Assembly (NCBI RefSeq): GCF_004801285.1
Contig: NZ_SSNY01000006.1
Span: 62,001-126,000, forward strand
DNA length: 64,000 nucleotides
From: Ollibium composti
Lineage (GTDB): Bacteria > Pseudomonadota > Alphaproteobacteria > Rhizobiales > Rhizobiaceae
Reading direction: 5' to 3'
Every line of letters begins with the position of its first letter. Within the stretch, counting starts at the first letter, position 1. The notes below the pieces were generated by a model. The model was not told where the DNA came from, made no database searches, and saw only the letters and a program-made list of their open reading frames with translations. Position numbers and translations under genes: made by a program. Positions 1 through 64,000 of the stretch are shown piece by piece.

Positions 1-1269
1 CGCGGCCTCGACCTTGTGGCGCAAAAGGCTGCGGCGGAAATGGCGCAGGCCGCCGATGACCCACAGCATGCCGAAGCCATGGATGGTGTCGGTGCGGATG
101 CGCCGACCGCGATCGACGAAGCGGTTGAGCGTCTTCATCAGGCCCGGTCGTGCCTCGATGGCTGCGCCCAGCCCCGCCGGCATCAGGCCCACGATCTCCT
201 CCATGCGCGGGTGGAAATATTCCGTCGTGGCGAGCGTCTGGCTGTCGGCCAGCTTCACCTCGGCGCGCACGCGGTCGGCGCGGCCGGCACGGGTCTTCAG
301 GTCGGCGACGCGCACGATGTCGTCATAGACCATGGCGTTGGCGAGATACTTCGCCGCCTCACGCGAAAAGGCGAAATCTTGTCCCGCGTTGTCGGCAGCG
401 ACAAGCCGCTCGATCTGGGCGAGGTATTCATCGCCATAGGCGAGGTCGAGGAAGTCCACCGTCTTGCGCAGGCCGGGCTCCGCCATCTCGCGGACCGGTT
501 CCGGCAGCGCGGCGGCGCGGCCGAGAAGCGCCTGCCAGCCTTGCGCCAGCCGCTGCGGGATGACGGTCGCGCGCGCTCCCGCAGGCTTGACTGCGGCTTC
601 GCCATCGCCGGTCGTGCCGGCCGCCCGGTCATAGGCCAGTGCGAAGGCGGCGAGGCTCGCCTGCGCCCCCTTGCCGCCGGCGCCGACGGTGGCCTCGAAC
701 GCCTCGCGCGAAAAGGGCAGTTCGCCCGAACCGGCGAGCGCGCCGAACAGGCTGGCCGAGACGACGCTGCCGGCCTTCTTCGCCATCGTCTCCATGTCGA
801 AATGGATGAAGCGGCGGGCGGCCTCGCCGGCGCGGCGGATCACCGTGTCGGAATCGGCGCGGCCGTCGCCCGGCACGATCTTTTCCGACACCGCCAGCAT
901 GCGGTGGCTGGAGGCGATCAGCGTCGTGCGCTCCGGCGTCACGAAGCCGCGCAGCACCGCGCGGCCGGCTTCCGCCAGTTCGGCGGCGATGAGGATATCG
1001 ACGTCGCCGGGCGAAGGGCTGAGCGACAGCACCGGCTCGTCGTGCGGCCGCGCCGGATCGCGCGGCATCATCTCGACATAATAGATGGTGGCGCCGGTGC
1101 GTTGCGCCACGCCGGCGACGGAGGTGGACTGCACATGCCACCCGGCGCGCTGGGCGACGTCAGTCACCCAGCCCGACAGCACGCCGCCGCCCTGGCCGCC
1201 GACGGCGAGGATGCAGATCTTGATGATGCGGCCGGTCGTATCCGGCCCTTCAGGCAGACCGAGTTTCAT
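1..1269 (-). CDS. Indolepyruvate:ferredoxin oxidoreductase-type subunit beta (partial, runs off left edge)
   Basis: Reading leftward from the ATG at 1269 the frame stays open to base 1, so at least 423 codons are present and the C-terminus lies outside the window. Residues about 17-28 contain the glycine-rich GGQGGGVLSGW motif typical of the gamma/beta-type subunit of 2-oxoacid:ferredoxin oxidoreductases, followed by the SVAGVAQRTGAT stretch found in IorB-like proteins. The protein is much longer than a classical IorB of about 200 residues and fits the long 'indolepyruvate oxidoreductase subunit beta family' form. Its ATG overlaps the stop of the alpha-subunit gene (ATGA), so the two are translationally coupled. 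Expected role: cytoplasmic oxidative decarboxylation of an aryl 2-oxoacid to the acyl-CoA. The actual substrate is not readable from sequence. Confidence 0.85.
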   Translation of the reverse strand, partial: MKLGLPEGPDTTGRIIKICILAVGGQGGGVLSGWVTDVAQRAGWHVQSTSVAGVAQRTGATIYYVEMMPRDPARPHDEPVLSLSPSPGDVDILIAAELAEAGRAVLRGFVTPERTTLIASSHRMLAVSEKIVPGDGRADSDTVIRRAGEAARRFIHFDMETMAKKAGSVVSASLFGALAGSGELPFSREAFEATVGAGGKGAQASLAAFALAYDRAAGTTGDGEAAVKPAGARATVIPQRLAQGWQALLGRAAALPEPVREMAEPGLRKTVDFLDLAYGDEYLAQIERLVAADNAGQDFAFSREAAKYLANAMVYDDIVRVADLKTRAGRADRVRAEVKLADSQTLATTEYFHPRMEEIVGLMPAGLGAAIEARPGLMKTLNRFVDRGRRIRTDTIHGFGMLWVIGGLRHFRRSLLRHKVEAA

Positions 1270-3419
1270 GCCGCCTGCTCCCCGAAGACCGGCCGGCCGC
1301 GTTCGCGCCAGCGTTGCAGCGTCGAGATGACCCGCTGCCTGAGCCCGAACAGGAACCGGTCCCAGCCGGTCGGATTCGACACCACGTCGGCCTGGTAGAA
1401 GGAGGGGCACAGCACGGCGGCGTCCGCCACCTCGCCGCAATTGCCGCAGCCGACGCAATTCTCGTCGATGGAGGCGACCGGATCGTCGCGCAGCGGGTCG
1501 TCGAGGTGCTTGACCGTCAGCGACGGGCAGCCGGACAGCCGCATGCAGGCGTGGTCGCCGGTGCAGACGTCCTCGTCGACGCCGAACTTGGTCTTCACCA
1601 TGCGCTTGCCTTCGGCCGCCATCTTCTTCTTCAGCGGCGCCTCGCGGCGCTGGCGGTTCAGCATGCACTCGGAGGAGGCTACGATGACTTTCGGCCCCTT
1701 CTCCTCGGTGGTCAGCGCCTCCTTCAACGCGTCGCGCATGGCGCCGACGTCGTAGGTGCGCTCGATGTGGCGCACCCAGTTCACACCCATGCCCTTGATC
1801 GCCTCGGTGATCGGATGCTTGGTCGATTTCGTCCGGTTGTTGGCGCGCGAGGACAGAATATCCTGCCCGCCGGTGGCGGCGGAATAGTAATTGTCCACCA
1901 CCACGATGACGCCGTCGTTCTTGTTGAAGACGGCGTTGCCGATGGAGGAGGTCAGGCCGTTGTGCCAGAAGCCGCCGTCGCCGACGAAGGAGATGGAACG
2001 GCGCTTGGCGTCCGGCGAATTGAAGGCCGAGGCCGAGGCAGGGCCAAGTCCGTAGCCCATCGTCGTCGCGCCCAGTTCGAAGGGCGGCATGATCGAGAAC
2101 AGATGGCAGCCGATGTCGGAGGCGATGTGGTGCTGGCCGAGTTCCTGTTCGGCCAGCTTGGTGGCAGCGAAGATCGGCCGCTCCGGGCAGCCGACACAGA
2201 AGCCCGGCGGCCGCGCCGGTACGGTCCTGGCGAGGTCGTCGTAGATCGGCGGCGCCGGCACGTTGGGCGCGCGGATTTCCGGCGCCAGCATGTCGCCGGC
2301 GTGCTGGCGCAGGAAGGCGCCGATACCGTCGAGCATCACCTGGCCGGTGTATTCGCCGGCCATCGGCAGCAGGCCCTTGCCTTCCAGCTTCACCGAGGCG
2401 CCGGCCTTGTAGAGCATGGAGCCTAGTTCCTGCTCGAGATAGTCCGGGTGGCCTTCCTCGACCACCAGAACCGCTTCCTTGTCGGCGCAGAAGCCGACCA
2501 GCTCGTCCTCGACCAGCGGATAGGTGACGTTGAGCACATGCAGCGGCACCTCGGTGTCGCCATAGGCGTCGGCGAGGCCGAGCCGCTGCAGGGCGCGGAT
2601 GACGCCGTTGTACATGCCGCCCTGCATGACGATGCCGACCGGGCCGTTGCCGCCGAACGTTTCGTTCAACTTATGGCGCCTGATGTAGTCGATGGCCGCC
2701 GGCCGCCGCTTGGTGATCTTCTCCTTCTCGTGCAGGAAGGAAGCGGGCGGCAAAACGATGCGCTGGGTATCGCGGCGCGGGTTTTCCAGCGCCTCGGCCA
2801 CCGTCATGGTGGGGCGTTTGTTGTCCTTGGCGGTGAAGGAGCCGTGCACGTGGCAGCAGCGGATGCGCACCTGCAGCATGACTGGCGTGTTCGAGGCTTC
2901 CGACATCTCGAAGCCGTGCTCGACGGCGGCGACGATGGAGGGCAGGTTCGGCCGCGGATCGAGCAACCAGACCTGGCTCTTCATGGCGAAGGCATGGCTG
3001 CGCTCCTGCATGATGGAGGAGCCTTCGCCGTAATCCTCGCCGACGATGATGAGCGCGCCGCCGGTGACGCCGCCGGACGAAAGATTGGCAAGAGCGTCGG
3101 AGGCGACGTTGGTGCCGACAGTCGACTTGAAGGTGGCGGCACCGCGGATCGGGTAGTGCACGGAGGCCGCCAGCATGGCGGTGGCGGTGGCTTCCGAGGC
3201 GCTCGCCTCGAAATGCACGCCGAGTTCGCCGAGGATTTCCTGCGCGTCGGCCAACACGTCCATCAGGTGGCTGATCGGCGCGCCCTGGTAGCCGCCGACA
3301 TAGCCGACGCCGCATTGCAGCAGCGCCTTGGTGATGGCGAGAATACCTTCGCCGGTGAACTCCTCGCCGGCGCCGAGCTTCAGCTTCTTCACCTCTTTGG
3401 CGAACGATCTCTCGGCCAT
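1266..3419 (-). CDS. iorA: Indolepyruvate:ferredoxin oxidoreductase-type subunit alpha (ThDP and Fe-S)
   Basis: The product is 717 residues. The N-terminal half is the pyrimidine-binding/transketolase-like part of 2-oxoacid:ferredoxin oxidoreductases. A thiamine diphosphate motif follows (FVGDGGFWHNG ... VVVDNYYSAATGG). The C-terminal 120 residues hold cysteine clusters of the ferredoxin type (CTGDHAC...GCP and CVGCGNC...LCP). This is the domain order of IorA. The start at 3419 has a GAGGAG ribosome site about 8 bases upstream. The gene lies 31 bp after marR and overlaps the beta-subunit gene, so it belongs to the leftward operon cyclase-FAD oxidoreductase-marR-iorA-iorB. The archaeal enzyme acts on indolepyruvate and other arylpyruvates. 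Here the neighbours suggest a dedicated catabolic role rather than general amino acid turnover, which is inference. Confidence 0.88.
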   Translation of the reverse strand: MAERSFAKEVKKLKLGAGEEFTGEGILAITKALLQCGVGYVGGYQGAPISHLMDVLADAQEILGELGVHFEASASEATATAMLAASVHYPIRGAATFKSTVGTNVASDALANLSSGGVTGGALIIVGEDYGEGSSIMQERSHAFAMKSQVWLLDPRPNLPSIVAAVEHGFEMSEASNTPVMLQVRIRCCHVHGSFTAKDNKRPTMTVAEALENPRRDTQRIVLPPASFLHEKEKITKRRPAAIDYIRRHKLNETFGGNGPVGIVMQGGMYNGVIRALQRLGLADAYGDTEVPLHVLNVTYPLVEDELVGFCADKEAVLVVEEGHPDYLEQELGSMLYKAGASVKLEGKGLLPMAGEYTGQVMLDGIGAFLRQHAGDMLAPEIRAPNVPAPPIYDDLARTVPARPPGFCVGCPERPIFAATKLAEQELGQHHIASDIGCHLFSIMPPFELGATTMGYGLGPASASAFNSPDAKRRSISFVGDGGFWHNGLTSSIGNAVFNKNDGVIVVVDNYYSAATGGQDILSSRANNRTKSTKHPITEAIKGMGVNWVRHIERTYDVGAMRDALKEALTTEEKGPKVIVASSECMLNRQRREAPLKKKMAAEGKRMVKTKFGVDEDVCTGDHACMRLSGCPSLTVKHLDDPLRDDPVASIDENCVGCGNCGEVADAAVLCPSFYQADVVSNPTGWDRFLFGLRQRVISTLQRWRERGRPVFGEQAA

Positions 3420-3450
3420 TGGGTCATCTCCTCAGATTTGTGCCGGCGCC

Positions 3451-3936
3451 TCAGAAGTCGTGCTTGCGGATGTTGCGCAGCATCTTCTGCAGCGTCGCCA
3501 CGAAAGCGGCACGTTCCTCGGCGTCGATGCCCTTGAACATGCGCGCATAGCTCTTGCGCATCGTCGGCCACAGCGTCTCGAAGGCGGCACGCCCCGCCTC
3601 GGTGACGGAGACGCGGGTGGCGCGGTTGTCGGCGGGATCGGCGATGCGACGCACCAGCCCGTCGGCCTCCAGCGAATCCAGCGCGCGGCTCAGCGTCGAT
3701 TGCTCGGCCACCGCATAGACCGCCAGTTGCGAGATCGTCGGCCCCTCGATGACGGACAGCACCGCCAGCGCCCGCATCTTCGGCGTCGTCAGGCCGAGCT
3801 TGGCAAGGTCGTGGCGCAGCGAAGCGTTGTAGCGGCCCATGATGCGGTTCATCAGGTAAGGCGCGAACTGTTGCAGGCCGATCTCGCCGAGGCGCGGGCC
3901 TTCCGCCTGTTCGCCGATGGTTGCGCGGTCGTTCAT
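3451..3936 (-). CDS. MarR-family transcriptional regulator
   Basis: The product is 161 residues with a winged helix-turn-helix of MarR type: TISQLAVYAVAEQSTLSRALDSLE as the helix-turn-helix and LVRRIADPADNRATRVSVTEAG as the wing, the D-x-R-x wing pattern being characteristic. The ATG at 3936 is preceded by AAGGAG five bases upstream and overlaps the stop of the FAD oxidoreductase gene (ATGA), so the regulator is co-translated with its operon. MarR proteins usually repress a catabolic operon and release DNA on binding its substrate. Two inverted repeats in the divergent promoter at 6409-6440 are the natural candidate targets. That link is inference. Confidence 0.88.
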   Translation of the reverse strand: MNDRATIGEQAEGPRLGEIGLQQFAPYLMNRIMGRYNASLRHDLAKLGLTTPKMRALAVLSVIEGPTISQLAVYAVAEQSTLSRALDSLEADGLVRRIADPADNRATRVSVTEAGRAAFETLWPTMRKSYARMFKGIDAEERAAFVATLQKMLRNIRKHDF

Positions 3937-5498
3937 CCGAACTCCTTGGCAACGAGGAAGCCCGAGCCGCCGCCGAGGCCCGGCCCCGGATGGGTGGAGG
4001 CACCGATGTGATAGAGGGAGCGGATCGCCGTGCGGTGGTTGACCGAACCGGCGAGGGGACGCCAGACGAAGAACTGGTCGATGGTGCAGGCGCCGCCGTA
4101 CGGGTCGCCGCCGACGAGATTGACGTTCATCGCCTCCAGATCGGCAGGAGAATAGGCGCGCCGCGCCAGCACGGTTTCGCGGAAGCCCTCGATGTGGTTG
4201 GCGAGGATCGCCTCGATGCGGTCGGCGAAGGCTTCGCGCGTCGCCGCATCCCAGGTCCCTTGGGTCGGGATGGTGCCTGCCGCATCGCCCTTGATGGCGC
4301 GCGGCGCGTCCGGCACCTGGATCCACAGGATCGCCTTGCCTTCCGGACAACGCGACGGATCGAGCGCCGCCGGCTGGCCGACGCACAGCGTCGGTGTTTG
4401 AGGCAGCATGCCGCGCGTCGCCTCGTTGTGCGATTTCGAGACGGCGTCGATGCCGTCGGTAAGATGGGTGAGCGCGACTTTTTCGAGCCCTTGCGTCTTC
4501 CAGCGCGGCGCGTGGTCGAGCGCATAGTGAAGCTGGAAATCGCCGCGGCCATGGCGATAGGCGCGCGTCGCCTCGCGCGCGGGGGGCGGTGCGTCGGAGC
4601 CCAGCAGCCGGCCGTAAAGCTGACTTGGCGGAACCGAGGCGATGACGGATTTTTTCGCTTCGATCTCCTGCCCGCCGGCAAGCCGCACGCCGACCGCCTT
4701 GCCGCCGCGCACCAGGATGCGCTCGACATCGGCGCTGGTCCGAATCTCGCCGCCGTGTTCCTCGATGAGGCCGCGAAACGCGTCCGCCGCCTTGCCGGCA
4801 CCACCCTTGACGATGGGCGCGCCCGCCGCCTCCAGCGCGAAGGCGACGACCTTGCCCATCTCGGCCGAATAGGTGTCTTCCGGCGATAGGCCGCAATGCA
4901 GCGTCCAGGGCGCGTAGAGCGCCTGGATTTGCGGCGAGGCATAGCCTGTCTCCAGCCAGCCGCGTGCCGGCCTGAGCGCCGTGCCGAAGTAATCGACCAG
5001 CCCGCGCAGGCCGCGCCGCCAGGCCTCGCGCGCCAGCAGCTTCGCCGTGGCGAAACTCCACAACTGCCCGCCGAGCAGGCCGAACAGCAGCGGCGCATTG
5101 GCTTCGATCGAACCGACGTCGGCGGCGTGGCGGTCGCCGTCGCCCGCCGCCAGCGTGTTGAAGGCCGCGACGTTGGCGGCGCGGTCCATCGTCAGCACGG
5201 CGCTGGAGCCGTCCGGCCTGAGCACCGCCGTCGGATGCGGCGTATGGCAGAATTCGAGCCCGTGGCGGGCAAGGTCCTGACCGAGCGCGGCATGGGCCGG
5301 ACCGGTCAGGAACAGCACGAAGGTGGCCGCCATCACGTCATGCGTGAAGCCGGGAAGCGTGGCGGCGCTGCTCATCATGCAGCCGCCGAGACGCTCCTCG
5401 CGCTCCAAGAGCAGCACCGACGCGCCCTGCCTGGCCAGCATCGCTGCCGCCACCAGTCCGTTGATGCCGCTGCCGATGATAACGTGATCGTGGGCCAC
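3933..5498 (-). CDS. Phytoene-dehydrogenase-like NAD(P)/FAD oxidoreductase (paralogue 1)
   Basis: The product is 521 residues. The N-terminus shows a dinucleotide fold, VIIGSGINGLVAAAMLARQG, followed by the acidic LLLERE ribose-binding end and GG, as in the amine-oxidase/phytoene-desaturase superfamily. The C-terminus has the second FAD contact, GPGLGGGSGF. It shares long similarity with the protein encoded at 6447-8015, including VGQPAALDPSRCPEGKAILWIQ-like and NLVGGDPYGG-like segments, so the pair are diverged paralogues on the two arms of one divergent locus. It begins 16 bp after the cyclase gene. Members of this branch are generally of unknown substrate and carotenoid desaturation is unlikely here. 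A dehydrogenase or isomerase step in a catabolic route is inferred. Confidence 0.8.
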   Translation of the reverse strand: MAHDHVIIGSGINGLVAAAMLARQGASVLLLEREERLGGCMMSSAATLPGFTHDVMAATFVLFLTGPAHAALGQDLARHGLEFCHTPHPTAVLRPDGSSAVLTMDRAANVAAFNTLAAGDGDRHAADVGSIEANAPLLFGLLGGQLWSFATAKLLAREAWRRGLRGLVDYFGTALRPARGWLETGYASPQIQALYAPWTLHCGLSPEDTYSAEMGKVVAFALEAAGAPIVKGGAGKAADAFRGLIEEHGGEIRTSADVERILVRGGKAVGVRLAGGQEIEAKKSVIASVPPSQLYGRLLGSDAPPPAREATRAYRHGRGDFQLHYALDHAPRWKTQGLEKVALTHLTDGIDAVSKSHNEATRGMLPQTPTLCVGQPAALDPSRCPEGKAILWIQVPDAPRAIKGDAAGTIPTQGTWDAATREAFADRIEAILANHIEGFRETVLARRAYSPADLEAMNVNLVGGDPYGGACTIDQFFVWRPLAGSVNHRTAIRSLYHIGASTHPGPGLGGGSGFLVAKEFG

Positions 5499-5514
5499 GG
5501 TCGTCGGCCCGCGA

Positions 5515-6306
5515 TCAGGCCCGCGGCACCAGTGCGAGCGCGCGGATCGGGCTGCCGGTGCCGTGGACGATCTTCAGCGGCGCCGCGATCAGGATAGCGC
5601 CCTTGGCCGGCAACTTGTCGAGGTTGCACAGGCTGGCGAGGCCGTAACGATTGGCCTTGTGCATTATGTTGTGGGCCGGGAAGGGCGGCGTCATGCCGCC
5701 GGCCGCGCCCGCGTCGGTGCCGATGCACTGCGTGCCCCAGCCGATGGCGCCGCGCTCGATGATGTACTCGATGCAGTCCACCGTCGGGCCCGGCGAATGC
5801 GGACCATTGGCATCGGCATTGAGGAAGGTCTCCTCCGAGCCGTTGCGCTTGTCCCAGTCGGTGCGCATGACCACCCACTCGCCCTTGCCGATGGCCCCGT
5901 GCTTGGCTTCCCAGGCCTTCACGCCGTCGGCGGTCAGCAGGAAGTCATGGTTCTTCGCCGATTCCGCCGAGCAGTCGATGACGTTGACCGGCGCCACGAA
6001 ATTGCGCGGCGCGATGGTGTCGGTGTAGCCGTCGGAATAATCCTTGCCGGTGATCCAATGGTGCGGCGCGTCGAAATGCGTGCCGGAATGCTCGCCGATC
6101 TTCAGCCAGTTCCAGGCCCAGAACGGCCCGTCCTTGTCGTACTCCGAGATGGAATGGATTTCGATCTTCGGCGTGTCCTTGGCCAGTTCCGGCGGCAGCT
6201 TCAAAAGCGGCGTATCCGGTCCGAGCGGCGCCGACAGGTCGACGACCTCGACCTTTCCACTCAACAAAAGCTCGGCCAGGCTGGCGAGCGCGCTTGCTGC
6301 GGTCAT
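5515..6306 (-). CDS. Cyclase-family (kynurenine-formamidase-like) metal-dependent hydrolase
   Basis: The product is 263 residues. The hallmark metal-binding motif HSGTHFDAPHHW is at roughly residues 73-84, with the upstream LSAPLGPDTPLLKLP and the downstream CIGTDAGAAGG segment of the putative cyclase/KynB superfamily. These enzymes hydrolyse amides, lactones or formamides using a metal bound by the His/Asp motif. The ATG at 6306 has a strong AGGAGG site seven bases upstream. It is the first gene of the leftward operon and reads away from the paralogous FAD oxidoreductase at 6447. Family members are often paired with RidA-type or amine-degrading enzymes. The substrate is unknown. Confidence 0.85.
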   Translation of the reverse strand: MTAASALASLAELLLSGKVEVVDLSAPLGPDTPLLKLPPELAKDTPKIEIHSISEYDKDGPFWAWNWLKIGEHSGTHFDAPHHWITGKDYSDGYTDTIAPRNFVAPVNVIDCSAESAKNHDFLLTADGVKAWEAKHGAIGKGEWVVMRTDWDKRNGSEETFLNADANGPHSPGPTVDCIEYIIERGAIGWGTQCIGTDAGAAGGMTPPFPAHNIMHKANRYGLASLCNLDKLPAKGAILIAAPLKIVHGTGSPIRALALVPRA

Positions 6307-6408
6307 GGATTTTCCTCCTGATTGCGTGTCGTGCGGACCCTGCGCCGGCTCGGCGATGCTTGCCGTTCGCGCCGGTTTTCCTCCACGAGAAGGCTAGACG
6401 AGTTTAGA

Positions 6409-6440
6409 TGCATATGCAAATATCATTTTAGGGGTAAAAT
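6409..6440. promoter_or_regulatory. Two inverted repeats in a divergent promoter region (candidate MarR operators)
   Basis: The 140-bp gap between the cyclase and the rightward FAD oxidoreductase is AT-rich against a GC-rich background. It contains a perfect 10-bp palindrome TGCATATGCA (6409-6418). It also contains ATTTTAGGGGTAAAAT (6425-6440), an inverted repeat with 6-bp arms that extends to 22 bp with one mismatch. The second overlaps the GGGG likely to serve as ribosome site of the gene starting at 6447. Assignment to the MarR regulator at 3451-3936 is inference. Confidence 0.45.
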
Positions 6441-6446
6441 AATTCC

Positions 6447-8015
6447 ATGGCCCAGTTCGATGCCATTTTCATTGGCGCGGGACACAACGCGCTCGCCGGT
6501 GCCGCGCATCTGACCAGGCGCGGTTGGAAGGTCGGGCTGTTCGAGGCCGCCGACCGTCCGGGCGGTGCCGTCAAGACGCTGGAACTGACGGAGCCGGGCT
6601 TCCGCCACGACCTCGCCGCCATGAACCTCAGCCTGTTCGCGGGCTCTGCTTTCAACAAGGTTTACGGCGCGGATCTGGCGAAACACGGGCTGGAGTTCGC
6701 GCCCGTGCAGGATTGTTTCGCCTCGGTGTTTCCAGGCGGGCGCTGGGTCGGCGTGTCGACCGACCTTGCCACTACTGTGGCGCGCATCCGCGCCTTTTCG
6801 GAGCGCGACGCGCGGACTTGGGAGAGCTTGGTCAAGGCGTTTCCGGCGCGCGCCGAACTGATCTTCTCGATCCTCGGCGGGCCGATGAAAAAGCGTGCAC
6901 TTGCACGTATCCTGTTTTCGCTGTGGCGAAAGGCGGGACTGTCAGGCGCGCTTGAACTGGGCCGTTTCCTGCTGTCCTCGCCGCGCGCGTGGCTGGACGA
7001 GACGTTCGAGAGCGCCGAGGTGAAGGCGCTGCTCGGCGCCTGGGGCCTGCATCTCGATTTCGCTCCCGACATCGCCGGCGGCGCCGTCTTCCCCTACCTC
7101 GAAGGCATGGCCAACCAGAGCTTCGGCATGGTGCTGGGCAAGGGCGGCGCCGACACGATGGTCAAGGCGCTGGCGGCGATGGTGGAAGCCGGCGGCGGCA
7201 CGATCGAATGCAACGCCCGCGTCGAGCGCGTGCTGACCGAGGGCGGCCGGGCAACCGGCGTGATGCTGGCCGACGGGCGCCGCATCGAGGCCCGTCGCGC
7301 TGTTATCGCCACCGTCGCGCCGGGCGCGCTGACGGGACTGCTGCCGCAGGGCTCGGGCGAGGCCGGCTTCGACGGCAAGATGCGCGCCTTCCGCCACGCG
7401 CCGGGCACGATGATGATCCATCTGGCGGTCGACTCGCTGCCGGACTGGTTCGATCCTGAACTCAAGCGCTTCGCCTATGTCCATGTGGCGCCGTCGCTCG
7501 ACGTCATGGCGCGCGCCTATCAGGAGGCGCAGGCCGGGCTGCTGCCGGCGGAGCCGGTCATCGTCGTCGGCCAGCCGACGGCTATCGATCCCGGCCGCGC
7601 GCCGGACGGCAAGCATATCCTCTGGCTGCAAACGCGCGTCGTGCCGGCCGAGATCAAGGGCGACGCGGCCGGCGTCATCGATGAGCGCGACTGGGAAGCG
7701 GTGCGGGAAATCTATGCCGACCGCGCCATCGCCATCATCGAGCGCCATGCGCCGGGCCTTTCGGCAAAAATCATCAGGCGCACGGTGATGAGCCCGCTCG
7801 ACCTCGAGCGCGGCAACACCAACCTGGTCGGCGGCGACCAGATCTGCGGCAGCCACCATCTGGCGCAGAACTTCCTGCTCCGTCCGGCGCCGGGCTTCGC
7901 CGACTGGAGCACGCCGGTGAAGAACTTCCATCTCGCCGGCGCCGCCACCTGGCCGGGCGCCGGCGTCGGCGCCGGATCGGGCTTCCTGCTCGCACGGCAA
8001 CTCGCCGGCGGATGA
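6447..8015 (+). CDS. Phytoene-dehydrogenase-like NAD(P)/FAD oxidoreductase (paralogue 2)
   Basis: The product is 522 residues. The N-terminal FAD fold is IFIGAGHNALAGAAHLTRRG with GLFEAADRPGGAV. The C-terminal FAD-binding end is WPGAGVGAGSGFLLA. It matches the protein encoded on the opposite strand at 3933-5498 in length, domain order and several internal blocks, so the two are paralogues that may act as successive or heteromeric oxidoreductases. The ATG at 6447 lies 13 bp after an AGGGG sequence that is itself inside an inverted repeat, so operator occupancy could also affect translation. It begins the rightward operon with RidA and the ABC importer. The substrate is unknown. Confidence 0.8.
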   Translation: MAQFDAIFIGAGHNALAGAAHLTRRGWKVGLFEAADRPGGAVKTLELTEPGFRHDLAAMNLSLFAGSAFNKVYGADLAKHGLEFAPVQDCFASVFPGGRWVGVSTDLATTVARIRAFSERDARTWESLVKAFPARAELIFSILGGPMKKRALARILFSLWRKAGLSGALELGRFLLSSPRAWLDETFESAEVKALLGAWGLHLDFAPDIAGGAVFPYLEGMANQSFGMVLGKGGADTMVKALAAMVEAGGGTIECNARVERVLTEGGRATGVMLADGRRIEARRAVIATVAPGALTGLLPQGSGEAGFDGKMRAFRHAPGTMMIHLAVDSLPDWFDPELKRFAYVHVAPSLDVMARAYQEAQAGLLPAEPVIVVGQPTAIDPGRAPDGKHILWLQTRVVPAEIKGDAAGVIDERDWEAVREIYADRAIAIIERHAPGLSAKIIRRTVMSPLDLERGNTNLVGGDQICGSHHLAQNFLLRPAPGFADWSTPVKNFHLAGAATWPGAGVGAGSGFLLARQLAGG

Positions 8016-8068
8016 ACATGCCGGGCGGTCGCCCGGCCTCCAACGCACGGATCAGCAAGGAATAGGCA

Positions 8069-8470
8069 ATGAAACGCAAGGCGATCAATCCCAGCAGCCT
8101 CTACCAGTCGGTGCCCTTCGGCTTTTCCCATGCGGTCGAGCAGAACGGCGGCCGCACGCTGCACCTTTCCGGCCAGGTCGCCTGGGACGGCGAGGGCAGG
8201 CTGGTCGGCGCGGGCGATCTCGTCGCCCAGACGCGGCAGGCGCTGGCCAACCTGAAGGTCGTCCTGGCCGAGGTCGGCGCGACGCCGGCCGATGTCGTGC
8301 GGCTCAGGACCTATGTCGTCAATCATTCGCCCGAAAAGCTCGGGCCGGTCACGGCCGAGATCGCCGCCTTCTACGGCGACGCGCTTCCGGCCGCCAACAC
8401 CTTCATCGGTGTTCAGGCGCTCGCGCTGCCGGACTTCCTGGTGGAAATCGAGGCCATCGCAGCTCTCTGA
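8069..8470 (+). CDS. RidA-family protein (enamine/imine deaminase or related)
   Basis: The product is 133 residues, the usual RidA/YjgF length. It retains the arginine of the VVRLRTYVVNH segment that contacts the substrate carboxylate in active RidA enzymes, and ends with the family pattern DFLVEIEAIAAL. RidA proteins hydrolyse reactive 2-aminoacrylate-type enamines/imines or act in degradation of N-containing compounds. It lies 53 bp after the FAD oxidoreductase and 52 bp before the importer gene, with an AAGGA site before the ATG. Its presence beside two FAD oxidoreductases and a cyclase-type amidohydrolase suggests the pathway passes through an imine, which is inference. Confidence 0.85.
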   Translation: MKRKAINPSSLYQSVPFGFSHAVEQNGGRTLHLSGQVAWDGEGRLVGAGDLVAQTRQALANLKVVLAEVGATPADVVRLRTYVVNHSPEKLGPVTAEIAAFYGDALPAANTFIGVQALALPDFLVEIEAIAAL

Positions 8471-8522
8471 GAAAGAGCCGGCCATCTCATCGTCAACAGG
8501 TCAATGCAAGGGGAACAACAGC

Positions 8523-10055
8523 ATGAAACCGCATCCAGACAGACGAACGCTTCTCAAACTTGCCGGCGCCGGCGCCGTCGCGGCGGCCCTGCCGCGCCTC
8601 GCCATCGCCCAGAGCAAGGACGAGCTGACCATCGCCTACAACGTCAACCTGCCCTCCTGGGACCCGACCACCGGACCTTCCGCCGTCAACCCGACCATCC
8701 AGGGGCTCTATCAGTCGGTGTTCGACCAGTTCATCCTGCAGAAGCCGGACCTGTCATTCGCGCCCGGCCTGCTCACCGAATGGGGCTGGAGCGACGACCG
8801 CAAGCAGATCCACATGACGGTGCGCGACGGCGTCACTTGGCATGACGGCAGCCCGTTCACGGCCGAGGACATCGCCTGGTCGCTGGAGCGCGCCGGCAAG
8901 GCCGAGACCGGCAACCCGATCCAGTTCGTCTGGGCCAAGATCGGCAACATCAAGGCCGACGGCAACCGCGTGACCGCCGACGTGCTGGAATTCGAGCCGA
9001 CGCTGTTCAAGTGGATGTCGTTCCTCACCGGCTACGTGCTGCCCAAGGCCTATTACGAGAAGGTCGGCCCCGAAGGCTTCGAGAAGGCGCCGATCGGCAC
9101 CGGCCCCTACATGGTCGAGAAGTTCGAGCAGAACGCCTTCATGCGGCTCAAAGCCAACCCGAACTACTGGGGCGGCAAGCCGGCCTTCGAGAACGTCACC
9201 ATCAAGTTCGTCACCGATGCGGCGAGCCGCGTGGCCGAGATCGAATCCGGCAATTCGCAGGTGACGCTGGAAATTCCTTACGAGGAATATGATCGGCTGA
9301 TCGCCAAAGAGGGGCTGGCCGGCTCCTGCGAGACGGTATCCGACATCGGCATGATCTTCTTCAACGACATCGACGTCATGCTCGACGCCAATGTGCGCCA
9401 CGCCGCCGTCATGTCGGTCGACAAGAAGCTCCTGGTCGACCGGCTGCTGCGCGGCTACGGCCTGCCGATCGACACGCTGGAGACGCCGGAATACGAGGCC
9501 TACGATCCGTCGATCAAGGTCGAGTACAATCCGGAAAAGGCCAAGGAACTGCTGGCCGCCTCCGGCTATTCGACCGACAAGCCGGTCAAGTTCACCATCC
9601 AGACGACCAAGGGCTTCAAGCCCAAGGACTACGAGATGATCCAGGCAATCGTCGGCATGTGGCGCAAGGTCGGCATCGAGGCGACGATCGAGGTCTACGA
9701 GATCGCCAAGCACTTCGAGCTGCGTGCCGCCGACAAGCTGGCGCCGGCCGCCTTCTACAACTGGGGCAATGCCGTCGGCGACCCGACCACCTCGACGGGT
9801 TTCGCCATGTATGGGCCGAGCCCGCATTCGGTGTGGGACAGCCAGGACGTCATCGACGCCATCAACCCGCTGTGGGGCGAGGCCGACGAGGCCAAGCGCA
9901 TCGCCGGCTGGAAGGCGGTGTCCAAGCTGGTCGCCGACAACGCCTATGTGCTGCCGCTGTTGCAGTATGCGCAGCCGATCGTGCACGCCAAGGGCGTCAA
10001 CGTGGTGCAGCACAAATCCGGCGCGTTGCTGCCGGCGCTGATGACGCCCGCCTGA
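8523..10055 (+). CDS. ABC importer substrate-binding protein, peptide/opine family 5
   Basis: The product is 510 residues, a typical DppA/OppA-family length. The chosen ATG at 8523 follows AGGGGA by about nine bases; an open frame continues further upstream but overlaps ridA. The N-terminus has a twin-arginine-like leader, DRRTLLKLAGAGAVAAA, and a cleavage-like end ALPRLAIAQ, so export through Tat is plausible. The mature part has the family landmarks W-D-P near the start and DGVTWHDGSPFTAEDIAWSLER. Periplasmic capture of the locus substrate for the permeases at 10105-11959 is expected. The ligand cannot be told from sequence. Confidence 0.88.
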   Translation: MKPHPDRRTLLKLAGAGAVAAALPRLAIAQSKDELTIAYNVNLPSWDPTTGPSAVNPTIQGLYQSVFDQFILQKPDLSFAPGLLTEWGWSDDRKQIHMTVRDGVTWHDGSPFTAEDIAWSLERAGKAETGNPIQFVWAKIGNIKADGNRVTADVLEFEPTLFKWMSFLTGYVLPKAYYEKVGPEGFEKAPIGTGPYMVEKFEQNAFMRLKANPNYWGGKPAFENVTIKFVTDAASRVAEIESGNSQVTLEIPYEEYDRLIAKEGLAGSCETVSDIGMIFFNDIDVMLDANVRHAAVMSVDKKLLVDRLLRGYGLPIDTLETPEYEAYDPSIKVEYNPEKAKELLAASGYSTDKPVKFTIQTTKGFKPKDYEMIQAIVGMWRKVGIEATIEVYEIAKHFELRAADKLAPAAFYNWGNAVGDPTTSTGFAMYGPSPHSVWDSQDVIDAINPLWGEADEAKRIAGWKAVSKLVADNAYVLPLLQYAQPIVHAKGVNVVQHKSGALLPALMTPA

Positions 10056-10066
10056 CCGCGGGCGCC

Positions 10067-10092
10067 TACGGCCCGGTTCACGCCGGGCCGTA
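10067..10092 (+). promoter_or_regulatory. Hairpin between substrate-binding protein and permease genes
   Basis: TACGGCCCGG and CCGGGCCGTA form a perfect 10-bp stem with a six-base loop (TTCACG), starting 12 bases after the stop of the binding-protein gene. No T tract follows. Such a structure is likely to protect the 3' end of the binding-protein message and lower expression of the downstream permeases. Similar structures follow the binding-protein genes of two other ABC operons in this window. Confidence 0.65.
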
Positions 10093-10104
10093 AGCCATCA
10101 AGCC

Positions 10105-11115
10105 ATGCTGCTTCTTCGCCTCACCCTCTCGCGGCTCCTGACCACGCTGATCACCCTGGTCGGCGTGGCCGTCATCGTTTTCGTCGTCATCCGCGTGGTG
10201 CCCGGCAATCCCATCGCCATGATGCTGCCGCCCGGCGCCTCGGCCGCCGACATCGACCGGCTGAAGGCGCTCTACGGGCTCGACAAGTCCATCGCCGAGC
10301 AATTCCTCATCTGGTTCGGCAACGTGCTGCACGGCGATTTCGGCACCTCCATCACGACCCGCCAGCCGGTTCTGTCGCTGGTGCTGGACCGGCTGCCGGC
10401 GACGCTGGAGCTGTCGATCATGGCGCTGGTCATCGCCGTCATTATCGGCGTGACGCTGGCGATCCTCGGCACGCGCCTGCGCGGCCGCAAGGCGGAAGCC
10501 GGCATCGATGTCGCCAATGGCATCGGCCTCTCCGTGCCGGATTTCCTGTGGGGGCTGGCGCTGATCCTCCTGTTCGGTGTCATCTGGCCGGTGTTCCAGA
10601 TTTCGGGTCGTGTCTCGCCGCGCCTGGAATTGCCGTTCACCAGCCAGTTCTACCTGTTCGAGAGCATCGTACGGCTGCGCTTCGACCTCACCGCCGACCT
10701 GCTCAGCCATATGTTCATGCCGGCACTGGCGCTGGCGCTGCCGCTGGCGGCGATCATCTCGCAACTGCTCAAACAATCTCTCAAGGAGACGGTCAACCTC
10801 GACTATTCCGTGCTTGCGCGCACCAAGGGTTATTCGGAGACCAGGGTGATCCTGTCCGAAGCGCTGCCGAACTCGATCCTGCCGACGCTGACGCTGGTCG
10901 GCGTCCAGTTCACCTTCCTCATCGGCGGCACCATCATCGTCGAGCGGCTGTTCTCATACGAGGGGCTCGGCAACATGGCGATCGACGCCGTCATCAACCG
11001 CGACCTGCCGCTGATCCAGGGCATCGTCATCCTGTTCGCCATCCTCTTCACCTTCGTCAACCTGGCCGTCGACATGACCTACGCCTTCCTCAACCCGAAG
11101 CTGCGTCATGCTTGA
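10105..11115 (+). CDS. ABC importer permease, DppB type
   Basis: The product is 336 residues with an N-terminal membrane helix (LLTTLITLVGVAVIVFVVI) and the DppB-family sequence VVPGNPIAMM just after it. About six membrane segments are predicted. The cytoplasmic loop that docks the ATPase (DYSVLARTKGYSETRVILSEALPNSILPTL) is intact. No strong ribosome site is visible before the ATG at 10105, consistent with lower expression after the hairpin. Its end overlaps the next permease gene by eight bases. Confidence 0.88.
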   Translation: MLLLRLTLSRLLTTLITLVGVAVIVFVVIRVVPGNPIAMMLPPGASAADIDRLKALYGLDKSIAEQFLIWFGNVLHGDFGTSITTRQPVLSLVLDRLPATLELSIMALVIAVIIGVTLAILGTRLRGRKAEAGIDVANGIGLSVPDFLWGLALILLFGVIWPVFQISGRVSPRLELPFTSQFYLFESIVRLRFDLTADLLSHMFMPALALALPLAAIISQLLKQSLKETVNLDYSVLARTKGYSETRVILSEALPNSILPTLTLVGVQFTFLIGGTIIVERLFSYEGLGNMAIDAVINRDLPLIQGIVILFAILFTFVNLAVDMTYAFLNPKLRHA

Positions 11116-11959
11116 CGGGCGCGGCCTGATCCGCCGGCGCGCCGGCGCGCGGCTCTGGCTCTCCGGCCTGTGGCTCGCCCTGTTCGTGCTGGCCGCGGTG
11201 CTGGCGCCGCTGATCAGCCCGCAGGACCCGCTGGCGCAGGACCTGATGCTGGAGCGACTGCCGCCGGCCTGGATGGCCGGCTCGGAACCGGGCTATTGGC
11301 TGGGCACCGACAGCCTCGGCCGCGATGTGCTCACGCGCATCATCTACGGCGCGCAGGTGGCGCTTGCCGTGGCGCTGGTCGCCGGCCTTGCCACCTGCCT
11401 GATCGGCTCGGCGCTGGGACTGGTCGCCGGCTTCTATCGCGGCTGGGCCGATCGCATCATCTCACGCATCGTCGATATCTGGATGGCCTTCCCGCCGGTG
11501 CTGTTCGCCATCCTGTTGATCGCGGTGCTCGGCACCGGCCTGTCCTCGGTCATCCTCGCCATCGTCATCATCGACTGGACGCGGTTCTGCCGGGTGGTGC
11601 GGGCCGAGACGCTGAACCAGTCGAAGATGGATTACGTCCACAGCGCCAAGGTCGCCGGCTTCACCCGGCTGCGCACGCTGCTTTCCGAAATCCTGCCCAA
11701 CGTGCTGCCGACCATCGTCGCGCTGCTGACGCTGGAGATGGGCATCGCCATCATCGTCGAGGCGATCCTGTCCTTCGTCAACCTGTCGATCTCCACCGAC
11801 CAGTCGACCTGGGGCGGCATGATCGCCGAAGGCCGCACCTCCATCCATCAGGCATGGTGGGTACTGGTGTTCCCCCTGATCGCGCTGTTCTTCACGGTGC
11901 TGTCCTTCGCGCAGTTCGGCGAGGGCCTGCGCGAGCGCTTCGATCCGGTGCTGAGATGA
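11108..11959 (+). CDS. ABC importer permease, DppC type
   Basis: The product is 283 residues. It has the DppC-family features: an N-terminal helix, the periplasmic GTDSLGRDVLTRIIYGAQ signature, and an EAA-type ATPase contact loop (DYVHSAKVAGFTRLRTLLSEILPN). It is translationally coupled to both neighbours: its start lies inside the DppB-type gene and its stop overlaps the ATG of the ATPase gene. It forms the inner-membrane channel with the 10105-11115 product. Confidence 0.88.
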   Translation: MLDGRGLIRRRAGARLWLSGLWLALFVLAAVLAPLISPQDPLAQDLMLERLPPAWMAGSEPGYWLGTDSLGRDVLTRIIYGAQVALAVALVAGLATCLIGSALGLVAGFYRGWADRIISRIVDIWMAFPPVLFAILLIAVLGTGLSSVILAIVIIDWTRFCRVVRAETLNQSKMDYVHSAKVAGFTRLRTLLSEILPNVLPTIVALLTLEMGIAIIVEAILSFVNLSISTDQSTWGGMIAEGRTSIHQAWWVLVFPLIALFFTVLSFAQFGEGLRERFDPVLR

Positions 11960-12846
11960 GCGGCTTCCTCGAAATCCGCGGCCTGTCGGCCCGGCTCGCC
12001 GGCACCGGCCAGCGGCTGCTCCGCTCGGTGGACATTTCCTTGCCCGCCGGTTCCGTGCGCGGCCTCGTCGGCGAAAGCGGCGCCGGCAAAAGCATGATCG
12101 GCAAGGCGGTTCTCGGCGTGCTGCCGAAGGCCGTCGAGATCGTCGAGGGCGAAATCCTGCTTGATGAGCAGGACCTTTTGAAGGTGCCGCCGGCCGAGCG
12201 GCGCCGGCTGATCGGCGCCAAGGCGGCGCTGATCCCGCAGGATCCGCTGACGGCGCTCAATCCGTCGCGGCGCATCGGCCCGCAGATCACCGACCGGCTG
12301 GTCGACATTCTCGGCTGGGAGAAGGCGCGCGCCGCCAGCCGAGCGCTCGAGGTTCTGGTCGAAGTGAGCATTCCCGAGCCGGAGCGCGTCATGCGGCTCT
12401 ATCCGCACGAACTGTCGGGCGGCATGCGCCAGCGCATCCTGATCGCCTCCGCCTTCGCCGCCGAGCCGAAGCTGATCGTCGCCGACGAGCCGACGACGGC
12501 GCTCGACGTCACCGTACAGAAGCAGATCCTCAAGCTGATTTCGCAATTGCAGGCGCGCCACGGCACGGCGCTTCTGTTCGTCACCCACGACCTCGGCGTC
12601 GTCTCGAAAGTCTGCGACACGCTGTCGGTGCTCTATGCCGGCAAGGTGGTGGAGGACACCACGGTCCAGCGCTTCTTCGCCGCGCCGCAGCATCCCTACA
12701 GCCAAGCCTTGCTGGCCGCGACGCCGCGCCACACCGATCCGGCAGCCTCGCTCCAGCCGGTGCCGCAGGCGGTGATCGACGCGGCGATGGCCGAGGTCGC
12801 GGCCGACGATGCCGCCTGGCGCCCGCAGGGAGGCGCGCATGGCTGA
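11956..12846 (+). CDS. ABC importer ATPase, DppD type
   Basis: The product is 296 residues starting at the ATG at 11956, which overlaps the preceding stop (ATGA). Walker A is GESGAGKSM, the signature is LSGGMRQR, Walker B is LIVADEPTTALD and the switch histidine is in VTHD. The C-terminal region is shorter than in classical DppD and lacks a clear cysteine-rich oligopeptide-transporter tail. It pairs with the second ATPase at 12839-13630. Confidence 0.88.
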   Translation: MSGFLEIRGLSARLAGTGQRLLRSVDISLPAGSVRGLVGESGAGKSMIGKAVLGVLPKAVEIVEGEILLDEQDLLKVPPAERRRLIGAKAALIPQDPLTALNPSRRIGPQITDRLVDILGWEKARAASRALEVLVEVSIPEPERVMRLYPHELSGGMRQRILIASAFAAEPKLIVADEPTTALDVTVQKQILKLISQLQARHGTALLFVTHDLGVVSKVCDTLSVLYAGKVVEDTTVQRFFAAPQHPYSQALLAATPRHTDPAASLQPVPQAVIDAAMAEVAADDAAWRPQGGAHG

Positions 12847-13630
12847 CACCATCTTCCAGGTCTCCGACCTGCGCGTCGACGTGCCCGACATGACGCGCAA
12901 GCCGCTGTTCGGCGCCGCACCCCGGCTGGAAATCCTCAAGGGCGTCTCTTTCGATATCGCGCGCGGGACCGTCCTCGGCATCGTCGGCGGTTCCGGTTCG
13001 GGCAAGACGACGCTGGGACGCACGCTCGTGCGGCTTGTCGAGCCCAGCGCCGGCCGCCTGCTGTTCGATGGGCAGGACATAACGCATCTGTCCGACGCCG
13101 ACATGCGGGCGCTGAGACCCCGCATCCAGATGATCTTCCAGGACCCGATGTCGTCGCTCAATCCGCGCCTGACGGTCGGCCGCACCATCGCAGCCCCCCT
13201 CGGCGCCGGGGCGGGCGATCCGCGCGTCAAGGCCGCGCTGGAGCAGGTCGGGCTGCCGGCGGCTTTCGCCCGGCGCTACCCGCACGAACTGTCAGGCGGC
13301 CAGCGCCAGCGCGTCGGCATCGCACGGGCCATCGCCATGCGGCCGGACTTCATCCTCGCCGACGAGATCGTCTCGGGCCTCGACGTGTCGTCGCAGGCGC
13401 AGGTGCTGATGCTCTTGGAGCAACTGGTGGTCGAGCTCGGCCTGACGCTGGTCTTCATCAGCCACGACCTGTCGGTCATCCGCCGGCTCTGTAGCCGCGT
13501 CATCGTGCTGCGCTCGGGCGAGATCGTCGAGGATGCTGCGACCGCAGACCTGTTCGAGCGGCCGCAGCACGCCTATACGCGCGAACTGCTGGATGCCATT
13601 CCGATCCCCGACCCATCGGTGCGCTGGTAG
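12839..13630 (+). CDS. ABC importer ATPase, DppF type
   Basis: The product is 263 residues. The ATG at 12839 is chosen because AGGGAGG precedes it closely; it overlaps the end of the DppD-type gene. Walker A is GGSGSGKTT, the signature is LSGGQRQR, Walker B is FILADEIVSGLD and the switch is FISHD. It completes a five-gene importer. The gene ends seven bases from the end of the convergent oxidoreductase gene and no terminator is visible between them, so the two transcripts probably overlap. Confidence 0.88.
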   Translation: MADTIFQVSDLRVDVPDMTRKPLFGAAPRLEILKGVSFDIARGTVLGIVGGSGSGKTTLGRTLVRLVEPSAGRLLFDGQDITHLSDADMRALRPRIQMIFQDPMSSLNPRLTVGRTIAAPLGAGAGDPRVKAALEQVGLPAAFARRYPHELSGGQRQRVGIARAIAMRPDFILADEIVSGLDVSSQAQVLMLLEQLVVELGLTLVFISHDLSVIRRLCSRVIVLRSGEIVEDAATADLFERPQHAYTRELLDAIPIPDPSVRW

Positions 13631-13636
13631 ACGGGG

Positions 13637-14560
13637 CTATCGCAGCGTAAGCACGATCTTGCCGCGCACATGACCCGTATCGGAAAGGCGCTGCGCCTCG
13701 GCATAATCCTCGAAACGGAGCACCTTTTCGACGGTCGGACGGATGACGCCTGAGCGGACCCGGTCGAGCAGCGCGTCAAGCACGGCCCGATCCGGAAACA
13801 CCTGCGCCACCTTCACGGTGACGCCGAAAGCCTCGTGGCGGTCCTCGAACGGCGCGGCGTTGAGGCAGGCCATGGTGCCACCGCGCTTCAGCACCGGATA
13901 GCTGCGTTGGTGGACCTCGCCGCCCATCAGGTCGAAGACGACATCCATGTCGCGGAAGACGGTTTCGAACGCCACCTCGTCATAGGCGGCGACCTCGTCG
14001 GCGCCGAGGCCGCGCACATAGGCCGCGTTGCGCGCCGAACAGGTGGCGAAGACCCGCGCCCCGGCCGCGCGGGCGATCTGCACGGCCATGCCGCCGACGC
14101 CGCCGGCCGCCGCATGAATAAGCACGCGGTCGCCAGCCTTCACGCCGGCGGTATCGACGAGGCCGATCCACGCGCTGGAGCCGGCCAGCGGCAGGCTCGC
14201 CGCGTCGGTAAAGGAGAGGTCCCCAGGGATCGGCGCCACGATTGCGGCGGGCAGGGCGATCTCCTCGACCCAGCTGCCGACGCCGCGCGGCGCCAGGAAG
14301 CAGACACGCTGGCCCTTGAGGTCGGCCGGCACGCCTTCGCCTGTCGCGATGACGACACCGGCGCCGTCGCGCCCGGTGCCGGATGGCAGGGCGGCTAGGT
14401 TGGCGCCCAGCATCCCACGGCGAATCTTGCCGTCGACCGGATTGGCGCTCACGGCATGGACCGCGACAACGACCTCGCCGGGTCCAGCGACGGGGCTCGG
14501 CACCTCGACCATCTCCAGCACCTCGGGACCGCCATGGCGGGCGAAGCGGACAGCGCGCAT
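13637..14560 (-). CDS. NADPH:quinone reductase-like medium-chain dehydrogenase
   Basis: The product is 307 residues, a quinone-oxidoreductase-like MDR protein. The catalytic N-domain has PGEVVVAVHAVSANPVDGKIRRG without the zinc-ligand cysteines of alcohol dehydrogenases. The Rossmann motif is AAAGGVGGMAVQIARAAGARV. It is the last gene of the leftward operon with the fused ATPase; the ATG at 14560 begins two bases after the previous stop. It probably reduces an activated double bond or quinone derived from the imported compound, which is inference from position. Confidence 0.82.
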   Translation of the reverse strand: MRAVRFARHGGPEVLEMVEVPSPVAGPGEVVVAVHAVSANPVDGKIRRGMLGANLAALPSGTGRDGAGVVIATGEGVPADLKGQRVCFLAPRGVGSWVEEIALPAAIVAPIPGDLSFTDAASLPLAGSSAWIGLVDTAGVKAGDRVLIHAAAGGVGGMAVQIARAAGARVFATCSARNAAYVRGLGADEVAAYDEVAFETVFRDMDVVFDLMGGEVHQRSYPVLKRGGTMACLNAAPFEDRHEAFGVTVKVAQVFPDRAVLDALLDRVRSGVIRPTVEKVLRFEDYAEAQRLSDTGHVRGKIVLTLR

Positions 14561-14562
14561 GG

Positions 14563-16419
14563 TCAGGCCCTTTCCACCAGAGCAAGATCGCCGCCGTCGT
14601 CGCGGTTCCACGCGGCGTCGGCGTCATCCGGCGGCACGGAAGCGAGCAGCGCCCGCGTATAGGCATGGCTCGGCGCCGCGAAGACCGTCTCGGTCGGGCC
14701 GCTCTCGACGATCTCGCCGCGATACATCACCAGCACTCGGTCGCACAGATAGCGCACCACCGACAGGTCGTGCGAGATGAACAGCATGGAGAAGCCGCGC
14801 TCCTGCCTCAGCCGGAGCAGCAGGTCGAGCAACTGCGCCTGCACCGACACGTCGAGGCCGGAAACGATCTCGTCGGCCACCAGAACGCGGGGAAGCGCGC
14901 ACAGCGCCCTTGCGATGTTGACGCGCTGCTTCTGGCCGCCCGAAAGCTGCGAGGGATAGCGCAGCGCCGTCTCCGGTGCCAGGCCGATCTCGTCGAGCAA
15001 CGCGCGCGCACGTTCGAGACGCTCCGTGCCGGTGCCACCGCCCGCCGCCTCCATCGCCTGGGTGACGATACCGGCCACCCTGCGGCGCGGGTTGAGCGCC
15101 GACTGCGGGTCCTGGAAAACGATCTGCAGATGCTCGCGCCGGAACGCCCGCTCCGACGTCCGGTTTGCCGTCACGTCCCTGCCCAGCAGGGTGAGCCGGC
15201 CCTGCGACGGGCTTTCCAGTCCGACAACGAGGCGCGCCAGCGTGCTCTTGCCGCTGCCGCTTTCGCCGACGATGCCGACGAACTCGTTCTCGCGCAAAAC
15301 GAAGTCGGCCTTGTCCACGGCCCGGAACGTCGCTGGTGCCCGAAACAGCCGCCTGCGGGTGACGAAATCCTTCGAGACGCCGCTGGCCTCGAGCACGGTT
15401 TCACCGGTGACCTTGGCATGCGCAGCCGCCGGCGGCGGTTCAATGGCGGCGGTCGCCTCGGGCCGGATGCAGGCCGCCACGCGCTCGCCGTCGACTTTCG
15501 CGAGCGGCGGTTCGCTCGTACGGCATTGCGCCACGACATTGGGGCAGCGGTCGGCGAAGCGGCAGCCGGTCAGCGTCTTGATGGCCTGCAGGCCGGGCAT
15601 GCGCTCGGGCAGGATGAAAAGACCGCGCCGCTCGCTGCCCATGCCCGGGCTGGCGAGCTGGAGGCAACGCGAATAGGGATGGGCGGGGCGAGCGAACACG
15701 TCGCGCGCAGGACCGTATTCGGCAGGGCGGCCGGCATAGAGGACCAGCACCTGATCGCAGATCTGCGCGGCGAGCCTGAGGTCGTGCGTGATGAAGACGA
15801 CGGCCGTATCCTCGTGCTGTCGCATCTCCTCGATGAGCTTGACGATGCGCGCCTGGATGGTGACGTCGAGCGCCGTCGTCGGCTCGTCGGCCACCAGGAG
15901 CCGCGGCCGGCTGGCAAAAGCCATGGCGATCAGCACGCGCTGGCACATGCCACCGGAAAGCTGATGCGGGTACTTGTCGAGCAGTTCGGCGCCGTGCGGC
16001 AGGTGCACGGCCGCGAACATGGCAAGCGCATGCTCACGCCAGCGCGCCGGCTCCGTCTTGCCGATGCGCGCGAGATGCTCGCGCATCTGCTGGCCGATGG
16101 TGAGCACCGGATTGAGCGCCGAAAGCGGCTCCTGCGGAATGAAGGCGATGTCGCGGCCGAGAAGCCGGCGCCGCTTTTCCGGCGCCATGGTGACAAGGTC
16201 TTCCCCGGCGAAATCGAGCGTGCCGCCGGTGACCGAGAAACCGGAGGGCAGCAGTTGCGCGATGGTGCGGCCGATCATCGATTTGCCGGCGCCGGACTCA
16301 CCCACCAGTCCGAGGATCTTGCCGGGCTCCAGTTGGAAGGAGAGGTCGGAAATCGCCGGGAAAGCGCTGCCGCCCCTGGTCAGCGCGACGGACAGGTTGT
16401 TTGCCGCAAGAAGGGCCAT
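14563..16419 (-). CDS. ABC importer fused double ATPase (DppD-DppF type)
   Basis: The product is 618 residues with two complete nucleotide-binding domains. Domain 1 has Walker A GESGAGKSM, signature LSGGMCQR and Walker B LLVADEPTTALD. It is followed by the cysteine-containing oligopeptide/dipeptide C-terminal region (CRFADRCPNVVAQC ... AAC). Domain 2 has Walker A GESGSGKST, signature LSGGQKQR and Walker B VLVADEIVSGLD. Both catalytic glutamates are present, so both halves should hydrolyse ATP. The ATG at 16419 shares a base with the stop of the permease gene. It contrasts with the separate ATPases of the importer at 8523-13630. Confidence 0.9.
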   Translation of the reverse strand: MALLAANNLSVALTRGGSAFPAISDLSFQLEPGKILGLVGESGAGKSMIGRTIAQLLPSGFSVTGGTLDFAGEDLVTMAPEKRRRLLGRDIAFIPQEPLSALNPVLTIGQQMREHLARIGKTEPARWREHALAMFAAVHLPHGAELLDKYPHQLSGGMCQRVLIAMAFASRPRLLVADEPTTALDVTIQARIVKLIEEMRQHEDTAVVFITHDLRLAAQICDQVLVLYAGRPAEYGPARDVFARPAHPYSRCLQLASPGMGSERRGLFILPERMPGLQAIKTLTGCRFADRCPNVVAQCRTSEPPLAKVDGERVAACIRPEATAAIEPPPAAAHAKVTGETVLEASGVSKDFVTRRRLFRAPATFRAVDKADFVLRENEFVGIVGESGSGKSTLARLVVGLESPSQGRLTLLGRDVTANRTSERAFRREHLQIVFQDPQSALNPRRRVAGIVTQAMEAAGGGTGTERLERARALLDEIGLAPETALRYPSQLSGGQKQRVNIARALCALPRVLVADEIVSGLDVSVQAQLLDLLLRLRQERGFSMLFISHDLSVVRYLCDRVLVMYRGEIVESGPTETVFAAPSHAYTRALLASVPPDDADAAWNRDDGGDLALVERA

Positions 16420-17282
16420 CAGCCGCGCTCCGTCTGGCTGAGGCGAGGATCGAGAGTGCGCCGCAGACCGTCGCCGAGAACGTTGAAGCCGAAGACGGTG
16501 ATGAATATCGCCAAAATCGGGCAGATCAGGTTCCACGGCGCCTGGTAGATGTTCTGGCGAGCGTCGGCGACCATCTGCCCCCAGGCCGGAATGTCGGCGC
16601 CGACGCTCATGCCGACGAAGGACAGGATCGCCTCGACGACCACGGCGACGCCCATCTCCAGGCTGAGCAGGGTGATGAGCAGCGGGAAGGTGGCCGGCGC
16701 GATCTCGCGCGTCACCGTTCGCCAGTGCGAGAAGCCGAGCAGGCGCGCGGCCGCCACATAGTCGCGCCGGGTGACGACGATGACCTCCGAGCGCAGCACC
16801 CGGCAAAATCGTGTCCAGTCGACCAGCACGATGGCCAGGATGACGTTCTGCACGCCGGTGCCCAGCCCCACCATCAGGATCAGCGACAGGATGACCGGCG
16901 GAAAGGACAGCCAGATATCGACGATGCGGCCGATCAGCCAGTCGACCCAGCCTCCGAAATAGCCGGCGACATGGGCAAGCACCGCGCCGATGATCATGGC
17001 GCCGAAGGAGGCGATCAGGGCCACCGTCAGCGCCAGCCTGGCGCCGTAGATCAGTTGCGAGAGCACGCAGCGGCCGAGGCTGTCGGTGCCGAGCGGGAAG
17101 GCCGGGTCGCCGCCGTCGGCCCATGCCGGCGGCAGGAGCGTGGCGATCAGGTTCTGCTCGTTGGGATCGTTGGGCGCGAGATACGGCGCAAACAGCGCGC
17201 AGGTGACGACGAACAGCAGGATCAGCAGTCCGATCAGGACCCGGCCCGATCGCAGCCAGCGGGGCATGGCGGCTAACGTCAT
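16419..17282 (-). CDS. ABC importer permease, DppC type
   Basis: The product is 287 residues with the DppC-family GTDSLGRCVLSQLIYGARLAL motif, an ATPase contact loop (RDYVAAARLLGFSHWRTVTREIAP) and about six membrane segments. It overlaps the upstream permease gene by four bases and touches the downstream ATPase gene. It belongs to the second family-5 importer, transcribed leftward. Confidence 0.88.
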   Translation of the reverse strand: MTLAAMPRWLRSGRVLIGLLILLFVVTCALFAPYLAPNDPNEQNLIATLLPPAWADGGDPAFPLGTDSLGRCVLSQLIYGARLALTVALIASFGAMIIGAVLAHVAGYFGGWVDWLIGRIVDIWLSFPPVILSLILMVGLGTGVQNVILAIVLVDWTRFCRVLRSEVIVVTRRDYVAAARLLGFSHWRTVTREIAPATFPLLITLLSLEMGVAVVVEAILSFVGMSVGADIPAWGQMVADARQNIYQAPWNLICPILAIFITVFGFNVLGDGLRRTLDPRLSQTERG

Positions 17283-18295
17283 CGCGTCCTCAGCTTCGGA
17301 TTGAGGATGAGGTAGAGGCTGTCGACCAGGATGCTGATGACCAGCACCACCACGCAGTAGGTCAGGCCGACCGCCTGGATGATCGGCAGGTCGGTGTTGC
17401 GGATCGCATCGACCATCAAGTTGCCCATGCCGGGATAGGAATAGATGATCTCGATCAGCAGCGTGCCGCCGAACAGGAAGCCGAACTGCACGCCCATGAG
17501 GGAGAGCGTCGGCAGGATGGCGTTCTTCAAGGCATGGCCGATCAGGATGCGTCGTTCAGACAGACCGCGCAGCCGCGCCTGATGGATATAGTCGTCCTGG
17601 TAGACGTCGAGCAAGCTGGAGCGCAGTACGCGCATGATCGGCGGCGAGAACGACACGCCGAGCGCGAAGGCCGGCAGGATGAGGTGCTGGACGGCGTTCC
17701 AGAAGGTGGCGAACTGGCCGGTGATCAGCGAATCGACCAGCAGGAAACCTGTGATGTCGGGCTTCTGGTACCCCGCGCTGAGGACGCCGGTGAACGGCAG
17801 GAACTCGAACCAGACGCCGAACAGCAGGATCAGGAACAGGCCCCAGAGGAATTCCGGCAGCGAAAGCAGGGCGATCGACCCGACGTCGAGCACCGTCTCG
17901 GAGCGGGTTCCACGCAGATAGAAAAGCAGAAGCCCGCCGGCGATGCCGAGCGCGGAAGCGATCGCCATGGCCAGCACGGCGAGTTCGATCGTGGCGGGGA
18001 GCGTCTGCCCGATCAGCCTGGTGACGCTGGTGCGCAACTGGATGGAGGTCCCGAAGTCGCCATGCGCGACCTGCGAGAGCCAGATCGCATATTGCTGTGG
18101 CAGCGGCAGGGTCAGGCCCATCTCGACGCGCTTGGCCTCGATCTCCTCGATCGTCGCGTTGGGCGGCAGCGACATGGCCGCCGGATCGACCGGCAGCACT
18201 CTGAGGATCATGAACAGCAACATCGAAACCAAAAGCAGGATCGGGATCGAAACGAGGATCCGCCTGGCCAGAAGCTTGGCAATCGTTGCGAACAT
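17279..18295 (-). CDS. ABC importer permease, DppB type
   Basis: The product is 338 residues with an N-terminal helix (ILVSIPILLLVSMLLFMILRV), the family VLPVDPAAMSLPP region and an ATPase contact loop (DDYIHQARLRGLSERRILIGHALKNAILPT). It lies 73 bp after the binding-protein gene, separated by a hairpin, and overlaps the next permease gene (ATGA). Confidence 0.88.
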   Translation of the reverse strand: MFATIAKLLARRILVSIPILLLVSMLLFMILRVLPVDPAAMSLPPNATIEEIEAKRVEMGLTLPLPQQYAIWLSQVAHGDFGTSIQLRTSVTRLIGQTLPATIELAVLAMAIASALGIAGGLLLFYLRGTRSETVLDVGSIALLSLPEFLWGLFLILLFGVWFEFLPFTGVLSAGYQKPDITGFLLVDSLITGQFATFWNAVQHLILPAFALGVSFSPPIMRVLRSSLLDVYQDDYIHQARLRGLSERRILIGHALKNAILPTLSLMGVQFGFLFGGTLLIEIIYSYPGMGNLMVDAIRNTDLPIIQAVGLTYCVVVLVISILVDSLYLILNPKLRTR

Positions 18296-18322
18296 CAGGA
18301 CCCTTATGCTGCCGGTGTGGCG

Positions 18323-18350
18323 GGCGGAGTCGGCTGCCGCCGACCCCGCC
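18323..18350 (-). promoter_or_regulatory. Hairpin between substrate-binding protein and permease genes
   Basis: GGCGGAGTCGG (18323-18333) and CCGACCCCGCC (18340-18350) form an 11-bp stem with one mismatch and a six-base loop, between the binding-protein gene and the DppB-type gene. No T run follows. It is likely an mRNA-stabilising or partial-termination structure, as at 10067-10092. Confidence 0.6.
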
Positions 18351-18368
18351 GATGCGTTGCGCCGCCTG

Positions 18369-19904
18369 TTACGCCCACTTCATGGTGCTGCCGAGCAGCC
18401 AGCCGTTGCCATATTTGGTGTACTCCAGATCCTTCTTGCGCACGAGCGTCTGGACGCTTTGCAAGAGCGGAATCGTCGCGCCGATCTCCACCGCCATCTG
18501 GTTGACCTTCTGGTAGCCGGCGATGCGCTTTTCGTAGTTGGGCTCGGCGAACAGCGCCTTCAGTTCCTTGCCCGGCTCCTCGCCCTTCCACGACGAGAAC
18601 GGCAGGTTGGGGCTGAGCATATAGCCGGCGAAGATTTCCGGGTCGCCCGTCGCGTTGTCCCAGATGTAGAGCGTCGCCTCGGGCAGCTTGTGGCCGCGGT
18701 TGAGCTCGAAATACTTGGTGTATTCGATCACCTCCAGATCGGCCTCGATGCCGACCTTCTTCCACATCTGCGCGATGGCGCGGGCGATGTCGTAATCGCT
18801 CGGGAAATGGCCGTTGAAGGTGGCGAACCTGAACTTGACGGGCTTGTCCTTGGAATAGCCGGCCTTGGCCAGGAGCTCGACCGCCTTGTCGGGATCGTAG
18901 GGGAAGGTGAAGCCTTCGACGAAGCCGGGTGTGCCGGGTGTTGCGGGCACCGAAAGCGGCACGGCGGCGCCGTTGTAGAAGGCTTTCGACAAAGCCTGCT
19001 TGTCGATGGCGTGGTGAGCGGCCAGCCGCACGTTCTCGTCGGCGAAGGCGAGATCGTTGCGCATCTGCAGGAGGATGAGACGGGTGAACGGATTGGCCTC
19101 GGCGGCAAGGCCCTCCTGCTTGCCCAGCCGCTCCAGCTCGCGCACCGGAACCGAGGTGGTGAGGTCCACCTGCCCGGACTGGATCGCGGCCACGCGGGCC
19201 GAGGAATCCTTGATGACGTCGACGGTGATGCGCTTGAGGGCCGGCTTCTCGCCCCAGTAGGCGTCGTTGCGCTCGAAAACGGCGCGCGAGTTCATCTGGT
19301 ATTCGACGAGCTTGTAGGGGCCGGAGCCGATCGGCTTGTCGCGGAAGCCGTCCGGCCCGACCTTTTCGACATAAGCCTTGGGAACCACGAAGCTCGCCAT
19401 GAAGGCCATCCACTGCGGAGCGGTCGGCGACGGCGCGCTGAAGCGAATGGTGCCGGTGGTCGGCGAGGCAACCTCGATCTCCTCGATGTTGCGCCAGGTG
19501 TTGACGATATCGAGCTTGTGCCCGGCCAGCTTGCGCTCGAGGAAGGTGTAGCGGAAGTCCGCCATCGTCATCTTCGAGCCATCATGGAAGGTGACGTCGT
19601 CGCGCAGCTCGACCGTCATCGAGCGTCCGTCGGCGGCTAGCTCCCATTTGGTCAGCAGTTCGGGGACGAGTTCCAGCTTCGGGTTCTGGCCGATCGGCTG
19701 GTTGAACACCAGCTTGTAGATCGGCTGCGCGTCCGGCACCGTGCGCTGGTTCGGGTCCCAGGAGGGGACGTCCGACGGCCAGCCTATGGTGACCGAATCC
19801 GCCGATTGCGCAAAGGCGATCGAGCTGCCCGCCAACAGCTTGCCGCCGGCGGCGCCTGCCGCCAGGAGCTGAAGCAGATTTCTGCGATTGATTTCAAACG
19901 TCAT
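18369..19904 (-). CDS. ABC importer substrate-binding protein, peptide family 5
   Basis: The product is 511 residues from the ATG at 19904, chosen for the GGGAGAGAGA ribosome site just upstream and because the leader then begins correctly. The leader NRRNLLQLLAAGAAGGKLLAGSSIAFAQS is twin-arginine-like. Family landmarks are WPSDVPSWDPNQR and DDVTFHDGSKMTMADFRYTF. It resembles the product of 8523-10055 in its central YEKVGPEGF/YVEKVGPDGF block and in the C-terminal IYIWDNATGDP-type region, so the two importers may take related ligands. Confidence 0.88.
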   Translation of the reverse strand: MTFEINRRNLLQLLAAGAAGGKLLAGSSIAFAQSADSVTIGWPSDVPSWDPNQRTVPDAQPIYKLVFNQPIGQNPKLELVPELLTKWELAADGRSMTVELRDDVTFHDGSKMTMADFRYTFLERKLAGHKLDIVNTWRNIEEIEVASPTTGTIRFSAPSPTAPQWMAFMASFVVPKAYVEKVGPDGFRDKPIGSGPYKLVEYQMNSRAVFERNDAYWGEKPALKRITVDVIKDSSARVAAIQSGQVDLTTSVPVRELERLGKQEGLAAEANPFTRLILLQMRNDLAFADENVRLAAHHAIDKQALSKAFYNGAAVPLSVPATPGTPGFVEGFTFPYDPDKAVELLAKAGYSKDKPVKFRFATFNGHFPSDYDIARAIAQMWKKVGIEADLEVIEYTKYFELNRGHKLPEATLYIWDNATGDPEIFAGYMLSPNLPFSSWKGEEPGKELKALFAEPNYEKRIAGYQKVNQMAVEIGATIPLLQSVQTLVRKKDLEYTKYGNGWLLGSTMKWA

Positions 19905-20005
19905 GTCTCTCTCTCCCCTGTCGGTCGGCGTCACGCCGGAAGCAACGGCATCATATGGTTCGGACCGGTGGCCGGGCCGCTTTCACACCTGCCGCCGCCA
20001 CGGCG

Positions 20006-20704
20006 TCAGGCCTCGCCAACGTCAGCGCCAAGACTCCGGCGCCGCATCAGAAAATGCGAATTGATGCCCGAATAGGCCGGGAACTCGCGGAAATGCGCCC
20101 GCAATTCCTCCCGGACCGGCGAGAGCATGGCGGCATTGAAGGCCTCGACGCTGTCGAAGGCGACCTCGTTGCCGATCAGGTAGTCCCTGGCGGGCCAGCC
20201 GGCGAGCGCAAGGTCGCGCAGCGGAAAATAGCACATGACGGCGCGGATGCCGGGCAGATGCGCCTGGGTGGACGGGTGGCTGTCCACATAGTTGCGCACG
20301 AACAGCGCCTCGTCGGCGGCCGGGCGCGTATAGCGCACCACATAGGAGACGGGAGCATCGAGGCGGCCGTCCTGCGACGGAGCATAGAAGGTGCGGCTCA
20401 GGGCACTGACCGTCGCTTCGACGCCCTCAGGCAGCGCTTCAAGCGCCTCGCACAGCGCCGGCGCCGCGAAGGCTGCCCTCAACCCGGCTTCGCTGGCGAA
20501 AGCCGCGACAAGCAGGAGCAGCGGCGCCTCTTCCTTGCGATTGTAGGGGTCGCGGCTTTCCTCCCCGACCGGGACATAGGCGTCGAGCCGATCGAGCGAC
20601 GGCAGAGCCGTCAACAGCGGACGCGCGGCCCCTGAAAGCCATGCGGCCAGCGGCGCAGTTCGATCCGGGCTTCCCGTGACGGCAACCTCACAGACCCACG
20701 ACAA
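20006..20704 (-). CDS. EthD-like dimeric alpha-beta barrel protein
   Basis: The product is 232 residues. The second half has an EthD-type ferredoxin-like fold pattern: YVVRYTRPAADEALFVRNYVDSHPS, then LPGIRAVMCY, then FDSVEAFNAAMLSPVREELRAHFREF. The first half looks like a diverged copy, so this may be a tandem of two barrel units. TTG at 20704 is chosen as start because GGGAGG sits five bases upstream. It heads the leftward operon before the importer, 101 bp upstream of the binding-protein gene. EthD-type proteins accompany oxidative degradation of xenobiotics and ethers; the function here is unproven. Confidence 0.65.
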   Translation of the reverse strand: MSWVCEVAVTGSPDRTAPLAAWLSGAARPLLTALPSLDRLDAYVPVGEESRDPYNRKEEAPLLLLVAAFASEAGLRAAFAAPALCEALEALPEGVEATVSALSRTFYAPSQDGRLDAPVSYVVRYTRPAADEALFVRNYVDSHPSTQAHLPGIRAVMCYFPLRDLALAGWPARDYLIGNEVAFDSVEAFNAAMLSPVREELRAHFREFPAYSGINSHFLMRRRSLGADVGEA

Positions 20705-20741
20705 GCCGACCTCCCTGATGGCCGCGGATTTATTTAAGCAT

Positions 20742-20769
20742 AAAGTACCGTCACCGAAGCCGGTGTCAA
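20742..20769 (-). promoter_or_regulatory. Candidate sigma-70 promoter with inverted repeat in the spacer
   Basis: On the minus strand a perfect TTGACA (20764-20769) is followed after 16 bases by TACTTT (20742-20747), about 38 bp upstream of the EthD-like start. The spacer carries CACCG-GCTT-CGGTG (20752-20765), a perfect 5-4-5 inverted repeat placed where a repressor would block polymerase. The 240-bp gap also contains a 10-bp palindrome CAGTATACTG at 20882-20891. Confidence 0.45.
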
Positions 20770-20944
20770 GTTAAACGTGGGAATCTGTATTCTGAAAATG
20801 CCGTGAACGATAGGGGCTTTTCGTCCCTTACCCCGAAAGCGCCGGCATATTCGGGCATTCAGACGAAAACGACGGCGAAATCAGTATACTGTCTACGCCC
20901 GAAAGCACCGTTCCTCATGACTGTCCCGAAAGGATGGAGGAGCG

Positions 20945-22252
20945 TCAACGCCGCCCCTTGAAGACACCAAGGTTTTCGCGGAGCGTCGCACCCTCGTAGT
21001 CGGTACGGTAGAGGCCGCGGCGCTGCATTTCAGGGACGACCAGTTCGACGAAAGCGTTGATCGCGTCAGGCAGGTGCGAGGGGATGATGTTGAAGCCGTC
21101 GGCGGCGCGCGCCGTCTTCCACTGCTCCATTTCGTCGACCACGTCGGCCGCCGTGCCGATGATGATGCGGTGGCCACGCCCCAGCGCCTGGGTCATGTAA
21201 AGCTGGCGGATCGTGTAGCCCTCGCGCTGCGCAAGCTTGTACATCGTCTCCGCCCGGCTCTTGAAGACAGGGTCCTTCGGCTCCGGCACCGGCCCGTCGA
21301 GCGGATAGTCCGACAGGTCGCCGAGCCGGTCGTAGAGCGAGGCCAGCCCGACCACAGGATCGATAAGCTCCATCAGCTCGTCATACTTTGCCTGCGCCTC
21401 CGCGCGCGTGCGGCCCACCACCGGCAGCAGGCCGGGCATGACCAGGACATCGTCGTCGGCGCGGCCGTATTTCGGCAGCCGCTCCTTGATCGACGCATAG
21501 AAGTCGCGCGCGCTGCCAAGATCCTGCTTGGCAGTGAAGACGACATCGGCCGATTTGGCGGCGATCTCACGGCCCGGCTCCGAATCACCGGCAAAGAAGA
21601 TGACCGGCTCATCCTGCGGCGAGCGTGCCACATTGAGCGGGCCACGCACGGAAAAATATTTGCCTTTGTGGCCGAGCGTGTGAAGCTTCGCCTCGTCGTA
21701 GTAGAGCCCGCTTTTCTTGTCGCGCAGGAGGGCATCCGCCTCCCAGCTGTTCCAGAGGCCGCGCACCACGTCGACGAACTCGCCAGCCCGCTCGTAGCGC
21801 AGGTCGTAGTCGGGAAAATTCATGTGGCCGAAATTCAACGCATCCTCCGTGCCCCAGGAGGTGACCACGTTCCAGCCGGCGCGGCCGCCACTGATATGGT
21901 CGAGCGACAGGAACTGCCGGGCGAGGTTGAACGGTTCGCTGTAGGTGGTGGAACCGGTGGAGACGAGGCCGATGCGGCTGGTGTTGGGCGCCAGCGCCGC
22001 AAGCAGCGTGATCGGCTCGAGTTCGGCGCCGTTGCTCTGGCGGGTGCGGGCGCCGGGCGGGTTGTCGGCGCCCCTGATGGCGAGTTCGTCGGCCATGAAA
22101 ACGAGATCGAACTTGCCGCGCTCCGCCGCGCGCGCGATATCGAGGAAGTAGCGGATATCCATCGACCCGTCGGGGCGGACGTTCGGATGGCGCCATGCGG
22201 CGATATGATAACCCATCCGCCACATCGACAGGCCGAGCTTGATCTGCTTCAC
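20945..22252 (-). CDS. LLM-class flavin-dependent monooxygenase (NtaA/SnaA/DszA family)
   Basis: The product is 435 residues. It has the NtaA/SnaA/SoxA-family pattern: WRHPNVRPDGSMDIRYFLDIAR near the N-terminus, SLDHISGGRAGWNVVTSW in the middle, and FFAGDSEPGREIAAKSADVVFT. These FMNH2-dependent enzymes oxidise N-, S- or C-compounds such as nitrilotriacetate or dibenzothiophene sulfone and need a separate flavin reductase, which is not in this window. The gene is divergent from the GntR/UTRA regulator at 22335, with an exact palindrome between them, so substrate-induced control is likely. The specific substrate is unknown. Confidence 0.88.
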   Translation of the reverse strand: MKQIKLGLSMWRMGYHIAAWRHPNVRPDGSMDIRYFLDIARAAERGKFDLVFMADELAIRGADNPPGARTRQSNGAELEPITLLAALAPNTSRIGLVSTGSTTYSEPFNLARQFLSLDHISGGRAGWNVVTSWGTEDALNFGHMNFPDYDLRYERAGEFVDVVRGLWNSWEADALLRDKKSGLYYDEAKLHTLGHKGKYFSVRGPLNVARSPQDEPVIFFAGDSEPGREIAAKSADVVFTAKQDLGSARDFYASIKERLPKYGRADDDVLVMPGLLPVVGRTRAEAQAKYDELMELIDPVVGLASLYDRLGDLSDYPLDGPVPEPKDPVFKSRAETMYKLAQREGYTIRQLYMTQALGRGHRIIIGTAADVVDEMEQWKTARAADGFNIIPSHLPDAINAFVELVVPEMQRRGLYRTDYEGATLRENLGVFKGRR

Positions 22253-22296
22253 GGTAGACTCCTCGTTTTGTCGTCGGGGCAGGACAGATTTCCGCT

Positions 22297-22319
22297 ATTA
22301 CTATATAGTATATAGTAAT
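22297..22319. promoter_or_regulatory. 23-bp perfect palindrome, likely GntR operator
   Basis: Arms TTACTATATA (22298-22307) and TATATAGTAA (22309-22318) flank a central G at 22308, and the outermost A/T pair extends the match to 23 bp without mismatch. It lies in the 82-bp gap between the monooxygenase and the GntR/UTRA gene, 16 bp before the regulator start. The extreme AT content in a GC-rich replicon supports a functional operator overlapping the divergent promoters. Confidence 0.75.
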
Positions 22320-22334
22320 TCAAGGGAGAGACGA

Positions 22335-23123
22335 ATGCAGGACCAGAAGGACGGCCGCGAGAACCTTGCCGCGAGCGCTCCCGGCGCCCCGGCCCGCGCG
22401 TCGGACACGGCCTTTCCGCTCTACCAGGTGGTCAAGCAGCAGATCACCGACGCGATCCTGCTCGGCCACTGGCCGGCCGGCACGGTGCTGCCGAACGAGA
22501 TCGCGCTCGCCAACCGCTTCGGGGTCGCCGTCGGCACGCTGAGGCGAGCGCTTGCCGACCTCACCCAGGAAGGCCTGCTCAGCCGCAGGCGCAAGACCGG
22601 CACTGTGGTGACCGGGCGCACGCCCCAGCACAGCCTGCGCTTCCTGTTCCGCTATTTCCGGCTGCACGGCGCCGACGGCGCGCTGCAGGAATCCCGCTCG
22701 ATCAACCTGTCGCTGGAGCGAGGACCCGCGACGCCCGAAGAGCGCGAAGGACTGGCGCTGGCGGAGGGCGGCGAGGTCATCCGCTTCAGGCGCCTGCGCA
22801 GCGTCGCCGACAAGCCGGTCATGCTCGACCTCTTCGTCTTTCCCGCGCACAGGGTCCCCGGCTTCGCCTCGCGCCCGGAGGAGGCGCCGCCGCTGCTCTA
22901 CCAGCACCTGCTCGACCGCTACGGCATCCGCATCGCCGCCGTGCGCGAAAAGATCAGCGCCGAGCTCGCCGGCGAGACCGTCGGCGCGGCGCTGGAGATC
23001 GCGGCCACGGCCCCCGTGCTGATGATCGAGGAAATCGCATACGATCAGGCCAACGCACCGATGATCCTGGCGCTGCATCACGCCACCACGGCGAATCACC
23101 GCTACATCAACGAAATCCGCTGA
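22335..23123 (+). CDS. GntR-family regulator with UTRA ligand domain
   Basis: The product is 262 residues. The N-terminal winged helix (FPLYQVVKQQITDAILLG, LPNEIALANRFGVAVGTLRRAL) is GntR type. The C-terminal part (HSLRFLFRYFRLHG... to ANHRYINEIR) is a UTRA domain, the HutC subfamily small-molecule sensor. The ATG at 22335 has GGGAGAG just upstream; a longer open frame to the left would cross the palindromic operator and is rejected. It probably represses itself and the divergent monooxygenase. Confidence 0.88.
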   Translation: MQDQKDGRENLAASAPGAPARASDTAFPLYQVVKQQITDAILLGHWPAGTVLPNEIALANRFGVAVGTLRRALADLTQEGLLSRRRKTGTVVTGRTPQHSLRFLFRYFRLHGADGALQESRSINLSLERGPATPEEREGLALAEGGEVIRFRRLRSVADKPVMLDLFVFPAHRVPGFASRPEEAPPLLYQHLLDRYGIRIAAVREKISAELAGETVGAALEIAATAPVLMIEEIAYDQANAPMILALHHATTANHRYINEIR

Positions 23124-23189
23124 AGGCCCCGTCCGCCGTTGGGTAAAATCCCGGCGATTGATCCCGTTGGGAGAAGCCTGTATTCATCA

Positions 23190-23197
23190 TGTCGACA
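23190..23197. promoter_or_regulatory. TGTCGACA palindrome upstream of the FCD regulator gene
   Basis: This eight-base palindrome lies 14 bp before the ATG of the GntR/FCD gene. A ten-base version, TTGTCGACAA, occurs upstream of the DapA-family gene at 23978-23987. A shared site in front of the regulator and its neighbour would fit autoregulation, but the site is short and contains a SalI-like core that can recur by chance. Confidence 0.3.
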
Positions 23198-23210
23198 ACA
23201 GGACACCGGC

Positions 23211-23915
23211 ATGAGCGACAAGACTACGGCATCGCAGGCGGAGCGTAAGCGCGGCGAAGGGGTCAAGTTCGTCTACGACATATTGCGCGACGACATCCTC
23301 GACCTCGTCCTGCCGCCCGGCAGCCCTATCGACGAGGTGCAGCTGGCTGAGCGTCTTTCGATGTCGCGCACGCCGATCCGCGAGGCGTTGGTGCGCCTGG
23401 CTGGCGAAGGGTTGGTAACGACGCTGCCCAACCGCTCGACGGTGGTGTCGAACATCGACTTCCTCAACCTGCACACCTTCTTCGATGCGATGACGCTGAT
23501 GTACCGCGTGACGACGAGGCTGGCGGCGCAGTTCCGCACCGACGCCGACCTCGTGGCCATCCGCGCCAGGCAGGCGGACTTCGCGCATGCCGTCGAGGCG
23601 CATGACGCGCTCGCCATGATCGCCACCAATCGCGACTTCCACGCCCGGATCGCCGAAGCGGGACGCAACCCTTACTACACCGGCCTGTTCTGCCGGCTGC
23701 TCGACGAGGGCCGGCGTATCCTGCGCATCTACTATTCGTCGTTCGACGACCGGCTGCCCCGCCGCTATGTGATCGAGCACGAGGACATCATCGCGGCAAT
23801 CGAGGCGCGCGACGTCGAGGCGGCCGACCGGCTGGCCAGCGCCCATGCCGACCAGATCGTGCGCCAGATCCAGGACCTGATCGCGCGCGACCGCCGCCAG
23901 CAGATCACGCTTTAA
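23211..23915 (+). CDS. GntR-family regulator with FCD domain (HypR-like)
   Basis: The product is 234 residues from the ATG at 23211; an upstream TTG at 23139 is in frame but lacks a ribosome site. The winged helix contains LAERLSMSRTPIREALVRLAGEGLV, the FadR subfamily pattern. The FCD domain has NRDFHARIAEAGRNPYY and EHEDIIAAIEARDVEAADRLASAH, with the metal-binding Asp/His positions kept. It stands directly before the DapA-family gene, as FCD regulators do in hydroxyproline operons of rhizobia (HypR). That identity is inferred from context. Confidence 0.85.
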   Translation: MSDKTTASQAERKRGEGVKFVYDILRDDILDLVLPPGSPIDEVQLAERLSMSRTPIREALVRLAGEGLVTTLPNRSTVVSNIDFLNLHTFFDAMTLMYRVTTRLAAQFRTDADLVAIRARQADFAHAVEAHDALAMIATNRDFHARIAEAGRNPYYTGLFCRLLDEGRRILRIYYSSFDDRLPRRYVIEHEDIIAAIEARDVEAADRLASAHADQIVRQIQDLIARDRRQQITL

Positions 23916-23977
23916 ACCGCTATCGCGGCCGGGTGGCCGAACGCCGCTCCGGAAAGGATTTTTCGTCTCAAATTTTC

Positions 23978-24006
23978 TTGTCGACAAATAAAATACAAAT
24001 GGTATT
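23978..24006. promoter_or_regulatory. Candidate operators before the DapA-family gene
   Basis: Two inverted repeats lie 54-82 bp upstream of the ATG at 24060. The first is TTGTCGACAA (23978-23987). The second is AATAC-AAATG-GTATT (23992-24006). The core of the second, ATACAAATGGTAT, matches 11 of 13 bases of ATACATATTGTAT at 26149-26161 between the Ldh and dehydrogenase genes, which suggests one regulator acts on both promoters. Confidence 0.5.
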
Positions 24007-24059
24007 ATGACGACAGACTTGATTGGACGACGCCGCAACACCGACACGAGGAGACGAGA

Positions 24060-25022
24060 ATGAGCGCGCAGGTCTTTTCCGGCTGCATGCCGGCCCTGAT
24101 GACCCCCTGCAAGGACGACCGCAGCCCCGATTTCGACGCGCTGGTGCGCAAGGGCAAGGAACTGATCGCCGCCGGCATGTCGGCCGTCGTCTATTGCGGC
24201 TCGATGGGCGACTGGCCGCTACTGACCGACGCGCAGCGCATGGAAGGCGTCGAGCGGCTGGTGAAGGCCGGCGTGCCGGTCATCGTCGGCACCGGCGCCG
24301 TCAACACCGCCTCGGCCGTGGCGCACGCCGCGCATGCCCAGAAGGTCGGCGCCCGCGGCCTGATGGTCATCCCGCGCGTCCTGTCGCGCGGCTCGGTCAT
24401 CGCCGCCCAGAAGAACCATTTCAAGGCGATCCTCGCCGCCGCGCCCGACCTGCCGGCGGTGATCTACAACAGCCCCTATTACGGCTTCGCCACCCGCGCC
24501 GACCTGTTCTTCGCGCTGCGCGCCGAGCATCCGAACCTCGTCGGCTTCAAGGAGTTCGGCGGCCATGCCGACCTGCGCTACGCGGCCGAGAACATCACCA
24601 GCCGCGACGACGAGGTCGTGCTGATGATCGGCGTCGACACATGCGTGGTCCACGGCTTCGTCAATTGCGGCGCCGGTGGCGCCATCACCGGCATCGGCTG
24701 CGTGCTGCCGAAGGAGGTCCTGCATCTCGTTGCCCTCAGCCAGGCGGCGGCGAAGGGCGACGTCGAGGCTCGCCAGCGGGCGCTCGAACTGGAAGCCGCG
24801 CTCGGCGTGCTCTCCTCCTTCGACGAAGGCCCGGATCTCGTCCTCTACTTCAAGCACATGATGGTTCTGAAGGGGAATCCGGAATATACGCTGCACTTCA
24901 ACGAGACCGACGCGCTGTCCGACAGCCAGCGCGGCTATGTCGAGGCGCAGTTGAAGCTGTTCGACACCTGGTATGCCAACTGGTCGAGGCAGACCGGCGC
25001 GGTGCAGAAATACGCCGCCTGA
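24060..25022 (+). CDS. DapA-family lyase/deaminase, probable pyrroline-4-hydroxy-2-carboxylate deaminase
   Basis: The product is 320 residues of the class I aldolase DapA/NAL family. The Schiff-base lysine is K164 in NLVGFKEFGG and the catalytic tyrosine Y136 in VIYNSPYYGF. The usual GTTGE substrate loop is replaced by CGSMGDWPLL (from about residue 46), so it is not a lysine-pathway DapA. This signature and the neighbours (FCD regulator, Ldh-family reductase, NADP semialdehyde dehydrogenase) fit the HypD/LhpC step of hydroxyproline breakdown, which forms 2-oxoglutarate semialdehyde. Family membership is clear; the substrate is inference. A terminator follows 26 bp after the stop. Confidence 0.75.
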   Translation: MSAQVFSGCMPALMTPCKDDRSPDFDALVRKGKELIAAGMSAVVYCGSMGDWPLLTDAQRMEGVERLVKAGVPVIVGTGAVNTASAVAHAAHAQKVGARGLMVIPRVLSRGSVIAAQKNHFKAILAAAPDLPAVIYNSPYYGFATRADLFFALRAEHPNLVGFKEFGGHADLRYAAENITSRDDEVVLMIGVDTCVVHGFVNCGAGGAITGIGCVLPKEVLHLVALSQAAAKGDVEARQRALELEAALGVLSSFDEGPDLVLYFKHMMVLKGNPEYTLHFNETDALSDSQRGYVEAQLKLFDTWYANWSRQTGAVQKYAA

Positions 25023-25047
25023 CGTCCAGCGTCCCCATGCGAAACGC

Positions 25048-25070
25048 AAGGCCCTGCGGGAGGGCCTTTT
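25048..25070 (+). terminator. Rho-independent terminator of the DapA-family gene
   Basis: AAGGCCCT and AGGGCCTT form a perfect 8-bp stem around GCGGG, followed by a short T run. It sits between the stop at 25022 and the end of the convergent Ldh gene at 25077. Confidence 0.8.
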
Positions 25071-25076
25071 CATGGA

Positions 25077-26111
25077 TCAGGACACGGCGTCCATTCCAAG
25101 CGCCTCCAACCGCTGCAGTTGGTCCGCTTCAGCCGCGGTGAGCGCAATGCCCTCCGCCATCGTGCGCCGGCGGGCAGCGAAGCGCCGCTGCGAGGGCAGC
25201 CGCGCACCCTGCCCGACGATAGCCTCGAACAGCGTCTCGGCGCGCTGGAATGGATCACCCGGCCGACCGGCGGCGAAACGCTCGGGCGAGAAGGCGAGGA
25301 TCAGTTCGCCATGCCGCGGCGCCAGCGCCGTGCTGCCCAGCACATCCAGCGCCTCGCTGCTGGTCAGGTCGCCGATCATCGCGCCGGCCAGAAGCTCGAT
25401 CATGGTCGAGATGGCCGATCCCTTGTGGCCGCCAAAGGGCAGCATGGCGCCGGCCAGTGCCGCTTCCGGCCCGGTCGTGGGCCTGCCTTCGGCGTCGAGC
25501 GCCCAGCCTTCGGGCAAGGGCCGGCCCGCCCGGCGATGCAGTTCGATCTCGCCGCGCGCGGCGACGGATGTGGCGAAGTCGAAGACGTAGGGCGGCTGCC
25601 CTCGCCGCGGCCAGCCGAAGGCCATCGGATTGGTGCCGAGCAGCGGCCGGGTCCCGCCGGCCGGCGCGACGGTCGAATAGCTCGGGCACATGGCGAGAGC
25701 CGCCACGCCCATCCCGGTCAGCACCTCCACTTCGGGCCACAGCGCCGAAAAATGCGTGCAGTCGTTGATGACCAGCGCCGCAAGGCCGAGCCGCTTCGCC
25801 CGCTCGGCGAGGATGGGAGCACCAAGCTCGAACGCCGCGCAGGAAAAGCCGCCGCCTGCCGCCACCCTGAGCACGGCCGTGCCGTCATCGTCCAGGACAG
25901 GCTCGGCATCCGCCGACACCTTGCCCGCCTTCAGCGTGCGCAGGCAACCCTCGATGCGATAGATGCCATGCGACTTGCAGCCGTCGCGCTCGCCGGCGAC
26001 GATGACGCGGGAAAGCGCCGCCGCGTGCGTCGAAGACAGGCCGGCCTTGCGGAAAATCGCCTCGACCCGCCCGCTCAGCGCCTCGATGCTCAGGACCACG
26101 GTTTCATTCAT
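25077..26111 (-). CDS. Ldh-family oxidoreductase (malate/lactate/Pyr2C reductase superfamily)
   Basis: The product is 344 residues of the Ldh2/MDH2 family, which uses NAD(P)H in a non-Rossmann fold. Landmarks are RVIVAGERDGCKSHGIYRI near residue 30, GGTRPLLGTNPMAFGWPR and PFGGHKGSAISTMIELLAG. Members include malate, ureidoglycolate and lactate dehydrogenases and the delta1-pyrroline-2-carboxylate/piperideine-2-carboxylate reductases. Beside a DapA-family deaminase and a semialdehyde dehydrogenase, a cyclic-imine reductase such as HypS/LhpI is the best guess, but the assignment is not proven. The start at 26111 has GGAAAGAAG upstream. A second, distantly related member is encoded at 58776-59777. 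Confidence 0.82.
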   Translation of the reverse strand: MNETVVLSIEALSGRVEAIFRKAGLSSTHAAALSRVIVAGERDGCKSHGIYRIEGCLRTLKAGKVSADAEPVLDDDGTAVLRVAAGGGFSCAAFELGAPILAERAKRLGLAALVINDCTHFSALWPEVEVLTGMGVAALAMCPSYSTVAPAGGTRPLLGTNPMAFGWPRRGQPPYVFDFATSVAARGEIELHRRAGRPLPEGWALDAEGRPTTGPEAALAGAMLPFGGHKGSAISTMIELLAGAMIGDLTSSEALDVLGSTALAPRHGELILAFSPERFAAGRPGDPFQRAETLFEAIVGQGARLPSQRRFAARRRTMAEGIALTAAEADQLQRLEALGMDAVS

Positions 26112-26148
26112 CGCAGCTTCTTTCCAATCCTAAAGGTTGCATATCTGC

Positions 26149-26161
26149 ATACATATTGTAT
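26149..26161. promoter_or_regulatory. Candidate operator between the Ldh and aldehyde dehydrogenase genes
   Basis: ATACA-TAT-TGTAT is a perfect 5-3-5 inverted repeat in the 127-bp divergent gap, 38 bp before the Ldh start and 78 bp before the dehydrogenase start. It matches 11 of 13 positions of the repeat at 23993-24005, giving a shared pattern ATACAWATKGTAT. Confidence 0.5.
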
Positions 26162-26238
26162 TTAAATTGCCGACAGAATGGCAACCCCGCATCCTGCGCT
26201 ATAGTGCGTTGCCCTCTCCCACCAACAGGAGCATTCCT

Positions 26239-27783
26239 ATGAGCTTCACGCCACATGGCAAACACCTGATCGCCGGGGAATGGGTGGAAAGCGCCACGCG
26301 GTTTTCCTCTTCGCCGGCGCATGGCCCGACGCATGAGTTCTTTGCCGGCACGGCGGAGCTGGTGAACCGCGCCTGCCAAGCGGCGGAGGACGCCTTCTGG
26401 ACCTATAGCGCCACATCGCGCGAGGCGCGCGCCGCCTTCCTCGACGCCATTGCCGACGAGATCGAGGCGCGTGCCGAGGCGATCACCGAAATCGGCACGC
26501 AGGAAACCGGCCTGCCGGTCGCGCGACTGCAAGGCGAGCGCGGCCGCACCACCGGCCAACTGCGCCTGTTCGCCAGCCATATCCGCAAGGGCGACTATCT
26601 CGATCGCCGCCACGACGCGGCCCTGCCCGAGCGCCAGCCGGCGCCGCGTCCCGATATCGTCATGATCCAGCGCCCGATCGGCCCGGTCGCCGTGTTCGGC
26701 GCCTCCAACTTCCCGCTCGCCTTCTCCACCGCCGGCGGCGACACGGCAGCCGCGCTGGCCGCCGGCTGCCCGGTGGTCGTCAAGGGCCACTCGGCGCATC
26801 CCGGCACCGGCGAGATCGTCGCCGAAGCGGTCAAGGCGGCGGTCGAGAAGACCGGCATGCCGAAGGGCACCTTCAGCCTGATCCAGGGCGGCAACCGTTC
26901 TGTCGGCGAAGCGCTGGTCCAGCACCCTCACATCAAGGCGGTCGGCTTCACCGGCAGCCTCGCCGGCGGGCGGGCACTGTTCGACCTGTGCGCGGCGCGG
27001 CCCGAGCCGATCCCCTTCTTCGGCGAACTGGGCAGCGTCAACCCGATGTTCGTGCTGCCGCATGCCGTCGCCAACCGCGCCGAGACGCTCGGCCAGGGCT
27101 GGTCGGGCTCGCTCACCATGGGCGCCGGCCAGTTCTGCACCAATCCCGGCATCGCCGTGGTGATCGACGGCGCCGATGCCGACCGCTTCGTCGGCGCGAC
27201 CCGCGCGGCGCTGGAAAAGGTGCCGGCGCAGACAATGCTGACCGACGGCATCGCCGCCGCCTATCGCGCTGGCCAGGCGCGTTTCGCCACCCGCAACTCG
27301 ATCCGCCCGGTGCTGGTGACGGAATCCGAGGGGCGCAGCGCCTCGCCGAACCTGTTCGAGACGACCGGCGCGCAGTTCCTTCGCGACCACACGATGGGCG
27401 AGGAGGTGTTCGGCCCGCTCGGCCTGGTGGTGCGGGTCGGCTCGCTCGACGAAATGCGCACGCTTGCGCTCGGCCTCGAAGGCCAGCTGACGACGACGCT
27501 GCACATGGACGACGCCGACCTCGACGCCGCGCGCGCCCTGATGCCGATCCTTGAGCGCAAGGCCGGCCGCGTGCTGGTCAACGGCTTCCCGACCGGGGTG
27601 GAAGTGGTCGATTCCATGGTGCATGGCGGCCCCTACCCCGCCAGCACCAATTTCGGCGCCACCAGCGTCGGCACTTTATCGATCCGCCGTTTCCTGCGCC
27701 CGGTCGCCTACCAGAACGTGCCGGCGGCGCTGCTGCCCGAGCCTGTGCCAGGCACAATCGATTCCCCGGCTGCCAAAGGTTGA
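26239..27783 (+). CDS. NADP-type aldehyde dehydrogenase, probable 2-oxoglutarate semialdehyde dehydrogenase
   Basis: The product is 514 residues from the ATG at 26239, which has CAGGAG nine bases upstream. It has the aldehyde dehydrogenase catalytic set: N157 in ASNFPLAF, E263 in FFGELGSVNP and nucleophile C300 in GAGQFCTNPG. The segments HPGTGEIVAEAV and GGPYPASTNFGATSVG are those of 2,5-dioxopentanoate (2-oxoglutarate semialdehyde) dehydrogenases found in hydroxyproline, glucarate and arabinose pathways. With the DapA-family gene nearby, it would oxidise the semialdehyde to 2-oxoglutarate. Confidence 0.82.
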   Translation: MSFTPHGKHLIAGEWVESATRFSSSPAHGPTHEFFAGTAELVNRACQAAEDAFWTYSATSREARAAFLDAIADEIEARAEAITEIGTQETGLPVARLQGERGRTTGQLRLFASHIRKGDYLDRRHDAALPERQPAPRPDIVMIQRPIGPVAVFGASNFPLAFSTAGGDTAAALAAGCPVVVKGHSAHPGTGEIVAEAVKAAVEKTGMPKGTFSLIQGGNRSVGEALVQHPHIKAVGFTGSLAGGRALFDLCAARPEPIPFFGELGSVNPMFVLPHAVANRAETLGQGWSGSLTMGAGQFCTNPGIAVVIDGADADRFVGATRAALEKVPAQTMLTDGIAAAYRAGQARFATRNSIRPVLVTESEGRSASPNLFETTGAQFLRDHTMGEEVFGPLGLVVRVGSLDEMRTLALGLEGQLTTTLHMDDADLDAARALMPILERKAGRVLVNGFPTGVEVVDSMVHGGPYPASTNFGATSVGTLSIRRFLRPVAYQNVPAALLPEPVPGTIDSPAAKG

Positions 27784-27856
27784 CCCGGCGCTTTCCCGCG
27801 CGATAGTTTTGCCGACTATCAATTCGGCAACACCATCCGGGGAAAGAGAGGCCATC

Positions 27857-28849
27857 ATGAGGTTCCTGGTTCGCGTCGCGGCGGCGGCGGTCACGTCGCT
27901 GCTGGCGATCGGTTCGGCGCATGCGCTCACCGTCTATTCCAGCGTCGATGAAGAGAACGCCAAGAAGCTGCTCGATGCCTTCTCCAAGGCGACCGGCGTG
28001 GAAACGCAGATGGTGTTCCTGTCGTCCGGCCCCGCCCTGTCGCGCATCGAGGCCGAGAAGGCCAATCCGCAGGCCGACGTCTGGTTCGGCGCACCGAGCG
28101 AGAACCACATCCTGGCGAAGGAGCGCGGCCTGACCGAACCCTACGTCTCGCAGAACGCCGCCGCACTCTCCGACGAGTTCAAGGACAAGGAAGGCTACTG
28201 GCACGCCATCTATACCAACCCGCTGGCGATCGGCGTGCGCACCGACATCCTCGAGAGCCGCAAGGCGCCGGTGCCGACCTCGTGGGAGGACCTGAAGAAC
28301 CCCGCCTACAAGGGGCTGATCCAGATGCCGTCGCCGCAGTCGTCGGGTACCGCCTATGCGCTCATCCTGACGTTGATCGACGAGCGCGGCGAGGACGGCG
28401 CCTTCGACTACCTGAAGGCGATCAATCCGAACGTGCAGACCTATACGCAGAGCGGCACCGCACCCTCCGGCGCGCTCGGCGTCGGCGAGACGCCGCTGGC
28501 GATCCAGTTCACGCCCGGCTTCCTGAAGCTCGCCGACGAGGGCTATCCGGTGCAGGTGGTGTTTCCCAGCGAAGGCGTCGGCTACGAAGTCGCCGCCATG
28601 TCGATCCTCAAGGGCGCCAAGAACGTCGACGACGCCAAGAAGCTGGTCGACTGGATGACCTCGGCCGACGGCCAAGGCGCGCTCAGCGCCACCAAGACCT
28701 ATTTCCTGCCGATCCGCAGCGACGTCAGCGGTGGCACCGGCGTGCCGGCGCTCGACAAGATCAAGCTGGTGTCGAGCGATCCCAAGTTCGCCGCCGAGAA
28801 CAAGAAGCGGCTGGTCGAACGCTGGACCAAGGACGTGCTCGGCCAGTAG
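27857..28849 (+). CDS. ABC importer substrate-binding protein, FbpA/AfuA-like
   Basis: The product is 330 residues with a signal peptide (RVAAAAVTSLLAIGSAHA). The mature protein begins LTVYSSVDEENAKKLLDAF and contains SRIEAEKANPQADVWFGAP and WHAIYTNPLAIGVRTD, the pattern of the iron/hexose-phosphate/aminoethylphosphonate group of extracellular binding proteins. The ATG at 27857 has GGAAAGAGAG upstream. It lies 73 bp after the dehydrogenase gene and two bases before the permease gene, so the three importer genes are one unit and may be transcribed with the dehydrogenase. The ligand is undetermined; a ferric ion, sugar phosphate or phosphonate are all possible for the family. Confidence 0.85.
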   Translation: MRFLVRVAAAAVTSLLAIGSAHALTVYSSVDEENAKKLLDAFSKATGVETQMVFLSSGPALSRIEAEKANPQADVWFGAPSENHILAKERGLTEPYVSQNAAALSDEFKDKEGYWHAIYTNPLAIGVRTDILESRKAPVPTSWEDLKNPAYKGLIQMPSPQSSGTAYALILTLIDERGEDGAFDYLKAINPNVQTYTQSGTAPSGALGVGETPLAIQFTPGFLKLADEGYPVQVVFPSEGVGYEVAAMSILKGAKNVDDAKKLVDWMTSADGQGALSATKTYFLPIRSDVSGGTGVPALDKIKLVSSDPKFAAENKKRLVERWTKDVLGQ

Positions 28850-28850
28850 G

Positions 28851-30533
28851 ATGGCGGCCTTGTCCGGCACCGCGCGCGCGCAATTACGGCAGCTTGCGCG
28901 CGACCCGGTGCTGTTCGTCCTGTTGATGGCGATCGCCGTGTCGATCGCCGTCTTCGTCATCTATCCGCTGATCAAGGTACTGTTGGCGAGCTTCCAGGTC
29001 GACGGAGCCTGGTCGTTTGCCGGCTATGCCGAGCTCGCGGAACGGAAACTCTACCGCAACGCGCTGATCAACAGCCTCGGCGTCGGCGCTCTCGTCGGCG
29101 TGATCGGCGTCGCCATCGGCTTCGTCAACGCTTTCGTACTGACGAGGCTCGACGTGCCCGGCAAGACGCTGCTGCACTACCTCACCATCCTGCCGATCAT
29201 CTCGCCGCCTTTCGTCAGCGCGGTGTCGATCCTGTTCCTGTTCGGCTTCAACGGGCTGGTGACGCGCCAATTGCTCGGCCTTCAGGATTTCTCCATCTAC
29301 GGCTTCCACGGCGTGGTGCTGTCGCAGGTCTTCACCTTCGCGCCGATCGCCTACCTGTCGCTGCGCGGCGTGCTCGCCTCGCTCAGCCCGACGCTGGAGG
29401 ACGCGGCGCTCAACATCGGCGCCACCCGCTGGCAGGCGTTCTGGAAGGTCTCCTTTCCGCTGGCGCTGCCGGGCATCGCCAGCGCCTTCCTCGTCGTCTT
29501 CATCGAATCGATGGCGGATTTCGGCAACCCGCTGGTGCTGGCCGGCGCCGCCTTCCCGATGCTGGCACCGCAGGCCTATCTGGAGATCACCGGCTCGTTC
29601 AACCTGTCGCGCGGCGCAACGCTGGCCATCGTGCTGCTGATCCCGTCGATGACCGCCTTCGCCATCCAGCGCTATTACCTGTCGAAGCGGCAATACATCA
29701 CCGTCACCGGCAAGCCGACGGCCTCGACCTCGAAGGTCGTCAGCCCGGCCGCGAAATGGCTGCTCTACGGCGTTGCCCTTCTGTTCGCGCTGCTGGTGAC
29801 GGCCTTCTACGCAGTCATCCTGGTCGGCGCCTTCACCAAGGTGTGGGGGTTCAACTACGCACCGACGATCGCGCATTTCCTCTACGTCTTCGACGTCGGA
29901 TTCGAGTCGGTCAAGGATACCCTCGTCGTCGCGCTGGTGACGACGCCGGTCAGCGGCCTGCTCGGCATGCTGGTCGCGTTTCTTGTCGTGCGGCGGAACT
30001 TTCCCGGCCGCACCGCGCTGGAGTTCGGCTCCATACTGTCCTTCGCCGTTCCGGGCACCGTCGTCGGCATCGGCTACATCATGGCCTTCAACGCGCCGCC
30101 GCTGGTGCTCACCGGCACGCTGGCGATCCTGGTGGCGTGCTTCGTCTTCCGCTACGTGCCGGTCGGCATCCAGTCCGGCATCGCGGTGCTGCGCCAGATC
30201 GACCCGGCGATCGAGGAAGCGGCACAGAACCTCGGCGCCACCGGCCTGACCACGTTCCGCAAGATCACGCTGCCGCTGATCGCGCCGGCCTTCTTCTCCG
30301 GTCTCGTCTATGCCTTCGTGCGCGCCATGACGGCGATCAGCGCGGCGATCTTCCTCGTCTCCGCCAACTGGAACCTGATGACGGTGCAGATTCTCAACCA
30401 GGTCGGCTCCGGTCGGCTCGGTGTGGCCGCCGCCTTCAGCGTGGTCGTCATCGTCATCGTGCTGGTGGCGATCGTCATCATCAGCAGCCTCGTCAACCGC
30501 TGGAGCCGGCATACGTCCATGGTGAGGTTCTAG
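28851..30533 (+). CDS. ABC importer permease, two fused membrane domains (FbpB-like)
   Basis: The product is 560 residues with two permease domains in tandem. The ATPase-contact loops are near residues 185-205 (LSPTLEDAALNIGATRWQAF) and 465-485 (IDPAIEEAAQNLGATGLTTF). About 12 membrane segments are present, as in FbpB/AfuB or AepW proteins. The ATG at 28851 follows the preceding stop by one base, so translation is coupled. The ATPase gene starts four bases downstream of its stop. Confidence 0.88.
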   Translation: MAALSGTARAQLRQLARDPVLFVLLMAIAVSIAVFVIYPLIKVLLASFQVDGAWSFAGYAELAERKLYRNALINSLGVGALVGVIGVAIGFVNAFVLTRLDVPGKTLLHYLTILPIISPPFVSAVSILFLFGFNGLVTRQLLGLQDFSIYGFHGVVLSQVFTFAPIAYLSLRGVLASLSPTLEDAALNIGATRWQAFWKVSFPLALPGIASAFLVVFIESMADFGNPLVLAGAAFPMLAPQAYLEITGSFNLSRGATLAIVLLIPSMTAFAIQRYYLSKRQYITVTGKPTASTSKVVSPAAKWLLYGVALLFALLVTAFYAVILVGAFTKVWGFNYAPTIAHFLYVFDVGFESVKDTLVVALVTTPVSGLLGMLVAFLVVRRNFPGRTALEFGSILSFAVPGTVVGIGYIMAFNAPPLVLTGTLAILVACFVFRYVPVGIQSGIAVLRQIDPAIEEAAQNLGATGLTTFRKITLPLIAPAFFSGLVYAFVRAMTAISAAIFLVSANWNLMTVQILNQVGSGRLGVAAAFSVVVIVIVLVAIVIISSLVNRWSRHTSMVRF

Positions 30534-30537
30534 AACA

Positions 30538-31599
30538 ATGACCGACAGCATCCGCATAGTCGGCCTGAACAAGGCCTTCGCCAGCCCCGACGGCGGCACG
30601 GTGGCCGCCGTTCGCGACATCAACCTGGAGATCGGCGCCGGCAGGCTGGTGACGCTGCTGGGTCCGTCCGGCTGCGGCAAGACCACGTTGCTCAGGATGA
30701 TCGCCGGCTTCGAGGAGCCGACCTCGGGAGACATCTTCTTCGGCGACAAGCGCATGAACGACGAGCCACCGAACCGGCGCGACACCGCCATGGTGTTCCA
30801 GTCCTACGCCGTCTTCCCGCATCTCGACGTCTTCGAGAACGTCGCCTTCGGACTGAGGCTGCGCAAGCTCGGCCGCGAAGAGATCGCACGGCGCGTCGAC
30901 AAGGTGCTGGAGCAGACCGGGCTCGCCAGCTATGCGCGGCGCTCACCCAGCCAGCTTTCGGGCGGCCAGCAGCAGCGCGTGGCGCTGGCGCGCTGCATCG
31001 TCATGGAGCCGCGCGTGCTTCTGTTCGACGAGCCGCTCTCCAACCTCGACGCCAAGCTGCGCGAGCAGATGCGCGTCGAAATCCGCGAGTTGCAGCAGCG
31101 CGTCGGCATCACCTCCATCTACGTCACCCACGACCAGGTCGAGGCGATGAGCATCTCCGACGAGATCGTGGTGATGAACGCCGGCGTGGTCGAGCAGGTC
31201 GGCACGCCGCACGCGATCTATGCGCGGCCCTCCAGCCGCTTCGTCGCCGATTTCATCGGCAAGGCGAATTTCCTCACCGCGACCGTCGCGGACGGCGAAA
31301 CGGTGGAGATATCCGGCGTGCACCTGCCCGTCGCGGAAATGCCGGCCCGCTCGCCGGGCGAGACCGTCGCCGCGGTGCTGCGGCCAGAGGCCATCCACCT
31401 TTCGCCCGACGCCGGCCCCTTCAGGGGAACGGTCAGGCGCGTCATGTTCCTCGGCAACATCGCGGAATATCTGGTCGAAGTGGACGGTGTCGGCTCATGG
31501 ATCGTCGACAGCGCCAATCCGGCCGAGGCGCCCCTACACCGCGTCGGCGAGCCGGTGTTCCTGACGCCGTCGCGGCACGCCCTGCATCTCCTGCCCTGA
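30538..31599 (+). CDS. ABC importer ATPase with TOBE domain (FbpC/PotA-like)
   Basis: The product is 353 residues. Walker A is GPSGCGKTT, the signature is LSGGQQQR, Walker B is VLLFDEPLSNLD, and the switch is VTHDQ. The C-terminal 110 residues after SRFVADFIGKANFL form the TOBE-type regulatory domain seen in iron, polyamine and phosphonate importers. It is the last gene of the unit. Confidence 0.9.
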   Translation: MTDSIRIVGLNKAFASPDGGTVAAVRDINLEIGAGRLVTLLGPSGCGKTTLLRMIAGFEEPTSGDIFFGDKRMNDEPPNRRDTAMVFQSYAVFPHLDVFENVAFGLRLRKLGREEIARRVDKVLEQTGLASYARRSPSQLSGGQQQRVALARCIVMEPRVLLFDEPLSNLDAKLREQMRVEIRELQQRVGITSIYVTHDQVEAMSISDEIVVMNAGVVEQVGTPHAIYARPSSRFVADFIGKANFLTATVADGETVEISGVHLPVAEMPARSPGETVAAVLRPEAIHLSPDAGPFRGTVRRVMFLGNIAEYLVEVDGVGSWIVDSANPAEAPLHRVGEPVFLTPSRHALHLLP

Positions 31600-31633
31600 C
31601 GCGTCGCGCGATTCCGCATTCGCGGACAACAAA

Positions 31634-31658
31634 AAACCGGGCCTTTGGAGCCCGGTTT
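31634..31658 (-). terminator. Intrinsic terminator, mainly for the L,D-transpeptidase transcript
   Basis: AAACCGGGC and GCCCGGTTT form a perfect 9-bp stem with a seven-base loop. On the minus strand the stem runs into six consecutive T residues, so it terminates the leftward transpeptidase message well. On the plus strand it may also stop the importer transcript, though with a poorer T run. Confidence 0.8.
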
Positions 31659-31744
31659 CTCGTTGGGACGTCCGTTGTTGCCTAGACGGTCCGCGTACGA
31701 AACCCTGTCTCCCGGCCAGCGCGCCGCGCCCGGCCGGCTCGCCC

Positions 31745-32365
31745 CTACATGACGATGACCTTGGCGCCGACCTCGGCGCGATCGTAGAGGTCGATGATAT
31801 CCTGGTTCATCAGCCGAATGCAGCCGGACGACATGGCATGGCCGATGGAATTCCATTCCGGGCTGCCGTGCAGGCGATAGCCGGAATCGCCGCCCTTGTT
31901 GAAGAGATACATGGCGCGCGCGCCGAGCGGGTTGGAAAGCCCGGGCGGCATGCCGTTGCGCCACTTGGCGAGTTCCGGCTGGCGCTTGATCATCGCCCCG
32001 GGCGGCGTCCAGGTCGGCCATTCGCGCTTGAGCGCGATGCGGGCGGTGCCGTGCCACTCGAAGCCTTCGCGGCCGACGCCGATGCCGTAGCGCACCGCCT
32101 TGCCGTTATCGAGGACGAAATAGAGGAACTTCTGGTTGGTATCGACGATGATGGTGCCCGGCTTCTCGCTCGTCTCGTAGCGCACGATCTGGCGACGATA
32201 CTTGTAGGGCACCTTCTCGATCGGGATGCGCGGGAGGGCGTAGCCGGCGTCGGTGCGGGCGCCGTAGTCGTTGGAGAACACCTGCATCGGGCCGAGGCCC
32301 ACGGTGCTGCACCCGGCCAGAACGGCCGACAACGCGGCAGCAAGAATGATCGATTTCACCCGCAT
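31745..32365 (-). CDS. L,D-transpeptidase (YkuD domain) lipoprotein
   Basis: The product is 206 residues. A lipoprotein signal peptide ends in LAGC with C19 as the lipidated residue. The YkuD domain carries H166 (RLHGSPEW), H176 and the nucleophile C182 in GHAMSSGCIRL, the HxxxxxxxxxHxxxSxGCxRL pattern of active L,D-transpeptidases. Such enzymes make 3-3 peptidoglycan crosslinks or attach outer-membrane proteins in the periplasm; in rhizobia several paralogues are usual. It is divergent from hmrR and ends at its own terminator. Confidence 0.92.
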   Translation of the reverse strand: MRVKSIILAAALSAVLAGCSTVGLGPMQVFSNDYGARTDAGYALPRIPIEKVPYKYRRQIVRYETSEKPGTIIVDTNQKFLYFVLDNGKAVRYGIGVGREGFEWHGTARIALKREWPTWTPPGAMIKRQPELAKWRNGMPPGLSNPLGARAMYLFNKGGDSGYRLHGSPEWNSIGHAMSSGCIRLMNQDIIDLYDRAEVGAKVIVM

Positions 32366-32593
32366 GAGAACCTGTCGCCCCGCCTGAAGATCCTTCTCCC
32401 GGCCCGATTCGGACCGTATTTTGTCGCATTCATGCTGGCATTTCTTTTGCTTGCCAAGCGCGGAGCCGCTTCATACGTGTTCAACCTACGCCTGTAAGGC
32501 TGATGCTGCGACATTTCGGCAACAGGCATTCACGGATTGGTGAACAAAATCAATGACCCGCTTTCGCGCACCCGCTATCGGAGGGATCAAGCG

Positions 32594-32989
32594 ATGAACA
32601 TCGGCACCGCCGCCAGCCGTTCCGGCCTGCCGGCCAAGACCATCCGCTACTATGAGGAGATCGGCCTGATCGACCCGGCGCGCGCCGGCAACGGCTATCG
32701 GGACTACTCGGGCGACGACATCCACCGCCTCGCCTTCCTGAAGCGCGCCCGCAACCTCGGCTTCTCCATCGACGACTGCCGTCAGTTGATGGCGCTCTAC
32801 CAGGACCGCTCGCGGGCCAGCCAGGACGTGCGCGCCATCGCCGCCGCCCATGTCATCGCCATCGAGGAAAAGGTACGCGAGCTGCAATCGATGCGCGCCA
32901 CGCTGCAGACGCTGATCCACGCCTGCCACGGCGACCAGCGGCCGGACTGTCCGATCCTGGAGGAGATCGCGGGCGAGGGCGTTTCCTGA
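32594..32989 (+). CDS. hmrR: MerR-family copper-responsive regulator
   Basis: The product is 131 residues from the ATG at 32594, which follows GAGGGA. The MerR helix-turn-helix is IGTAASRSGLPAKTIRYYEEIGL. The metal-binding loop is C111-HGDQRPD-C119, the CX7C spacing used by CueR/HmrR for Cu(I), Ag(I) or Au(I). The serine near position 76 matches the monovalent-metal-specific group. No copper ATPase or chaperone gene lies beside it, so its target is elsewhere. Confidence 0.9.
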   Translation: MNIGTAASRSGLPAKTIRYYEEIGLIDPARAGNGYRDYSGDDIHRLAFLKRARNLGFSIDDCRQLMALYQDRSRASQDVRAIAAAHVIAIEEKVRELQSMRATLQTLIHACHGDQRPDCPILEEIAGEGVS

Positions 32990-33043
32990 AACGACGGACA
33001 AGCTACGGGTTCAAATCGTGAACAGAATCGGCCATACTGGGCC

Positions 33044-33544
33044 ATGCCCATTGTTTCTCCACTTGCCCAGAATCCGCTGATCGACGGCCGCCAGTCGGAG
33101 CGAGCCATGCTGGTGCGGCGCGGCGTGCAGCGGCTTTTGAGCGAAATGGGCGCGCATGTGCTGCCCGAACTGTCGCTCGCCACCGGGCGGCGCGCCGACC
33201 TCATCGCGCTAACCCGCCAGGGCGACATCTGGATCATCGAGATCAAGTCCTCGATCGAGGACTTCCGCGTCGACCGCAAATGGCCGGACTACCGGCTGCA
33301 TTGCGACCGCTTCTTCTTCGCCACCCATCCTGGTGTTCCTGCTGACATCTTCCCGGAAGAATGCGGCTTCATCCTTTCCGACGGCTATGGCGCGGAGGTG
33401 ATGCGCCAAGCGCCGGAACACCGCATCGCCGCCGCCACGCGCAAGGCGCTGATGCTGAGGATCGCCCGCGCCGGCGCCGCCCGCCTGCTGGCTGCGGAGC
33501 TCGCCGGCGTGCCGGTGGCGGCGATCGAGGGAGAGAGCGAATAG
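33044..33544 (+). CDS. MmcB-family putative DNA repair nuclease
   Basis: The product is 166 residues. It resembles the MmcB family, first noted in Caulobacter as DNA-damage related. The pattern GRRADLIALTRQGDIWIIEIKSSIEDFRVDRKW has the D...ExK spacing of a PD-(D/E)XK nuclease core, and CDRFFFATHPGVPADIFPEECG follows. The function is inferred from the family. It lies beside actR-actS, a neighbourhood often kept in Rhizobiales. Confidence 0.78.
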   Translation: MPIVSPLAQNPLIDGRQSERAMLVRRGVQRLLSEMGAHVLPELSLATGRRADLIALTRQGDIWIIEIKSSIEDFRVDRKWPDYRLHCDRFFFATHPGVPADIFPEECGFILSDGYGAEVMRQAPEHRIAAATRKALMLRIARAGAARLLAAELAGVPVAAIEGESE

Positions 33545-33549
33545 GGGAG

Positions 33550-33635
33550 GCAATAGGGCCTTAAGGCAGTAGGGCAGTAGGACAGTAGGAAGATGCGTTC
33601 TTACTGCCTTATTGTCATACTGCCCTATTGCCTTA
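33550..33635. repeat. Octamer-periodic palindromic repeat element
   Basis: Bases 33562-33589 pair with 33608-33635 in a 28-bp stem with one mismatch and three G/T pairs. Each arm is itself built of eight-base units of the form RCARTAGG (for example at 33550, 33566, 33574 and 33582). It fills the gap between mmcB and actR and would form a long hairpin. It resembles dispersed intergenic repeats of rhizobial genomes. Confidence 0.75.
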
Positions 33636-34196
33636 TCGCGGCGCCCGCTTGGCCAGGATGCGCTGCAACGTCCTGCGGTGCATGTTCAAACGGCGCGCCG
33701 TTTCCGAGACATTGCGGTCGCACATTTCGTAGACGCGCTGGATATGCTCCCAGCGCACGCGGTCGGCCGACATCGGGTTCTCGGGCGGCGCGGCACGCTC
33801 GCCGGCCGTGCGGGTCAGCGCTGCGAACACATCGTCGGCGTCGGCCGGCTTCGACAGGTAGTCGATGGCGCCGAGCTTCACCGCCGTCACCGCGGTGGCG
33901 ATGTTGCCGTAGCCGGTCAGGATGATGGTGCGCGCGTCCTCGCGCTTCTCGCGGATCGCCGCCACCACATCGAGGCCGTTGCCGTCGCCCAGCCGCATGT
34001 CCACCACCGCATAGGCCGGCGGATTGGCGCGTGCCTTGGCCACCGCCTCCTCGACGCTCTCGGCCGTCTCGACGGCGAAGCCGCGCGTCTCCATGGCGCG
34101 TGCCAGCCGGGTCAGGAAAGGCTTATCGTCCTCGACGATGAGCAGCGAGGCATCCTCGCCGATCAGGGCTGCGCTGTTGGCTTCGTCACCGGTCAT
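33633..34196 (-). CDS. actR: Redox response regulator ActR/RegA
   Basis: The product is 187 residues. The receiver domain has the acidic pair ED at 22-23, phosphoacceptor D66 in AVVDMRLGDGNGLD, and a conserved K in YLSKPAD. The C-terminal Fis-type helix-turn-helix is NVSETARRLNMHRRTLQRIL, nearly invariant among RegA/ActR/PrrA proteins. The ATG at 34196 is 81 bp after actS. It controls redox-linked, nitrogen and carbon fixation or acid-tolerance genes in relatives. The stop lies at the edge of the palindromic repeat, whose right arm therefore abuts the coding end. Confidence 0.92.
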   Translation of the reverse strand: MTGDEANSAALIGEDASLLIVEDDKPFLTRLARAMETRGFAVETAESVEEAVAKARANPPAYAVVDMRLGDGNGLDVVAAIREKREDARTIILTGYGNIATAVTAVKLGAIDYLSKPADADDVFAALTRTAGERAAPPENPMSADRVRWEHIQRVYEMCDRNVSETARRLNMHRRTLQRILAKRAPR

Positions 34197-34277
34197 GATT
34201 TCGATCCCGTGTCTTTCATGACGCAGATATAGCCGCGCGACCCGAATGTCCAACGATCGGATGCGGCGCCCCGGTTC

Positions 34278-35606
34278 CTACGCGATGTCGAACATGGTGT
34301 CGGCGGTCGCCTCCGGGTTGACGAAGGCCGCCCGCGGCCAGGCAATGCGCACCACCGCGCCTTCGCCCAGGCCGCCGGAATTGCGGAACTCGAGCGCGGC
34401 ACCCGAGCGTTCGAGCAGCGTCTTGGCGATGAACAGGCCGAGGCCCAGACCACCGCCGCCCTTCTCGGCGCCCGAACGGGTGGACATGTAGGGCTCACCG
34501 ATGCGGTCGAGGATTTCGGGTGTGAAGCCCGGGCCGTCGTCGACGACGGTGAAGGTGACCTGATCCTCGTTCCAGCTCCAGCGCACGGTGACGACCTCGC
34601 GGGCGAAGTCGACGGCGTTCTCCACTAGGTTGCCCAACCCGTAGAGGACGCCCGGGTTGCGGCGGCCGACCGGCTCGGGGCCGATGCTCTCGTCCGCCTT
34701 CAACCGGATGGCGATGCCGAAATCGCGATGCGGCGCCGTCACCTCCTCGACCAGCGAGGTCAACGGCAGGCGGGCAAGGTGTTCCTCGCCGGCGCTCGAC
34801 AGGCTGGTCAGCCGCTTGAGGATCTCGCGGCAGCGGTCGACCTGCGAGCGTAGCAAAGTAACATCGTCCCTGTATCTCGGATCGTCGCCCAGCGCCTTCT
34901 CCATCTCGCGGGCGACCAGCGTGATGGTGGCGAGCGGCGTGCCGAGTTCGTGCGCGGCCGCCGCCGCCAGCCCGTCAAGCGCCGACAGGTGCTGTTCGCG
35001 CTGCAGCACGAGTTCGGTCGCCGCCAACGCGTTGGCGAGCAGGCGCGCCTCCTGCGCGACGCGGAAAGCGTAGATGGCGGTGAAGGCGATGGAGGAAAAC
35101 ACCGCCATCCACATGCCGGCGACATAGACGAAGGGCATGAGCAGTTGCACGCCCTCGTACCAGGGCAGCGGCAGGTGGAAGAACACCAGGACGGTCGCCA
35201 GCACCATCACCAGCGTGCCGAGAAAAGCGGTAAAGCGGATCGGCAGTGAGGTGGCGGAGATGATGACCGGCACGCTCATCAGCAGCGAGAACGGATTGGT
35301 GAGCCCGCCAGTCATGTAGAGCAGGCCGGCGAGCTGCAGGCTGTCGAAGACGAGAATGCCCATTGCCGCCAACGGCTTCAGCCGGTGCGCGGCCGGAAAG
35401 CGGAAGGCGAGGAACAGGTTCAGCCAGGCCGAAGCGGCCAACAGCGCGAAGCACAGGCTGACCGGCAGCGGAAAATCCAGCCCGTAGGCGACGGCGATGA
35501 TGGTGGCGCTTTGGCCGACGATGGCCAGCCAGCGCAGCCGGATCAGCGTGTTCAGCCGCAGGCCGTGGCTCTGCTGCAAATCGGGCGAGCGCTGTATGTC
35601 CATCAT
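34278..35606 (-). CDS. actS: Redox sensor histidine kinase ActS/RegB
   Basis: The product is 442 residues; a second ATG three bases downstream is an equally possible start. Six membrane segments occupy residues about 25-180. The ubiquinone-binding heptad GGLTNPF is at 100-106. The H-box is AAAHELGTPLAT with H219, and the redox-active cysteine C259 stands in VDRCREIL, as in RegB. ATP-binding N, G1 and G2 boxes follow (NLVENAVDFA, DDGPGF, GGGGLGLGLF). It is transcribed with actR. Confidence 0.92.
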   Translation of the reverse strand: MMDIQRSPDLQQSHGLRLNTLIRLRWLAIVGQSATIIAVAYGLDFPLPVSLCFALLAASAWLNLFLAFRFPAAHRLKPLAAMGILVFDSLQLAGLLYMTGGLTNPFSLLMSVPVIISATSLPIRFTAFLGTLVMVLATVLVFFHLPLPWYEGVQLLMPFVYVAGMWMAVFSSIAFTAIYAFRVAQEARLLANALAATELVLQREQHLSALDGLAAAAAHELGTPLATITLVAREMEKALGDDPRYRDDVTLLRSQVDRCREILKRLTSLSSAGEEHLARLPLTSLVEEVTAPHRDFGIAIRLKADESIGPEPVGRRNPGVLYGLGNLVENAVDFAREVVTVRWSWNEDQVTFTVVDDGPGFTPEILDRIGEPYMSTRSGAEKGGGGLGLGLFIAKTLLERSGAALEFRNSGGLGEGAVVRIAWPRAAFVNPEATADTMFDIA

Positions 35607-35661
35607 GGTAAAGCCTTACCGCAAGTGGCCGACAGCCTCCAGATGGCCGGCGGCATGACCG

Positions 35662-38268
35662 TCATCCGCCGCGCGGCTTGGCGCGACTGGTCGGCGCCGC
35701 TGCAAGCGGGTTCTCCGGCCAGACATGCTTGGGATAGCGGCCGCGCATGTCGGCGCGCACGTCGGCCCAGGAGCCACGCCAGAAGCCGGGCAGGTCGCGT
35801 GTCGTCTGGATCGGCCGATGCGCCGGCGACAAAAGCTCCAGCGTCAGCGGCACGGTGCCACCGGCGATGGACGGGTGGCGATCGAGGCCGAACAGCTCCT
35901 GCACGCGGATCGCCAGGACCGGCGCCTCCCGGTCGTAACGGACAGGCACGCGGCTGCCGGACGGCGCGTCGAAATGCGTCGGCGCGAACTGGTCGACCTT
36001 GCGCTGGAGGTCGTGCGGCACCAGCGACAGCAGGCCGGACGACAGGGCGCCCGGCGAAATCGCGGACAAAGTGGCCGCGCCGGTCAGGAACGGCGCCAGC
36101 CAGTCGTCGATACGGTCGAGCAGCACGGGTTCGCGCATGTCCGGCCATGGCTCGCCAAGGCCGCGATGCAACCAGCCGAGCCGGTTGCGCAGCGCCTCCG
36201 TCTCGCTGTTCCACGGCAGGATGGCGAGGCCGTTGGCGCGCACGGCGTCGAGGATGGCGTGGTCCGCATCGACGCCTGCGGGGGCCGGCAGCATGCGCTC
36301 GGCAAGCACGACCGCACCGAGCCGCTCCGTCTCGCGCACCCGGACCGCGCCGCGCTCGCGGTCGAAAGCCGTCTCGCGGACGATTTCGATGCGATCGGAA
36401 AGGGCCGCGCGGATGTCGGCCTCGTCCACCGCCGCCGCCCCGGTGATGCGCGCATCTCTCGCCTTGCCGGTGAGGTCGGCGACGACGAGCCACGGCGCGC
36501 CCGCCAGCGGATCGGCACCATCAAGCGCCGCACCCGAGCCGTTGGCGAGGACGAAACGGCCGCGCTCGCCGCGCGCCCGAGCGACACGATCCGGCCAGGC
36601 GTGGAGGAGAAGGGCACCGGGGCTGGCCTCTTGTCTTGACGAAGTGGCGGAGGGGTTCGCTTCTGCGTAGGGCAGCATACCCCCACCCCTGATCCCTCCC
36701 CTCAAGGGGGAGGGGAAGCTACCGCGCGCCAAGCCCCCCTCCCCCTTGAGGGGAGGGATCAGGGGTGGGGGTTCTTTCAAGCCCGTTGCCGACAAAGCAC
36801 TTCTTGCCAGCCTCTCCGCCAATTGCCGCGCCGCATTGGTACGCGAGGATTTCTCGCTGCGAAACCGCATCAACCGCCGTTCCAGATCGACGGCGTCGCC
36901 ACCCAGCCCGCGCTCGGTGAGCAGCACGGCAAGCTCGGCTGCTGGCCGTGCGGCACCCGCTCGCGCCGCCTCGGCCACCATATGCGCCAGCCTGACCGGG
37001 AGAGCGAGCCGACGCATGGCGGCGCCGGATTCCGTCAACCGCCCGGCCTCGTCGATGGCGTCCAACGTGCGCAGCAAGCCACGCGCCTCTGCGATAGCAG
37101 GAGCCGGCGGTGGGTCCAAAAAGGATAGGCTCGCCGGATCGGCGACACCAAAAGCGGCGCAGTCGAGCACCAGCCCCGAAAGGTCGGCTTCGAGGATTTC
37201 CGGCGGCGTGAAGGCGGGCAGCGCCGCCGTCTGCTCGGCCCGCCACAGCCGGATGGCGACGCCCGCCTGCGTGCGGCCGGCGCGGCCGGCGCGCTGGTCT
37301 GCCGAGGCCTTCGAGGCACGCACCGTCTCCAGCCGGGTCAGGCCGGAGGCGGGTTCGTATTTCGGCAGGCGCGACAGGCCGGAATCGATCACCACGCGCA
37401 CCCCGTCGATGGTGATCGAGGTCTCGGCTATTGCCGTGGCCAGCACCACCTTGCGGCGGCCGGGCGGCGCCGGGCGGATCGCCGCGTCCTGTGCCTTGCC
37501 GTCGAGTTGGCCATAGAGCGGCACGACGTCCACGTCGGCGCCGGTGCGGCCGTCCAACCGCTCGGCAGTGCGCTGGATCTCGCGCTGGCCGGGCAGGAAG
37601 GCAAGCACGCTGCCGCTCTCCTCGGCAAGCGCCGCCCGGATGGCTTTCGCCACCGCGTCCTCGACCGGCTCTCCCGGTGGCCGTTCACGGTGGCGGATAT
37701 CGACCGGAAAGGAGCGCCCCTCGCTCTCGACCACCGGCGCGCCGGAAAGCAGCTTGGCGACGCGCGCGCCGTCGAGCGTCGCCGACATCACCAGCAGGCG
37801 CAGGTCCGGACGCAACGCACCCTGCACGTCGAGCGCCAGCGCGAGGCCGAAATCGCCGTCCAGCGAGCGCTCGTGGAATTCGTCGAAGAGCACGGCCGAG
37901 ACACCGGGCAGTTCAGGATCGTCGAGGATCATGCGCGCCAGCACGCCCTCGGTGACGACGAGGATCTTCGTCCGCGCCGAGGTGCGGTTCTCCATGCGCA
38001 TGGCATAGCCGACGGTGCCGCCGACCTCCTCGCCGAGCAGTTCGGCCATGCGGCGGGCGGCGGCGCGGGCGGCGAGGCGGCGCGGTTCGAGCAGGACAAT
38101 GCGGCCGTTTCCGAGCCACGGCGCATCGAGCAGAGCGAGCGGCACCAGCGTCGTCTTGCCGGCGCCCGGCGACGCCACCAGCACGGCGGCACTGCCGGCA
38201 ACGAGCGCGTCCAGGAGCGCCGGCAGGGCGGCCGTTACGGGAAGCTCGGGAAGGGCGCGAACGGTCAT
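35662..38268 (-). CDS. hrpB: ATP-dependent RNA helicase HrpB, carrying an in-frame palindromic insert
   Basis: The product is 868 residues from the ATG at 38268; an in-frame extension to 38406 lacks homology-like sequence and is rejected. Motif I is SPGAGKTT, motif II is the DEAH-box variant DEFH, motif III is MSATLDG, and motif VI is QRAGRAGR. The HrpB C-terminal region ends with the GFWRGSWADVRADMRGRYPKHVWPENP family signature. Residues about 499-530 are encoded by a 94-bp inverted repeat (36679-36772) giving a low-complexity Pro/Gly-rich segment absent from the usual fold. The frame is kept, so the protein is probably functional. HrpB helicases act on RNA; in most bacteria the role is minor or undefined. 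Confidence 0.9.
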   Translation of the reverse strand: MTVRALPELPVTAALPALLDALVAGSAAVLVASPGAGKTTLVPLALLDAPWLGNGRIVLLEPRRLAARAAARRMAELLGEEVGGTVGYAMRMENRTSARTKILVVTEGVLARMILDDPELPGVSAVLFDEFHERSLDGDFGLALALDVQGALRPDLRLLVMSATLDGARVAKLLSGAPVVESEGRSFPVDIRHRERPPGEPVEDAVAKAIRAALAEESGSVLAFLPGQREIQRTAERLDGRTGADVDVVPLYGQLDGKAQDAAIRPAPPGRRKVVLATAIAETSITIDGVRVVIDSGLSRLPKYEPASGLTRLETVRASKASADQRAGRAGRTQAGVAIRLWRAEQTAALPAFTPPEILEADLSGLVLDCAAFGVADPASLSFLDPPPAPAIAEARGLLRTLDAIDEAGRLTESGAAMRRLALPVRLAHMVAEAARAGAARPAAELAVLLTERGLGGDAVDLERRLMRFRSEKSSRTNAARQLAERLARSALSATGLKEPPPLIPPLKGEGGLARGSFPSPLRGGIRGGGMLPYAEANPSATSSRQEASPGALLLHAWPDRVARARGERGRFVLANGSGAALDGADPLAGAPWLVVADLTGKARDARITGAAAVDEADIRAALSDRIEIVRETAFDRERGAVRVRETERLGAVVLAERMLPAPAGVDADHAILDAVRANGLAILPWNSETEALRNRLGWLHRGLGEPWPDMREPVLLDRIDDWLAPFLTGAATLSAISPGALSSGLLSLVPHDLQRKVDQFAPTHFDAPSGSRVPVRYDREAPVLAIRVQELFGLDRHPSIAGGTVPLTLELLSPAHRPIQTTRDLPGFWRGSWADVRADMRGRYPKHVWPENPLAAAPTSRAKPRGG
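36679..36772. repeat. REPIN-like palindromic element inside hrpB
   Basis: Two perfect 37-bp inverted arms (36679-36715 and 36736-36772) flank a 20-bp centre. Each arm starts ACCCCCACCCCTGATC on its own strand and contains a smaller imperfect hairpin (CCCTCCCC...GGGGGAGGG). The element is translated as part of HrpB. No REP-associated transposase gene is in the window. Confidence 0.9.
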
Positions 38269-38369
38269 CGTGGCGCGGGCATAGCAGCGGCGGCCGTACG
38301 GCGGCAAGACGGCGGCGGCTGCCGCCAAATCAGGATTGGCGCCGACGCAAAGATTTAGCTTCAGGGTCC

Positions 38370-38385
38370 GGTATTTTGGAATACC
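38370..38385. promoter_or_regulatory. Inverted repeat upstream of hrpB
   Basis: GGTATT-TTGG-AATACC is a perfect 6-4-6 inverted repeat about 100 bp before the hrpB start. The 255-bp gap between hrpB and the glucokinase gene otherwise holds only the terminator-like hairpin at 38485-38513. No regulator can be assigned. Confidence 0.3.
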
Positions 38386-38484
38386 ATGCTTGGTCGACAT
38401 CGACATATGCGGCGATGATGCAAAAATCGTCCATTCGCTTCCCGTTGCGACCGGACGATTCCTCTGAGTGGCTTCATGCCTGTC

Positions 38485-38513
38485 GGCCGGGTGCGACGCG
38501 CCCGGCCTTTTTT
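38485..38513 (+). terminator. Orphan rho-independent terminator, plus strand
   Basis: GGCCGGG and CCCGGCC form a 7-bp stem extended by inner G/T, G/C and C/G pairs, followed by six T residues on the plus strand. Both flanking genes are on the minus strand and the minus-strand reading has no T run. It may terminate an unannotated plus-strand transcript or act as a weak stop for the leftward operon. Confidence 0.6.
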
Positions 38514-38523
38514 CACTGGAGGC

Positions 38524-39219
38524 TTAGACCACCAGAGCCGGCTCGTGCCAGAGGCGGAAACCGCCCTTGAAGGCGTTCTCGTTGTCACCTCGCCGGGCAT
38601 TCGGCGGCAAGGTGTCGAGGAAGTCGACATTGCCGCCGCCGATGACGACATAGTCGGTCTGAAGCGCGGACGAGAGGCGCTCGGTCACGTCGAACACATA
38701 TTTGCGCCATTTCTTCTTGCCGCGCTTCTTCAGTCCGCGCTCGCCGACATAGGCCTCGAAGCTCCTGCCCTTCCTGTAGGGCAGGTGTGCAAGTTCCATC
38801 GGCAGAGCGACGTTCTCCACGATCATCGCCGCACCCAGGCCCGTGCCGAGGCCGAGGAACAGCATGCGCCCGCCTTCATAGGAGCCCGCCGCCTGCATCA
38901 GCGCGTCGTTGACGACCTTGACCGGCTTGCCGAAAGCCTTTTCGAAGTCGCAACCGACCCAGCCCTTGCCCAGATTGTGCGGCTCCAGCGTGATGCGGTT
39001 GCGGACCACCGGTCCGGGATAGCCGATAGAGACGACGTCGAAAGCGAGATCGCCGGCCATCTCCTGCACCGCCTCGATCATCTGAGATCCGCTCATCTCG
39101 GGACCGGAATCGACGCGGCGTTCCTCGCCGCCGCTGCTCAGCCGGATCTTGACATGCGAGCCGCCGACATCGACGGCCAGCACGACTTTTTCGCTGCCAG
39201 ACCGGGCGCTTTTCGCCAT
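38524..39219 (-). CDS. ROK-type kinase, polyphosphate glucokinase-like
   Basis: The product is 231 residues. The phosphate-binding motif is LAVDVGGSHVKIRL, and the ROK-type core follows with IGYPGPVVRN, NDALMQAAG and FLGLGTGLGAAMI. The length and motifs match the polyphosphate/ATP glucokinase (PPGK) group. ATG at 39219 is preferred because AGAGAAG lies about eight bases upstream; a GTG at 39228 that overlaps the zwf stop is an alternative. It is the last gene of a gnd-zwf-kinase operon, so glucose 6-phosphate supply to the oxidative pentose phosphate route is the likely role. Confidence 0.8.
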   Translation of the reverse strand: MAKSARSGSEKVVLAVDVGGSHVKIRLSSGGEERRVDSGPEMSGSQMIEAVQEMAGDLAFDVVSIGYPGPVVRNRITLEPHNLGKGWVGCDFEKAFGKPVKVVNDALMQAAGSYEGGRMLFLGLGTGLGAAMIVENVALPMELAHLPYRKGRSFEAYVGERGLKKRGKKKWRKYVFDVTERLSSALQTDYVVIGGGNVDFLDTLPPNARRGDNENAFKGGFRLWHEPALVV

Positions 39220-39224
39220 CGTCG

Positions 39225-40601
39225 TCACTTCTCTGGATCGATCCAGCCGTTCGGCGGGGCGAAGTCCTTCATCGCCTCGGCCGGCCCCCAGGTGCCGGGC
39301 TTGTAGACGGCAGGTGCCGTCGTCTCGTCCAGCACCGGGCCAACGATGCGCCAGGCGATCTCGCTGGCGTCCTGGCGGGTGAAGAGCTGGCTGTTGCCGT
39401 TCATGGCGTCGCCGATCAGGCGCTCATAGGGCTCCATGTCGCCCCGCGCGTCGTCGAGAGCGGTCAGCTCCACCTGCTCGCCGACCATTTCGTCACCGGG
39501 CGCCTTGCGCCGCGCGCCGATGCCGATCGCCACCTCGGGGCTGATGCGGAAGCGCACATAGTTGCCCTGATTGCGCTTGAACTGGTCGAAGACGGCGAGC
39601 GGCGGACGACGGAACTGCACCACCACCTCGGTGGCGCGCACCGGCAGGTTCTTGCCGGCGCGGATGAAGAAGGGCACGTCCTGCCAGCGCCAGGTGTCGA
39701 CGAAGAAGCGGACGGCGGCGAAGGTCTCCACCGTCGAGCCAGGCTTGACTCCCGGCTCCTTCAGATAACCCTCGAACTGGCCGCGCACGACATCGCCCTT
39801 CGTCAGCGTACGCACCGCCTTCAGCACCTGCACCTTCTCGTCGATCAGGTCGTCGGCCTGCTGGCTGATGGGCGGTTCCATGGCGAGCAGCAGGAGCACG
39901 TTGAGCAGATGGTTCTGCACGACGTCGCGGATGCAGCCGACCTCGTCATAGAACTTGCCGCGCCCCTCGACGCCGAAATTCTCGGCCATGGTGATCTGCA
40001 CGCTCTCGACATAGTTGCGGTTCCAGATCGGCTCGAGGAAGGAATTGGCGAAGCGGAAATAAAGCAGGTTCTGGATCGCTTCCTTGCCGAGATAGTGGTC
40101 GATGCGGAAGATCGCCTTTTCCTCGAACACCAGATGCAACACCCGGTTCAGCCAGCGCGCCGATTGCAGGTCGCGGCCGAACGGCTTTTCCACCATCAGC
40201 CGGGCGCCCCTGGCGCCGCCCGACTGCTCCAGCCCTTGCACCACCGGCTCGAACATCGAGGGTGGCACGGCGAGATAGTAGAGCGGGCGATGGAAACCTT
40301 GCAGCGCTTCCGTCAACTTGTCGAAGGTGGATTGGTTGCGGTAGTCGCCGCTGACATAACGCAGCAGGCCGCCGAGCTTCTTGAACACCTTCTCGTCGAC
40401 CTTGCCGACGGCGGCCTTGATGCCGTCATGGGCGCGCTCGACGAGCTGTTCGACCGTCCAATCGTCATAGGCGATGCCGACGACCGGCTCGGTCAAGTGC
40501 CCGCGCTGCACCATGGTGTAGAGCGCGGGGAAGATCTTCTTGTGGGCGAGGTCGCCGGTGGCGCCGAACAGCACCAGCACATCGGATCGCGGTTCGCTCA
40601 T
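39225..40601 (-). CDS. zwf: Glucose-6-phosphate 1-dehydrogenase
   Basis: The product is 458 residues, shorter than the usual 490 or so. The coenzyme motif is [17 protein letters not shown], and the active-site signature [14 protein letters not shown] includes the catalytic His. [24 protein letters not shown] and FIRAGKNLP are conserved. It starts seven bases after gnd and ends touching the kinase gene. No 6-phosphogluconolactonase gene lies in the operon, unlike the zwf-pgl-edd arrangement of many rhizobia, so this may be a second zwf. Confidence 0.93.
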
Positions 40602-40607
40602 ACTCCC

Positions 40608-41612
40608 TTAGCCCTTCTTCTCGACGTGGCCGCCGAAGGCGAAGCGCATGGCCGACAGGAGTTTGTCGGCGAAGGCCGACTCACCCTGCGAGGAGAAGCG
40701 GTCGAACAGCGCCGAGGAGAGCACCGGCGCCGGCACGCCGGTGTCGATGGCCGCCTTCAGCGTCCAGCGCCCCTCGCCCGAATCGGAAACGCGGCCGCCG
40801 AACTTCGCCAGCGCCGGATCGTCCTTCAGCGCGCCGGCGGTGAGGTCGAGCAACCAGGAGCCGATGACCGAGCCGTGCCGCCAGACTTCGGCCACCGCCG
40901 GCAGATCGATGTCGAACTGGTAATATTGCGGCGTCGGCAGCGGACTGGTCTCGGCGTCGGCAGCACGCTTTTCCTTGCCGGCATTGGCGGCCTTGAGGAT
41001 GTTCATGCCCTCGGCATAGGCGGCCATGACGCCGTACTCGATGCCGTTGTGAACCATCTTGACGAAGTGGCCGGCACCGCTCGGCCCGCAGTGCAGGTAG
41101 CCGAAGGGCGCGGTGCCGGCAGCCTTGTCCGGCGTGGCCCCGGGATCCGCCCCGGGTGCCAGCGCGGCGAAGATCGGGTCGAGCCGCTTCACCGCGCGGT
41201 CCGGGCCGCCGATCATCAGGCAGTAGCCGCGCTCCAGCCCCCAGACACCGCCGCTGGTGCCGACATCGACGAAATCGATGCCTTTCTTCGCCAATTCGGC
41301 GGCCTGGTCGACGGCGTCGTGGTAGTAGGAATTGCCGCCGTCGACGACCGTGTCGCCATCCTCCATCAACGCCGCCACCTGGTCGGCGATCTTTGGCGTG
41401 ATGGCGGCCGGCAGCATCAGCCAGGCGGTGCGCGGCTTCGAAAGCCTGGAGATGAATTCTTCCATCGTCGAGGCGCCAATCGCACCGTCCTTGACGAGGG
41501 CTGCCACGGCGTCGGCGTTGATGTCGTAGACGACGCATTGGTGGCCGGCGCGCATCAGGCGCCTGACCATGTTGGCGCCCATCCGGCCCAATCCCATCAT
41601 TCCGATCTGCAT
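40608..41612 (-). CDS. gnd: 6-phosphogluconate dehydrogenase, decarboxylating (short YqeC/GntZ type)
   Basis: The product is 334 residues from the ATG at 41612. The Rossmann motif is IGMMGLGRMGANMVRRLMRAGH. The substrate and catalytic regions are VDVGTSGGVWGLERGYCLMIGG and HFVKMVHNGIEYGVMAAYAEG, with the catalytic lysine in FVKMVHN. It belongs to the short, often NAD-preferring class rather than the 470-residue Gnd. It is first in the operon with zwf and the glucokinase-like gene. Confidence 0.9.
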   Translation of the reverse strand: MQIGMMGLGRMGANMVRRLMRAGHQCVVYDINADAVAALVKDGAIGASTMEEFISRLSKPRTAWLMLPAAITPKIADQVAALMEDGDTVVDGGNSYYHDAVDQAAELAKKGIDFVDVGTSGGVWGLERGYCLMIGGPDRAVKRLDPIFAALAPGADPGATPDKAAGTAPFGYLHCGPSGAGHFVKMVHNGIEYGVMAAYAEGMNILKAANAGKEKRAADAETSPLPTPQYYQFDIDLPAVAEVWRHGSVIGSWLLDLTAGALKDDPALAKFGGRVSDSGEGRWTLKAAIDTGVPAPVLSSALFDRFSSQGESAFADKLLSAMRFAFGGHVEKKG

Positions 41613-41770
41613 GATTTCTCCTGTCCTCGACGTGGCCCGCCGCATCCACGCATGAAAGCAATGGCCGCGACAATCCCTCAACCGCAGGCTTCATGCCAGT
41701 AGAATGTGAAAGGGATGCTTCAACCGTGCGTTACCCGCAGGGTCACAAAGCCGTCGCGACGTGACGCGCC

Positions 41771-42508
41771 TTACGCCGTTGCGGCGTAGCCTTCGCCGGG
41801 CCTGGACGCCAGGTAGGCATGCTGCGCGAGATAGAAGCCCAGCAGGAGTTCGGCATTCAGCTCGAACACTTCCTCCATGGCCGCCAGGATGTGCGAGTGG
41901 GTGGCCACGTCGATCGTCTGCGCCAGACCGATCAGGCCGACATGCAGGACAAGCAACGTATGGTCCGCCGGGGCAAGCGCCTTCAGGCTGATGCCTTGCC
42001 AGAACCGGAACAGGGCAAAGGCGACGAGGGCGATCGACCCCGCCAGCAGGATGCCCAACCACAGCCAGGCAAGGTCGGCATTGAAATCCCGCGCCAGCCG
42101 GAAGACGAGGATCAGCAGGTCGTGGAAACCGTCCAGCTGTCCGCCGCCGTAAAGCGGCGGAGGGTCGAACCCGAAAATCCGCGATCCGAAGCTGGTCTCG
42201 TCCATCAGTTCGGCAAAGCCGAGGAGCCCGGCAATGGCGAAGGGCAGACGCAACCCCCATCGACAGATCGCGTAGGCCGATCCCGCGACGACAAGGAACA
42301 GGACAACGGCGCTCGCCATCTCGATGATACCGTCCTCCTGCAAAAGGAGAGGTCGGATGCCGGGATCGAGGATCGCGGCAAGGGCCGAGACACAGGTGAT
42401 CGCGGCGATGACAACCAACGCCGCGATCAGGAAGGGAAGCTGGCCGACCGTCCGCTGCGTCGCGCCTTTCAGGCTTGCGGCATGGTCCGGGGAAAACGCC
42501 TGTGCCAC
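41771..42508 (-). CDS. Multi-pass membrane protein of unknown function
   Basis: The product is 245 residues with about six hydrophobic segments (for example PFLIAALVVIAAITCVSALAAIL and ASAVVLFLVVAGSAYAIC). No catalytic motif was recognised; conserved-looking acidic and histidine residues (DETSFG, DGFHD, DVATHSHI) are within or near membrane segments. GTG at 42508 is chosen as start because AGGAGG (42515-42520) lies exactly six bases upstream; the ATG at 42514 would abut the ribosome site. It stands alone on the minus strand, upstream of gnd by about 160 bp. Confidence 0.65.
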   Translation of the reverse strand: MAQAFSPDHAASLKGATQRTVGQLPFLIAALVVIAAITCVSALAAILDPGIRPLLLQEDGIIEMASAVVLFLVVAGSAYAICRWGLRLPFAIAGLLGFAELMDETSFGSRIFGFDPPPLYGGGQLDGFHDLLILVFRLARDFNADLAWLWLGILLAGSIALVAFALFRFWQGISLKALAPADHTLLVLHVGLIGLAQTIDVATHSHILAAMEEVFELNAELLLGFYLAQHAYLASRPGEGYAATA

Positions 42509-42704
42509 TGTCATCCTCCTGTAACAGAATCGACATCGATCCGTCACATGAGCCGGCTTTCCGGCAACCGAAGGACACTTTCCATCACAAACGCCCTGCC
42601 GATGGTTTTTGTTCGTGACACCGGATAGGACCGGGCGCCGGCAGAAGTCTTCCCTTGCCCGTCGGCACCATTGGTGATTACGTCACGCCGACTGGAGAGA
42701 GACG

Positions 42705-42854
42705 ATGCAGTACACGCACAACGAATACCTGTTCACGCGAGACCACAGGACGCCCGAGCAGGTCCGGGCAGCCCGGCGCGAGGCGGCTGCCGGCTGGATC
42801 GCGCTGATAAGCTTCACCGCCATCGTGCTCATAGCCGCCAAGATTTTCCTGTAA
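42705..42854 (+). CDS. Small single-span membrane protein, 49 residues
   Basis: The reading frame from ATG 42705 to TAA 42852-42854 encodes a charged N-terminal half (MQYTHNEYLFTRDHRTPEQ, then Arg/Ala-rich) and one C-terminal membrane helix (GWIALISFTAIVLIAAKIFL). GGAGAGAG lies five to ten bases upstream. The clear ribosome site, compositional switch and complete membrane segment support a real gene despite its size. The N-terminus would face the cytoplasm by the positive-inside rule. The function is unknown; nearby divergent genes encode another membrane protein and a methyltransferase. Confidence 0.6.
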   Translation: MQYTHNEYLFTRDHRTPEQVRAARREAAAGWIALISFTAIVLIAAKIFL

Positions 42855-42944
42855 GTCCCTTCCGCTCCGGACAAGGAACGAAGGCAGCATCGGCATTTGG
42901 GGGCAGGACGCCGGCCTACCGGTCGGAGCCCAACCTCAGCGCAG

Positions 42945-43988
42945 TCAGTCGCGCTTTTCGATCACCGCGTACAGGACGTTGCGGTTTTCGCCGAAGAATA
43001 CCCGCGCCTCGACGGAATTGCGGTCCACGCTGGCATTGACGATGTTCCACATGTCGGCTTCGGAACGCAGCAGCAGAACCCAGTTCATGAACGTTTCCCG
43101 GTAGCCGGCATCCGGATTGCCCTCGGCATAATTCGCGAAAAGGAAGGTTCCCCCGGGTTTCAGCATCTGGAGGCAGGTCTTGGTCAGTTTCACCGCCACC
43201 TTGTCCTGAAGATAGTCGTAGAGGCCGGAGGCGTAGACGAAGTCGAATTTGCCGAGCTTGTGGCTTCTCGCCAGAACCGTGCGCACGGAGCCGTCAACTG
43301 TCTCCACCGCGGTGCCGGCGAAATCGCGCGCGACCAGGCCGACGCTCAGCGGGTCCTGGTCGAGCGCCACCCAGCGCTTCAGCCGCCCCTCGCGCAACGC
43401 GACAGACCGGTTCGCTTCCCGCAAATGGCCGGCCGCGATCGCCAGCACCTCGGTCTCGCTTCCTTTCGTGGTGGCGATCTCGTCGACATACCGGGCGAGC
43501 AGATCCCGTCGCTCGCGCGCCGCCACGCAAGAGGGAACATTCTGGGTATAGCCGTAGAGCGCCCTGCCGACTTCGGAAGCGCTTGCGACGCTGTCGGCGA
43601 CGTGCGGATCGCAATAGATATAGTCCAGCAACTCGGCGTCGCCGGAATAGCCTCGCGGCTTGTCGAACGACCACCGTGTCAGCGGGTCTTCAAGAAAATA
43701 GTCGAGGACGGGGTGATTCTGGATAATGGGCGCAAGAGCGTTCCAGACATCGGCATGAAGCCGCAGGCGCAACGCTTCGAGACGCGCCATCAGCGGCTGT
43801 ATGATCTCGGCCGGCGCCTTTTGCAGGTGGATCTGCTGCTGGGTGGCATGGAGGATGAGCGCAAGCTCGGCGCGCGCCTTGTCGAAAGCTTCGCTTCGGT
43901 TATCAAGCCGCCGTCCAAGGCCGGCAGCGATCGTTTCGTCCGTAATCAGACTTTTTCCGTCAAGAGCGGTAGCCACCAGAATCCCCAT
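42945..43988 (-). CDS. Class I SAM-dependent methyltransferase-like protein
   Basis: The product is 347 residues from the ATG at 43988; the ribosome site is weak and an in-frame start further upstream, up to 44093, is possible. The N-terminal 130 residues are helical and unassigned. The segment WSFDKPRGYSGDAELLDYIY precedes a methyltransferase fold with EVLAIAAGHLREANRS (motif I region), VALDQDPLS, FDFVYASGLYDYL and LKPGGTFLFAN. This resembles a group sometimes annotated as extracellular-factor 3-hydroxypalmitate methyl ester biosynthesis (PhcB-like), which would link it to signalling, but this is tentative. It is divergent from the GGDEF-EAL gene. Confidence 0.65.
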   Translation of the reverse strand: MGILVATALDGKSLITDETIAAGLGRRLDNRSEAFDKARAELALILHATQQQIHLQKAPAEIIQPLMARLEALRLRLHADVWNALAPIIQNHPVLDYFLEDPLTRWSFDKPRGYSGDAELLDYIYCDPHVADSVASASEVGRALYGYTQNVPSCVAARERRDLLARYVDEIATTKGSETEVLAIAAGHLREANRSVALREGRLKRWVALDQDPLSVGLVARDFAGTAVETVDGSVRTVLARSHKLGKFDFVYASGLYDYLQDKVAVKLTKTCLQMLKPGGTFLFANYAEGNPDAGYRETFMNWVLLLRSEADMWNIVNASVDRNSVEARVFFGENRNVLYAVIEKRD

Positions 43989-44132
43989 GGTTAACGGTTC
44001 GCCAACAGCGTCACCGGTCCTCCCCACCAGGTTTCGCGCCCGGTAGCATTCTAACGATTTCCTTGACGTCTGATTAACCCACTTTGAGCGCACCGGGGCA
44101 TTTCGCGCCGGATTCCCTGTGCGATTAACCCA
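43987..44132. promoter_or_regulatory. Repeated TTAACC motifs in a divergent intergenic region
   Basis: The exact decamer GATTAACCCA occurs at 44072-44081 and 44123-44132 on the plus strand. TTAACCAT occurs on the minus strand at the methyltransferase start (43987-43994). TTAACC(AT) resembles a CtrA half-site of alphaproteobacteria, but no full TTAA-N7-TTAA site is seen. The rest of the 271-bp gap shows nothing recognisable. Confidence 0.25.
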
Positions 44133-44259
44133 ACCTTGTGGCCCCTGGCCCCATTGTTTGCGAGGCGTAGAGATCGCCGTCGCACGTTGGAGTTGTTGTG
44201 CGTTGAGGGCGGAAGCAACAAGCGGGCCGCAAAAGCCCTTCCTGAGAAGTCTCTCGGCG

Positions 44260-46269
44260 ATGAGCGACTATGCGATATCCGCGCTGGGCGATCTTGCGCC
44301 GGTGGAACCGGTCACCCAGGCCCAGGCGCTGCCCGAGGCCGCCGAATTGCGCAGGCTTTTCCACGAGCAATCGCAAGCGGCGCGCAGGGCCGCGGCGCGG
44401 CCCGGGCTCTACATCGCCGTCGTAGTCTATCTGTTCTTCGCGGTCGCCGATCTCCTGCTGGTGCCGGACGTCGCCATCTACACCATAACGGCGCGCTTCG
44501 CGGTCGGCGTGAGCGCGCTGGCCATCCTGGAAACCCTGCTCCGCTTCGACGCCCGCACGGAGTGGCTCGACGCGACCTGCGCGGGCGCGATCATTCTCGG
44601 CTATATCGGCTGGCTGCTGCCGACAGCCGCCAGCGTCAATCATGAAAGCGTCTCATATTATATGGTCTTCGGAACCATATTCATGATGAGCGCCAATCTT
44701 TTCTTCACGTTCCGGTTCCGGTTTTCGGTCGTAACGTCGCTGCTTATACTGTCCATACTGTACGTCGTGAATTATTTCGTGCCGTCGAGCTCGAACTACA
44801 AGCTGGTTTTCGGCGCTTTTTACGTATCCTGCTTCGTATTCACGTCCTACATCAACTGGAAGCTGAACCGGGAACGCTATAACGTCTTCCTGAATGCGCT
44901 CGAGGCCCGGAACCAGCACAAGGAAGCCACCGAGCGCGGCAAGGCCCTGCTCAGGCTGTCGCGGACCGATCCGCTGACCGGACTGGAGAACCGGCGTGCC
45001 GTTGACGAACGGCTCAGAGACCTCTGGAATGCCTGGCAGCTTCACGGCAGCACCTTTGCGGTTCTGCTGATAGACGTCGACTTCTTCAAGCGTTTCAACG
45101 ACCACTACGGCCACCAGGAAGGCGACCGCTGCCTGACGCTGGTCGCCGACAGCCTTCGCCGGCTGGTGGAGATGCGCAATGCCTCGATCGGCCGCTACGG
45201 CGGCGAGGAATTCATCGTATTGTCGCCGCTGCAGACGCTCGAAGACGTCGCAAGACTGTCGGAGGAAATCCGGGAGGCCGTCGAGGTGCTGGGAATCACT
45301 CACAACGAGCGCCGGGACGGCACCCAGTTTGTTACGGTCAGCGTCGGCGCGGCGTTCACGCGCGACCAGGCCGGCACGAAGCTCGAGAAGATCATCCACG
45401 AGGCGGACAGGGCGCTCTACCTGGCCAAGGCCAATGGCCGCAACTGCGCGCGTCTTTTCGACCCGAACGATCCGCAAAGCAGCGACGAGAGCGAAAATAT
45501 CGCGGCGCTTCTGAAGATCGCCATCGAACGCGATCTCGTTTCGCTCGTCTTTCAGCCCATCCTCAGCGTGCGTTCCGGCCAGGTGGAAGCGCTGGAGGCC
45601 CTGATGCGGCTGACCATGCCGGACGGCACGGCGGTTCCGCCCAGCCTGTTCATCCCGGTGGCGGAGCGGACGGGGGCGATCCTGGAACTGGGCCGCTGGG
45701 CGATCAGGACGGCATGCGGCGAGCTCATGGCTAACGAGCATATCCGCACGATCAGCGTCAACGTGTCCCCCGTCCAGCTCAAGGCGCCGGGCTTCGCCGC
45801 CTCGGTGGCCGCAGCCTTGGGCGAAGCGGGCGTACCCGGCAGCCGTTTGGCCTTCGAGATCACCGAAGGGCTGGAAATGGAAATGCACTCGGACGTGCTG
45901 CGCTGCATCAGCGACCTGAAGCTGCTCGGCATAAAAATCTGGCTCGACGATTTCGGCACCGGCTTCGCCGGCCTGTCCTGGCTGCGGCTGATCGATTTCG
46001 ACGTGGTGAAGGTCGATCGTTCCTTCCTGCATGATTGCGTCTCGCCCCGCGGCCAGGCCATGTTCCGCGATATTGTCGGGCTGCTACGCAACCGCGGTCA
46101 GAAAATCCTGGTCGAGGGGGTGGAGAGCGAGGAGCAGATGGACCTGCTTCGGAAACTCGCCATCGACCTGGCCCAGGGTTTCCACGTCGGCCGGCCTGCC
46201 CGGGCGGAAAGCTTCCGATCGTTCTTTCCGCCATCAAGGCGACAGAAGGCGCTGGGCAATCCGCTCTGA
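44260..46269 (+). CDS. Membrane-bound GGDEF-EAL cyclic-di-GMP enzyme
   Basis: The product is 669 residues from the ATG at 44260. About six membrane helices lie between residues 45 and 205. A GGDEF domain follows (SRTDPLTGLENRR; active site RYGGEEF) and then an EAL domain. The EAL residues needed for catalysis appear intact: EAL in VEALEALMR, N in SVNVSP, E in FEITE, DD in WLDDFGTGF, K in VVKVDRSF, E in VEGVE and Q in AQGF. No RxxD inhibitory site precedes GGEEF. It could therefore both make and degrade c-di-GMP. The sensor is the membrane part itself. Confidence 0.88.
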   Translation: MSDYAISALGDLAPVEPVTQAQALPEAAELRRLFHEQSQAARRAAARPGLYIAVVVYLFFAVADLLLVPDVAIYTITARFAVGVSALAILETLLRFDARTEWLDATCAGAIILGYIGWLLPTAASVNHESVSYYMVFGTIFMMSANLFFTFRFRFSVVTSLLILSILYVVNYFVPSSSNYKLVFGAFYVSCFVFTSYINWKLNRERYNVFLNALEARNQHKEATERGKALLRLSRTDPLTGLENRRAVDERLRDLWNAWQLHGSTFAVLLIDVDFFKRFNDHYGHQEGDRCLTLVADSLRRLVEMRNASIGRYGGEEFIVLSPLQTLEDVARLSEEIREAVEVLGITHNERRDGTQFVTVSVGAAFTRDQAGTKLEKIIHEADRALYLAKANGRNCARLFDPNDPQSSDESENIAALLKIAIERDLVSLVFQPILSVRSGQVEALEALMRLTMPDGTAVPPSLFIPVAERTGAILELGRWAIRTACGELMANEHIRTISVNVSPVQLKAPGFAASVAAALGEAGVPGSRLAFEITEGLEMEMHSDVLRCISDLKLLGIKIWLDDFGTGFAGLSWLRLIDFDVVKVDRSFLHDCVSPRGQAMFRDIVGLLRNRGQKILVEGVESEEQMDLLRKLAIDLAQGFHVGRPARAESFRSFFPPSRRQKALGNPL

Positions 46270-46341
46270 CGTATGCCAGGTCGCTTCCGGCCCGGCCCGA
46301 AGGCCCGCCCGGATCGATAGTTTCGTTGTCGGGGAGGAAAC

Positions 46342-46417
<76 letters not shown>

Positions 46418-46511
46418 ACGTTCCGGCAAAGACCGGCGCCGTTTCCGGCGTATAGTTCGGCAAGGCTTGGGAACCCGACCGTCGATGCAGGCGGCTTCTA
46501 GCGCCGCCTTT

Positions 46512-46553
46512 GCCCGATGGCAAGCCTCAGAAAGAGGCTTTTTCGCATCGGGC
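46512..46553. terminator. Nested hairpin with internal T run
   Basis: An outer 8-bp stem GCCCGATG/CATCGGGC encloses an inner 7-bp stem AAGCCTC/GAGGCTT with loop AGAAA, followed by five T on the plus strand. It lies in the 171-bp gap between the tRNA gene and the end of the TIGR02300 gene. The inner part looks like a plus-strand terminator; on the minus strand the full structure could protect or end the TIGR02300 message but has no T run. Confidence 0.5.
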
Positions 46554-46588
46554 GTGAGAACCGGCGCGAAAGCCGCGCCGGCACGCCA

Positions 46589-46978
46589 TCAAACCTCGTC
46601 GTCGTCGTCGCCGACACCGATCATGTCGGAGACGTCGTCGTTCTCCTCTTCCTCGTCTTCGAGGAAGGTGTCGTCGTCGTCATCGTCCAGTTCGACATCG
46701 TCGTCGTCGTCGCCGAGATCGGGCAGATCGTCGTCGCCCTTGGCCTCGTCATCGGCCTCTTCGAGCGAAACGATTTCGGCGCCTTCCTCCTCGGAGTCGA
46801 CTTCCTTCTCCTCGACCTCATCCTCCTCTTCGACGGAAGAACCCTTGCCTTCCTCGAAATAGGAACGCGGATAGCTCTTGCCCGTGTAGGGGGAGACGAT
46901 CGGATCCTTGTTCAGATCGTAGAATTTGCGGCCCGTTTCAGGGTCGATGCGTTTGGTGCCAAGTTCAGGTTTTGCCAC
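46589..46978 (-). CDS. TIGR02300-family acidic protein
   Basis: The product is 129 residues, starting at GTG 46978 (MAKPELGTKR...), chosen because GAGG lies seven to ten bases upstream and family members begin at this point. The N-terminal 45 residues are the conserved TIGR02300 core (GTKRIDPETGRKFYDLNKDP, IVSPYTGKSYPRSYFEE). The remaining 80 residues are almost entirely Asp, Glu, Val and Ser, with runs of five and six Asp. The family is restricted to alphaproteobacteria and has no assigned function. The gene is divergent from aroA. Confidence 0.88.
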   Translation of the reverse strand: MAKPELGTKRIDPETGRKFYDLNKDPIVSPYTGKSYPRSYFEEGKGSSVEEEDEVEEKEVDSEEEGAEIVSLEEADDEAKGDDDLPDLGDDDDDVELDDDDDDTFLEDEEEENDDVSDMIGVGDDDDEV

Positions 46979-47174
46979 GGCAAGCCTCGTCAAGAAAGAA
47001 TGGTCCCCTTAACCGCTGTTCATGGCGCTGTCAAAGCCAAAAACCGGCTCCCAAAAGCCACCTTCGCGGTCCGTTTTCGGGGTGACGCGACCGGCCCTCC
47101 ATGATAGGAAAGCCGCGCAAAAACGCCACCCGGCCTGGAGCCCGGTTTCGACCAACAAGGCTCGGCCCACTTAA

Positions 47175-48551
<1,377 letters not shown>

Positions 48552-48552
48552 C

Positions 48553-49257
48553 ATGGCTGATACGAAAGTCGCGATGATCGTCGGCGGTGGCTCGGGCATG
48601 GGCGCGGCCGCAGCGCGCAAGCTGGCGGCGGACGGCTTTGCCGTCGCGGTGCTGTCGTCCTCCGGCAAGGGCGAGGCGCTCGGCAAGGAACTCGGCGGCA
48701 TCGGCTTCACCGGCTCGAACCAGTCGAACGACGACCTCAAGCGCTTCGTCGATCTGACCATCGGAAAATGGGGCCGTATCGACGCGCTGGTCAACGGCGC
48801 CGGCCACGGGCCGCGCGCGCCGCTTCTCGAGATCACCGACGAGCAGTGGCACACCGGCTTCGACACCTATTTCATGAATGTCGTGCGGGCGACGCGTCTC
48901 GTCGCGCCGATCATGGTCGCCCAGAAGAAGGGCGCCATCGTCAACATCTCGACCGCCTGGGTGGACGAGCCGACGGCGCTGTTCCCCACCTCGGCCGTGG
49001 CGCGGGCGGGGCTCGCCGCCTACACGAAGCTGTTCGCCAACCAGTACGCGGCCGACAATGTGCGCATGAACAACGTGCTGCCGGGCTGGATAGACTCACT
49101 GCCCGCACTCGACGAACGCCGCGACAGCGTGCCGATGCAGCGCTACGGCACCAGCGAAGAGATCGCCGCGACCATCGCCTTCCTGGTCTCGGACGGCGCG
49201 GCCTACATCACCGGCCAGAACCTGCGCGTCGACGGCGGGCTGATGCGGTCGGTATGA
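48553..49257 (+). CDS. Short-chain dehydrogenase/reductase with degenerate active site
   Basis: The product is 234 residues from the ATG at 48553, with AGGAGG seven bases upstream and the aroA stop only one base before the ATG. The cofactor motif is [18 protein letters not shown] and the fold continues with [14 protein letters not shown] and VNISTAW. The usual catalytic YxxxK is not found: the aligned stretch reads SAVAR, placing Ser for Tyr and Arg for Lys. The C-terminus [18 protein letters not shown] is conserved. Catalysis by the standard SDR mechanism is doubtful, so a binding or non-classical role is possible. It overlaps cmk (ATGA). Confidence 0.85.
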
Positions 49258-49901
49258 CCCGCCTCCTCATCGCCATCGACGGCCCGGCAGGCGCGGGCAA
49301 GGGCACGCTGGCCAGGCGGCTGGCGGATTATTACCACCTGCCGCATCTCGACACCGGGCTGACCTATCGGGCCGTCGCGCATATGCTGATCGCTAGGGGC
49401 TGGCCACTGGGCGACGCGCCGCACGCCATCGAGGCGGCGAAGCTGGTCGATCTTTCCGCGCTCGACCGCTCGGTGCTGTCGGCGCATGCGGTAGGCGAGG
49501 CGGCCTCCAAGGTCGCCGTGATTCCCGAGGTGCGCAAGATCCTGGTCGACAAGCAGCGCACCTTCGCCGCGCAACCCGGCGGCGCTGTTCTCGACGGACG
49601 CGACATCGGTACCGTCGTGTGCCCGGATGCCAGCGTGAAACTCTACGTTACGGCGAGTGCAGAAGTCAGGGCGCGGCGGCGGCTGGCCGAGATCGAGGCC
49701 AAGGACGGGTCGGGCGATTTCGCCACCATCCTCGCCGACATCGAGCGCCGCGACGAGCGCGACATGGGCCGTGCCGACTCGCCGCTGAAGCCCGCCGCCG
49801 ACGCGCACTTGCTCGATACGTCGGAAATGGATATAGAGGCCGCGTTCTGCGCCGCGCGCGCCATCGTGGACGATGCGCTCGCCAAACGGGACACCGCCTG
49901 A
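49254..49901 (+). CDS. cmk: Cytidylate kinase
   Basis: The product is 215 residues. The P-loop is [28 protein letters not shown] is the CMP-binding region (usually LDTGALYR), and [12 protein letters not shown] and RRLAEIEAK...[13 protein letters not shown] are family signatures. It phosphorylates CMP and dCMP. The ATG at 49254 overlaps the SDR stop, and rpsA follows after about 200 bp, the widespread cmk-rpsA order. Confidence 0.94.
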
Positions 49902-49931
49902 TCGGCTTTTTTGCTCCACGCCGTTGGTGAC

Positions 49932-50092
49932 GGCAGGCAGAATATCCATATCAGGTGAAACCAGCCTGCCAGCATTCTTTTATGCGCCGGACTTGCCGCG
50001 ATAGCGGCCAAAGGGCTTTCGAAGAAGCCCGGAACGCCGGCAGGCCAACCGCAACGCTAACCCACGGCGCCCGCCTCCATGAGGAGGCTTTT
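49932..50092 (+). promoter_or_regulatory. Structured rpsA 5' leader with four consecutive hairpins
   Basis: The 202-bp gap before rpsA contains four stems. They are GGCAGGC/GCCTGCC (49932-49970), GCCGC/GCGGC (49995-50008), GGGCTT/AAGCCC (50013-50030) and GCCTCC/GGAGGC (50073-50088). The last is followed by TTTT and sits one base before the CAGGAG ribosome site of rpsA. Ribosomal protein S1 represses its own translation through leader hairpins in gammaproteobacteria; a similar control here is inference. Confidence 0.5.
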
Positions 50093-50103
50093 CAGGAGAC
50101 CAT

Positions 50104-51810
50104 ATGTCAGTAGCTACCCCCACTCGCGACGATTTCGCGAGCATGCTCGAAGAATCATTCTCGCCCGGCCATTCGGGCGAAGGCCAGGTCGTGCGCGGTC
50201 TCGTCACCGCGATCGAGAAGGACATGGCCATCATCGACGTCGGCCTCAAGGTCGAAGGCCGCGTGCCGCTGAAGGAATTCGGCGCCAAGGGCAAGGACGC
50301 CAAGGAAGGCGGCCTCAAGGTCGGCGACACTGTCGAAGTCTATGTCGAGCGCATCGAAAACGCGCTGGGCGAAGCCATGCTGTCGCGCGACAAGGCACGC
50401 CGCGAAGAGTCGTGGGTGCGCCTCGAAGAGAAGTTCTCCAAGGGCGAGCGCGTCGAAGGCGTCATCTTCAACCAGGTCAAGGGCGGCTTCACCGTCGATC
50501 TGGACGGCGCCGTGGCCTTCCTGCCGCGTTCGCAGGTCGACATCCGCCCGATCCGCGACGTCACCCCGCTGATGCACAACCCGCAGCCCTTCGAGATCCT
50601 CAAGATGGATCGCCGTCGCGGCAACATCGTGGTTTCGCGCCGCACCGTGCTCGAAGAGAGCCGCGCCGAGCAGCGCTCGGAGATCGTGCAGAACCTCGAA
50701 GAGGGCCAGGTGGTCGAGGGCGTGGTCAAGAACATCACCGACTACGGTGCGTTCGTCGACCTCGGCGGCATCGACGGCCTGCTGCACGTCACCGACATGG
50801 CGTGGCGCCGCGTCAACCATCCGACCGAGATCCTCAACATCGGCCAGACGGTCAAGGTGCAGATCATCCGCATCAACCAGGAAACGCACCGCATCTCGCT
50901 CGGCATGAAGCAGCTCGAGAGCGATCCCTGGAACGACATCGGCACCAAGTTCCCGATCGGCAAGAAGATCACCGGCACGGTCACCAACATCACCGACTAC
51001 GGCGCGTTCGTCGAGCTGGAGCCGGGCATCGAGGGCCTCATCCACGTCTCGGAAATGTCGTGGACGAAGAAGAACGTGCACCCCGGCAAGATCCTGTCGA
51101 CCTCGCAGCAGGTCGACGTGGTGGTGCTGGAGGTCGATCCCGCCAAGCGCCGCATCTCGCTCGGCCTCAAGCAGACGCTGGAGAACCCGTGGGAAGCGTT
51201 CGCCCGCAGCCATCCGGTCGGCAGCCAGGTCGAGGGCGAGGTCAAGAACAAGACCGAGTTCGGCCTGTTCATCGGCCTCGACGGCGACGTGGACGGCATG
51301 GTGCACCTCTCCGACCTCGACTGGACGCGTCCGGGCGAGCAGGTCATCGAGGAGTACAACAAGGGCGACATGGTCAAGGCCCAGGTGCTCGACGTCGACA
51401 TCGAGAAGGAGCGCATCTCGCTCGGCATCAAGCAGCTTTCGCGTGACGCGGCCGGCGATGCCGCCGCTTCGGGCGAACTGCGCAAGAACGCCGTGGTGAC
51501 GTGCGAAGTGACCGGCATCAAGGACGGCGGCCTCGAGGTCAAGCTGGTCGAGAGCGGCCTGGAGACCTTCATCAAGCGCTCCGACCTGTCGCGCGACCGC
51601 GACGAGCAGCGCCCCGAGCGCTTCACCGTCGGCCAGAAGGTGGATGCCCGCGTCATCGCCTACGACAAGAAGACCCGCAAGCTGCAGGTCTCGATCAAGG
51701 CGTTGGAAATCGCCGAGGAGAAGGAGGCCGTCGCACAGTACGGCTCGACCGACTCCGGCGCTTCGCTGGGCGACATCCTGGGGGCCGCGCTGAAGAAGCA
51801 GGGCAACTAA
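50104..51810 (+). CDS. rpsA: 30S ribosomal protein S1
   Basis: The product is 568 residues. Six S1 RNA-binding repeats occur in tandem; repeats 3 to 5 are seen clearly as [55 protein letters not shown] and [29 protein letters not shown]1 binds mRNA leaders at the ribosome platform. The ATG at 50104 has CAGGAG upstream, immediately after a hairpin. A strong terminator follows. Confidence 0.97.
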
Positions 51811-51868
51811 GGCTTATGTGATACCCGGTCGCGCCGTTTTCCGCGGCGCGGCCGACAGGAATAAAAAG

Positions 51869-51898
51869 AACCCGCCGGAGCGATCCGGCGGGTTTTTT
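51869..51898 (+). terminator. Rho-independent terminator of rpsA
   Basis: AACCCGCCGGA and TCCGGCGGGTT form a perfect 11-bp stem closed by a GCGA tetraloop and followed by six T. The minus strand also has a T-rich sequence after the stem, so it can serve the convergent SDR gene too. Confidence 0.93.
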
Positions 51899-51927
51899 CG
51901 TTTCACGACGGGAAAGAGCTGTCTGTA

Positions 51928-52635
51928 TCACGCCTGCCCGTAGAGTGGCACCAGTGCGCCGCTCATCGCCCGGTTGGCCGGCGAGGCGAGATAGACGACC
52001 GTCTCGGCCGCCGCGTCGAGCGCTACCCAGCGAGCGGGATTGGCGTCGGGCATGGCGGCGCGATTGGCCGGCGTGTCGAGCGTCGAGGGCGCGATGGCGT
52101 TGACCAGAATATCCTTTGCCTTGACCTCCTCCGCCAGCGCCACGGTCATCGCGGCCACCGCCGCTTTGCTGGCGGCATAGGCGACCATGCCGGCGCCGCG
52201 GCGCGGATCGAGGCCGGGACGGGCCGAGACGTTGACGATGCGGCCGCCGGTTTCGGCAGCCAGCATGGCGCGCAGCGCCGCGCGGCAGCACAGGAAGGCT
52301 GTGCGCACGTTGGTTTCCATCATCTCGGCGAAGGACGCGGATTCGGTCTTGTCCAGGGGAGCGGCGGCGAACCCGCCGGCAATGTGGATGGACGCCCACA
52401 GGTCCGGCACGTCGCGGTAGAACTCATCCACCACCGCCGGATCGGCGAGATAGATGTTGTGGACGAGGCGGACGCGTTCGTGCCCCTCGAAACCGAAACC
52501 GGGGGGTGCGGCGGCGTGGCTGTTCGGCACATGGCAGATCGCGCCTTCATCGAGGAGCCGCGACACCACCGCCGTGCCGAGCGCGCCGGTGCCGCCAGTC
52601 ACCACAACATGCCTGCCTGCCAAAGTCGCAGTCAT
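51928..52635 (-). CDS. Short-chain dehydrogenase/reductase
   Basis: The product is 235 residues from the ATG at 52635. The cofactor motif is VVVTGGTGALGTAVVSRLL, the catalytic serine lies in IVNVSARPG and the YxxxK pair is YAASK. This is a classical active SDR, unlike the one at 48553-49257. It lies 53 bp downstream of the ThDP decarboxylase gene on the same strand, so it may reduce or oxidise the aldehyde formed there, or be an unrelated enzyme. Confidence 0.85.
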   Translation of the reverse strand: MTATLAGRHVVVTGGTGALGTAVVSRLLDEGAICHVPNSHAAAPPGFGFEGHERVRLVHNIYLADPAVVDEFYRDVPDLWASIHIAGGFAAAPLDKTESASFAEMMETNVRTAFLCCRAALRAMLAAETGGRIVNVSARPGLDPRRGAGMVAYAASKAAVAAMTVALAEEVKAKDILVNAIAPSTLDTPANRAAMPDANPARWVALDAAAETVVYLASPANRAMSGALVPLYGQA

Positions 52636-52688
52636 TCTCACTTCAATCCCGTTTTCACCCCGATAGGACCGTCGCGCCTTTTCGGTTG

Positions 52689-54317
52689 TCACTCAACCGA
52701 AATCTCGATGAGGCGGGGTTTTTGCGCGAGCCGGGCGCGCAGCAGCGCCTCGCCCAGCTCCGACGGGCCGGCCAGACGCTCGGCTTCGATCCCGTAGGCT
52801 TCCGCGATTTTCAGGAAATCCGGCGGCGCAGGCGACACGCCGACCGGTTCGACGCCGACGTCCCTCATCGAGGTCTCGATCTCGCGGTAGCCGCGATTGT
52901 TCCACACCACGAAGATGACGTTGGCACCCGAATCCAGGGCCGCGCCGATCTCCGGCAAAGTGAACTGGAAGCCGCCGTCGCCGGTGAGGCAGACGACCGG
53001 CGCGTCCGGAACGGCGAGTGCCGCACCGATGGCCGCCGGCGGGCCGTAGCCCAGCGCACCGAAGCCGGTCGCGGCGCTGAACCAGCCGCCGGGACGGTCA
53101 TGGTCGTAATAAAGATTGGCGGCATAGACCGGCTGAGTGGAATCGCCGACGATGAGCGCGCCGGGCAGGGCGTCGCGGATCGTTCCCACGACCTTCACCT
53201 GTGCCTGCGCGGCCGGATCGATCTCCGCCCATGCGGCGTCACGCGTGGCGGCGGCGCGGGCCGCGCCGGGTGTGGCCGGACGCGCCGCGCCGCCATCGGC
53301 TCTCGCGGCGACCTGTTGTGACGCATGGTGGCCGGTCTCGTCCAGTTCCGCCAGCAGCGCCTCCAGCGCCCTCGCGCAATCCGCCTGGATGGAAACCGTG
53401 GCCGACCGCCGCGCCAGTTGCGCCGCGTCGATGTCGATACGTACCAGATTGGCCGGCAGGGCAAAGCCGCCGTCGCCATACATATCGTAGTCGGTCGGGC
53501 CGAACTCGGTGCCGGCGGCGACGACGAAATCGGCATCTGCCATCAGCGCGCGCACGGCCTTGAGGCTGGGGCTGGCGGGTACGGCGAGCGGATGGCCATA
53601 CATCAGGCCACGCGCATTGGCGGTCTGCACGACCGGCGCGTCGAGCCGCTCCGCCAGGGCGCGCAGTTGCGCTTCCGCCCGCTTCGCGCCGCCACCGGCC
53701 AGGATGAGCGGCCGCCGCGCAGCTTCCACAAGCCGCGCGGCTTCGGCGACGGCGGCCGTATCGGGTGCCGCCGGCGCCGCATTGGGCCGCGACGGCACCA
53801 GCCCGTCGGCCGGCACGGTCATGACGTCGATGGGAATCTCGATGTGCACCGGTCCCGGCCGAGAGGAGGCAAACAGCGCAAAGGTGGATGCCAGTGCGCC
53901 CGGAAGCGCGCGCGCCTCGGTGATGCGGGTGGAGGCGAGCGCCACCTTCTCCGTCATGCCGCGCTGGTCGGGCATCTCGTGCAGGTAGCCCAGCCCCTTG
54001 CCGAGCGTCGGCATGGCGTTGACGCCGGAGATCACCAGCATCGGCACGGAATCGGCGCGCGCCTGCGCCATCGCGGTGACGGCATTCGTCAGGCCCGGCC
54101 CGGTGATGACGAAGGCGACGCCGGGCTTTCCCGAAGCGCGGGCGTAACCGTCTGCCATGAAGGCGGCGCCCTGTTCGTGCCGTGGCGTGACGTGGCGGAT
54201 CTTCGAGCCCGCCAATCCGCGGTACAGCTCTACCGTGTGGACACCCGGAATGCCGAACACGGTGTCGACGCCGTGAGCTTCCAGCAGCGTGATGAGGGCT
54301 TCGCCGAGGGTGGTCAT
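52689..54317 (-). CDS. ThDP-dependent 2-oxoacid decarboxylase, AruI-like
   Basis: The product is 542 residues of the acetolactate-synthase-like superfamily. The N-terminus GVDTVFGIPGVHTVELYRGLA and the cofactor-activating Glu in RHEQGAAFMADGYAR are followed by the central domain and the ThDP motif GDGGFQFTLPEIGAALDSG...NN. The IPGVHTVELYR form is typical of proteins annotated 5-guanidino-2-oxopentanoate decarboxylase (AruI of the arginine transaminase pathway). The ATG at 54317 overlaps the stop of the guanidino-hydrolase gene. Substrate assignment to a guanidino- or ureido-2-oxoacid rests on this similarity and context. Confidence 0.78.
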   Translation of the reverse strand: MTTLGEALITLLEAHGVDTVFGIPGVHTVELYRGLAGSKIRHVTPRHEQGAAFMADGYARASGKPGVAFVITGPGLTNAVTAMAQARADSVPMLVISGVNAMPTLGKGLGYLHEMPDQRGMTEKVALASTRITEARALPGALASTFALFASSRPGPVHIEIPIDVMTVPADGLVPSRPNAAPAAPDTAAVAEAARLVEAARRPLILAGGGAKRAEAQLRALAERLDAPVVQTANARGLMYGHPLAVPASPSLKAVRALMADADFVVAAGTEFGPTDYDMYGDGGFALPANLVRIDIDAAQLARRSATVSIQADCARALEALLAELDETGHHASQQVAARADGGAARPATPGAARAAATRDAAWAEIDPAAQAQVKVVGTIRDALPGALIVGDSTQPVYAANLYYDHDRPGGWFSAATGFGALGYGPPAAIGAALAVPDAPVVCLTGDGGFQFTLPEIGAALDSGANVIFVVWNNRGYREIETSMRDVGVEPVGVSPAPPDFLKIAEAYGIEAERLAGPSELGEALLRARLAQKPRLIEISVE

Positions 54318-55186
54318 TGCCTGAGGATCGGCCGCGTCAGACAGGTCGGGCCGCCCTCGCAGGCAATGCAGAGCGCGTCGGCCTCGAAGGTCTGCACGGC
54401 ACAGCCGGCGGCCCGCATGGCGGCAGCCGTCTTCGGGAAGCCGGCTACGGCGATCACCTGGCGCGGTGCGGTGGCCAGCACGTTGAGGCTGAGCCCGTTC
54501 GAGGCGGCGAATTCGTCGGCGTCGCCGTGGACGAGCGCGATGCCGCGCTGGCGCAGGAGCTGGTAGAAGGCGGCCGGCAGGAGCGGGGCATGGACCAGCG
54601 CCAGATCGTCGGCCAGCGGCGAGATTACCGATTGCAGATGCAGGCAGGCTTCCTCGCCCTGCCACAGCGGCAGGTCGAAACCGAGGACGGAGACGCCCTT
54701 CGGCTCCAGCAGGCCGGCGAGTTGACGGATACCGGCCTCGTTGGTGCGCACGCCACGGCCGACAGCCAGCGTCTTGGCGTCAACCCACACGCAATCGCCG
54801 CCCTCGACCTGGCCCGGCGCCTCGATGCTGCCGAGAACCGGAATGCCCATGCGCCGGTAGGCGGCGGCGTGCAGCGCCGGCTCCGGCTCGCGCAGCACCT
54901 TGCCCATCGACAGGACGATGGCACCGTGGTCGGTCATCAGCGAGGGATCGTGAGTGAAAACGGAGTCCGCCAGCCCGTCGTCGGCATCGGTCAGCCATTC
55001 GATTTCGGCGCCGCTGGCGGCGACCAGCTTCGCCAGTTCCTCATGCTGGAGCGCCGCCTTGCCAGCCTCGAAGCCCGGCCCATAGTGCCATTCCGACGCT
55101 CTGGCGCGCGGCATGGCGCTGGCGGCCGAGCGCATCAGCACGCGCCTGAGCGGTGCGGCCATGGATTGCGAACCGTAAGCTTTCAC
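54314..55186 (-). CDS. Arginine deiminase/DDAH-superfamily guanidino hydrolase
   Basis: The product is 290 residues from GTG 55186, chosen because GAGG stands five bases upstream. Catalytic features of the amidinotransferase/DDAH superfamily are present: FTHDPSLMTDHGAIV, VEGGDCVWVD, the His of CLHLQSVIS and the nucleophile C282 in EGGPTCLTRP. Members hydrolyse arginine, methylarginines or related guanidines to citrulline-type products. It is co-translated with the AruI-like decarboxylase and divergent from an amino-acid importer, so the natural substrate is probably a guanidino acid. Confidence 0.8.
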   Translation of the reverse strand: MKAYGSQSMAAPLRRVLMRSAASAMPRARASEWHYGPGFEAGKAALQHEELAKLVAASGAEIEWLTDADDGLADSVFTHDPSLMTDHGAIVLSMGKVLREPEPALHAAAYRRMGIPVLGSIEAPGQVEGGDCVWVDAKTLAVGRGVRTNEAGIRQLAGLLEPKGVSVLGFDLPLWQGEEACLHLQSVISPLADDLALVHAPLLPAAFYQLLRQRGIALVHGDADEFAASNGLSLNVLATAPRQVIAVAGFPKTAAAMRAAGCAVQTFEADALCIACEGGPTCLTRPILRQ

Positions 55187-55229
55187 GCGCGCCTCATTCC
55201 TGAAAAAATAGGAGAAAATTTCATGTACC

Positions 55230-55276
55230 GGCATTTATACACTTGCATCCGACCGCCGCAAGTGCCGTAATATGCC
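55230..55276. promoter_or_regulatory. Imperfect long inverted repeat in the divergent promoter region
   Basis: CACTTGC (55240-55246) and GCAAGTG (55258-55264) form a 7-bp inverted repeat with an 11-base spacer, flanked by a second pair GGCAT (55230-55234) and ATGCC (55272-55276). It lies in the 206-bp gap between the guanidino-hydrolase gene and the importer ATPase gene and may be an operator for both arms. Confidence 0.4.
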
Positions 55277-55392
55277 GCGAAAATGGGGAGCGCGCCGACG
55301 GCTCTTGGGCCGCAAAGGCGCAGTCGGTGACGGGATATGCGCAGCCGGACGAGTATCCGACAACGGGGCAGGCGCCACGCGGAGGCGGCGGT

Positions 55393-56208
55393 TTGACGGC
55401 CGGCACGCAGGTATCCCAAGCACGGTCTTCAGGCGGACAGGCCCCCGCCGAGGCCATCCATATCGAGAACCTGCACAAGAAGTTCGGCGAGTTGCATGTG
55501 CTGAAGGGCGTGTCGCTGTCGGCGCGCGACGGCGAGGTGGTCGCCATCATCGGCGGCTCCGGCTCCGGCAAGTCGACGCTGCTGCGTTGCATCAACTTCC
55601 TGGAAAACCCGACCAGCGGCATCATCCGCGTCAACGGCGAGGAAATCCGGCTGAAGGCCGACAGCCATGGCAACAGCGTGCCGGCCGATCGCAGGCAGAT
55701 CGAGCGCATCCGCTCGCGCCTCGGCATGGTGTTCCAGAGCTTCAACCTATGGAGCCACATGACGCTTCTGGAAAACGTCATCGAGGTTCCCATCCATGTC
55801 CTCGGCGTCAAGCGCGAGGAGGCGATCCGCACCGCCGAGGCGCTGCTGGCGCGCGTCGGCCTCGCCGACAAGCGTGACGTCTATCCCGCCTTCCTGTCCG
55901 GCGGCCAGCAGCAGCGCGCGGCGATCGCGCGCGCGCTCGCCATCCAGCCTCGCGTCATGCTGTTCGACGAGCCGACCTCGGCGCTCGACCCGGAACTGGT
56001 CGGCGAGGTGCTCAAGGTGATCGGCGACCTGGCGCGCGAGGGCCGCACCATGGTGCTGGTGACGCACGAGATGAAGTTCGCCCGCGAAGTCGCGAGCCAT
56101 GTCGTCTACCTCTGCAACGGGCTGGTCGAGGAGGAGGGGCCGCCCGACCAGCTTTTCGGCGCGCCGAAATCCGAACGGCTCAAGCAGTTCCTGCGCAATG
56201 TCGGGTAG
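55393..56208 (+). CDS. Polar amino acid ABC importer ATPase (HisP type)
   Basis: The product is 271 residues from TTG 55393, chosen because GGAGG lies seven bases upstream; the frame is open further left without a ribosome site. Walker A is GGSGSGKST, the signature LSGGQQQR, Walker B VMLFDEPTSALD and the switch VTHEM. The insert SHGNSVPADRRQIERIRSRLGMVFQ is typical of histidine/lysine/arginine/octopine importers. The ATPase comes first and the binding-protein gene second. Confidence 0.9.
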   Translation: MTAGTQVSQARSSGGQAPAEAIHIENLHKKFGELHVLKGVSLSARDGEVVAIIGGSGSGKSTLLRCINFLENPTSGIIRVNGEEIRLKADSHGNSVPADRRQIERIRSRLGMVFQSFNLWSHMTLLENVIEVPIHVLGVKREEAIRTAEALLARVGLADKRDVYPAFLSGGQQQRAAIARALAIQPRVMLFDEPTSALDPELVGEVLKVIGDLAREGRTMVLVTHEMKFAREVASHVVYLCNGLVEEEGPPDQLFGAPKSERLKQFLRNVG

Positions 56209-56278
56209 AGGCCGGATCGGTTGAGTGCATTCAGTTGAAACAGGACGGGAAACGTCCGCCAAGAATGGGAGAAAGACC

Positions 56279-57076
56279 ATGAAGACATTCGTGAAGATGA
56301 CGATAGCGGCGGCCGCGCTGACATTGGCCGGCGCATGGTCGGCCAGTGCCGAGGAGATCAAGGTCGGCTTTTCGCCGGAAGCCTATCCGCCCTTCTACAG
56401 CCAGGACGCCTCCGGCAAATGGGGCGGCTGGGAGGTCGACATCACCATGGCGATCTGCGCCGAGGCCAAGCTCGACTGCGTGCTGACCCCGATCCCGTGG
56501 GACGGCCTGATCCCGGCGCTCAAGTCGAAGAAGATCGACGCCATCATGAACTCGATGTCGATCACCGCCGAGCGTGAAAAGGAGATCGACTTCTCCGACA
56601 AGTACTACAACACGCCGACCGCGATCATCGGGCCGAAGGACCAGAAATTCGACGCCACGCCGGACGGCGTGAAGGGCAAGATTCTCGGCGTCCAGGTTTC
56701 GACGGTGCATGCCGCCTACGCCAAGAAGCATTTCGGCGGCATCGCCGCAGAGATCAAGGAATACCAGACGCAGGATGAGGCCAATCAGGATCTGGTCGCC
56801 GGCCGCATCGACGCCACGCAGGCCGATTCCATCGCGCTCGACGCCTTCCTGAAATCGGACGAGGGCAAGGCCTGCTGCGACCTCAAGGGCTACGTCGCGC
56901 CCGACCTCGAAGTGCTCGGCCCCGGTGTCGGCGCCGGCGTGCGCAAGGGCGACACGGAGCTGAAGGACAAGATCAACGCCGCCATCAAGGCGGTCCGCGC
57001 CAACGGCAAATACGCCGAGATCACCAAGAAATACTTCGACTTCGACATCTACGGCGACGACGCCCAGTCCAACTGA
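56279..57076 (+). CDS. Polar amino acid ABC importer binding protein (HisJ/ArgT type)
   Basis: The product is 265 residues with a signal peptide ending ASAEE. The mature part has FSPEAYPPFYSQDASGKWGGWEVDI, the Asp/Glu-rich IPWDGLIPALKSKKIDAIMNSMSIT block and FSDKYYNTP, the family 3 pattern for basic or opine-type amino acids. GGGAGAAAG precedes the ATG. With the neighbouring guanidino enzymes an arginine-like ligand is plausible. Confidence 0.88.
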   Translation: MKTFVKMTIAAAALTLAGAWSASAEEIKVGFSPEAYPPFYSQDASGKWGGWEVDITMAICAEAKLDCVLTPIPWDGLIPALKSKKIDAIMNSMSITAEREKEIDFSDKYYNTPTAIIGPKDQKFDATPDGVKGKILGVQVSTVHAAYAKKHFGGIAAEIKEYQTQDEANQDLVAGRIDATQADSIALDAFLKSDEGKACCDLKGYVAPDLEVLGPGVGAGVRKGDTELKDKINAAIKAVRANGKYAEITKKYFDFDIYGDDAQSN

Positions 57077-57082
57077 CGACAC

Positions 57083-57114
57083 CGGCCGGTCATGCACTCC
57101 GGCATGGCCGGCCG
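57083..57114 (+). promoter_or_regulatory. Hairpin between binding-protein and permease genes
   Basis: CGGCCGGTCATGC and GCATGGCCGGCCG pair over 13 bp (one G/T) with loop ACTCCG, seven bases after the binding-protein stop. There is no T run. It has the same position and likely role as the structures at 10067-10092 and 18323-18350. Confidence 0.65.
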
Positions 57115-57171
57115 TACTTTGCCTCTGGACCGGCAGGACCGCTCCGGAGGTGACGATGCGGGGGGAGTGAC

Positions 57172-57924
57172 CTGATCGACGCTCTGGCAGGCCTGTTCGG
57201 CAACGGCACTTTGGGGCTCCTGGCTCTGGAGCCGCCGGGACGCGGTTCCTTCCTGCTCGCCGGCTTCCTCAATTCGGTGATGATCGCCGTCGGCGCCACC
57301 GTCGTCGGCCTCTGCCTCGGCGTCTGCGGCGCCTGGTGCAAGCTCTATGGCGGGCCGGTGGCGCGCGACCTCGCCGCCGTCTACACAACCATCGTGCGCG
57401 CCGTGCCGGAACTGGTGCTGATCCTGATCCTCTATTTCGCCGGCGCCGACCTGCTCAACAAGGCACTGGCCGCCTTCGGCTACCCGCCGACCGACATCCC
57501 CGGCGTCGCAGCCGGCATCTTCGTGCTCGGCGTCGTGCAGGGCGCCTATTCGACCGAGGTGCTGCGCGGCGCCATCCTCGCCATCCCGCAGGGCCAGATC
57601 GAGGCAGCCCGCGCCTACGGCATGTCGCCGTCGCTGATCATGCGGCGCATCACCCTGCCGGCGATGCTGCCCTTCGCCATTCCGGGACTGGCGAACCTGT
57701 GGCTGATCGCCACCAAGGACACGGCGCTCCTGGCCATCGTCGGCGTCAACGAGTTGACGCAGGTGACGCGAACCGCCGCCGGCGCCACGAAAGCCTATTT
57801 CACCTTCTTCATGGCCGCCGGCGCGATCTATCTGGCGCTCACCCTGTTTTCCGGCGCCATCATCGGCCGCATCGAGCGCTGGGCGCGGCGCGGCATGCCC
57901 TCGGTCGCGGGAGCCGGCCGATGA
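57172..57924 (+). CDS. Polar amino acid ABC importer permease (HisQ type), probable CTG start
   Basis: The product is 250 residues if translation starts at CTG 57172, giving MIDALAGLFGNGT... The N-terminal M-I-x-x-L-x-x-LFG pattern is usual in HisQ/OccQ homologues, and GGGGGAG lies four bases upstream. The next possible start, TTG 57211, would delete this conserved end. The family HIS/GLN permease features are present: GFLNSVMIAVGATVVGL, TTIVRAVPELVLILILYF, and the EAA loop GQIEAARAYGMSPSLIMRRITLP. It overlaps the next permease gene. Confidence 0.8.
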   Translation: MIDALAGLFGNGTLGLLALEPPGRGSFLLAGFLNSVMIAVGATVVGLCLGVCGAWCKLYGGPVARDLAAVYTTIVRAVPELVLILILYFAGADLLNKALAAFGYPPTDIPGVAAGIFVLGVVQGAYSTEVLRGAILAIPQGQIEAARAYGMSPSLIMRRITLPAMLPFAIPGLANLWLIATKDTALLAIVGVNELTQVTRTAAGATKAYFTFFMAAGAIYLALTLFSGAIIGRIERWARRGMPSVAGAGR

Positions 57925-58730
57925 GCGAAGCGCTGATGGACGTCAGACCGAAGCGAACGGCGACGAACTGGCTGAAGCCGCACCGCATCGCGCTGATCGC
58001 CATCGGCCTGGCGATCGTGCTGGCGTCTATCTTCCTGATGCGCTGGGACTGGCTGCCGCAATACATGCCGCTGGCGATCCAGGGCATCTGGCGGACCATC
58101 TGGCTCCTGGTGGTGACGTCGGTGCTGGGCATCTCGCTCGCCATACCTCTCGGCCTCGCGCAGGCGGCAGGGCCGGCCTGGCTCGCCGCTCCCGCCAAAG
58201 CGTTCTGCACCATCATCCGCGGCACGCCGCTTCTGTTGCAACTGTGGTTGCTCTATTACGGGCTCGGTTCGCTGTTCCCGCAGTTCCCGTGGATTCGCGA
58301 TTCCTTCCTGTGGCCGTATCTCAGGCAGGCATGGCCCTATGGCGTGCTGTCGCTGACCTTGTCCTATGCCGGCTACGAGGGCGAGGTGATGCGCGGCGCC
58401 TTCGCCGGCGTGCCGCGCGGTCAGCTGGAAGCCGCACGTGCCTTCGGTATGAGCCGCTTCACCATCTTCCGCCGCATCTGGCTGAAACAGGCGCTGCACC
58501 GGGCACTGCCGACACTGGCCGGCGAGACGGTGCTGCAACTCAAGGCGACGCCGCTGGTCGCCACCATCACCATGGTCGACATCTATGCCGTCGCCTCTCG
58601 CGTGCGGCAGGACCTGTTCGTTACCTATGAGCCCTTGCTGCTTCTCGCGGCCGTCTATATGGCGATAACCGGCGTCATCGTCTTCCTGTTCCGCAAGCTC
58701 GAAGCGCGCATTCCGACGCGCATTGGCTGA
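57921..58730 (+). CDS. Polar amino acid ABC importer permease (HisM type)
   Basis: The product is 269 residues. Family features are AIQGIWRTIWLLVVTSVLGI, TIIRGTPLLLQLWLLYYGL and the EAA loop GQLEAARAFGMSRFTIFRRIWL. Its ATG overlaps the stop of the HisQ-type gene (ATGA). It ends 45 bp before the Ldh-family gene on the same strand. Confidence 0.9.
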   Translation: MSEALMDVRPKRTATNWLKPHRIALIAIGLAIVLASIFLMRWDWLPQYMPLAIQGIWRTIWLLVVTSVLGISLAIPLGLAQAAGPAWLAAPAKAFCTIIRGTPLLLQLWLLYYGLGSLFPQFPWIRDSFLWPYLRQAWPYGVLSLTLSYAGYEGEVMRGAFAGVPRGQLEAARAFGMSRFTIFRRIWLKQALHRALPTLAGETVLQLKATPLVATITMVDIYAVASRVRQDLFVTYEPLLLLAAVYMAITGVIVFLFRKLEARIPTRIG

Positions 58731-58775
58731 CAGCGGCGCAGGCAGCATAACGGATTTCGATTCGGAACCGAAACC

Positions 58776-59777
58776 ATGCAACTGAGCCTCGAACAGGCGA
58801 CCGCCCTTTGCCGCATGGCCGCCCTCGGCGCAGGCGCCGGCGAGGAGGTGGCCGACCTGCTGGCGCGCGCCACCGTGACGGCGGAAGCCGAAGGCAACGC
58901 CGCCGTCGGCCTGTCGCATCATCTCGACTATCTCGAATCGCTTGCGGCCGGCCGCATCGACGGCCATGCCGAGCCCGCCATCACCCGGCCGGCGCTCGCC
59001 GTCTTCCTGTCAGACGCCCGGCGCGGCATCGCCCATACCGGTTTCGAGCGCGCATTGGAGGACCTAGCCAAGGCGGCACGGCTGTTCGGCATCGCCGTCT
59101 TCGCGCAGAAGAACGCGTATACGTGCGGGGCGCTGGGTTGGTTCACGCGCCGGCTGGCCGAACGAGGACTGGTGGCGCTGGCCGCCACCAACGGGCCGGC
59201 GCTGCTGGCCGGCGGCGGTTCGATCAAGCCGGTCTACTGCACCAACCCGCTGTCCTTCGCGGCGCCCGTCGCCAATGGTGCGCCACTGGTCATCGACCAG
59301 GCGTCGAGCGCCACCGCTTTCGTCAAGGTCCGCCAAGCGGCCGAGGCCGGCAAGGCGATCCCCGATGGCTGGGCTCTGGACGCCCACGGCAACCCGACCA
59401 CCAATCCGGCCGAGGCGATGAAGGGCGCGTTGCTTGCCTTCGGCGGCAATCGCGGCGCCAATATCGCGTTGATGGTGGAAGTGCTGGCGGCCGGCCTGTC
59501 GGGCGCCAACTGGTCGCTCGATGCCCCCGGTTTCACCGAAGGTGCCGAAAGCCCCGGCTCCGGCCTGTTCGTCGCCGCCATTTCCCCGGTTCTGTTCGAT
59601 GCCGGCTTCGAGGATCGCCTCGGCAAACAGATCGAGCGGCTGAGGCGACGCTATGGCGTGCACATTCCCGGCCGCAGCGGCGCGGAGGCAGCCGAAAAGG
59701 CAGCGGCGCGCGGCCTCACCGTGTCGAAGGAGGTGGTGCAACGCATCTCCGACTTCGCCGCGCGATACGGCGGGTAG
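58776..59777 (+). CDS. Ldh-family oxidoreductase (imine/2-oxoacid reductase)
   Basis: The product is 333 residues of the Ldh2/MDH2 family, with YTCGALGWFTRRLAERGLVALAATN, CTNPLSFAAPVA and AFGGNRGANIALMVEVLAAGL. It is only distantly similar to the protein at 25077-26111 (CTNPLSF versus GTNPMAF). Its closest functional groups are probably delta1-piperideine-2-carboxylate/pyrroline-2-carboxylate reductases and lactate/malate-type dehydrogenases. Placement directly after the amino-acid importer fits reduction of a cyclic imine or 2-oxoacid derived from the imported amino acid; this is inferred. It converges on the PfkB kinase gene. Confidence 0.82.
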   Translation: MQLSLEQATALCRMAALGAGAGEEVADLLARATVTAEAEGNAAVGLSHHLDYLESLAAGRIDGHAEPAITRPALAVFLSDARRGIAHTGFERALEDLAKAARLFGIAVFAQKNAYTCGALGWFTRRLAERGLVALAATNGPALLAGGGSIKPVYCTNPLSFAAPVANGAPLVIDQASSATAFVKVRQAAEAGKAIPDGWALDAHGNPTTNPAEAMKGALLAFGGNRGANIALMVEVLAAGLSGANWSLDAPGFTEGAESPGSGLFVAAISPVLFDAGFEDRLGKQIERLRRRYGVHIPGRSGAEAAEKAAARGLTVSKEVVQRISDFAARYGG

Positions 59778-59787
59778 ACGGCAACCC

Positions 59788-60780
59788 CTACAGCAGGCCC
59801 GCCCGCTCGGCCTCGTGGCGCAGGTTCTGGCGAGGACGCGGGCCGATCTGCTGGATGACCAGACCGGCGGCGAGAGAGCCCAGATCGCCGCAGTGCTTGA
59901 GGTCGAGCCCCTTGGTGTAGCCGTGCAGGAAGCCGGCGGCGTAGAGGTCGCCGGCGCCGGTGGTGTCGACCAGTTCACTGATCTGCGTCGCCTGAATGAC
60001 GACCGTCTCGTCGCCGCGCACGATCACCGAACCCTTTTCCGAGCGGGTGACGGCGGCGATGCGGCAATCCTTGCGGATCTGCGCCAACGCCTCGTCGAAG
60101 GAAGCCGTCTGGTAGAGCGATTTGATCTCATGCGAATTGGCGAAGACGAGGTCGACGGTGCCGGAACGCATCAGGTCGAGGAACTCGCCGCGATAGCGGT
60201 CGACGCAAAACGAGTCCGACAGCGTCATCGACACTTCGCGCCCGGCGGCGTGGGCGATAGCCGCGGTCTGGCGGATCGCTTCCTTGGCGCGCGGCGGATC
60301 CCACAGATAGCCCTCGAAATAGGTGACGGCAGCACCTTTCGCCTTTTCCGGCTCGACATCCTCCGGGCCAAGCTCGACGCAGGCGCCGAGATAGGTGTTC
60401 ATCGAGCGTTCGCCGTCGGGGGTGACGAAGATCATCGAGCGCGCGGTCGGGGCACCGCTTTCAAGAGGCATGGTGTCGAAGGCGACGCCCTGGGCGTGGA
60501 TGTCGTGCGCATAGATCTCGCCGAGATGGTCCTTTGCGACCTTGCCGAAATAGGCGGCGCGGCCTCCGAAGGAAGCGACACCGGCCGCCGTGTTGCCGGC
60601 GGAGCCGCCGGATGCCTCGATCGCCGGCCCCATGCGCGAATAGAGCAGTTCGGCGCGGTGCGTGTCGATGAGGTTCATCGCGCCCTTGACGATGCCGTTC
60701 GTCTCCAGGAACGCTTCGTCGCACTGGGCGATGATATCGACAATGGCATTGCCGATGCACAGAACGTCGTATTGGCTCAT
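59788..60780 (-). CDS. PfkB-family carbohydrate/nucleoside kinase, probable adenosine kinase
   Basis: The product is 330 residues from the ATG at 60780. Signature 1 region is SGGSAGNTAAGVASFGGRAAYFGKV. The catalytic signature 2 is ELVDTTGAGDLYAAGFLHGY with the anion hole and Asp base. FEGYLWDPPRAKEAI and MTLSDSFCVDRYR are features of the group annotated adenosine kinase in alphaproteobacteria. It probably phosphorylates adenosine; ribokinase-type sugars cannot be excluded. Confidence 0.85.
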   Translation of the reverse strand: MSQYDVLCIGNAIVDIIAQCDEAFLETNGIVKGAMNLIDTHRAELLYSRMGPAIEASGGSAGNTAAGVASFGGRAAYFGKVAKDHLGEIYAHDIHAQGVAFDTMPLESGAPTARSMIFVTPDGERSMNTYLGACVELGPEDVEPEKAKGAAVTYFEGYLWDPPRAKEAIRQTAAIAHAAGREVSMTLSDSFCVDRYRGEFLDLMRSGTVDLVFANSHEIKSLYQTASFDEALAQIRKDCRIAAVTRSEKGSVIVRGDETVVIQATQISELVDTTGAGDLYAAGFLHGYTKGLDLKHCGDLGSLAAGLVIQQIGPRPRQNLRHEAERAGLL

Positions 60781-60855
60781 CGGGCTCCCCGCGCGGTGCT
60801 GCTCACCGCGGGCGGTTCTAGCCGCTTGCACCGGATTTGCAACCCGGCGCCGCCG

Positions 60856-61659
60856 TCAGGCCTTGTTGCCGGCGAACAGCCCCTGCAGGTCGCCGAAGGC
60901 CATCGCCTCCCTGGCATAGTCGAAGGTTCCGGCCTCCAGCATCTCGACCGCCGCGCGCCGCACCGCGCCGAACGCCGCCGTCGTCAGCTTCGAGCCGACC
61001 GATATGCGCTTGACGCCGGCCGCCGCCAGTTCCGAAACCGAGAAGCCGGCGACGGCGAGCACGTTGACCGGCTTCGACACGGATGAGCAGACGGTGCGCA
61101 CCATCTCGACGCTGGAAAGGCCGGGCGCGTAGAGAACGTCGGCGCCCGCCTTCTCGAAGGCCTGCAAACGCCTGATCGTGTCGTCAAGGTCGGAGCGGCC
61201 ATGCAGGAAATTCTCGGCGCGGGCGGTGAAGACGAAATCCCGCTTCAGCGATCGTGCGGCCTCGGCGGCGGCGGCGACGCGTTCGACCGCATGCGAGAAC
61301 TCGTAGATCGGCTGGCTCTCGTCGCCGGAAAAATCCTCGATGGAGCAGCCGGCAAGACCGGCGGCCTCGGCGGCGAAGATCGTTTCGGCGGCGCGCTCGG
61401 GGCTGTCGCCCTTGCCCTTTTCGAGATCGGCCGACACGGGCAGGTCGGTGGCGCCGACCAGTTCGCGGCAGTGATGGATCATCGCCTCGAAGCCGACGGC
61501 GCCGTCGGCCAGGCCGCGCGAGAAGGCATAGCCGGCGCTCGTCGTCGCCAGCGCCTTGTAGCCGAGCGAGGCGAGCAGCCGGGCGGTGCCGATATCCCAG
61601 GGGTTCGGGATGACGAAAGTGGAAGCGTGCAGATCGCGGAAAACCTTACCCTTGTCCAT
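60856..61659 (-). CDS. Isocitrate lyase/PEP mutase-family protein
   Basis: The product is 267 residues from the ATG at 61659. The fold pattern of the PEP mutase/isocitrate lyase superfamily is seen: IPNPWDIGTARLLASLGYKALATTSAG, the metal-site PVSADLEKGKGD, GCSIEDFSGDE and FTARAENFLHG. These enzymes cleave or form C-C or C-P bonds next to a carboxylate. The exact reaction of this short, widespread branch (often called 2-methylisocitrate lyase-like or oxaloacetate decarboxylase-like) is uncertain. Confidence 0.85.
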   Translation of the reverse strand: MDKGKVFRDLHASTFVIPNPWDIGTARLLASLGYKALATTSAGYAFSRGLADGAVGFEAMIHHCRELVGATDLPVSADLEKGKGDSPERAAETIFAAEAAGLAGCSIEDFSGDESQPIYEFSHAVERVAAAAEAARSLKRDFVFTARAENFLHGRSDLDDTIRRLQAFEKAGADVLYAPGLSSVEMVRTVCSSVSKPVNVLAVAGFSVSELAAAGVKRISVGSKLTTAAFGAVRRAAVEMLEAGTFDYAREAMAFGDLQGLFAGNKA

Positions 61660-61852
61660 GGAACGTCTCCTAGAAGCTGAATTTGATGCAAGGTAGTCTT
61701 CCAGCATTGGCCGGGCAAACGAATGCGATTGGCTCAGACGCAGGCTCCTGCCATTTGCCCGAAAGCGCTTCTCGTTCTAGTCGGCGAGCCGCGCGAAAGC
61801 ATCAGAATCGGGCTTGTAGCGCGCCGCGACAGCGAAAGATGCGGGAGCAGCC

Positions 61853-62512
61853 CTAGACGGAAATGGGGATGAGCCCTGCCAGCTTGCGCATGTCGTCGAA
61901 CAGGATGCCGCCGGCCAGTTCCAGCCCGTCCGGATCGGCATAGGGGTCGCCATGATAGGAAAACACGCGCATGCCGGCGGCGATGCCAGCCATCGTGCCG
62001 GCAACGCTGTCTTCGATGACAACGCAGTCCATCGGCGCCACGCCCATCGACTGTGCCGCATGGAGGAAAAGATCCGGGAACGGTTTCGCCCGGCCGACCA
62101 TCGTGGCGGAATACATGGCGTGCTCGAACAGCGGCAGTAGGCCGGTGGCGCCGAGCGTGATGTGCATCTTCGTCACCCGCGCCGAGGAGGCGACGCAATA
62201 GGGGATGCCGGCGGTGCGCACGGTATCGATGAAGGTGCGCACATGCGGCACGGCCTCGACCCGGCCGCCGAGGAGTTCCGGCAGGCCGGCGTTCCAGCGC
62301 TCGACGAAATCGGCGCCGAGGCTGGCGCCGGCGGCCTCCACCTCCTGCTGCACGGACACCATGGAGCGGCCGGAGAAATATTTGCGGCAATGCTCGAAGG
62401 TGACCGGATAGCCGGCCTCGGTCAGCCAGGCGGCCAGCCGCTCGTTGGCGATGTTCTCGGTGTCGACCAGCACGCCGTCGCAGTCGAAGATCACCAGCTT
62501 CGGCGCTGCCAT
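61853..62512 (-). CDS. HAD-family phosphatase, beta-phosphoglucomutase-like
   Basis: The product is 219 residues from ATG 62512; a GTG at 62518 that overlaps the dut stop is also possible. Motif I is VIFDCDGVLVDTE (nucleophile and acid/base Asp), motif II is CVASSAR, motif III Lys is in GRAKPFPDLF, and motif IV is VVIEDSVAGTMAG. The helical C1 cap between motifs I and II is of subfamily I. It is a soluble phosphatase or mutase of unknown substrate, co-transcribed with dut. Confidence 0.87.
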   Translation of the reverse strand: MAAPKLVIFDCDGVLVDTENIANERLAAWLTEAGYPVTFEHCRKYFSGRSMVSVQQEVEAAGASLGADFVERWNAGLPELLGGRVEAVPHVRTFIDTVRTAGIPYCVASSARVTKMHITLGATGLLPLFEHAMYSATMVGRAKPFPDLFLHAAQSMGVAPMDCVVIEDSVAGTMAGIAAGMRVFSYHGDPYADPDGLELAGGILFDDMRKLAGLIPISV

Positions 62513-62514
62513 GC

Positions 62515-62997
62515 TCACGCCGTCCCGGTCGAGCCGAAGCCGCCGGCGCCTCGCGCGGTGCCGTTGGCGAGGCTGCGTTCCTCGACCCGGATCTGCACGA
62601 CCGGCGCAAAGATGATCTGGGCCACGCGCATGCCGCGCTCGACGGTGAAATCCTCGTCGCCGAGATTGACCAGCAGCACCTTGACCTCGCCGCGATAGTC
62701 GCTGTCGACGGTGCCGGGCGTGTTGAGGCAGGTGATGCCGTGCTTCAGCGCAAGGCCCGAGCGCGGCCGGACCTGACCTTCGAGTCCCTCGGGGATTTCC
62801 ATCACCAGACCGGTCGGCACCAGCACCCGACGACCCGGCAGGATCAGCAGCGGGCGATCCTCCGGTACGGCGGCGCGCAGGTCCATGCCGGCCGCACCCG
62901 CGCTCTCATAGGCGGGCAGGGGCAGACCTTCGCCATGCGGCAAGCGGACGAAGCCGATCAGGGGACCGATGACGGATTGCTGGGAAGAAGCGGACAT
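62515..62997 (-). CDS. dut: Deoxyuridine 5'-triphosphate nucleotidohydrolase
   Basis: The product is 160 residues with all five trimeric dUTPase motifs in order: [34 protein letters not shown] and GGFGSTGT. It converts dUTP to dUMP, limiting uracil in DNA and feeding dTMP synthesis. It overlaps the HAD gene at its end. Confidence 0.96.
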
Positions 62998-63199
62998 GGC
63001 GGCGATCCTATCGGCCAGGGGACGGCGCGGGTCAATCGGCGGGCGGCCGCTTTCAACGGCTTTCTCAATACCCGTCGCGACATACCGGCAGGTTGGTCGC
63101 AGCTTGCCGGCAAAGGAGGCGGAAAAATGCCGCGTTCACGCTTTTTTACCCATGATCGGCGATTCTGGTGCAGGCGTCGCGAGCCAAGGAGAGGCGATC

Positions 63200-63994
63200 A
63201 TGTGCCGTTGGGCGGCCTATCTCGGGGAACCGGTCTTCCTGGAAGACATCGTCACCGCGCCCTGCCATTCGCTGATCGAGCAGAGCCACCACGCGCTGGA
63301 GGCGAAGACACCGACCAACGGCGACGGCTTCGGCGTCGCCTGGTACGGCGACCGGCCGGAACCCGGCCTCTACCGCGACATCCTGCCGGCATGGTCCGAC
63401 CCGAACCTGAAAAGCCTGTGCCGACAGATCAGATCTGGCCTGTTCCTGGCGCATGTGCGCGCCTCGACCGGCGGTGCCACCAGCCGCGCCAATTGCCATC
63501 CCTTCATCCTCGGCCCCTGGGCCTTCATGCACAACGGCCAGATCGGCGGCTTCGAGAAGATCCGGCGCCCGCTGGAGGCCAGCCTGACCGACGACCTCTA
63601 CGAACGGCTGGAAGGCGGCACCGATTCCGAACTTTTCTTCCTTCTCCTGTTTGCTGAGGGGTTAGAACAGGACCCGCAGGGCGCGATGGAACGCGCCACA
63701 CGGCGCGTCATCGCGGCACAACGCGGTGCCGGCATCGAGCCGTCCTTCAAGCTCACGGCAGCGCTGGCCAACGGCGAGACGCTTCACGCCGTGCGCTACA
63801 CCACGCACGCCACCGCGCCGACACTCTATGCGTCGGCCTTCGGCGAGGGCCGCTGCATCATGTCGGAACCGCTCGACCGCGACGGCTGCGACTGGCAGGC
63901 AGTGCCGCCGGGCAGCTTCGTCACGCTGAGCCGGCAAGGCATGACGGTGCGGCCGTTCGAGCCGGCAAGCGAGGACTTGGCGCTGGCCGGCTGA
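63200..63994 (+). CDS. Class II glutamine amidotransferase (YafJ/EgtC-like)
   Basis: The product is 264 residues from ATG 63200, which has AAGGAGAGG upstream; cleavage of Met exposes Cys2 (MCRWAAYLGEP) as the N-terminal nucleophile. The glutaminase features DGFGVAWYG, FLAHVRASTGG, CHPFILGPWAFMHNGQI and GGTDSELFF are present. Only the glutaminase domain exists, so a partner synthetase or a stand-alone role (as in YafJ, or EgtC in ergothioneine synthesis) is needed. No egt genes are adjacent. Confidence 0.9.
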   Translation: MCRWAAYLGEPVFLEDIVTAPCHSLIEQSHHALEAKTPTNGDGFGVAWYGDRPEPGLYRDILPAWSDPNLKSLCRQIRSGLFLAHVRASTGGATSRANCHPFILGPWAFMHNGQIGGFEKIRRPLEASLTDDLYERLEGGTDSELFFLLLFAEGLEQDPQGAMERATRRVIAAQRGAGIEPSFKLTAALANGETLHAVRYTTHATAPTLYASAFGEGRCIMSEPLDRDGCDWQAVPPGSFVTLSRQGMTVRPFEPASEDLALAG

Positions 63995-64000
63995 CGGCGC

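Follow-up and report, generated by a model that had tools for sequence, protein, structure and literature searches.

A multi-copy palindromic repeat lying in frame in the HrpB linker of Ollibium composti, and the repeated use of this linker by palindromic repeats

The window analysed here is a stretch of 64,000 nt of contig C6 of Ollibium composti. In it, hrpB lies on the minus strand (35662..38268) and encodes an ATP-dependent helicase of 868 amino acids from the likely start, with DEAD, Helicase_C and HrpB_C domains and with 6eud (HrpB) as the best PDB match. The mechanical ORF extends to 38406, 46 codons upstream of the likely start at 38268; this extension (38269-38406) precedes the conserved hrpB start, and most orthologue matches begin only at residue 30-47. 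Within the gene we observed a palindromic element of 94 nt (36679..36772, no strand assigned) of the type with a short centre. Its arm 1 (36679..36715) and arm 2 (36736..36772), both of 37 nt and without an assigned strand, are exact reverse complements and surround a centre of 20 nt (36716..36735) that has the AAGCTNCCGC...GCCAAG orientation on the plus strand, opposite to the gene (orientation score 14 forward and -1 reverse). Both arms contain a 22-nt core stem-loop, which in arm 1 lies on the minus strand at 36694..36715 (exact match to CCCCTCCCCCTTGAGGGGAGGG, contig C6:98694-98715) and in arm 2 on the plus strand at 36736..36757 (contig C6:98736-98757), and each arm folds on itself as CCCTCCCC-CTTGA-GGGGAGGG. 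The 100% complementarity of the arms, their exact coordinates and their own stem-loops agree with the preliminary description of this DNA.

A scan of the window for inverted repeats (seeds of 12 nt, spacers of at most 100 nt) gave only two other perfect ones, both of 12 nt, and the longest in 30 Markov-1 resampled windows was 14 nt versus the 37 nt observed. The mRNA strand of the element had a predicted fold of -98.1 kcal/mol (z -11.6), equalled by 0 of 200 shuffles, and the Rfam scan of the window returned tRNA only. The hrpB frame runs open through the element with no stop and with all three domains retained, and it would stay open with the centre inverted. Counted from the start at 38268, the element is predicted to be read as HrpB residues about 499-530, after the helicase core and ahead of the C-terminal domain, where the earlier description had also placed it. 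Since 94 nt is not a multiple of three, the flanking bases also take part in the in-frame outcome. The interdomain linker that holds the segment (36622..36786, minus strand, residues about 495-549) has no predicted secondary structure, and in the AlphaFold model of HrpB (mean pLDDT 84.2, pTM 0.68) residues 501-544 are the sole long stretch with pLDDT below 50, flanked by helices at 475-494 and 550-557. The linker falls in query 459-551, the gap left between the two parts aligned to 6eud. According to the model, the segment encoded by the element would thus sit in a disordered linker.

The element belongs to a family with many copies. The 22-nt core was found at 109 places in the 4.65-Mb genome with at most three mismatches (reversed control 0), and the whole 37-nt arm occurs 74 times, which excludes the single occurrence that would have spoken against a dispersed palindromic repeat comparable to RPE and REP doublets. 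Among the matches listed, the core places were uneven between contigs, C2 (526 kb) having 37 and C3 (523 kb) having 1. The arm was present in 18 of the 60 genus mates, at most 13 times in any of them, and it was counted 58 times in the sister genome G061 (a Mesorhizobium sp. MAG, with its hrpB locus as L137), 44 times in Aminobacter sp. J41 and 0 times in Pseudaminobacter manganicus. The exact arm was also seen on five viral contigs of IMG/VR (L277-L281), possible carriers between hosts, and a plasmid search gave six records covering at most 40% of the query. The architecture of the copies was read at 63 distinct sites of the O. composti genome. Type A copies (19 pairs) have a short centre of 14-28 nt, mostly 19-20 nt, type B copies (24 pairs) have a long centre of 52-91 nt, and in type C the identical core is turned the opposite way as in a REP-like doublet. 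The ends of the element are discrete, ACCCCC...GGGGGT, with flanks that differ between copies. Four long-centre copies (L023, L064, L087 and L094) have, judged by eye, extra flanking inverted sequence around CATATG, and therefore the full element may be longer.

It is likely that the copies were mobilised in trans by an enzyme. A REP doublet moved by a RAYT (REP-associated tyrosine transposase) would account for the head-to-head stem-loop pairs and the dispersed copies, and such a transposase elsewhere in the genome had been envisaged in the preliminary description. However, the Y1_Tnp profile (PF01797), which matched 5 of 14 controls, had no match in the O. composti genome or in any of the 8 other genomes carrying the element, while the 7 of 61 genus genomes in which it was found have 0-4 arms each; RAYT is rare in the genus and unrelated to copy number. 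In addition, the GTAG tag stands at the outer end of 4 of 64 O. composti arms, which is about the expectation for two free bases, and in 0 of 56 arms in the inner 4 nt. We consider mobilisation by a RAYT very improbable. A possible, if rather doubtful, alternative is a MITE, in which the arms would be terminal inverted repeats moved by a DDE-type transposase encoded in an insertion sequence with the same ACCCCCACCCC termini, since lost or unrecognised. The 37-nt arms do form terminal inverted repeats, and the discrete ends with differing flanks, the two size classes and the lineage-specific burst are all consistent with such an origin. In contrast, no target-site duplication was visible at the compared sites, nor a clean empty site, the sister sites having a deletion, another repeat or divergent flanks, and among the 65 of 74 O. 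composti arms listed there was no neighbouring facing pair 300-3000 nt apart that could resemble a parent. Two facing cores lie 2.6 kb apart on C5 (45698 and 48273), with the outer arms missing by eye.

Copies of the element are found in several other genes. A Pfam scan covering 40 of the 97 listed ORF rows found a family in 14 of the 40. Some copies separate domains, in DNA polymerase I, XdhC, an Lhr-like helicase, a double ABC ATPase and a 2-oxoacid dehydrogenase acyltransferase. Others lie within PGA_cap, an ATP-dependent DNA ligase and an amine oxidase; the copies of polymerase I and the ABC ATPase have the reversed arrangement of type C. Comparison with orthologues was made for the in-frame inserts of hrpB, the DNA ligase, the Lhr-like helicase, XdhC, PGA_cap and the acyltransferase, and the inserts of polymerase I, the ABC ATPase and the amine oxidase have a Pfam basis only. 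In the orthologue alignment the DNA ligase has its insert in O. composti and none in G061 or G065, and the Lhr-like helicase has one in O. composti and none in G065. For XdhC, O. composti has the element, G061 a different palindromic insert that also keeps the frame, and G065 no insert. The PGA_cap insert is present in both sisters (O. composti and G061), and that of the acyltransferase in O. composti, G061 and, in worn form, G065. The start of CoxE probably lies downstream of its copy. At L005, L021 and L092 the element is near the N-terminus, and these may be start misannotations. By eye, G061 has a different repeat at six of the sites (L070, L018, L004, L023, L077 and L010); reuse is seen at sites outside hrpB as well. 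The elements had no excess of open frames (2.7 in short-centre copies versus 3.3 in resampled sequence).

Palindromic repeats have landed in the HrpB linker again and again. Among the 57 of 60 genus mates in which it was read, it was short (45-78 nt) in 41 and held another palindromic insert in 16; two of the 60 loci were unreadable (one genome split over two contigs), and G014 and G019 are without the N-terminal part beside the linker. Judged by eye, none of these 16 inserts has the architecture of the window's element, so the segment in this form is absent from the genus mates read and not common to all orthologues. The insertion proposed in the preliminary description is supported, and the other palindromic inserts in the linker of the relatives had been overlooked. 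The O. composti linker would be 98 nt without its element, versus 45-54 nt in 38 of the 57 genus mates. In the sister locus L137 the linker contains GGGAGGGGTTAAGGGT, which by eye is 15/16 like the end of an arm and is perhaps the remnant of a deleted element. Among 80 named loci, hrpB of Aminobacter sp. J41 has the kind of insert seen in the window, in a long-centre form and in a different frame.

That the linker inserts are unrelated families was rejected, as all 16 inserts of the genus mates contain the window's 21-nt core stem-loop with at most three mismatches. The same core is found at up to three mismatches in the inserts of L159, L160, L166 and L170 and at exactly three in L216 (Tardiphaga robiniae), and the insert of L165 (M. 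zhangyense), with the core only at six mismatches, is the sole one clearly without it. The inserts of L165 and L216 had no BLAST match to any other insert. Judging from these sequences, most linker inserts are relatives of the window element in other arrangements.

For the distribution of the inserts we used a FastTree tree of 132 HrpB rows with the linker excluded (from 140 loci, of which 138 could be aligned over the two halves and 6 were then dropped as duplicates). An insert was present in 30 of the 132 rows, with at least 21 changes of presence on the tree, at least 15 with branches below 95 collapsed and at least 9 with those below 99 collapsed. By eye, L211, L163, L180 and L186 (linkers of 84-93 nt) were scored as having no insert; L185, with a run of N in the linker, was scored as having one, and L137 as having none despite the possible remnant. 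The commonest group of inserts has one strand orientation in 12 rows and the opposite one in 8. Three inserts (L036, L043 and L151) match the L039 insert in the opposite strand orientation, L043 at 154/178 and L151 at 158/184, and L151 adjoins L038 on the tree with its insert reversed at the same junction. However, L151 has about 86% identity to its neighbours, whereas L039, L038 and L205 have about 92% among themselves, and because of this lower likeness replacement by another copy is as possible at L151 as inversion in place.

The linker length was a multiple of three in 28 of the 29 fully read inserts. In L101 (G040) the linker of 170 nt is out of frame and hrpB lies in two frames, possibly a damaged gene or a sequencing error. 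That one linker is occupied repeatedly in different genera, together with the very stable RNA hairpin, could be taken to mean that the insert is selected for a function, either as an mRNA hairpin tuning hrpB expression or as a modular linker aiding HrpB. We find this improbable, as 102 of the 132 rows are without any insert, arrangement, strand, frame and length all vary, and the frame is broken in L101. Tolerance rather than benefit would explain why the insert has been retained. The hrpB linker of G059 is split across two contigs (C71/C113) and that of L185 has a run of N; since assemblies break or carry N at this place, surveys of draft genomes may undercount inserts. That repeats break assemblies in this way could also raise the question of an assembly artefact in the window itself, yet the unique hrpB flanks on both sides, the open frame and the similar inserts in independent assemblies leave this a negligible chance.

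In type A, the two arms of a copy resemble each other more closely than they resemble the arms of other copies (0 of 10,000 shuffles, and 0 of 20,000 with 17 copies). The test covered 17 of the 19 copies, L029 and L068 being left out as truncated or badly matched. In type B copies the matching within copies was weak, reached by 4541 of 10,000 shuffles unoriented and 801 of 20,000 oriented (16 copies); here the test covered 16 of the 24 copies, with centres of 58-69 nt and three more excluded by hand. A TGAT/ATCA variant is present in both hrpB arms and, in a pattern search of the fetched loci, absent from the other 62 of 64 distinct O. composti arms. The preliminary description had attributed the perfect arms to recent insertion or gene conversion: the conversion holds in substance, as seen from the arm matching of type A and the TGAT/ATCA variant, while a recent insertion is not required, because arm homogenisation gives an identical picture.

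We also observed an opposite orientation of the centre between O. composti and G061 at two common sites, L085 (PGA_cap) and L065, the two shared short-centre sites that provide the evidence for inversion. At both sites several of the arm differences between the two genomes are common to both arms, and the PGA_cap centre reads EAAAPKS in O. composti and ELGCGSF in G061. The centre call of L065 in G061 had a weaker score (8.5 versus -0.5) with a short centre, and the two arms of L085 in G061 differ from each other. At the type B sites common to both genomes the orientation was clearly the same at L066, L022 and L089 and probably the same at L080, with no call either way at L067.

Arm matching within copies and inversion of the centre are marks of template switching, which is reported to homogenise the arms and to invert the spacer of inverted repeats in yeast genes (Abraham and Hazkani-Covo 2021, PMC8604942). 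It is likely that template switching is the cause here as well. Ectopic gene conversion, with copies elsewhere in the genome recombining in either orientation, could possibly also explain the identical arms and the flipped centres, but we give it distinctly less credence. In its favour, dozens of near-identical copies are available, conversion from an oppositely oriented copy would give the same picture of inversion, and L084 has a short-centre copy in O. composti and a long-centre copy in G061. However, the equally numerous long-centre copies hold their orientation at L066, L022 and L089, their arm matching within copies is much weaker, and the 64 distinct O. composti arms include no donor for the TGAT/ATCA variant of hrpB.

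Taken together, we put a probability of about three in four on the reading that a multi-copy non-autonomous palindrome landed in a disordered linker, was kept as it was in frame and tolerated, and had its arms and centre rewritten by template switching. The element would consist of two REP-like stem-loops placed head to head, with arms prolonged on the outer side. A copy of it would have inserted into the disordered linker that joins the HrpB helicase core to the C-terminal domain, to be retained as the frame was kept and the linker was tolerant. A replicating polymerase switching template between the hairpin arms would make the arms alike within the copy and could flip a short centre. A further reading goes beyond this, taking the HrpB linker as a true preferred landing site across several genera and the hairpins as protein segments that rewrite themselves by template switching with the frame open on either strand. 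If so, the linker sequence would change in jumps, by homogenised arms or a flipped centre or whole insert, without breakage of the gene; since the core is common to most inserts, this further reading is judged less likely, and we regard it as rather unlikely.

A single linker that has been colonised repeatedly, by inserts of several arrangements and either strand orientation that almost always keep the frame, is a natural replicate series for the passage of selfish DNA into protein. The contrast between short-centre copies, in which arms match and the centre flips, and long-centre copies, in which neither clearly happens, provides a dispersed bacterial repeat in which template switching can be put to the test. 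It also seems that annotations may often treat TPTPNPSPQGGG or PPLxPPLKGEGG-like stretches in proteins as native sequence. No literature on this family in Mesorhizobium or Rhizobiales was found among the titles and abstract openings searched, with most subscription journals outside the coverage. As far as these searches reach, the family and its host, the many occupations of a single linker and the relation of centre length to arm matching are new.

Palindromic repeats within genes are already known. In Rickettsia, the RPE is a palindromic repeat inserted at tolerant places of many unrelated genes, with repair genes often among them. By its description it is like the window family, a dispersed palindrome in frame within several unrelated genes; the RPE differ in the order of the host, and in the window family one linker is reused repeatedly by differently built inserts. 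The main text of PMC3733652 (2013), in which the word Mesorhizobium is absent, describes CGTC REPs as mostly alpha-proteobacterial head-to-head dimers without an associated transposase, with an 8-bp stem, a 5-nt loop and spacers of 20-100 bp. It counts Rickettsia RPE-4 and RPE-6 among them and reports intragenic copies in replication and repair genes, with recB of two Xanthomonas struck at about the same site. Compared to the dimers of that text, the window family is alike in the size of stem and loop (8-9 bp and 4-5 nt, with CCCTCCCC-CTTGA/CTTGC-GGGGAGGG in each arm) and in the head-to-head order, and also in the range of its spacers, its alpha-proteobacterial host and its copies inside replication and repair genes. 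However, the CGTC REPs presented there carry a CGTC (or TGTC/CCTC) tag, whereas the tag of the window family is inconstant: of 56 O. composti arms, the four inner nt next to the core are AGTC in 14, GCTT in 11, CGTC in 10, AATC in 6 and TGTC in 1, with others fewer. They are also described with A-T pairs at the first two stem positions and a CCA-like tail, while the stem of the window family begins with C-G pairs and each of its arms continues outward for 15 nt, for example as GTTAGGGGTGGGGGT, in a stretch that pairs with its counterpart in the other arm. Because the A-T start and the CCA tail are missing and the tag is inconstant, we have not filed the window family as a CGTC REP.

Two further systems are similar in part. 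The yeast repeats of PMC8604942 share arm homogenisation and spacer inversion in coding inverted repeats, and they are short inverted repeats, whereas the window repeat is a dispersed element. The coding palindromes of Nematomorpha mitochondria (PMC6649704) are likewise long perfect inverted repeats within translated genes, but their arms encode conserved protein while those of the window encode a segment missing in most relatives. Among these systems, the hrpB segment is a coding palindrome like the RPE and the REP dimers, in a family and a host that are new as far as the literature searched shows.
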